From positions 1-23,121 of the IMG/VR virus record IMGVR_UViG_3300037107_000024: a stretch of DNA of 23,121 bases, one strand, 5' to 3'. Source of the DNA: a virus. Positions 1-23,121 of this stretch are shown here, one piece after another. The stretch's first letter is position 1; each line of letters opens with the position of its first letter. The notes under the pieces are model-generated. The model was not told the origin of the DNA. It saw nothing but the letters and a program-made list of their open reading frames with translations, and ran no database searches. The position numbers were made by a program, and so were the translations under genes.

Positions 1-625
1 AGGTTAAGACCATGACTTGGAAAGTAGAATTTAAGTCAGTCATTCCTAAAGCTCCGGCGATGGAAATAGAATCCCCGTCAGTGAGACCATGATTAACGAC
101 TGTGACGGTTACAATCCCGCTCCCGGCGGTGGCTCCAGTAATCGTAAGAGTAGAGTCAGAAAGATCATTAATACACTTGTAATAATAAACCGTCCCGGAA
201 GTTATCGCCGAAGGAGTTAGTAGAATTAAATTAGCAAGTCTTGTGAATACAGGATCTAACATTGAAGCCTGATCGTAAGTATTCACTACTTTGCTTTTGA
301 ATTTATTGGCGTCAGTAGGGAAAGCCACCCCGAAGAGTGTTCCGTCTGTGACTTCAATGAATACGATTGATCGTGGACTTTCCAACATATTCGTTAGATT
401 ATTCACGCCAATCTTTTTGATATTCTTACCCGAAAACGTTCCAGCTATGGGAGTAATCGGTATTGCTGTTTCCCATTTCTTATGACCTAATCCATTTAAC
501 TGGGCTTGGACATACCTTTGAGCCAAATTAATGATGCGATTTAGTCTTATGACTCCGAAGTCAGGATTCCCTTTTATAGACGCATCAAGTTCTGTCTGAT
601 CCCTCAGCTGCGTTAATGATATCAT
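1..625 (-). CDS. Phage neck/tail-associated protein, partial (C-terminus off the window)
   Basis: The frame is open from an ATG at 625 to the left edge, giving 208 residues and no stop. An AGGAG ribosome site lies 6 bases upstream of the ATG. Residues about 160-205 alternate small and beta-forming residues and contain VVNHGLTDGDSISIAG, which resembles the FCCH-like beta domain that turns up in many phage tail and appendage proteins; this is pattern recognition, not a search result. The N-terminal 50 residues look helical. It is the last visible gene of the leftward structural operon, downstream of the adaptor-like gene, which fits a neck, stopper or tail component. The exact role cannot be assigned because the C-terminus is missing. 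Confidence 0.75.
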   Translation of the reverse strand, partial: MISLTQLRDQTELDASIKGNPDFGVIRLNRIINLAQRYVQAQLNGLGHKKWETAIPITPIAGTFSGKNIKKIGVNNLTNMLESPRSIVFIEVTDGTLFGVAFPTDANKFKSKVVNTYDQASMLDPVFTRLANLILLTPSAITSGTVYYYKCINDLSDSTLTITGATAGSGIVTVTVVNHGLTDGDSISIAGALGMTDLNSTFQVMVLT

Positions 626-626
626 T

Positions 627-748
627 TTAAACTCCTATTATATTTGTTAAACTTTTTTGGTATCTATTCTTCAGCATGTTCTCTGCCCTTCTTTTGCTTA
701 TTTTCTTTTATGCTCTTCTGAAAGTGGTACACCTTTTATTCTGCTCAT
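627..748 (-). pseudogene. NUMOD3-like minigene with an apparent frameshift
   Basis: An ATG at 748 lies one base after the stop of the upstream gene and opens a 16-residue frame containing PLSEEHKRK, then a TAA at 698-700. Shifting back one base at the AAAA run (about 701-704) continues with ISKRRAENMLKNRYQK and stays open to a TAA at 627-629, just before the next gene's ATG. The joined 40-residue product is basic. Its SEEHKRKIS stretch is the core of the NUMOD3 motif, a DNA-binding repeat of homing endonucleases and small phage proteins. The Lys codon AAA is preceded by A, so a backward slip is possible. One deleted base, a sequencing error or true recoding would all look the same here. Confidence 0.4.
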
Positions 749-749
749 A

Positions 750-1370
750 TTACACATACCTGATTGATTGAATAAATTCTTGATACTGAACAAGTGCTTC
801 CTGAATTCGTGCGCTCTTTTTCAAGAGTTGCGCAAAGGCAAAAACTACAATCGCATAGTGAGTATAATCCGGTAAGATAGGATTGGTGTTTGAATCTATT
901 TTTGTCGGTTTTTGCAGATATTCTAAAGTATATGCAAGCCCGCCCGAATTAGTGGGTTGTGGAATCTCTATAAGGATTTGAGAAGCCGTAATAGAATAAT
1001 AATATCCGCTTGCACCTGAATAACTGTTAGCCTTGTCAAAGGGGATAGTTCTTGAAAGCTCTCTCTTTAATAGAGGTCTGCTGTAAGGACTGCCTAAGAC
1101 AAGTGAAATATCATATAGGAAATTTTGAGGCAAAGCAATAAACGAATCTCCAGTAGTAGCAGAAACGCTTAAGTACAAAGCTCTCAATATTTCCGGTATT
1201 GGTTCAGATGGGTTGACTAAAACTCTTGCTTTATATTGAGCAAGGATAATGGAAGTATATCCCATTTGCCCATCAGTAAGAGCTGCCCATCTTTCATCAT
1301 CAGTGAAATACTGTGATGTGCTTTCATCGAGTAATGTTGCGAGCCTTTCATATAACTGCACTGCTGTCAT
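750..1370 (-). CDS. Head-tail adaptor (connector)-like protein
   Basis: The 206-residue protein starts at an ATG with GAGGT five to six bases upstream. It has a helical N-terminus (residues 1-60), a middle with ALPQNFLYD (about 100-108), then YLQKPTKID followed by LPDYTHYAIVVFAFAQLLKK and a helical tail. The last pattern (a tyrosine and KPT, a Pro-Asp turn, then a long helix) is typical of phage adaptor or head-completion proteins that sit under the portal. Its position downstream of scaffold and capsid genes agrees. The assignment rests on motif pattern and synteny. A gp6-like or tail-tubular-A-like protein are the main alternatives. Confidence 0.6.
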   Translation of the reverse strand: MTAVQLYERLATLLDESTSQYFTDDERWAALTDGQMGYTSIILAQYKARVLVNPSEPIPEILRALYLSVSATTGDSFIALPQNFLYDISLVLGSPYSRPLLKRELSRTIPFDKANSYSGASGYYYSITASQILIEIPQPTNSGGLAYTLEYLQKPTKIDSNTNPILPDYTHYAIVVFAFAQLLKKSARIQEALVQYQEFIQSIRYV

Positions 1371-1396
1371 TATTACCTCAAATTATGGGAAAGCGT

Positions 1397-1418
1397 GAGG
1401 CGCAAATACATGCGCCCC
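1397..1418 (-). other. Intercistronic hairpin, perfect only in the minus-strand RNA
   Basis: In the minus-strand transcript GGGGCGCA pairs with TGCGCCTC around a six-base loop (plus positions 1405-1410). One pair is G-U, and on the plus strand the same position is an A-C mismatch. It lies between the stop at 1429 and the ribosome site of the next gene (ATG at 1370). There is no U-tract, so it is more likely an RNA-stability or processing element than a terminator. Confidence 0.55.
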
Positions 1419-1428
1419 AGTCGTTAAT

Positions 1429-1992
1429 TTATTGAGGTATAATATACAACATTTTCATCTTACCGGCACGGTTTACAGTAGCTCCGCCCGCATTAAATAC
1501 CAATCTGTAATATGGCAATTGAACATTAGTGGTCTTCAAGTCGACTAAGTACCAAGTTGTACCTGTAGAGGTTATAATGCTTGATAAATTTGCCGAAGCT
1601 GTATATACTAAAGTCCAATTAACTCCATCACCGGAACCTTGCACGGTCAACGTAGCTGCTCCGCCTGTATAAGCGGTAGTCACATTAATACCGACCATGA
1701 AAGTGGTTGCAGAACATGTGTTTCGTGAATGGCCTTTAATCTGCCCGGGCAATTCAGTTGCGGCACGAACGCCAAAAGGTTGGGTCACTAAAGTTGAGGC
1801 TACATTTTTTAAGGTATCAGAAATAGTAGTAGTACCAAATACATATCCCTTCTGTCCAAGCGCATCATTTGCCCCTTTACCCGATTCAGTCCAGTAGGCA
1901 TTTACCCCAGAAGTCCGGAGGGTATCAGTCACGCCGAATATTTGCACACATAAAAGTGCGGATAAGATTAATAAATATTTAATTGTTTTCAT
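1429..1992 (-). CDS. Putative virion protein with an N-terminal signal peptide
   Basis: The 187-residue protein starts at an ATG with TTTGGAGC upstream. Residues 1-22 (MKTIKYLLILSALLCVQIFG) have a Lys-rich n-region and a hydrophobic core, which is a type I secretion signal. There is a Cys at 16 but no good lipobox. The rest is rich in Thr, Ser, Gly and Val and looks all-beta. It includes LTVQGSGDGVNWTLVYTAS and a C-terminal YYRLVFNAGGATVN stretch reminiscent of phage decoration or carbohydrate-binding beta sandwiches. It sits between a possible decoration gene and the adaptor-like gene, so a virion role is expected. A secretion signal on such a protein is odd. Function not known. Confidence 0.65.
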   Translation of the reverse strand: MKTIKYLLILSALLCVQIFGVTDTLRTSGVNAYWTESGKGANDALGQKGYVFGTTTISDTLKNVASTLVTQPFGVRAATELPGQIKGHSRNTCSATTFMVGINVTTAYTGGAATLTVQGSGDGVNWTLVYTASANLSSIITSTGTTWYLVDLKTTNVQLPYYRLVFNAGGATVNRAGKMKMLYIIPQ

Positions 1993-2023
1993 TAGATTGC
2001 TCCAAAAATTGAGTTATAAAAAA

Positions 2024-2488
2024 TTACTCTAATTCCTTCTTTAATGCTTCGTATTCAGCAATGTCTTCTTCAGCGGCATCCGCGCGATAAGTTCCGTCGG
2101 ATTTCAATAATTTACCTTCCAGAAATCCGAATCGTTTAGCGTCAACTTGTAACTTTTTGTTAACTTCCGGGTTGAAAGACTTCACAATTGTTGCGCCCGA
2201 AGTAGAGGTGGGTACTTTGTCAATAATGCGGAACTTCAAAGTATTGTAGAAATTATCAGTTGAATCTTCTATAAAATCTTTGTGTTTTTTAGCACGTTCA
2301 ACAAGTGCCTTGCCTTCATCTGTACTATCGTCAATTAGGCAAATCCATGAATCGGATTTCAATGCTCTTTTCAGGTCGCCGTCACTAGTTTTTATCAGAT
2401 TGATATTTTGACGATTAAATTCTAAAACGCAACCTTCAGCATCAAATACTTTAGTCGCGCCATGATCTGTTGATTCAAAAATAACCAT
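2024..2488 (-). CDS. Unknown structural-operon protein, possible head decoration
   Basis: I place the start at the ATG at 2488 (154 residues) because AAGGAG lies 7 bases upstream; a longer frame back to 2515 begins inside the upstream hairpin. The protein is soluble and mixed alpha/beta, beginning MVIFESTDHGATKVFDAEG, with an acidic C-terminus (EEDIAEYEALKKELE). No motif is recognised. The position directly after the major capsid gene is where decoration or head-stabilising proteins are often encoded, so that role is an inference from synteny only. Confidence 0.6.
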   Translation of the reverse strand: MVIFESTDHGATKVFDAEGCVLEFNRQNINLIKTSDGDLKRALKSDSWICLIDDSTDEGKALVERAKKHKDFIEDSTDNFYNTLKFRIIDKVPTSTSGATIVKSFNPEVNKKLQVDAKRFGFLEGKLLKSDGTYRADAAEEDIAEYEALKKELE

Positions 2489-2500
2489 GATTGTGCTCCT

Positions 2501-2525
2501 TAAAATTAGGGGCATAAAGCCCCTA
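2501..2525 (-). terminator. Terminator-like hairpin after the capsid gene
   Basis: The minus-strand RNA has TAGGGGC, a five-base loop and GCCCCTA, followed by ATTTTA. It starts 4 bases after the capsid stop (2530) and ends just before the ribosome site of the next gene (ATG at 2488). The stem is 7 bp, mostly G-C. The U-tract is short, so it would only partly reduce readthrough, which would favour high capsid output relative to later genes. Confidence 0.65.
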
Positions 2526-2529
2526 TTAA

Positions 2530-3702
2530 TTATTTATAAAAAATACCGTGTTTAATTTCGTTCGGGATCTCTATACCAATGTCTGCATAGATTTTGCATT
2601 TCTCTGAAGAAGCTCCCATGGCCTGAACGTCTTCCTCGATTCTGAACTTCTGTGTGCCCTTGGTATCGTTGGCCATATAACGCATTTTAATGTTTTCCCA
2701 ATCTACGGCATAACCGTAATTAGTGAATTTACCGTCCATACGAGGATTCCAGTATACGTTGACCATTCCGAAAGGAGTTAAATATCTTGAAAGATTAACT
2801 CCGTATTCCTTTGCAGGAATAGCTGTAATCTGATATTTGTCCTTTAGAATTTTATTCACAGCAGTGGTGAGATTTGCTCCGAGATAAAAATCTCTCGAAT
2901 CGCTCCCGCCGGTATCAAATACGCCTTGTAAGAAAGCATCAAGAGCGTCTTCAGTAGCAAGAGTATAACTGATTTTATTGGTCACAACTGTGCCTAAAAA
3001 TCCTTTGCCCCAAGTTACGGGAGAAGATCCGGTTGTATCTCTGCCACTAGATGTTGAGAACATTAAATTTCTTTCAAATATCTGTTTCATTTCCTCGACT
3101 CTCTTCTGTACCTGTTCGTCGTAACTTCTTCCGTTTGTAAAGTGCTTTGCGCCCTGCTCACGTGAAGTCATTTCAACAGATTCGTTAAAGATAGTAAGGT
3201 AATTAGTAACAGCAACTTCCTGTGTAGCTGTAGCAATTCGAGGGGTATTGTATTCAGGGTTTCTACTTCCAAGTTTTTTAATATAACCACCGATTGCGGC
3301 AACTGCTGTAATGTTTGTTCTATCCATTGCTGTGATTGTTACAGCACTACCGGAGGTATAGGTACTAACATATACTAATTGTTCGGATGCTTCGATCAAA
3401 AGTATATCGTCCTGCTGAAAATAAGTAGGACTGGCTAGTTTAGCGTAAAGGTTTTCAGTCGCACCACCACCGGTAATTGCTGCCGAGGTAGTTGTTTGGT
3501 AAGGATATAACTCATCTTCAAAGTAAGTAAATGCGCCTTTAGCGTCAATTACTTCTTCCGATGGACGTTCTGAAAAATAAAGTTTTTGAAATAATTGACT
3601 CTGATACGGTTTCAACAGATAAAGAAACGCATCGTTATCGGGCATTTGGTTAGTGTCTAACACTACATCAGACGCTAACACACCGGCTATGACTGTAGGC
3701 AT
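2530..3702 (-). CDS. Major capsid protein (HK97-fold, DUF5309/SU10-like)
   Basis: The 390-residue protein starts at an ATG with AGGAG 7 bases upstream. It follows the scaffold gene with a 13-base gap, the normal order. A segment at about residues 155-215 (VTNYLTIFNESVEMTS, then GRSYDEQVQKRVEEMKQIFERN) matches my memory of the conserved TNYxQIF and long spine-helix region of the SU10-type (DUF5309) capsid family. An insertion rich in Thr, Ser and Ala at residues 70-140 could be an E-loop or surface domain. No N-terminal protease-cleavage delta domain is obvious; a separate scaffold is encoded instead. The capsid role is well supported by order and length. The family name is from pattern only. 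Confidence 0.85.
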   Translation of the reverse strand: MPTVIAGVLASDVVLDTNQMPDNDAFLYLLKPYQSQLFQKLYFSERPSEEVIDAKGAFTYFEDELYPYQTTTSAAITGGGATENLYAKLASPTYFQQDDILLIEASEQLVYVSTYTSGSAVTITAMDRTNITAVAAIGGYIKKLGSRNPEYNTPRIATATQEVAVTNYLTIFNESVEMTSREQGAKHFTNGRSYDEQVQKRVEEMKQIFERNLMFSTSSGRDTTGSSPVTWGKGFLGTVVTNKISYTLATEDALDAFLQGVFDTGGSDSRDFYLGANLTTAVNKILKDKYQITAIPAKEYGVNLSRYLTPFGMVNVYWNPRMDGKFTNYGYAVDWENIKMRYMANDTKGTQKFRIEEDVQAMGASSEKCKIYADIGIEIPNEIKHGIFYK

Positions 3703-3715
3703 AATAAACTCCTAT

Positions 3716-4684
3716 TTATCCAACTTTGAGCCTTTGGGAAGCTTGCAACTTGTCGGCTAATCTTCTACCTATACTTTCAGGTTTTTCATCACCTTCTTTA
3801 CGGGTAGTAACATTAGTTTTCAAGACAGTTCTAGAGCTTATCTTCTCAAGGTTCTCTTTGGTTTTCTTTTGAATTTTTTTGATTACATCACTATCTTTCT
3901 GGTTCTTGAGAGAATCATAGGATTGTGATTTTAACCAAGTCAGAACATCGGCAACAAACTTTCGAGGCTTACCGTCATAAATACTTATTTTCTGGTCACC
4001 AACTTTGATATACAAATCTTCCTCCGGATTGTTCTCAAAGAAAGCATTTAGTACATCATCTGCTTTCATGTCCTTTGGTAGGTTGGTTTGAATTGACTCA
4101 TTAATCTGATTCCAGGTATTTTGTGCGGCAATCTCTTCTGCTTGTTTTAATTTGGGGTTATCATCGAAAGACTTAACGATGCCTTTAGTTTTTTCTTCAA
4201 AAACTTTCAGCATCTTTTGCTCTTTGATCTCGTCTCTCTTTTCAAGCCATTCGGCAAATTCTTCCGGTTTCTCAAGAGGATCTGGCATCTTTCCTAACTG
4301 GTTTTTGGTTTCCAGGTTTGCGGCTGTTTCTGCTTCTTTGACTTGTTTTGTTGATAATTGACCTTCGATATTTGATAGCTTGGTTTCTAACTGAATCAGC
4401 TTCTTATTATTCTCATTCGCCCATGAATAAGTTTCCTTTATCGATTTTCCTGCTTCTTTGAGAGGTTTCCCGATAAGACTTTTGGACAAATGTAATGCTT
4501 CAGCCAATTCTTCGGTTACTAAAGAATCTTCATATTTAGAATCATCGGTTTTGTCTATGACTCCCGAATCATCGATTTGAATTTCTTCATCAGCACTTTC
4601 AACTTTGGCCTCGGCCGGTTGTAGGTTGCTAATTAATCTTTGTGCGATAGTTTGAGGTTTTTCCTCGTTATCGTTTTCTGGCAT
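3716..4684 (-). CDS. Capsid scaffolding protein
   Basis: I start it at the ATG at 4684 (322 residues) because AAGGA lies 8 bases upstream; the longer frame to 4720 runs into the terminator hairpin. The protein is highly charged, rich in Glu and Lys, without Cys and predicted helical or coiled-coil throughout, with an acidic N-terminus (PENDNEEKPQ) and a basic C-terminus (IGRRLADKLQASQRLKVG). Scaffolds of this type bind capsid through a basic C-terminal helix-turn-helix. QTIAQRLISNLQ near residue 12 and SIGRRLADKLQ near the end resemble each other. It lies directly upstream of the capsid gene. The role is inferred from composition and position. Confidence 0.8.
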   Translation of the reverse strand: MPENDNEEKPQTIAQRLISNLQPAEAKVESADEEIQIDDSGVIDKTDDSKYEDSLVTEELAEALHLSKSLIGKPLKEAGKSIKETYSWANENNKKLIQLETKLSNIEGQLSTKQVKEAETAANLETKNQLGKMPDPLEKPEEFAEWLEKRDEIKEQKMLKVFEEKTKGIVKSFDDNPKLKQAEEIAAQNTWNQINESIQTNLPKDMKADDVLNAFFENNPEEDLYIKVGDQKISIYDGKPRKFVADVLTWLKSQSYDSLKNQKDSDVIKKIQKKTKENLEKISSRTVLKTNVTTRKEGDEKPESIGRRLADKLQASQRLKVG

Positions 4685-4702
4685 TGCGTTATTCCTTATA
4701 AT

Positions 4703-4748
4703 AAAAAAGAGACCCATCAAAACATTTCTGTTCTAATAGGTCTCTTTT
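4703..4748 (-). terminator. Intrinsic terminator between the tRNA and the scaffold gene
   Basis: The minus-strand RNA forms a 17-20 bp hairpin with a GAAA loop (plus positions 4725-4728) and then six U residues. The outer stem is AAAAGAGACC with GGTCTCTTTT. Every inner position pairs in the minus strand using three G-U pairs; the plus strand has C-A mismatches at the same three places. It ends 6 bases before the scaffold ribosome site. It would end the transcript carrying portal and tRNA, or act as a readthrough control or processing site for the capsid genes. Confidence 0.8.
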
Positions 4749-4802
4749 AAGATTTTGGGATTTAGACTTTGTGTCGTTCCCGAAACTTCGATAAACTATT
4801 TG

Positions 4803-4875
4803 TAGCGGGTTTAGGAGTCGAACCTAAATCGTACGGTTATGAGCCGCATCAGTTTCCATTTACTTGCAACCCGCA
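4803..4875 (-). tRNA. tRNA with CAT anticodon (Met; Ile-2 possible), initiator-like traits
   Basis: The 73-base gene folds as acceptor TGCGGGT/ACCCGCT, anticodon stem TGCGG/CCGTA with loop CTCATAA, T-stem TTAGG/CCTAA with loop TTCGACT, and a four-base variable loop. U8, GG in the D-loop, U33, A37 and T-loop C56 and A58 are present. CCA is not encoded. Positions 1 and 72 are T and T, unpaired. Pair 11-24 is A-T, as in bacterial initiator tRNAs, but the anticodon stem has only two of the three G-C pairs typical of initiators. The D-stem is weak (only two good pairs) and position 14 is T rather than A. It is co-directional with the portal operon. Confidence 0.85.
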
Positions 4876-4910
4876 GTAATAACTTACATAATTATTTTTT
4901 CAATTCAAAA

Positions 4911-5078
4911 TTAGTTAAGGCACAAACTCCGCTTGTTAGTCATCCTAAGTGTGAAAACTTTTACCTTACCCTCCCTCAACAATTTAACAACTATCGGACT
5001 TTGAGGATTAAAACTTTCTTCATCAACCGGAAGAACTATTTCTTTTTTGTTGGCAATCTTTAGAGAAATTTCAATCAT
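4911..5078 (-). CDS. Small protein coupled to the portal gene (55 aa)
   Basis: An ATG at 5078 overlaps the portal stop as ATGA, so translation is probably coupled. The 55-residue product starts MIEISLKIANKKEIVLPVDE and ends RMTNKRSLCLN. It looks like a small beta-rich basic fold (alternating Ile/Val, Lys-Glu). There is no recognised family. It lies just upstream of the tRNA. Confidence comes from the four-base overlap and sensible amino-acid composition. Confidence 0.6.
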   Translation of the reverse strand: MIEISLKIANKKEIVLPVDEESFNPQSPIVVKLLREGKVKVFTLRMTNKRSLCLN

Positions 5079-7027
5079 TTGGGTTGCTCTTGGTTTATTG
5101 GTTCTGGTTTATTTTGAGTTAAGATTTTAGCTTTCTCTAAATTGTTCTGAATCTGCTGTTGCTGTTGTGCTGCCTCTGCCTGCGCTTTTTCAGCTTGCGC
5201 TATTTCATCCTCGATCTTAGACCTATCCTCATAACTGAATTGTTCTAATGATTCGATTTTCTTCTTCCTCCATGTTGGAGAGAGTAATAGTTTTTGATCA
5301 CTTTGTTCCATAGCTGTCATTGTTGCAAAACGCTGTTCTTTTTTATTCTCGCTCAATGATTCTTCAATAACTTCAAGTTCATAATCGGCATTCTCTAAGT
5401 AATTTTTATTATCCTTATTTAAAGAGACATAACCGGAATTCGGATTTTGTACTGATTGCGCGTACATGCTCTGCTGCTGTAACATTCCCAACATCTCTTT
5501 AGAGAGCGCACCGCCTTCAATTCTCATTATATAAGGCGCATTGTCGTAATGCTTCATAAACCAAAGTAGCTTATTCCCTAGGTCCGTTAAAAATCTGTTG
5601 CGATTGTCAATAAAAGCATTGGTCAACATTTGACCTTGACCTATCAGACTATTAATTGCTTTGCCTGATTGATTAGCGGAATTTGCAGTACCGCTGAATG
5701 TTTTACCTCCGCCTATCTCGTCGATTAAGGAAATCATGGTTTCCATTATCTGAATCCATTGCGGGTTAGCACCTTGAGATTTGATAGACCGGATGGCATC
5801 CCTCTGCATGGTAGGAATGAAACCCTTTTCATCAAGTTGAGCCATTGCCTGTTCAATGCTTAAACCAGTGCCTTGCAAAGCAGGCAAGAAGATTTCCCAT
5901 TTATTTTTAAGATCAATTCCAAACGCGTAATCTATTTGCGCTAACATCCTGTTAGCTAATTGCTGCATGCTCATTAATATGTCGGACATTGTCCAGATTT
6001 TATTTTTGTATTGAAACGCTTGATAGATGCTGTAGGGAAATACTTCTAAGTCTGTTTCTTCATACTCTAGCATTTCAGTGTATGTAAATTTGTAGTAGTC
6101 AAGCATAAGTTTTGGAGTCTCGACTATATCAGCTGGGGGTAAATCTTGCCTAGAGGTCAAGTAGGGCAGTTGAAGCATTCTTAAAGTTTTTTCCGCATCA
6201 GCTTTTTTACGCTCACATGAAACTATCTGTCCATTGAAAAGAACTGTATAGTAAGTTCGATTAACTTTCATGTAGTGATGAAACACGGTTAATAAATCAA
6301 GATCAGAAACACCGTCTTTGTTGTAATTAACATAGTAATTGGTTTTTTTACGTCCCCAATTTATGGCCGGATCGCCGATTGAAAGACCCTTAATAAGTTT
6401 CAATTTATCAGGATATTGCTTAATCAAATCAACTCTGTAAACATATTCTTTTTCACACATCCACTGAGCATCATTGTGCTCATACTCTATAGAGTTAACA
6501 TCCCATATTAAATTACGGTAATCAACATCCTTCAATCTTATTTGAGGATCTCCCCATTTATTTACGTCTGCAAATATCTTTTGAGCACCGTATATAACTG
6601 CTACACCGGAAGCGAAGGTATCAGAGATTAAATAGTCATGCCTATTCTGCGTAGCAATCATTCTCATGCGCAAAGTGGCGAGTTCTGCTTTGATTTCCTT
6701 TTCAAAGAGCTGTTGTTTTTGCTGTGGGTCTTCGGAAATATCGTCAGGTTCAACTTTCGACTTGCATTTCCAACTCACACGATTTGTTCGTTCTGTGGAA
6801 ATGATTGAGTTAAGTTTTGAAGCTATTGAAGATATTGAGAAGGGGATTCTGTCTTCAAGTGCGTATTCGTTTTTCTGTTTATCGTTAAACGGATCTGCCG
6901 AATAATACATTTCATTTTCAGACCCTCTTTTATGTAGCTTGTTAAAGTAATCAATACTTGCATCGTGAATTTGTACGAGTGTATTCACGTCAATTTTATG
7001 ATCTGCATTGCCTTTAATTTTAGCCAT
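5075..7027 (-). CDS. Portal protein
   Basis: At 650 residues it has the length of P22-like or podovirus portals. The N-terminus is helical with ALEDRIPFSISSIASKLNSI followed by a TER(T)NR(V) segment (about 78-85) that recurs in this portal type. The middle has YRNLIWDVNSIEYEHNDAQW (beta wing). The region from 340 to 480 has PFSIYQAF-like and GGGKTFSGTANSANQSG segments typical of the stem and crown. The C-terminus is helical and Gln-rich (AEAAQQQQQIQNNLEKAK), as in portal barrels. Its order, after terminase and before scaffold and capsid, is the standard one. The start is supported by AGGAAACAA upstream. It overlaps the 55-residue gene by four bases. Confidence 0.8.
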   Translation of the reverse strand: MAKIKGNADHKIDVNTLVQIHDASIDYFNKLHKRGSENEMYYSADPFNDKQKNEYALEDRIPFSISSIASKLNSIISTERTNRVSWKCKSKVEPDDISEDPQQKQQLFEKEIKAELATLRMRMIATQNRHDYLISDTFASGVAVIYGAQKIFADVNKWGDPQIRLKDVDYRNLIWDVNSIEYEHNDAQWMCEKEYVYRVDLIKQYPDKLKLIKGLSIGDPAINWGRKKTNYYVNYNKDGVSDLDLLTVFHHYMKVNRTYYTVLFNGQIVSCERKKADAEKTLRMLQLPYLTSRQDLPPADIVETPKLMLDYYKFTYTEMLEYEETDLEVFPYSIYQAFQYKNKIWTMSDILMSMQQLANRMLAQIDYAFGIDLKNKWEIFLPALQGTGLSIEQAMAQLDEKGFIPTMQRDAIRSIKSQGANPQWIQIMETMISLIDEIGGGKTFSGTANSANQSGKAINSLIGQGQMLTNAFIDNRNRFLTDLGNKLLWFMKHYDNAPYIMRIEGGALSKEMLGMLQQQSMYAQSVQNPNSGYVSLNKDNKNYLENADYELEVIEESLSENKKEQRFATMTAMEQSDQKLLLSPTWRKKKIESLEQFSYEDRSKIEDEIAQAEKAQAEAAQQQQQIQNNLEKAKILTQNKPEPINQEQPK

Positions 7028-7039
7028 TTTGTTTCCTAA

Positions 7040-7435
7040 TTAGAAAATATTATCTAATTTATTTTTGATTAACTCTAAGTTACCGGATAAGGTCCCAATA
7101 TCAACTAATCGTCTATGATAATCAGTATACATACAATCAAGTTCTTTTATCATATCAGAAACTTTGTCAATCGCAATGCTCGAATATTTTTTCACTTCTT
7201 CGGAATTTCGTTTTTTCATTTGTAATTGTTTTTTGAGATATGCTATTGCTTTTTTTATCTTTTTGCTATTAGGAACACTTTTGGAATGGTCAAGAACGCT
7301 ATATAGTGACTTAATATTTTCTAAAAAATCATTGTTCCTTTTTAATTCAAGCTCAAAACTTGCTATAAATGGGATAAGTTTATCGACTTCGTTCCTTATC
7401 TGATTAATTAAGTGGAAATACTTTTCAACATTCAT
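7040..7435 (-). CDS. Unknown all-helical protein (131 aa)
   Basis: The ATG at 7435 has GGGAGC 9 bases upstream. The 131-residue sequence is rich in Lys, Glu, Leu and Ile with heptad-like spacing throughout and no Pro-rich breaks, so a helical bundle or coiled coil is likely. KKIKKAIAYLKKQLQMKKR in the middle is strongly basic. It has no recognised motif. It lies between the terminase and portal genes in a run of closely packed small genes; a packaging-associated role cannot be told from an accessory one. Confidence 0.6.
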   Translation of the reverse strand: MNVEKYFHLINQIRNEVDKLIPFIASFELELKRNNDFLENIKSLYSVLDHSKSVPNSKKIKKAIAYLKKQLQMKKRNSEEVKKYSSIAIDKVSDMIKELDCMYTDYHRRLVDIGTLSGNLELIKNKLDNIF

Positions 7436-7452
7436 TTTTATTGCTCCCGTTT

Positions 7453-7668
7453 TTAATTCTTATTCACTCTTTTTGCCGCCAGTTTTTCCTGTTCCAGCTT
7501 CATACCGAATTTTATCAGACAGTCGCATGGGACGTAATACTCAAGTTTTGTATCCCAATAAAGAAAACCTCTGTCTAGGCATTTATCGTGATATTTTCCG
7601 CCTCGTAATCTTACGAGTTCTTCAAAATCTTTATACTGTTCTTCTTTCGATTTGTTAATTTTTTCCAT
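7453..7668 (-). CDS. Small Cys-containing protein, possible zinc site (71 aa)
   Basis: The 71-residue protein has His27, Cys30, Cys48 and Cys50 arranged as HDKCLDRGF, a short loop, then VPCDC. This resembles the small treble-clef or DnaJ-like zinc fingers common in phage proteins, although one usual Cys is replaced by His. The ends are charged and helical. Its start lies 14 bases inside the upstream gene and has AAGAG upstream, so translation is likely coupled. Function unknown. Confidence 0.55.
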   Translation of the reverse strand: MEKINKSKEEQYKDFEELVRLRGGKYHDKCLDRGFLYWDTKLEYYVPCDCLIKFGMKLEQEKLAAKRVNKN

Positions 7669-8029
7669 TGTCTCTTACGATGTCAATATATTTATGTAAT
7701 ATTTGTCCCGCTGTTTTCAAATCCTTTACTTTTGGAGTCTTTAGTTCGTTACAATATCCATTTTTTGCTACTGTCTCTTTTGCGCATCCCTGCCAGGCGT
7801 AAGTAGAGCCTGAATGAGTCGAAATGTCAAGGATTAACGGCTGTTTCTTTTTGATTGGAATCCGCGCGATTAAACAGGTGTAACCTCTATAAACATGCTC
7901 GTCAAAGAATTTTACCCATTCGGATTCATCCTGTGATGTCCCTGTCTTTTCCATTTTATCGAGCATGGAATTAAGATGGGTTTTTAACTTCGCGTCAGTA
8001 CTGTTGTCTGCTATTTTAATGAGACTCAT
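7655..8029 (-). CDS. Unknown protein (124 aa)
   Basis: The start ATG overlaps the stop of the upstream gene as ATGA. The N-terminal 50 residues are helical and polar; a central segment YTCLIARIPIKKKQPLILDI looks like beta strands; the C-terminus is helical (AGQILHKYIDIVRDN). Three Cys are present (about 52, 82, 92) without clear metal-site spacing. No family is recognised. The tight overlaps on both sides place it in one translational unit with terminase. Confidence 0.6.
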   Translation of the reverse strand: MSLIKIADNSTDAKLKTHLNSMLDKMEKTGTSQDESEWVKFFDEHVYRGYTCLIARIPIKKKQPLILDISTHSGSTYAWQGCAKETVAKNGYCNELKTPKVKDLKTAGQILHKYIDIVRDNGKN

Positions 8030-8265
8030 TTGCCTGCCTTTCTTACTCCCGCACCTTTCTGCACCTCATAATTGAGGTAGTTACTTCCCTGATGCTCTTT
8101 TGTATGTGCATCGGGGGGTTCCGGAAACTTTGATAGACTCATTTTCCTTTTTATCCCTTCCGGTTTTTTGGCTGCAGCCGCCTTAACTGATTTCTTTGCG
8201 GCTACCGGTTTTACAAACTGCAATGGTTTTACTGTTCTGTGTACTTTGAATTTTGGTATGCTCAT
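8026..8265 (-). CDS. Small basic Lys/Ala/Pro-rich protein (79 aa)
   Basis: I use the ATG at 8265; a longer frame from a TTG at 8277 would include its own GAGG ribosome site. The 79-residue product is strongly basic. Residues 18-40 are Lys, Ala and Val rich (VAAKKSVKAAAAKKP), similar in composition to histone-H1-like tails. Two short motifs, MSIPKF at the N-terminus and MSLSKF at about 45, resemble each other. It is probably disordered and nucleic-acid binding, but that is inferred from composition. It lies directly downstream of the large terminase gene. Confidence 0.5.
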   Translation of the reverse strand: MSIPKFKVHRTVKPLQFVKPVAAKKSVKAAAAKKPEGIKRKMSLSKFPEPPDAHTKEHQGSNYLNYEVQKGAGVRKAGK

Positions 8266-8273
8266 TTTATGCC

Positions 8274-9755
8274 TCAAAAAGATGTGATAGTTTTTGTTTC
8301 ACGAATTAAATTTACTGCTGCTTGACGCGCGCTTACTGGCTTTGGAGTCTCTTTTTTTACAGGCTCCCAAATCGCATAGAACGGCATCTTAAAGGCGTCT
8401 ATTGCATGTGGTTTATTTGCGCCTGTATTAAGATAGTCCCGTCCATCTGCATCGTTAGGCGGATGTATAAGAGTCGAAATTTCTTTAATTAGATATTTGC
8501 ACTTGTCGGAAAAATAAACTTTTGGCTTGCCGTTTGTAACCTTGAGGAACTCATGTATAGCGTCATTAACAGATTCACGGTAGTTTTTGTTGTGATCCAA
8601 CGAAGTTTTGTTAACAACTACCATCGCTGGCGCATCATCACCCATACGCTGCTGAAAAACCGCGTTAAATATTTGTATCGGTGTTTTATCAAATCCGACA
8701 TTGCTTATTTGAGATATATCCATATCGGTGTCATATATTATTAGCAACTTAAATAATTTTCTTTCCAAAAGAAAGTCCGAAATCAAATTAGCTCTCTCTG
8801 ATGGGCTTTCGCAATCTGGTAAATAGCATTCGTCTGCCGATACGATTGTCCCCTCGTAGTCTCTTTGCAGGACTTCTAAAACGGTTGTATTGCCGTAGTC
8901 CAGACCACCTACTGTTGTAAAGTGTCTTGATATTTCATAGTTGTTTATAACGTGTATATTTCTTCGGAACTCATTGAAAAACATACCCTCGAAGATATCC
9001 ATATCGCCCAACAATTCAGCTTTCCGTTTGCTTTCCGGCAATTGATCAAGTATCCGCCCGTAATCGGTCTTTAGGAAATATTTGAATCTTGTGTCTGAAT
9101 CCCATTTATGATAATCGTCAATTGTTAAGCCTTCCTCGTTTAATCTTCGTTGGCTCCAATATGCGTTATCCCATCCGAACGTTTGTAAGAAAGCGTAATT
9201 CTCCGCAACCTCATTGCCCTCATAGTTAAGCTCAAAAAATAATCGCTTATTATAGCTGTGTGAAACGCCGCCAGGATTAAACAGTAAAAGCATTTTAGGG
9301 GTGATTTGTAAGTTAGTTGATCGGTTAATTGTGGAGAGGGATTCAATTTCTTTCTGTTCAAATAATTCTGATTGGTCTATGATGATATCGGCAAACTCTC
9401 TGCCTTTTCTTTCTTCAAATTCTTTCAGGGAATCGCCGGATAGAAATCTTATGTAGGATTTGTTGGGGAAGGTTAACATCATCTGTTGTACGTTAAACAT
9501 GGATCTTAAAACGGGGTATTTGTTAAACAGTGGAGTTAAGTGTATATCCCAAATATCCTGATAAACTTTCATAACTATCAATCCATTCGTTGCCGGATAC
9601 TTACGGCGTCTGATTATCATCAAAACATCGGCAGTGTAGCTTTTTGTCCCGCCTCTGGAGCCGCCAAAACCTATGATTCTTGCATCGCCAAACTCATAAA
9701 TCTGATATAATTTGTCTTGTACGGGTTGAAGATTAAAGACTATATCCAAAGTCAC
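8274..9755 (-). CDS. terL: Terminase large subunit (ATPase and nuclease)
   Basis: The 493-residue protein packages DNA into the prohead. Walker A is GGSRGGTKS (residues 31-39). Walker B is DIIIDQSE (123-130), with Glu130 the likely catalytic carboxylate. LLLFNPGG (157-163) is the coupling motif. The C-terminal RNase-H-like nuclease shows GGLDYG (Asp286), IIYDTDMD (Asp342, Asp344) and HAIDAF (Asp453), the expected acidic residues. The length is normal. Its ATG overlaps the small terminase stop as ATGA, the classic coupled pair. The Asp-Gln-Ser-Glu spacing of Walker B is slightly unusual; most relatives have Asp-Glu directly. Confidence 0.93.
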   Translation of the reverse strand: MTLDIVFNLQPVQDKLYQIYEFGDARIIGFGGSRGGTKSYTADVLMIIRRRKYPATNGLIVMKVYQDIWDIHLTPLFNKYPVLRSMFNVQQMMLTFPNKSYIRFLSGDSLKEFEERKGREFADIIIDQSELFEQKEIESLSTINRSTNLQITPKMLLLFNPGGVSHSYNKRLFFELNYEGNEVAENYAFLQTFGWDNAYWSQRRLNEEGLTIDDYHKWDSDTRFKYFLKTDYGRILDQLPESKRKAELLGDMDIFEGMFFNEFRRNIHVINNYEISRHFTTVGGLDYGNTTVLEVLQRDYEGTIVSADECYLPDCESPSERANLISDFLLERKLFKLLIIYDTDMDISQISNVGFDKTPIQIFNAVFQQRMGDDAPAMVVVNKTSLDHNKNYRESVNDAIHEFLKVTNGKPKVYFSDKCKYLIKEISTLIHPPNDADGRDYLNTGANKPHAIDAFKMPFYAIWEPVKKETPKPVSARQAAVNLIRETKTITSF

Positions 9756-10210
9756 ACCTTCGTTATGCCGTTTATAATCAAATTCATATCGCCGGAATGC
9801 TCGATTTCTTGCTTATCTCTAAATTTATCGGGCTGTCTGTTTTTAAGCCAAAATATTAAAGCGGTTGGATCAGGAGGATAATGCTTAGTGTATGTTGTTG
9901 CGGTTACTTTACCTAAATAATTGCTAAAATATGTATCTTCATGCTCATAGCCCATTGCTCTTTCGTACAATCTTCGCACAACTTGATTATCTGCTTCAAG
10001 CTTGCCGCCTTTAAGGGCTAACATAAATTCTTCATCTTTTTTCCATCGATTCAGCGTCATTTCATCAATTTCGAGCAAGACACAAAGGTCTTTGTCAGTT
10101 AAACCATAAAAAGCAAGTTTCTTTATTTTTTTTATATCAAAGCGTTTTGCTTCAATACGCTGCTTAACAGTTGTTTTAGGTCTTCCGGTATGTTTGCTCT
10201 TTTCTTCCAT
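9752..10210 (-). CDS. terS: Terminase small subunit-like DNA-binding protein
   Basis: The 152-residue protein has an N-terminal basic tail (KHTGRPKTTVKQR), then a helix-turn-helix with GLTDKDLCVLLEIDEMTLNRW (about residues 46-66). The segment RRLYERAMGYEHED follows, and then KHYPPDPTALIFWLKNRQPDKFRDK, a hallmark of phage small-terminase-like proteins. It would recognise the packaging site and feed DNA to TerL, with which it overlaps by four bases. No ribosome site is visible before the ATG. A promoter ends 7 bases upstream, so the mRNA may be leaderless. Confidence 0.85.
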   Translation of the reverse strand: MEEKSKHTGRPKTTVKQRIEAKRFDIKKIKKLAFYGLTDKDLCVLLEIDEMTLNRWKKDEEFMLALKGGKLEADNQVVRRLYERAMGYEHEDTYFSNYLGKVTATTYTKHYPPDPTALIFWLKNRQPDKFRDKQEIEHSGDMNLIINGITKV

Positions 10211-10217
10211 AATGTTT

Positions 10218-10248
10218 CAAAAATACACAATTATTTATTAATTGCAAA
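10218..10248 (-). promoter_or_regulatory. Bacteroidota-type promoter for the terminase/structural operon
   Basis: Minus strand: TTTG (10248-10245), 19 bases, then TATTTTTG (10225-10218), a full match to the Bacteroidota TTTG/TAnnTTTG consensus. Transcription would begin about 4-6 bases beyond, within 3 bases of the terminase start codon at 10210. Confidence 0.6.
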
Positions 10249-10335
10249 TGGAAAAATAATGCGTACAATCGTTGCTGTAATCGTATCTTGACCTTTTAGA
10301 CTATCTTTCAGTGCTTCGTATTTAGCGGGGGCCAT
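10231..10335 (-). CDS. Possible micro-ORF overlapping the 75-aa gene (34 aa)
   Basis: An ATG at 10335, inside the end of the upstream gene, opens 34 residues starting MAPAKYEALKDSLKG and ending IVRIIFPFAINK. The C-terminal half is hydrophobic. There is no good ribosome site and it runs through the -33 region of the terminase promoter. It may be chance. I list it because it fills the otherwise gene-free gap 10211-10307. Confidence 0.25.
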   Translation of the reverse strand: MAPAKYEALKDSLKGQDTITATIVRIIFPFAINK

Positions 10336-10535
10336 TTCAGCTCGTCCGGATAATTTTCTTTAATCTCTTTTTCAATTTGCTCTAAGTTTTCGATCATACT
10401 TCGCAGACCTTTTACGTCTGGGATCTGTAATATAAAATTCTCTCCGACATGTAGCGTGATGCATTTATCAATTAAATCACCCTCATAATCATAGGTGTTT
10501 ATGCCAAAACCGATTTTAGGTGTTTCTAAGCTCAT
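10308..10535 (-). CDS. Unknown small protein (75 aa)
   Basis: The ATG overlaps the previous stop as ATGA. Residues 1-45 look beta-rich (IGFGINTYDYEGD, CITLHVGENFILQIP). Residues 46-70 form a charged helix. It is reminiscent of small phage proteins of single-domain alpha/beta type but no family is recognised. It is part of a chain of four coupled ORFs after DnaB. Confidence 0.55.
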   Translation of the reverse strand: MSLETPKIGFGINTYDYEGDLIDKCITLHVGENFILQIPDVKGLRSMIENLEQIEKEIKENYPDELKWPPLNTKH

Positions 10536-10717
10536 TTCTTTTCCTGATAGTGTTCGCCTGAAATAAAATTTTCAAGCCACTGCGCCTTTTGATCTATTTC
10601 TCGTTTTTCCTCTTCCAACAAATCAATTTGCTTTTGTGCATCCGCAATAATTTGATTAGTCTCTTCGGTCCGGCTAATTTCATCTAAATTCACAATATTT
10701 TTAACAGGCGCTTTCAT
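10532..10717 (-). CDS. Small coiled-coil protein (61 aa)
   Basis: The 61-residue protein begins 2 bases after the stop of the preceding ORF and ends with an ATGA overlap onto the next. Residues 12-50 are rich in Glu, Gln, Ile and Leu (IADAQKQIDLLEEEKREID), a likely single coiled coil. Function unknown. Confidence 0.55.
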   Translation of the reverse strand: MKAPVKNIVNLDEISRTEETNQIIADAQKQIDLLEEEKREIDQKAQWLENFISGEHYQEKK

Positions 10718-10719
10718 TT

Positions 10720-10893
10720 TTAATCTATTTTCGCACTTTGTTTATTTTCTTCCGGTCCACATTGATAGTGTTCATTGATCCCGCCTTCCGAAAACTTGTA
10801 TTTACTTTTTCTTGGTTTCTTAAAATTCTCATAATCTAAAATCGGTTCTTTCTTTTTCTCTTTTACTTCAGGGGGTTCTAAATTTATTCCCAT
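10720..10893 (-). CDS. Small charged protein (57 aa)
   Basis: The frame runs from an ATG at 10893 to a TAA at 10720-10722 and gives 57 residues starting MGINLEPPEVKEKKKEP. It is rich in Lys, Glu and Pro, probably disordered, with one Cys in EHYQCGPEE. The start lies 10 bases inside the preceding ORF. The weak AAAGAA upstream suggests coupling. It fills the gap between 10717 and DnaB together with the next ORF. No known family. Confidence 0.5.
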   Translation of the reverse strand: MGINLEPPEVKEKKKEPILDYENFKKPRKSKYKFSEGGINEHYQCGPEENKQSAKID

Positions 10894-11027
10894 TTCTTTT
10901 TGTTTCGATTAGATTCAAGTGATTTCTTCTCTCTGTTTATTTCATTTACCCGCTTCAACAATTCTAGTATTTTCTTTTCGTCTGTTTCTTTCTTTAATTT
11001 TAGGGTGATGGATTCATGTTCGGTCAT
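10884..11027 (-). CDS. Small helical protein coupled to DnaB (47 aa)
   Basis: The ATG at 11027 overlaps the DnaB stop as ATGA. The 47-residue product starts MTEHESITLKLKKETDEKK and continues as one charged helix (ILELLKRVNEINREKK). The four-base overlap and lack of a separate ribosome site indicate coupled translation. A helicase-accessory role is possible but there is no direct evidence. Confidence 0.5.
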   Translation of the reverse strand: MTEHESITLKLKKETDEKKILELLKRVNEINREKKSLESNRNKKKWE

Positions 11028-12451
11028 ATTGGCAATTCCTCCGGTTCTGGAAAATGTTTTTTATTTTGCCATTCAAGTTCGGCTTGTTTATCCCTATCAC
11101 CATTGTCAATATTCTCAAACAATGTTTTTTCTTTTATGAATTTTATTTTACATTCCCCTATTGCACCATTTCTGTTTTTTGCAATTATGACTTGCGCCAT
11201 TTCTTTAGTGCTGTTTCCATCACTATCAACCGATATGTCATAATATTCAGGCCTGTATAAAAACATTACTACATCCGCATCCTGTTCAATCGTGCCGGAT
11301 TCTCTTAAATCCTGCAACATTGGTTTTTTATCCTGTCTGTCTTCAACCCTTCGTGAAAGTTGAGAAAGTGCAATAGCTGGAATATCTAAATCTTTTGCTA
11401 AATTTTTAATGGATTGACTAATGATTGAAATTTCCCTTTCCCGATTGTCGGTTTTACCTTTAACCTGCATTAATTGTAAGTAGTCGATAATTATCAGCCC
11501 TATTCCATGTTCCATTTTCATCCGCATTGCTTTACTCTTTAATTCAAGCGGGCTTAATGCGGCTGTATCGTCTATGAAAATATTTTTGGAACATTTATGG
11601 GTTTCTCGCATAAGCGATAATATATCATCATTGCTAAGATTCCCTGAAAGGATGTTGAATGGTTTTACGTCTGAATCAATTCCTAAAGATCTGGAACCTA
11701 AACTCAAATTACCCATTTCCAAAGAAAAGAATCCTACCGGAACTTTCATGTTTTTTGCAATACATAAAGCTAAGGCGGTTTTACCCATTCCCGGACGTGC
11801 CGCTAAGATTATGCTTTCTTTTTTTCTTAGTCCTCCGATAATCTTATCGAGATCATAAAAACCAGTGTTTAATGAATAGTTATTGCTGGAATTCTTTCTC
11901 ATGTTTTCAACATGTTTAATGATTTGCTTGTAAACATCCTGCAATCTCATTGCGCTATTTTTGAAAATAGATCCCGATGTGTCAATGATTTTCTTTTCTG
12001 CATCGTTTAGTATTTCAAAAACATCTTTACTTTGTTCATAACAATCGTTGGCAATTTCCATGCTCATAGAAATTAAATTTCTTAATACAGATTTTTCTAA
12101 AATTATCTTACAGTGATATTCGATATTTGATGCAGAAGTAATTTCTGTCGCCAATTTGTTTATATATGCAAGTCCTCCGGCCTCATCAATCTTGCCGGTT
12201 TTTTTAAGTGCATCATAGAGAGTGATTGAGTCAACCGGTTCGTGTTCAGTAAATAGTCCGGCGCACATTTCAAATATTATCCTGTTCCGCTTATCATAAA
12301 AACAATCGGACGTTAAAACTTCCATTGCTTTAGGTAAGCAGTTATTGTTTTGAAGTATTGAGCCTAAAACCGCATTTTCTGTATCAATTGATTGCGGCGG
12401 TGCTTTACTTGCCGTTCTTAAGTCTGAAAGTTCCCTTCCCTGCTGCTTCAT
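11024..12451 (-). CDS. dnaB: Replicative DNA helicase, DnaB family
   Basis: The 475-residue protein unwinds DNA at the fork as a hexamer. The N-terminal domain begins SIDTENAVLGSILQ (residues 21-34), typical of DnaB. The RecA-like C-terminal domain has Walker A ARPGMGKTA (218-226), FFSLEM (241-246), Walker B GLIIIDYLQL (318-327), QLSRR (364-368) and DLRESGTIEQDADVV (381-395), ending with KNRNGAIG. Length and all motifs are normal, so it should be active. AGGA lies upstream of the start, which is 47 bases inside the end of the organizer gene. Confidence 0.95.
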   Translation of the reverse strand: MKQQGRELSDLRTASKAPPQSIDTENAVLGSILQNNNCLPKAMEVLTSDCFYDKRNRIIFEMCAGLFTEHEPVDSITLYDALKKTGKIDEAGGLAYINKLATEITSASNIEYHCKIILEKSVLRNLISMSMEIANDCYEQSKDVFEILNDAEKKIIDTSGSIFKNSAMRLQDVYKQIIKHVENMRKNSSNNYSLNTGFYDLDKIIGGLRKKESIILAARPGMGKTALALCIAKNMKVPVGFFSLEMGNLSLGSRSLGIDSDVKPFNILSGNLSNDDILSLMRETHKCSKNIFIDDTAALSPLELKSKAMRMKMEHGIGLIIIDYLQLMQVKGKTDNREREISIISQSIKNLAKDLDIPAIALSQLSRRVEDRQDKKPMLQDLRESGTIEQDADVVMFLYRPEYYDISVDSDGNSTKEMAQVIIAKNRNGAIGECKIKFIKEKTLFENIDNGDRDKQAELEWQNKKHFPEPEELPI

Positions 12452-13199
12452 ATAAATCCTGTATCCTTAATTTTTCTTCTTTTGGTTTGTCGTTAATTAA
12501 TGCAAGTAATTCGGAGTGTGATATATTGTTTTTGAGTTGACCGCTGCTGTTGTTTTTATTATCATAATTCCTGTTCAATTGTTCTTTGTGCCAATTTTCG
12601 GATTTTAACCTCCAGTTTGTAATTGGCAAACCGGAACCGGTTACCCATCCTTGGGCTTCATAGTGATTATAAAATGCTATTCCTTCCTCAACCGGATAAC
12701 CTTTATTTGTAAAATACTCTTTTATTTTTTTGAGTTTTTCGGGTTCCTCAATTTCGGGTGCATTTTCTTTATCTTCTTCTTTTTCTTTATATATGTCTTT
12801 TCTTTTATCCCCTATATAGGGGCTTTGAAGCCCCTTTGAAGCCCCTTCAATAACCCCTATTATGTCATATTTCTGTATTAAATTTAGGACAGATAGATGA
12901 AATTTGTTTTTGGGATTAAGTTGTCCAATAGTGCATTTACACTGAAATTCAATATAGTCGATTATATACCATCTTCTACTATTATCAAACTCAATGAATT
13001 GTTTTTGAAAGGTTTGTTTTATTTCATTAATATTTAATTCAGATCCTATAAAAAAAGCAGCTGTTTCAAAATCCACCTCCCATATTCCTGCAACATTGCA
13101 ACTATCGGTTAAATAATTCCAAAAGCATTTTTCTACGGGTGTAAGTTTACGAAACCAGATCTTTTTCCACTTTTCATTATCTGTTAATCTATTGGCCAT
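12405..13199 (-). CDS. Replisome organizer / helicase-loader-like protein
   Basis: The 264-residue protein has an N-terminal winged-helix-like region (KWKKIWFRKLTPVEKCFWNY, then AGIWEVDFETAAFFIG), the usual start of phage replisome organizers. A charged linker at residues 125-160 is low complexity (KEKEEDKENAPEIEEPEK). The C-terminal FYNHYEAQGWVTGSGLPITNW matches the short FxxYYxxxGWxxG helix found in DnaB-loader-like domains. It overlaps DnaB downstream and the upstream gene by 11 bases, which agrees with loading DnaB at the origin. The linker DNA holds iteron-like repeats. Confidence 0.7.
   Translation of the reverse strand: MANRLTDNEKWKKIWFRKLTPVEKCFWNYLTDSCNVAGIWEVDFETAAFFIGSELNINEIKQTFQKQFIEFDNSRRWYIIDYIEFQCKCTIGQLNPKNKFHLSVLNLIQKYDIIGVIEGASKGLQSPYIGDKRKDIYKEKEEDKENAPEIEEPEKLKKIKEYFTNKGYPVEEGIAFYNHYEAQGWVTGSGLPITNWRLKSENWHKEQLNRNYDNKNNSSGQLKNNISHSELLALINDKPKEEKLRIQDLYEAAGKGTFRLKNGK
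12808..12859. repeat. Iteron-like repeats inside the organizer gene, candidate origin
   Basis: The plus strand has TTTGAAGCCCC twice in perfect tandem (12824-12834, 12835-12845), a diverged third copy with ACCCCTA (12854-12859), and the palindrome CCCCTATATAGGGG (12809-12822). These G/C clusters stand out from AT-rich DNA. They adjoin an almost pure pyrimidine (plus strand), A-rich (minus strand) tract from about 12730 to 12807. Iterons next to an AT-rich tract within the initiator gene is how lambda O and several other phages place their origin. The assignment here is inference. Confidence 0.4.
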
Positions 13200-13602
13200 T
13201 ATTTTTCCTGCGCCGTAATTTGAAAATTTTATTTAGCCTTGCTATTTCTTCTTTAAGTGTAGATATTTCTTTTTGGCGAGCTTCTTCAAGCTGCTTCCTT
13301 AATTGCCCTTTTGCGATTCTTGATTTTTCGATAAGATCAAGAAAGGTTGAATAGACGCTTAAGGTATTAGTTTCAAATTGTATCAAATTATTGGCAATGG
13401 CACATTCAGCAAATTGTTTAAGAGGTTGGTCTAAGGAAGAAAAATTTAAGCGATGATTTTCGGATTGATATATTTTTTCAATTAAGATCCAAAACAATCC
13501 GTATGCTTCTTCGAGTTTATAAAGTTTTGTGTCAAGAAGACGTTTGAAGTTTTCTTTTTCATAAGTACCGCAAACGTGGATAATAGAATTGGTTTTTGAC
13601 AT
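13189..13602 (-). CDS. DUF4373-like (Lin1244/Lin1753-type) replication-associated protein
   Basis: The 137-residue protein has DTKLYKLEEAYGLFWILIEKIYQ (about residues 24-46), matching the D..i..L...yG..G...yw.liE.iY pattern of the DUF4373 N-terminal domain that precedes many phage replication proteins. The C-terminus is a long basic coiled coil (KGQLRKQLEEARQKEISTLK) ending RRRKNNGQ. It is the first gene of the leftward replication operon and overlaps the organizer gene by 11 bases. AGAGGG lies before the ATG. The two may be a split organizer. The family call is from memory of the pattern. Confidence 0.6.
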   Translation of the reverse strand: MSKTNSIIHVCGTYEKENFKRLLDTKLYKLEEAYGLFWILIEKIYQSENHRLNFSSLDQPLKQFAECAIANNLIQFETNTLSVYSTFLDLIEKSRIAKGQLRKQLEEARQKEISTLKEEIARLNKIFKLRRRKNNGQ

Positions 13603-13616
13603 AAACCCTCTAAATT

Positions 13617-13659
13617 AAAAAACCTCTTCCCTGCATAATGCAACTATGCAGAAAAGAGG
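13617..13659 (-). terminator. Terminator/attenuator hairpin ahead of the replication operon
   Basis: In the minus RNA CCTCTTTTCTGCATA pairs with TATGCAGGGAAGAGG around the loop GTTGCAT, then six U residues follow. Two U-G pairs keep the 15-bp stem complete; on the plus strand they are C-A mismatches. It lies between a promoter at 13748-13777 and the first start codon at 13602, so it must be read through for expression. Its loop is complementary to that of the upstream hairpin. Confidence 0.8.
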
Positions 13660-13686
13660 AATTTGTATTTTTAGAAAAGTCTATGT

Positions 13687-13712
13687 GGTTTGTTAGTTGC
13701 ATTAACAAAGCC
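13687..13712 (-). promoter_or_regulatory. Upstream leader hairpin with a loop complementary to the terminator loop
   Basis: In the minus RNA TTTGTTA pairs with TAACAAA around the seven-base loop ATGCAAC, extended by GG/CC with one bulged C. The loop is the exact complement of the terminator-hairpin loop GTTGCAT at 13638-13644. Counting closing pairs, 11 bases (TAATGCAACTA with TAGTTGCATTA) could pair. A kissing complex or an alternative antiterminator helix is possible. Confidence 0.6.
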
Positions 13713-13747
13713 TTATTATAAATAATTAGTTTCAAAATTTCACTTCA

Positions 13748-13777
13748 CAAATATAAGAAAATTTCTAATTAATTCAA
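13748..13777 (-). promoter_or_regulatory. Bacteroidota-type promoter for the replication operon
   Basis: Minus strand: TTG (13777-13775), exactly 19 bases, then TATATTTG (13755-13748). It lies in the gap after the small gene at 13790-13981. The predicted start, near 13741-13743, gives a leader of about 140 bases that contains both hairpins. Confidence 0.65.
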
Positions 13778-13789
13778 CTTCGTTTGCAA

Positions 13790-13981
13790 TTATTTTTTAA
13801 CTGTTATGACTTCATCGATCCAATTAAAAGGCTTAGTGTCGATCTGCTTAAACCCATTTTCATTTAGGAACTTATTAGTCCTGTCCGTAGCTATTTTCAA
13901 AGGCGCACGATGTAAAAATAATTCAGCAATCTCTGCCGGTGTGTGGTCTTTTGCGATTGAATTGTTTGTAACGTAAATCAT
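13790..13981 (-). CDS. Small protein at the divergence point (63 aa)
   Basis: The ATG at 13981 has a strong GGAGTTGAG site upstream. The 63-residue protein contains TPAEIAELFLHRAPLKIATDR, a possible helix-turn-helix, followed by KFLNENGFKQIDTKP. The size and place between divergent operons would fit a regulator, but the helix-turn-helix is not convincing and no family is recognised. No clear promoter was found upstream. Confidence 0.6.
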   Translation of the reverse strand: MIYVTNNSIAKDHTPAEIAELFLHRAPLKIATDRTNKFLNENGFKQIDTKPFNWIDEVITVKK

Positions 13982-14082
13982 TTTCTCAACTCCGTGAAAG
14001 AATATATTAATTGATAGTGCAAATTATAAAATGTTTTCAATATATCCTAATGAAAAAATCATTACATAGTAAAATTATTTCC

Positions 14083-14112
14083 TTGACATTCCGGTTTATT
14101 ATGCTATATTTG
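14083..14112 (+). promoter_or_regulatory. Bacteroidota-type promoter for the rightward operon
   Basis: TTG (14083-14085), exactly 19 bases, then TATATTTG (14105-14112). The same bases can be read as sigma-70 TTGACA, 16 bases, TATATT. The start would be near 14117-14119, leaving a 30-base leader with AAGGAGA before the ATG at 14148. This promoter is nearly the mirror of the one at 13748-13777. Confidence 0.7.
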
Positions 14113-14147
14113 TAATTAACAATTAAATCAATTAAGGAGAATTCATC

Positions 14148-14357
14148 ATGTCGGAACAATTAATCAAGATTAAAGAATATACTATTATGAAATCAGGCGG
14201 AGCATCAAAAGTAATTGCACTTCCTAAAATTTGGATGAACGACAACAATGTGGATTGTAAATCAAGACTCGATATGTACCGTGCAAATATTGACGGCAAG
14301 GACGTTTTAGTTATTGCAAAACAAACCGAAGAAAAGAAGAACAAGAAATCTAAATAA
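14148..14357 (+). CDS. AbrB/SpoVT-like (MazE-fold) DNA-binding regulator
   Basis: The 69-residue protein has GGASKVIALPKIWMNDNNVD (residues 17-36) and then LDMYRANIDGKDVLVIA. This is the swapped-hairpin AbrB pattern: a basic strand, IALPK in place of the usual VTIPK, a short helix, and paired C-terminal strands. The C-terminus is Lys-rich (EEKKNKKSK). It follows the rightward promoter closely and has a strong AAGGAGA site, so it is probably an early regulator of the phage genes or of the divergent promoters. No toxin partner is next to it, so an antitoxin role is less likely. Confidence 0.65.
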   Translation: MSEQLIKIKEYTIMKSGGASKVIALPKIWMNDNNVDCKSRLDMYRANIDGKDVLVIAKQTEEKKNKKSK

Positions 14358-14367
14358 CGGAGAGATT

Positions 14368-15360
14368 ATGAGCGTAAAAGGCTTCAAGGTTTTTAATCCA
14401 GATTTTACCTGTCAAGGTTTTCAATATGCAGAGAATACAAAATTCAAATTCAATGGAGCAATTAAAATCTGTTCATCGGGCTTTCACTTTTGCGAAAAAG
14501 CATCAGACTGTTTTTCTTATTATTCTTTCGATCCCAAAAACATAGTTTGCGAAGTTGAAGGGCTTGGGAAAATCGAAAACGAAGAAAGCGATTCGAAAAA
14601 ATGCACGGATGAAATTTTTATCGGAAGAAAATTAACTTGGGACGAAGTTTTGAAAGCCGCCAATGAAGGATCAAACAATACGGGTCATTCGAATAGCGGT
14701 AACTGGAATAGCGGTAACAGGAATAGCGGTAACAGTAATAGCGGTTACAGGAATAGCGGTGACAGTAATAGCGGTTACAGGAATAGCGGTGACAGTAATA
14801 GCGGTGACAGTAATAGCGGTTACAGGAATAGCGGTTACAGTAATAGCGGTAACAGTAATAGCGGTAACAGTAATAGCGGTGACAGTAATAGCGGTTACTG
14901 GAATAGCGGTAACAATAATAGCGGTAACTGGAATAGCGGTTACAGGAATAGCGGTAACTGGAATAGCGGTGACAGTAATAGCGGTGACAGTAATAGCGGT
15001 TACAGGAATAGCGGCGCGTTCTGCCTCGACAATAACCCCAAATTGTTTTTATTCGACAAACCAACAAATATAAATGTTCGTGATTGGGAAAATACAGAAG
15101 TTATAAAAACTATGAGAAATTTACTCGAAATAAACGAGTGGATTTACAAAAACTCAATGACAAATGAAGAAAAAGAAAAATTTCCGACCTATAAAACCAC
15201 CGGCGGTTATCTTAAAACAAAAACGCTACATGAAGCATGGAAAGATATGTGGAGCAATCTTGAGAAAGAAAAGAAACAACTATTCTTAGACCTTCCGAAT
15301 TTTGATGCGGAAAAATTTAAGATCATAACCGGAGTAGATGTTTCGGAGGATTTGAAATGA
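14368..15360 (+). CDS. Pentapeptide-like repeat protein with N-terminal DUF7666-type domain
   Basis: I start it at 14368 (330 residues), since GGAGAG lies just upstream; the frame extends further back without a ribosome site. Residues 1-95 (GFKVFNPDFTCQGFQY, ICSSGFHFCEKASDCFSYY, CEVEGLGKI) look like the small Cys-rich domain often found ahead of repeats in phage proteins. Residues 107-216 are 22 consecutive five-residue units ending NSG. The C-terminal 110 residues are helical and charged. Regular NSG spacing suggests a right-handed beta-solenoid like Pentapeptide_2 proteins. Function unknown; DNA mimicry is known for some pentapeptide proteins but not shown here. Confidence 0.75.
   Translation: MSVKGFKVFNPDFTCQGFQYAENTKFKFNGAIKICSSGFHFCEKASDCFSYYSFDPKNIVCEVEGLGKIENEESDSKKCTDEIFIGRKLTWDEVLKAANEGSNNTGHSNSGNWNSGNRNSGNSNSGYRNSGDSNSGYRNSGDSNSGDSNSGYRNSGYSNSGNSNSGNSNSGDSNSGYWNSGNNNSGNWNSGYRNSGNWNSGDSNSGDSNSGYRNSGAFCLDNNPKLFLFDKPTNINVRDWENTEVIKTMRNLLEINEWIYKNSMTNEEKEKFPTYKTTGGYLKTKTLHEAWKDMWSNLEKEKKQLFLDLPNFDAEKFKIITGVDVSEDLK
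14686..15015 (+). repeat. 15-base tandem repeat, 22 units, coding for xxNSG
   Basis: Each unit ends AAT AGC GGT, unchanged from unit to unit apart from the last base of the array. The first codon is AAC, TAC or GAC (CAT in unit one) and the second AGT, AGG, TGG or AAT (TCG in unit one). All Asp units carry Ser second. There are no spacers, so it is not a CRISPR. The DNA identity indicates recent expansion. Confidence 0.9.
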
Positions 15361-15455
15361 AAACCCGTGAACTAAATTTACCAGATTGTAAAAGCTGTTG
15401 CGGAAGTGGTGAAGCAATCGAAAAAGCATTAACGAAAGCCGAGGGAGGTAAATAA
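15357..15455 (+). CDS. Micro-protein with CxxCC motif (32 aa)
   Basis: The ATG overlaps the previous stop (ATGA) and the TAA overlaps the next ATG. The 32-residue product is MKTRELNLPDCKSCCGSGEA plus a charged tail. CKSCCGSG is a knuckle-like half zinc site. The next gene's GGAGG site lies inside it, so its translation probably feeds the next gene. Small, but both junctions are exact overlaps. Confidence 0.5.
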   Translation: MKTRELNLPDCKSCCGSGEAIEKALTKAEGGK

Positions 15456-16243
15456 TGAGAATTAATCTTTGGGTTACGAATGAAGGATGGAAATTATTTG
15501 AAATTGATTCAAATGATAATGAAGAATTAATTTCAAGAAAAATTTCAATCGGTGATCGTGCTTCAATCGGTGATGATGCTTCAATCGGTAATGGTGCTTC
15601 AATCTGTAATGGTGCTTCAATCGGTCATCGTGCTTCAATCGGTCATGGTGCTTCAATCGGTCATCGTGCTTCAATCGGTCATCGTGCTTCAATCGGTGAT
15701 CGTGCTTCAATCGGTGATCGTGCTTCAATCGGTGATGATGCTTCAATCGGTCATCGTGCTTCAATCGGTCCTCGTGCTTCAATCGGTGATCGTGCTTCAA
15801 TCGGTGATGGTGCTTCAATCGGTGATCATGCTTCAATCGGTGATCGTGCTTCAATCGGTGATGATGCTTCAATCGGTAATGGTGCTTCAATCGGTCATCG
15901 TGCTTCAATCGGTCATGGTGCTTCAATCGGTCATCGTGCTTCAATCGGTGATCGTGCTTCAATCGGTGATGGTGCTTCAATCGGTGATCATGCTTCAATC
16001 GGTGATGGTGTAAAATTAATAAAATGTATTTACATAATCGGCACGAAACATAGTGTGACTTATTCAGGCAATAGAAGAATATCAATAGGATGCCATACTT
16101 ATACAATCGATGAATGGATTGATTTTTATAATAATGGAAGTGAGTTAGGAAAACAAGAAAATTATACAACTGAACAAATCGAAGAATATTGCGAATATGT
16201 TAAAGCGATAGATGTTTTGACTAAATCAGAGGCAAGCAAATGA
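15455..16243 (+). CDS. Hexapeptide-repeat (left-handed beta-helix) protein
   Basis: The 262-residue protein starts at an ATG with GGGAGG upstream. Residues 30-185 are 26 six-residue units of the form [A/I]SIGxx, the [LIV]Gxxxx pattern of left-handed beta-helices, about nine coils. The C-terminal domain (residues 186-262) has GTKHSVTYSGNRRISIGCHT, then TIDEWIDFYNNG and a helix with EQIEEYCEYVKAI; similar tails are seen in phage hexapeptide proteins. One unit has Cys for Gly (SICNG). The transferase active-site His loops of hexapeptide acyltransferases are missing, so a structural or binding role is more likely. Function unknown. Confidence 0.75.
   Translation: MRINLWVTNEGWKLFEIDSNDNEELISRKISIGDRASIGDDASIGNGASICNGASIGHRASIGHGASIGHRASIGHRASIGDRASIGDRASIGDDASIGHRASIGPRASIGDRASIGDGASIGDHASIGDRASIGDDASIGNGASIGHRASIGHGASIGHRASIGDRASIGDGASIGDHASIGDGVKLIKCIYIIGTKHSVTYSGNRRISIGCHTYTIDEWIDFYNNGSELGKQENYTTEQIEEYCEYVKAIDVLTKSEASK
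15542..16009 (+). repeat. 18-base tandem repeat, 26 units, coding for ASIGxx
   Basis: The invariant core is GCT TCA ATC GGT (first unit ATT TCA ATC GGT; one unit TGT for GGT), followed by two variable codons, mostly GAT, CAT or AAT and then CGT, GGT, GAT or CAT. The unit series DR DD NG HR HG HR DR DG DH occurs intact in units 17-25 and, with insertions, in units 1-16, showing a nested duplication. Confidence 0.9.
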
Positions 16244-16530
16244 AAGAAACCAACGATCAACTCGAAGCTAAAGCCGATGAACTTGCAAGAAAGTTCGTTA
16301 AGCATCTTGAAGATCATTACAGAGGGATTGACAGCGAAAGAGCAACCATTCCCGCCGCAATGAAAAGAGAATTAGAGGTCGATTTGGCTGATATGTATTA
16401 TGAAGATCTAAGTCTTGGCATGCACTTCCACAAATATGTAAAAGGTCTTGAACCAAAAAGTTTATTTCCAGGACTAAAGAATAAAATCAATCTCTATTTA
16501 AAATCATTCGGGTATGAGGTTATAAAATGA
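16240..16530 (+). CDS. Unknown helical protein (96 aa)
   Basis: The ATG overlaps the preceding stop as ATGA. The 96 residues are mostly helical: KADELARKFVKHLEDHYRGID at the start, an acidic centre with DLADMYYEDLSLGMHFHKYV, and a C-terminal KNKINLYLKSFGYEVIK. His-rich HFH lies at about residue 62. No recognised motif. It is translationally coupled to both neighbours. Confidence 0.6.
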   Translation: MKETNDQLEAKADELARKFVKHLEDHYRGIDSERATIPAAMKRELEVDLADMYYEDLSLGMHFHKYVKGLEPKSLFPGLKNKINLYLKSFGYEVIK

Positions 16531-16697
16531 AGACTAAAACAATTGACAAAGACTTACAATTCCGTATTGTAAAAGACAGCATCTTCCGGTTTCCAGACTT
16601 TATTCGGAGTATCGAGATAAAAGGCACGAGATTTTGCTTCATGGCTGCAAATTATATGACAGACGAAGAAGAAACAAGAATTATAATTCTTAATTGA
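16527..16697 (+). CDS. Small protein (56 aa)
   Basis: The ATG overlaps the previous stop as ATGA. The 56-residue frame gives MKTKTIDKDLQFRIVKDSIF and ends EEETRIIILN. Alternating strands FRIV, IEIKG, FCFMAA and IIILN suggest a tiny beta sheet. Unknown family. It fills 16531-16704, which otherwise has no gene. Confidence 0.5.
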   Translation: MKTKTIDKDLQFRIVKDSIFRFPDFIRSIEIKGTRFCFMAANYMTDEEETRIIILN

Positions 16698-16704
16698 GGT
16701 CAAC

Positions 16705-16899
16705 ATGACAAAAAATCAATCAAAACTATTCGACATAATTTCCGATGAATTAATCGGATATGTCAACAAAGAAGAAATAAACGAAGTTACTGACAAAATA
16801 ATCCATCGGGTTGAATCTGAAAGATTAATCATTCTCGATGTAAATGATATTGAAGGTGTACTAAATAATTCTATTGATAAATCAAAGTCAACTCATTAA
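16705..16899 (+). CDS. Small helical protein (64 aa)
   Basis: The ATG has GAGGTCAAC upstream. It codes for 64 residues, largely helical, with EEINEVTDKIIHRVESERLI in the centre and a polar C-terminus. No family recognised. It lies 20 bases before the ATPase gene in the same operon. Confidence 0.5.
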   Translation: MTKNQSKLFDIISDELIGYVNKEEINEVTDKIIHRVESERLIILDVNDIEGVLNNSIDKSKSTH

Positions 16900-16919
16900 G
16901 GGTTGATAAAGGAGGAATA

Positions 16920-18350
16920 ATGAAGATTATCGGATTAAAGGTTGATGGAGTTAGAAAACTTACAGCCGTTGAAATGCAGTTCAAAAACAACGGGCTTGTT
17001 CCCATTAAAGGGAAAAACAAAAACGGCAAGACCTCAATAATCGACAGCATAGAACTTGCAATTAGAGGCAATAAAGTCGCAAACCCGAAACTAATTCAGA
17101 ACGGTAAAGAAAAAGCCGAAATTGAACTAATCCTGAGCGACTACAGAATTAAAAGAATAATTTACAATAACGGCAAAACTCCGAAGCTCGAAGTAAAAAA
17201 CGTTAAAACCGGCATCTTAAAAACTGGCGAAGTCCAGAATTTCTTAAACACATTAATCAACGAAGTAACGTTTAATCCGTTTCCGTTCAAAAGCAAAACG
17301 GCAGTTGAAAAATTAAACTTCTTTATGGGTTTATGTAAAGAGAAACTGGAAGCAAAGTCAAAAGAACTTTTAGGATACGGGTTTGCCGGTATTGACGAAA
17401 AATTGAACTCACTGGAACAGGATAGACTTTTAACCGGCAGGGAAGTTAAAAAGTTCGGAGATCTCGATCTAAATGCTCCCGAAAAAGTTGAAAGTGTTGA
17501 CGTCCAGGAATTATTAAATAAAAAGAAAGAGATTGACGACAGAGATTCGCTAAAACGCCTTGAACATGAAAATGCAAAGCAAAAAGAAATTGAAGAAATA
17601 AATGCTTTTAATGAAATTCAGCGCAACAAAAAAACTGCAATTGAAAACGCCTCAAGATCAATTAAAGATTTTGAAGAAAAAATTTCAGAATCACAAAAAA
17701 GAATTGATGACCTGAAAAAACAATTAATGGATGAAGAAACAAAGTGGGGCGGGTTGAACAACTCTCTCAACTTTGCCAAGATTAATTCGGCAACCCTTCC
17801 AAAACCCGAACCCGAAAAACCTTTAATAAACTCGATCCCAATTCCACTATACGAAAACGATATGAATTTAGAAGATCAGATTCAGACCGCACTTGCTAAA
17901 AATCAAAAAGCAGAAACATATCAAAATTGGTTAGATAAGAAAAAAGAAAAATCAGAGAAGGAAAACGAATACGATGCTTTTACGAATGACATTAAAAATC
18001 TTCGCAATCAGAAATTGGAAATATTAAGAAGCATCGATACCGGAGTCAAGGGACTTGAAATCAGGGAAGACGGAATTTATTACAATGATGTTTTTTCTGA
18101 GAATTGGAGCGATGCCGAAAGTCTAAGAATATCCGCCGAAGTATGCATTGCACAAATGCCGGAACTGAGAGCCGTGTTTCTCGATCGTGGAGAAAGTTTT
18201 GACTCCGATTCACTTAAAGAACTTGATAAATGGGCAACCGAAAACGATGTACTTTGCATAACAACAATAGTTGATGATATACCGGAAAAACTCATTAATG
18301 GAGTGTTCTATATCCAGGAAGGACATTTAATCGAGGCTACAAATGAATAG
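16920..18350 (+). CDS. SMC/RecF-like AAA ATPase of the recombination module
   Basis: The 476-residue protein has an N-terminal half-ATPase with Walker A GKNKNGKTS (residues 31-39). A long coiled coil follows from about 195 to 290 (rich in Lys, Glu, Ile), with no CxxC zinc hook, and then a C-terminal half-ATPase with AVFLDRGESFDSDSL (about 418-432), where Asp422 is the Walker B acid. Arg replaces the usual adjacent Glu; Glu425 may serve instead. GGAGG precedes the ATG. It overlaps the YqaJ nuclease gene by 8 bases and RecT follows, so it likely organises DNA ends for this exonuclease-annealase pair. A compact SbcC/RecF relative seems likely. Confidence 0.8.
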   Translation: MKIIGLKVDGVRKLTAVEMQFKNNGLVPIKGKNKNGKTSIIDSIELAIRGNKVANPKLIQNGKEKAEIELILSDYRIKRIIYNNGKTPKLEVKNVKTGILKTGEVQNFLNTLINEVTFNPFPFKSKTAVEKLNFFMGLCKEKLEAKSKELLGYGFAGIDEKLNSLEQDRLLTGREVKKFGDLDLNAPEKVESVDVQELLNKKKEIDDRDSLKRLEHENAKQKEIEEINAFNEIQRNKKTAIENASRSIKDFEEKISESQKRIDDLKKQLMDEETKWGGLNNSLNFAKINSATLPKPEPEKPLINSIPIPLYENDMNLEDQIQTALAKNQKAETYQNWLDKKKEKSEKENEYDAFTNDIKNLRNQKLEILRSIDTGVKGLEIREDGIYYNDVFSENWSDAESLRISAEVCIAQMPELRAVFLDRGESFDSDSLKELDKWATENDVLCITTIVDDIPEKLINGVFYIQEGHLIEATNE

Positions 18351-19338
18351 TTCAATCCCAATAATTGACAAAGAACGCTATCAAAGAATAATTGATGAAG
18401 CATTAAAAGGTAGCAGAAAAATCTCAACCCTAAATCTTTCCTTAAATGATTGGCTTATCTTAAGATCGTTGATAGGAGTAGGCGCAAGTGAAACAGCCGC
18501 AGTGTTCGGGATAAATAAATATGAAAGCCCTTTTAGCGTCTGGAAGAAAAAAGTTTCCGATGAAATAGAAATTGAAGAGAACGACAATATGATATTTGGC
18601 AACGTGATTGAACCGGCTATAATTGACTGGTACAATAAAAGAACCGGGAGAAGTGCCGTTAAAGATACATTCATAAGAATACACCCAGAGCACGATTGTC
18701 TATTTGCTAATCTTGATGGCATAATGACGGATGGATTAGTCGAATGTAAATCAACCTCTCAGAGAGTTTATGATTCATGGGGGAAAGATGAAGAAGACTG
18801 TGTTCAGGGAATCCCTCTATATCACTACTGCCAAGTACAACACGAATTAAGCGTAACCGGACTTCCTTGGTGTGATCTTGCAATTCTAATTACAGACAGA
18901 CGGCAGTTAAAAATAAAAACAATAGAGCGGGATGACGAATATATTGAAAAACAAAACGAGGCACTTATTGCCTGGTGGAACGCTTATGTTGTCCCAATGA
19001 TACCGCCCGAAATGAATGCGAAAGAGGTGTCTTATTTAGAACCCATGATGGGAAGTTTTATCGAAACAGATGAGGAAACAGCAAATCAAATTCAGCAACT
19101 TAAAGAATATCAGCTCGAACTAAAGCAGTGTGAGAAAAAAGTTGACGACTTAAAAGATGATATTATCTTAAAAATTGGTGACAAAGAAAATTTAATGTAC
19201 GGTGGGGATGTTTTAGCAACCTACAAACAGCAAAGCAGAATGACTTTACAAACAGATTTAATAAAGAAAACTGAACCCGAAATATTTGACCGCTTCGGGA
19301 AAACGATATCATTCAGAGTTTTAAGACTAAAAAAATAG
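18343..19338 (+). CDS. YqaJ-family exonuclease (lambda Exo-like)
   Basis: The 331-residue protein is a PD-(D/E)xK nuclease that would resect double-strand ends. GVGASE (residues 45-50), FGNVIEP (85-91), NLDG (123-126, Asp125), VECKST (133-138, Glu134 and Lys136) and CQVQHEL (163-169) are the usual YqaJ motifs in order, so the active site looks complete. The C-terminal 100 residues form a helical or coiled region with LKQCEKKVDDLKDDI. It overlaps the ATPase gene and lies 8 bases before recT, so the products probably act together in recombination. Confidence 0.9.
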   Translation: MNSSIPIIDKERYQRIIDEALKGSRKISTLNLSLNDWLILRSLIGVGASETAAVFGINKYESPFSVWKKKVSDEIEIEENDNMIFGNVIEPAIIDWYNKRTGRSAVKDTFIRIHPEHDCLFANLDGIMTDGLVECKSTSQRVYDSWGKDEEDCVQGIPLYHYCQVQHELSVTGLPWCDLAILITDRRQLKIKTIERDDEYIEKQNEALIAWWNAYVVPMIPPEMNAKEVSYLEPMMGSFIETDEETANQIQQLKEYQLELKQCEKKVDDLKDDIILKIGDKENLMYGGDVLATYKQQSRMTLQTDLIKKTEPEIFDRFGKTISFRVLRLKK

Positions 19339-19346
19339 GAGATGTT

Positions 19347-20327
19347 ATGAGTAATGGAATGAAAGACCTTGCAAAACAAAGCGCAAACAAACAGCAATTA
19401 GCAAAACAAGGGACGTTATCAGTAGTAAAATCACTACTTGCCGGAGACCAAACCAAAAAAAGATTTGAAGAAATCCTTGGACAAAAAGCACCTCAATACA
19501 TGGCTTCGCTTACTTCGTTAGTAAGCTCATCAACAAATTTTAATGATGTTGATGGCAATACTATAATCGCAAGTGCGCTTATAGCGGCGACATTAGATCT
19601 GCCGATTAATCCATCTTTAGGATTTGCGTACATAATACCTTACAACGTAAAAGTAGGCGACGCCTGGGTTAAGAAAGCACAATTTCAAATGGGTTATAAA
19701 TCATTCATTCAGTTAGCATTAAGAACCGCACTCTATCAAACCATAAACGCAACCGAAGTTTACGAAGGCGAATTAACTTCAAGGAATAGACTTACCGGCG
19801 ATTGTAATATTGATGAAACGAAAAAGAGTTCTGATAAAATTATTGGCTATGCCGCATATTTCAGACTATTAAATGGATTCCAAAAAGTTTTATACATGAC
19901 CACAGAACAGGTTCAGTCGCACGGAAAAAGATTCTCTAAAAGTTATGACAATAAAGACGGACTCTGGAAAAAAGACTTTCATTCGATGGCGATGAAAACA
20001 GTTCTTAAATTATTACTTTCAAAGTACGGCATCCTTTCCGTTGAAATGCAGAAAGCCATTGTCGCAGATCAAGCAATTGTTGATGAATCCGGGAATGTTA
20101 CGGAGTATCCGGACAGCTTAGGCAACGAAGTCTCCGCTGAAGTTGTAGTTGAACAATGGGAAAATCCAACCTGGATTATTGAACAAATTCAGCAGACCGA
20201 AACGATAGAAGAATTTAATATCTTTATAACAGAACACAAATCCAAAATCGAAAGTATCGGCGGTAAAGACGGCGAATTAATTGAGCAAGTTAAAAAAGAT
20301 CATGCAACTAAATTAAGTAAAAAATAA
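19347..20327 (+). CDS. recT: RecT-family single-strand annealing protein
   Basis: The 326-residue protein anneals complementary strands made by the neighbouring exonuclease. IIASALIAATLDLPINPSLG (about 70-89) with AYIIPYN and QFQMGYKSFIQLALRT is the signature of RecT. Further on are GYAAYFRLLNGFQK and WKKDFHSMAMKTVLKLLL, also typical. The C-terminal 90 residues are acidic and helical, as expected for a partner-binding tail. AGGAGATGTT lies upstream. Length is normal to slightly long. Confidence 0.93.
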   Translation: MSNGMKDLAKQSANKQQLAKQGTLSVVKSLLAGDQTKKRFEEILGQKAPQYMASLTSLVSSSTNFNDVDGNTIIASALIAATLDLPINPSLGFAYIIPYNVKVGDAWVKKAQFQMGYKSFIQLALRTALYQTINATEVYEGELTSRNRLTGDCNIDETKKSSDKIIGYAAYFRLLNGFQKVLYMTTEQVQSHGKRFSKSYDNKDGLWKKDFHSMAMKTVLKLLLSKYGILSVEMQKAIVADQAIVDESGNVTEYPDSLGNEVSAEVVVEQWENPTWIIEQIQQTETIEEFNIFITEHKSKIESIGGKDGELIEQVKKDHATKLSKK

Positions 20328-20400
20328 AAACATATAAGTAGTTGAATAATTTTATGCAGACCCGTTACCGCACTTCATTGATTGCTATAGGAAAAAGACG

Positions 20401-20431
20401 TTGACTCAATCGTAATAATTTATTAATTTTA
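20401..20431 (+). promoter_or_regulatory. Candidate promoter of the HNH cassette
   Basis: TTG (20401-20403), 20 bases, TAATTTTA (20424-20431), a one-base miss to TAnnTTTG. Read as sigma-70 it is TTGACT, 17 bases, TAATTT. Transcription would start near 20436-20438, which is exactly where the leader stem begins. The gap 20328-20400 before it holds only the left inverted repeat. Confidence 0.45.
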
Positions 20432-20435
20432 CAGC

Positions 20436-20550
20436 GCTTGTAACAGGAGTTTATCTAAATGAAAATAATAGCCCTTGATTTGAATGTGAACGAAATTCTT
20501 ACCAAAGAACTCCGTTACAAGCCACGTTCGAACAAGGGCTTTCTATTTTT
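20436..20550 (+). promoter_or_regulatory. Structured leader upstream of the HNH gene (pseudoknot topology, terminator-like end)
   Basis: Stem 1 joins GCTTGTAACAGGAGTT (20436-20451) to AACTCCGTTACAAGC (20508-20522), 15 bp with one bulged A, and hides the AGGAG ribosome site of the micro-ORF. Stem 2 joins AGCCCTTG (20470-20477) to CAAGGGCT (20533-20540), supported by GAACG/CGTTC (20488-20492, 20525-20529), and is followed by TTCTATTTTT. The stems cross, so they form a pseudoknot or exclude one another. This looks like an attenuator. Confidence 0.5.
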
Positions 20551-20575
20551 AAGAGGTTGTGATGAAAGAGATTGA
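20459..20575 (+). CDS. Possible leader micro-ORF (38 aa)
   Basis: The ATG at 20459 has AGGAG 9 bases upstream, inside stem 1 of the leader. It codes for MKIIALDLNVNEILTKEL and then RYKPRSNKGFLFLRGCDERD, ending 14 bases inside the HNH gene. It has plausible composition but no family. It may be a leader peptide whose translation opens the structure, or a chance frame through a structured RNA. Confidence 0.35.
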   Translation: MKIIALDLNVNEILTKELRYKPRSNKGFLFLRGCDERD

Positions 20576-21053
20576 ACTCATCGGTAAACGGGGTGCGGGC
20601 AAAGTCGCTTTAGTTGATGACGACGACTATGAACATCTTAGCCGGTTTAAGTGGTATGCGCTCAAAGGCTGGAACACTTTCTATGCGTTCCGTAACATTA
20701 AGAGGGAAGACGGTAAGTGGAGACTGTTATTTATGCACCGAGAGATTGTGAACACGCCCAAAGGCATTTTGACCGATCATAAAGATCATAATGGACTAAA
20801 TAATCAAAAGCGTAATCTAAGAAATTGTACCAATCAAGAAAACCAATATAACCAAAGAGCAAGGGGATGCAGCTCGAAATATAAAGGCGTTTCTTCGTTG
20901 GGGCGCGGGAAGGGGTGGAGGGCGACAATCAAGAAGGGCGAAACCCTTCATATAGGCAGTTACAGGACAGAGCAAGATGCCGCATTAGCCTATAATAAAA
21001 AAGCCGTAGAATTATTTGGAGAGTTTGCAAACTTAAATATAATCCTACAATAG
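20562..21053 (+). CDS. HNH homing endonuclease with AP2 DNA-binding domain
   Basis: I start it at the ATG at 20562 (163 residues) rather than the GTG before it, since AGAGG fits this start. The HNH_3-type core has LLFMHREIV (His59), ILTDHKDHNGLNN (His73, His76, Asn77) and RNLRNCTNQENQYN (about 84-97). The AP2 domain follows: SKYKGVSSL, GWRATIKK, IGSYRTEQDAALAYN and ELFGEFANLN. Such proteins are free-standing or intron-borne homing nucleases that cut phage DNA to spread. No intron core is visible here. It has its own promoter and leader and interrupts the recombination operon, consistent with insertion. Confidence 0.9.
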   Translation: MKEIELIGKRGAGKVALVDDDDYEHLSRFKWYALKGWNTFYAFRNIKREDGKWRLLFMHREIVNTPKGILTDHKDHNGLNNQKRNLRNCTNQENQYNQRARGCSSKYKGVSSLGRGKGWRATIKKGETLHIGSYRTEQDAALAYNKKAVELFGEFANLNIILQ

Positions 21054-21081
21054 GGGTCTGCATTATTAATCAGAAACGAAC

Positions 21082-21199
21082 ATGAAACAATTTCTTAAAC
21101 GTGCAATCATAGCATTGGTATAATGCCGATAACGGTAAACAGTATTTCTTTTCGAAAATATTAGAAAAATTTCCTAATGCAATTTTAATGGAGGTATAA
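21082..21199 (+). pseudogene. Minigene with an apparent +1 frameshift
   Basis: An ATG at 21082 codes for MKQFLKRAIIALV before a TAA (21121-21123). Shifting forward one base near 21118 gives YNADNGKQYFFSKILEKFP and NAILMEV, open to a TAA at 21197-21199, one base before the next ATG. The second half looks like real coding sequence. A single extra G, a sequencing error or chance would explain it. Confidence 0.3.
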
Positions 21200-21200
21200 C

Positions 21201-21371
21201 ATGATTTTAGTATATGTAAAACCGGAAAACGAGGAGCAGCAAACTTGTTGGGAGTTGCCAATTAAATATGCAAAATCTCAAAAACATTTATTGGCGCGAA
21301 TTCACAAGATGTTGAAAGAGGAGTATAAAGACGTAAAATATGAGATTAAACAAATACTCACATCTTTATAG
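21201..21371 (+). CDS. Small protein (56 aa)
   Basis: The ATG at 21201 has a good GGAGG site 7 bases upstream. The 56 residues start MILVYVKPENEEQQTCWELP and continue with a basic helical half (KSQKHLLARIHKMLKEEYKD). No recognised family. It is one of a row of short rightward ORFs after the HNH gene, each with a ribosome site. Confidence 0.55.
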   Translation: MILVYVKPENEEQQTCWELPIKYAKSQKHLLARIHKMLKEEYKDVKYEIKQILTSL

Positions 21372-21382
21372 TTGAGGCGAAA

Positions 21383-21568
21383 ATGACAACAAAAATTGAA
21401 GTATGGTACAATCACCACTTCCCCGTTGATGAAAAGACTTTCAAAGATTTACGAAGCCTATATACTGCTTTACATAACGGGCATATCTGGTATTGCGAAA
21501 CAGATTCGTATGATGCCAAAATTACTATAACGATTGAAACGGACGAGGATGATGAAAAACTGGACTAA
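21383..21568 (+). CDS. Small acidic protein (61 aa)
   Basis: The ATG has GAGGCGAAA upstream. The 61 residues start MTTKIEVWYNHHFPVDE, continue with a helix (KTFKDLRSLYTALHNG) and strands ending ITITIETDEDDEKLD. It looks like a compact alpha/beta domain with an acidic tail. Overlaps the next gene's start by 20 bases. Family unknown. Confidence 0.55.
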   Translation: MTTKIEVWYNHHFPVDEKTFKDLRSLYTALHNGHIWYCETDSYDAKITITIETDEDDEKLD

Positions 21569-21926
21569 AAAATTCTTAGGGAAAAGAGCAATGTTTCCTT
21601 GTGTAAACCACAAAGAAAATGGAGAGAGATTAAATAAGCAAACAAGATTCCCGGAAAAATTATGGAGTGAGCTATCTACCGAAATTAAAGAATCGGAGCT
21701 TATAGAATCGGTGTACGATCTTTGCCGTGAACATCCGGCATACATTCAGGAAATTATTAACAGTACGTTTATGGCCGGAGTTGCGGTTGGATGGGTTGAA
21801 AAACCAGAAAATTGTAAATTTTCAGTAGTTGTTCCTGAAATTACATTGTCGGGTGTTATTGAAATAATACCCTGTACCATTTCAGCTTTAAAAAATATTT
21901 CACAGGTAAAAATATGGAAAAGCTAA
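21549..21926 (+). CDS. Unknown protein (125 aa)
   Basis: The longest frame begins at a TTG (21534), but ATG at 21549 or 21552, just after GAGG, is more likely. The protein has a basic start (KNWTKKFLGKRAMF), a helical middle (SELIESVYDLCREHPAYIQE), a hydrophobic TFMAGVAVGWVEKP segment too short to call a membrane span with confidence, and a beta C-terminus. No known family. It overlaps genes on both sides. Confidence 0.5.
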   Translation: MMKNWTKKFLGKRAMFPCVNHKENGERLNKQTRFPEKLWSELSTEIKESELIESVYDLCREHPAYIQEIINSTFMAGVAVGWVEKPENCKFSVVVPEITLSGVIEIIPCTISALKNISQVKIWKS

Positions 21927-21973
21927 TTAGTTCCGGTTCCGGTGACGGTTACGGTTACGGTGACGGTTCATAA
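21914..21973 (+). CDS. Gly-Tyr-Asp-Ser repeat micro-protein (19 aa)
   Basis: An ATG at 21914, inside the previous gene, codes for MEKLISSGSGDGYGYGDGS. From residue 7 every second residue is Gly, always GGT, and the others are Ser, Asp or Tyr (TCC, GAC, TAC). This is a six-base repeat, and it stays in frame to a stop. Similar Ser/Gly/Asp/Tyr peptides are seen in some phage genomes (from memory). The ribosome site is weak, so translation is unproven. Confidence 0.4.
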   Translation: MEKLISSGSGDGYGYGDGS

Positions 21974-22015
21974 AATAATTTTACGAACTATAACAAAATA
22001 TTAAAGGAGAAAGAA

Positions 22016-22360
22016 ATGAAAGAACCGCCCTATCAACCGTTTTATAAACCTTATGGCATGAGTGACGAACAATATGCTTATGAATGTGAATTAGCAAAAC
22101 AAAAATTAGCAGAGTGGGAGCAAGAACAAATGGAGGACGAGATGAATGAGAAGTTAAGAGAAAAATGTTGGTATAACGATTGCATAAACGAAATTAGAGA
22201 AGAAGATAAATCGCTTAAAAAAGAAACCGCAAAGTTATGTGAAAAACATAATAGAGAATTTATAAAATTGACGGACAGAAAAGTTGGGGAAGAATTAATT
22301 TTATTTATGCTTAAATGCACCAATAAAGAGGTGGGAAATGAACCAAATAATCAGAGATGA
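22016..22360 (+). CDS. Unknown charged helical protein (114 aa)
   Basis: The ATG follows AAAGGAG by 7 bases. It begins with an aromatic and proline-rich stretch (EPPYQPFYKPYG), then a long Glu/Lys helix (LAKQKLAEWEQEQMEDEMNE), and Cys residues at about 51, 56, 75 and 100. The first 15 residues may be an extended binding tail. No recognised family. Overlaps the next gene by 23 bases. Confidence 0.6.
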   Translation: MKEPPYQPFYKPYGMSDEQYAYECELAKQKLAEWEQEQMEDEMNEKLREKCWYNDCINEIREEDKSLKKETAKLCEKHNREFIKLTDRKVGEELILFMLKCTNKEVGNEPNNQR

Positions 22361-22628
22361 CGGATTAACAATTTTTATTACTCCATTCTTGCGAAAATAT
22401 GGATTATCAAAAGAATGCGTTCTTACTGATTGTAAAAGCGAAAACAAAAAGGTTACAACAATCTTAGTTGATGAAGGTCAATTTATTGTTGTTTGTGAAG
22501 ATTGTTATAACAAGACAAAAACACCCAATGCTGGCAAAGAAATGTCGTATGATGATGCAGAAAATTTAGAATGGCATCTTATACACGATGATGATAACGA
22601 GGCACGAAGAAGAGGGGAGTTGATATGA
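22338..22628 (+). CDS. Small Cys-pair protein, possible zinc ribbon (96 aa)
   Basis: The 96-residue protein has CVLTDC (Cys27 and Cys32) and CEDC (Cys54 and Cys57), about 20 residues apart, which could form a four-Cys zinc ribbon. The C-terminus is acidic and helical (SYDDAENLEWHLIHDDD). GAGGTGGGA lies before the start. Function unknown; a nucleic-acid or protein-binding ribbon is plausible. Confidence 0.55.
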   Translation: MNQIIRDDGLTIFITPFLRKYGLSKECVLTDCKSENKKVTTILVDEGQFIVVCEDCYNKTKTPNAGKEMSYDDAENLEWHLIHDDDNEARRRGELI

Positions 22629-22653
22629 AAGAATTAAAGAAATCGGAGGGTTT

Positions 22654-22749
22654 ATGACACCAGAAGAATACACAAAAAAGAAGAAAGCACTCTACTCAAA
22701 GAAATACTATCTCGATCACCTCAAAGAACGCCAACGTGGAATAATGTAA
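22654..22749 (+). CDS. Small basic protein (31 aa), possibly longer through a frameshift
   Basis: The ATG at 22654 follows GGAGG and overlaps the stop of a 10-codon ORF that begins at 22625. It codes for MTPEEYTKKKKALYSKKYYL and a short tail, stopping at 22747-22749. Moving back one base near 22728 would continue with PTWNNVIAKILDKHKINFK to a stop at 22788-22790, 11 bases before the next gene. The longer product would fill the gap, but it could also be chance. Confidence 0.4.
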   Translation: MTPEEYTKKKKALYSKKYYLDHLKERQRGIM

Positions 22750-22801
22750 TTGCAAAAATATTAGACAAACATAAAATTAATTTTAAGTGAGTGGAGAAAG
22801 A

Positions 22802-23121
22802 ATGAAAACGATAATTCTTAAAGATTTACCAAAAGTATCCTTGAACCAATTTTACGCAGGGATACATTGGACTAAGCGAAAAGCCTACAAGGATGCTTAT
22901 AGGTTGTTGATCGCAAGTCAAACCAAAGAAACATTTACAGCACCTTGCAGAGTAATGTATCGCTTTACTTTCAAAAATAATGCGCTTGATTGCTCTAACT
23001 GCATCGGCATGGTTAAGATGATAGAGGATTGCTTATTCCCAAACGATTCGTATAAAATAGTAAAATCAATAATGATAACTTCGGAAAAAGGAAAAAGGGA
23101 TTCAGTTGGAATAACGGTGTC
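22802..23121 (+). CDS. RusA-type Holliday junction resolvase, partial
   Basis: The frame is open from the ATG (GGAGAAAG upstream) to the right edge, 106 residues. It contains SLNQFYAGIHWTKRKAYKD (residues 13-31), then LDCSNCIGMVKMIEDCLFPND (62-82). Asp63, Asn66, Lys72 and Asp76 follow the D..N...K...D active-site pattern of RusA. It resolves recombination intermediates and fits with the YqaJ and RecT genes upstream. Only a short C-terminal part is missing. Confidence 0.8.
   Translation, partial: MKTIILKDLPKVSLNQFYAGIHWTKRKAYKDAYRLLIASQTKETFTAPCRVMYRFTFKNNALDCSNCIGMVKMIEDCLFPNDSYKIVKSIMITSEKGKRDSVGITV

What the first reader, a model, noticed from the sequence alone, without database searches (positions are those of the whole stretch)
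14368..16243. Adjacent repeat-protein genes that vary at only two residues per unit
Two neighbouring genes encode different solenoids, 22 units of xxNSG and 26 units of ASIGxx. In both, the core codons are almost unchanged and variation sits in two neighbouring codons, usually by single-base changes. In the first, all six Asp units carry Ser and five of seven Tyr units carry Arg, so the pairs are not random. This resembles other modular repeats in which a two-residue position sets specificity (TAL effectors are the known case). I infer a paired, rapidly changing binding surface, perhaps against host nucleic acid or protein. Neutral repeat slippage is the simple alternative.
Basis: partly seen in the sequence, partly recalled or inferred. 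Interest (0 to 1): 0.6.

Follow-up and report, generated by a model that had tools for sequence, protein, structure and literature searches.

The report
Phage solenoids with selected two-residue variation
Two neighbouring phage genes encode different repeat-built rods whose backbone copies stay nearly identical while two residues per unit stay different, and comparison with about 90 related arrays shows this is kept up by selection on the protein, not by DNA slippage alone, which suggests fast-changing binding surfaces whose targets are unknown.

Summary
Observation confirmed. Gene A (14368-15360) is a DUF7666 head, 22 NSGxx units (Pfam Pentapeptide_2) and a C-terminal domain. Gene B (15455-16243) is a 26-unit hexapeptide solenoid (Pfam Hexapep) with a cap. 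Among 170 core codons there is one synonymous change; variation sits in the xx codons.

Over 68 related NSGxx arrays (1,051 units), within-array diversity is 5-11% of total at core silent or Ser-codon sites but 86% and 77% at the first bases of the two variable codons. Hexapeptide arrays give the same picture (0-14% against 91% and 77%). At one base, x2 position 3, within-array differences change the residue in 1,167 unit pairs and are silent in 42. Neutral slippage, a base-specific mutation hotspot and codon bias do not fit; selection for varied residues does. Asp avoids Arg within a unit in both folds.

The pairing of the genes is not supported: a near-identical phage has gene A (12 units) without B, and none of 77 gene-A or 23 hexapeptide viral loci holds both. 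Nothing supports a TAL-like code or a DNA mimic. Best reading: modular early-gene phage solenoids under diversifying selection, array length changing by unequal exchange, probably binding surfaces; target unknown. DUF7666 resembles the ADP-ribosyltransferase fold, weakly.

The parts
14368..14661 (+). Gene A, N-terminal DUF7666 domain (about residues 1-98)
   Evidence: Pfam PF24703 E 5.3e-29, residues 3-96; AF2 pLDDT about 80-95; VIA-align rows mostly ADP-ribosyltransferase-fold chains, Z 3-7
14685..15014 (+). Gene A array: 22 xxNSG pentapeptides, 15-bp units
   Evidence: TRF; codon table; Pfam PF01469 Pentapeptide_2 E 1.5e-15
15015..15360 (+). Gene A, C-terminal domain (phrog_14105 type) and stop
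   Evidence: phrog_14105 E 2.1e-105; conserved in 77 viral loci and 22 bacterial genome loci; AF2 pLDDT about 80-96
15455..15543 (+). Gene B, N-terminal leader before the array
   Evidence: AF2 low confidence, residues 1-29 pLDDT < 50
15544..16010 (+). Gene B array: 26 hexapeptides [A/I]-S-I-G-x-x, 18-bp units
   Evidence: TRF; codon table; Pfam PF00132 Hexapep E 6.6e-31; AF2 repeat pLDDT up to 96
16011..16243 (+). Gene B, C-terminal cap (SIGCHxxTIDEW...YTxEQIxEY)
   Evidence: same cap follows hexapeptides in L005, L092, L093 and A(D/N)LSG-type pentapeptides in L094, L095
15357..15455 (+). Junction: shortened remnant of an ORF (MKTRELNLPDCKSCCGSGE...) that is longer in the near-identical phage L003, where gene B is absent

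Best explanation
Both genes encode accessory phage beta-solenoid proteins of the early region. Shown: (1) the arrays gain and lose whole in-frame units while their flanks hardly change, and the core of all units in one array is kept alike (concerted evolution by unequal exchange or slippage); (2) in spite of this, residues x1 and x2 stay diverse in nearly every array, with nearly the same alphabet (x1 mostly D/N/Y; x2 mostly R/W/G/C/S) in two unrelated solenoid types and on different codon backgrounds, which requires selection on the amino acids; (3) within a unit, acidic x1 avoids Arg at x2. Inferred: x1 and x2 lie on the solvent side of the rod, so selection keeps a chemically varied surface, most likely for binding host or competitor molecules early in infection, with array length and order as cheap sources of new variants. 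Also inferred: the DUF7666 head has an ADP-ribosyltransferase-like fold and the solenoid positions it. Genes A and B are separate modules that happen to be neighbours, not an obligatory pair.
For: Within/total diversity ratios: core 0.05-0.11, x1 base 1 0.86, x2 base 1 0.77; the same from the 63 arrays outside the window, L003, L006, L008 and L009 (0.06-0.14 against 0.85 [0.81-0.90] and 0.78 [0.74-0.83]); hexapeptide arrays 0.00-0.14 against 0.91 and 0.77. At x2 base 3, 1,167 residue-changing and 42 silent unit pairs. In a neutral turnover simulation x sites need a 50-100-fold higher mutation rate to reach such ratios. 27 of 61 arrays use another third base for Asn in the core than at x1, so codon bias is not the cause. 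DR depleted z -6.6 in NSG arrays and -5.6 in hexapeptide arrays; 43 against 11 and 20 against 3 arrays agree in direction. Window and L003: upstream gene 209/210, head 281/294, C-term 344/351 bases identical but 22 against 12 units; L006 and L008: checked flanks identical, 13 against 29 units. Gene-A relatives lie among early genes such as SSB, ERF, RecT, RusA and methyltransferases.
Against: No target or activity is known. AF2 does not fold the NSG array with confidence (residues 101-212 pLDDT < 50), so outward-facing x1/x2 is inferred there. The AF2 model of gene B aligns best to right-handed helices although its sequence is that of a left-handed hexapeptide helix, so handedness is unresolved. 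Selection for heterogeneity itself (solubility) would leave the same signature as selection for binding. Arrays share ancestry and many come from short-read assemblies that can collapse repeats.
Confidence: 0.5

Rival explanations
1. The diversity is selected for folding or solubility, not binding: identical stacked residues would aggregate or repel, so a mixture of polar, charged and aromatic residues is kept, with no specific target.
For: Stable alphabet but free order: no coil-period (lag 4 or lag 3) ordering beyond what block duplications give; near-zero mean net charge per unit; order wholly rearranged between near-identical phages.
Against: Abundant Trp, Arg, Tyr and Cys at x2 is an odd choice for solubility; the within-unit D-avoids-R coupling is not obviously explained by it; length varies from 8 to 34 units.
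Confidence: 0.3
2. Neutral slippage: units are copied by slippage, the NSG or ASIG core is held by purifying selection and xx drifts freely.
For: Unit-length gains and losses are evident; block duplications are visible (L006 and L008).
Against: Silent sites in the same units are homogenised about 10-fold more than xx; at one and the same base residue-changing differences outnumber silent ones 1,167 to 42; simulation needs 50-100-fold rate differences.
Confidence: 0.06
3. Targeted hypermutation of the xx codons, as by a diversity-generating retroelement.
For: Many changes sit at the first base of NAY and NGN codons.
Against: Core adenines (AAT AGC) do not change and x1 base 2 A rarely changes; at x2 base 3 the outcome depends on whether the residue changes. 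No template repeat or reverse transcriptase was noticed, but it was not searched for systematically and the window is a fragment.
Confidence: 0.03
4. Nucleic-acid mimic or binder: gyrase-type DNA mimicry as in MfpA/Qnr, or a TAL-like code read by the two residues.
For: Pentapeptide solenoids of the PF00805 kind (MfpA, Qnr) are DNA mimics (PMC8145042); gene A is a Pentapeptide_2 solenoid.
Against: Gene A does not match PF00805; mean net charge per unit -0.08, window 0.00, gene B array -3 over 157 residues; no repeat-order conservation.
Confidence: 0.05
5. Gene B is an acyltransferase of the hexapeptide family (LpxA/LpxD/NeuD like) acting on host surface sugars.
For: Sequence matches to LpxD, LpxA and NeuD and deposited names in Leptospira plasmids; prophage precedent NeuO (PMC3046976).
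Against: All scores far below the curated cut-offs (LpxD 100 bits against 207); the matches are to the repeat only; no insertion loop interrupts the coils; relatives keep the cap but change the solenoid to pentapeptides.
Confidence: 0.04

Closest known systems
Pentapeptide_2 (PF01469), best known from mycobacterial PPE-MPTR proteins (own knowledge for the MPTR link)
   Same: N-x-G-x-x units in tandem; Pfam match E 1.5e-15
   Different: Core N-S-G-x-x with D/N/Y and R/W/C/S/G at xx; fused to DUF7666 and a phage C-terminal domain; silent-site homogeneity with residue diversity
Hexapeptide solenoids (PF00132; LpxA, LpxD, NeuD, gamma carbonic anhydrase)
   Same: [quoted passage not shown] Pfam E 6.6e-31
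   Different: Near-perfect DNA repeat, no interrupting loop, different cap, below enzyme cut-offs
NeuO, prophage O-acetyltransferase of the hexapeptide family with a variable-number tandem repeat (PMC3046976)
   Same: Prophage hexapeptide protein with a copy-number-variable coding repeat that tunes activity
   Different: In NeuO the variable repeat (RLKTQDS heptads from a 7-bp unit) lies outside the helix and shifts frame; here the helix units themselves are the repeat and stay in frame
Pentapeptide repeat proteins PF00805 (MfpA, Qnr; PMC8145042)
   Same: Beta-solenoid of 5-residue units; relatives of the gene B cap in L094, L095 and L142 carry true A(D/N)LSG repeats
   Different: Gene A lacks the A(D/N)LXX consensus, matches only PF01469, and is not acidic
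TAL effectors (own knowledge)
   Same: Modular repeats with two variable residues per unit
   Different: 33-35-residue helical repeats with one unit per base; here 5 or 6 residue beta units, no conserved order

Membership tests
Pentapeptide_2 (PF01469), gene A | tandem xNxGx repeats above the curated cut-off | tested here: met
   57.2 bits against 26.4, E 1.5e-15
Pentapeptide repeat proteins PF00805 (Qnr/MfpA), gene A | [STAV][DN][LF][STR]G consensus | tested here: not met
   no PF00805 match at E <= 1; the sequence is NSGxx
Hexapeptide repeat (PF00132), gene B | [LIV]-[GAED]-X2-[STAV]-X repeats above cut-off | tested here: met
   105.2 bits against 27, E 6.6e-31
Left-handed beta-helix fold, gene B | left-handed triangular coil of three hexapeptides | tested here: inconclusive
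   regular EE---- model, pLDDT to 96, but VIA-align rows are mostly right-handed helices, Z 9-13
Hexapeptide acyltransferase enzymes, gene B | curated family score (LpxD, LpxA, NeuD) | tested here: not met
   100.1 against 207, 79.4 against 226, 91.8 against 160.8 bits
DUF7666 (PF24703), gene A head | Pfam domain | tested here: met
   101 bits against 27
ADP-ribosyltransferase superfamily, gene A head | ART fold | tested here: inconclusive
   most VIA-align rows are ART-fold chains, Z 3-7 at 3-5 A rmsd, below the trust level of 8; Foldseek E >= 3
ADP-ribosyltransferase superfamily, gene A head | catalytic H-Y-E or R-S-E residues and activity | not tested
   G5, K7, C35, G38, H40 and C48 are invariant in 32 members; mapping to catalytic positions was not made
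TAL-like repeat code | 33-35-residue helical repeats read in linear order | tested here: not met
   5- and 6-residue units; no order conservation
Diversity-generating retroelement target | adenine-specific substitution from a template repeat, with a reverse transcriptase | tested here: inconclusive
   substitutions are not adenine-specific; template and RT not searched systematically; window is a fragment

The most novel reading that the evidence does not exclude
Phages use short beta-solenoids as evolvable recognition rods: in-frame unit exchange supplies length and order variants, and selection keeps two exposed residues per unit drawn from a small alphabet (D/N/Y then R/W/G/C/S, with acidic-Arg pairs avoided). 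The same solution arose in two unrelated solenoid types and is bolted to interchangeable heads (ART-like DUF7666, A1S_2505) and caps, so that the rods act as a fast-changing set of binders against host or rival factors.
Probability: 0.2. Interest if true: 0.85.

Novelty: new variant of a known kind. Interest (0 to 1): 0.57.

Why it matters
Both repeat families are catalogued, yet searches of the paper library found no account of these phage members or of this signature. If the surface is a binding surface, these are natural evolvable binders built from 5- and 6-residue units, with many natural variants already sequenced. The single-base test (same site, silent against replacement) gives a simple way to find other repeat proteins under diversifying selection.

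Tried and rejected
Gene A-B pairing as a system: rejected (L003 lacks B; no co-occurrence in 77 + 23 viral loci). TAL-like code: no order or coil-period signal. Neutral slippage and a base hotspot: rejected. Codon bias: rejected. DNA mimic: near-neutral charge. Acyltransferase: below cut-offs. Known defence proteins: no PADLOC match for four genes tested. PDB sequence profile of gene A: only a chance fibrinogen match, E 0.29. Foldseek on both models gave nothing at E <= 0.001; absence is not evidence of a new fold. Literature: DUF7666, 0 papers; other searches found only NeuO, pentapeptide and gyrase-inhibitor reviews as background. Exact-codon search for more hexapeptide arrays like gene B found none.

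Full report
What is there. The window is a 23,121-bp IMG/VR virus record of a phage with a P22-like portal, DnaB, YqaJ and RecT genes. Gene A (14368-15360, 330 aa) has DUF7666 (PF24703, E 5.3e-29), a Pentapeptide_2 array (PF01469, E 1.5e-15) and a C-terminal domain (phrog_14105, E 2.1e-105). Gene B (15455-16243, 262 aa) has a Hexapep array (PF00132, E 6.6e-31) and belongs with phrog_5353.

Relatives. Many carry a DUF7666 head; others begin directly with the array; L083 adds an A1S_2505 domain (NF049995, E 3.8e-37) in front of DUF7666. Genes around them are early-type: SSB, ERF, RecT, RusA, DNA methyltransferases, HTH. A degenerate A-[S/T]-I-G pattern finds 23 viral stretches with hexapeptide arrays. 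The cap of B is also fused to true A(D/N)LSG pentapeptides in L094 and L095. A Leptospira plasmid (L142) has a hexapeptide gene beside a pentapeptide gene with a similar cap, and another (L143) has four hexapeptide genes in a row.

Closest pairs. L003 is nearly identical around gene A (upstream gene 209/210, head 281/294, C-term 344/351 bases) but has 12 units, in another order, and no gene B: the two sequences part inside a small ORF after A and rejoin before the next shared gene. L006 and L008 have identical checked flanks (300 bp 5', 330 bp 3') and 13 against 29 units, explained by in-frame loss between repeated blocks, or by assembly collapse. L141 and L142 (Leptospira) share flanks with different hexapeptide numbers. 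So array length turns over while flanks stand still.

The test of neutrality. If units are copied and drift, all sites of a unit should be homogenised alike. They are not. Over 68 arrays and 1,051 units the ratio of within-array to total nucleotide diversity is 0.11 (Asn base 3), 0.05-0.09 (Ser codon bases), 0.07 (Gly base 3), 0.22 (x1 base 3), but 0.86 (x1 base 1) and 0.77 (x2 base 1). Leaving out the window, L003 and the three loci found by an NSG codon pattern (L006, L008, L009) changes nothing (63 arrays). Hexapeptide arrays (29 stretches, 297 units, a few from the same gene) give 0.00 (Ala base 3), 0.00 (Ile base 3), 0.04 (Ser base 3), 0.14 (Gly base 3), 0.11 (x2 base 3), against 0.91 and 0.77. 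In a simulated neutral array, the observed contrast needs a 50-100-fold higher rate at the variable sites.

Selection or hotspot. At x2 base 3 the same nucleotide can change silently (AGG/AGA, TGT/TGC) or change the residue (AGG/AGT, TGG/TGT). Within arrays, unit pairs that share x2 bases 1-2 differ by residue 1,167 times and silently 42 times; 42 arrays lean to replacement, 3 to silent. The silent changes are transitions or CGN changes, which mutation alone would not make rarer. Codon preference is not the cause, since 27 of 61 arrays use a different third base for Asn in the core and at x1, and the third base differs between arrays while it is shared by D, N and Y codons in 50 of 68 arrays. 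That last point suggests that arrays are re-founded from few units and then diversify again to the same alphabet (inference).

The pair rule. Hexapeptide arrays repeat it: DR 23 against 46 (z -5.6), ER 0 against 6.4, N-R and S-R in excess, 20 arrays against 3. x2 of one unit and x1 of the next show no such avoidance. Gene B of the window itself is an exception (5 DR units among 25 counted; pairing p = 0.08). The cause is unknown; shared ancestry of unit types may contribute.

Structure. AF2 is confident for the head and the C-terminal domain of A but not for the array. The head aligns to ADP-ribosyltransferase-fold chains (Arr, PARP10/13/14, TreTu, MbcT, RES, ParT; best Z 6.9, which is an unassigned Bacillus protein). 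This is a lead below the trust level, in line with a depositor's name 'putative ADP-ribosyltransferase' on Acinetobacter phage relatives. B is predicted as a regular solenoid with pLDDT to 96, but its best structural alignments are to right-handed helices, against the left-handed expectation from sequence.

Conclusion. The most likely role is an exposed, selected, fast-changing surface of early phage solenoid proteins. Binding is an inference; selection for solubility is the main rival.

Noticed in passing
L083 3744-5222: Gene-A relative with an extra N-terminal A1S_2505 domain (NF049995 E 3.8e-37) before DUF7666; the FVFGSNL...GGAAKLA stretch recalls a macrodomain (own impression, not tested). 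A macrodomain beside an ART-like domain would point to ADP-ribose chemistry.
   Followed up: partly
L094 1435-1905 and L095 3650-4198: The gene B cap is fused to canonical A(D/N)LSG pentapeptide repeats instead of hexapeptides: same cap, different solenoid.
   Followed up: partly
L142 1713-2944, L143 67-2234: Leptospira plasmids: a hexapeptide gene beside a pentapeptide gene near a PD-(D/E)XK nuclease, and four hexapeptide genes in tandem.
   Followed up: partly
L005 1673-2125 and L065 4368-5315: A MCNFLSAI-type N-terminal domain, with no Pfam match for the L005 protein, precedes GGTVQEV repeats in L005; a MCDFFSAI N-terminus precedes an NSGxx array in L065: another head-plus-repeat combination.
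   Followed up: no
L086 1021-1896 and 4251-5111; L117 4284-5177 and 5295-6281: Two DUF7666-type genes lie close together in one locus; L101 holds two DUF7666 domains in one protein.
   Followed up: no
window 14148-14357: Small ORF upstream of gene A, 209/210 bases identical in L003, weak MazE/AbrB-like match below cut-off.
   Followed up: no
window 20559-21053: HNH/AP2-type ORF directly after RecT (weak HNH_3 and AP2 matches); a similar-looking ORF lies in L003 7758-8342.
   Followed up: no
window 21930-21968: Short GTTACG hexanucleotide tandem repeat, 6.5 copies.
   Followed up: no
hexapeptide arrays, 25 arrays: Pairs recur at lag 4 units more than shuffles (z 4.0), not at the coil period of 3; probably block duplication.
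   Followed up: no
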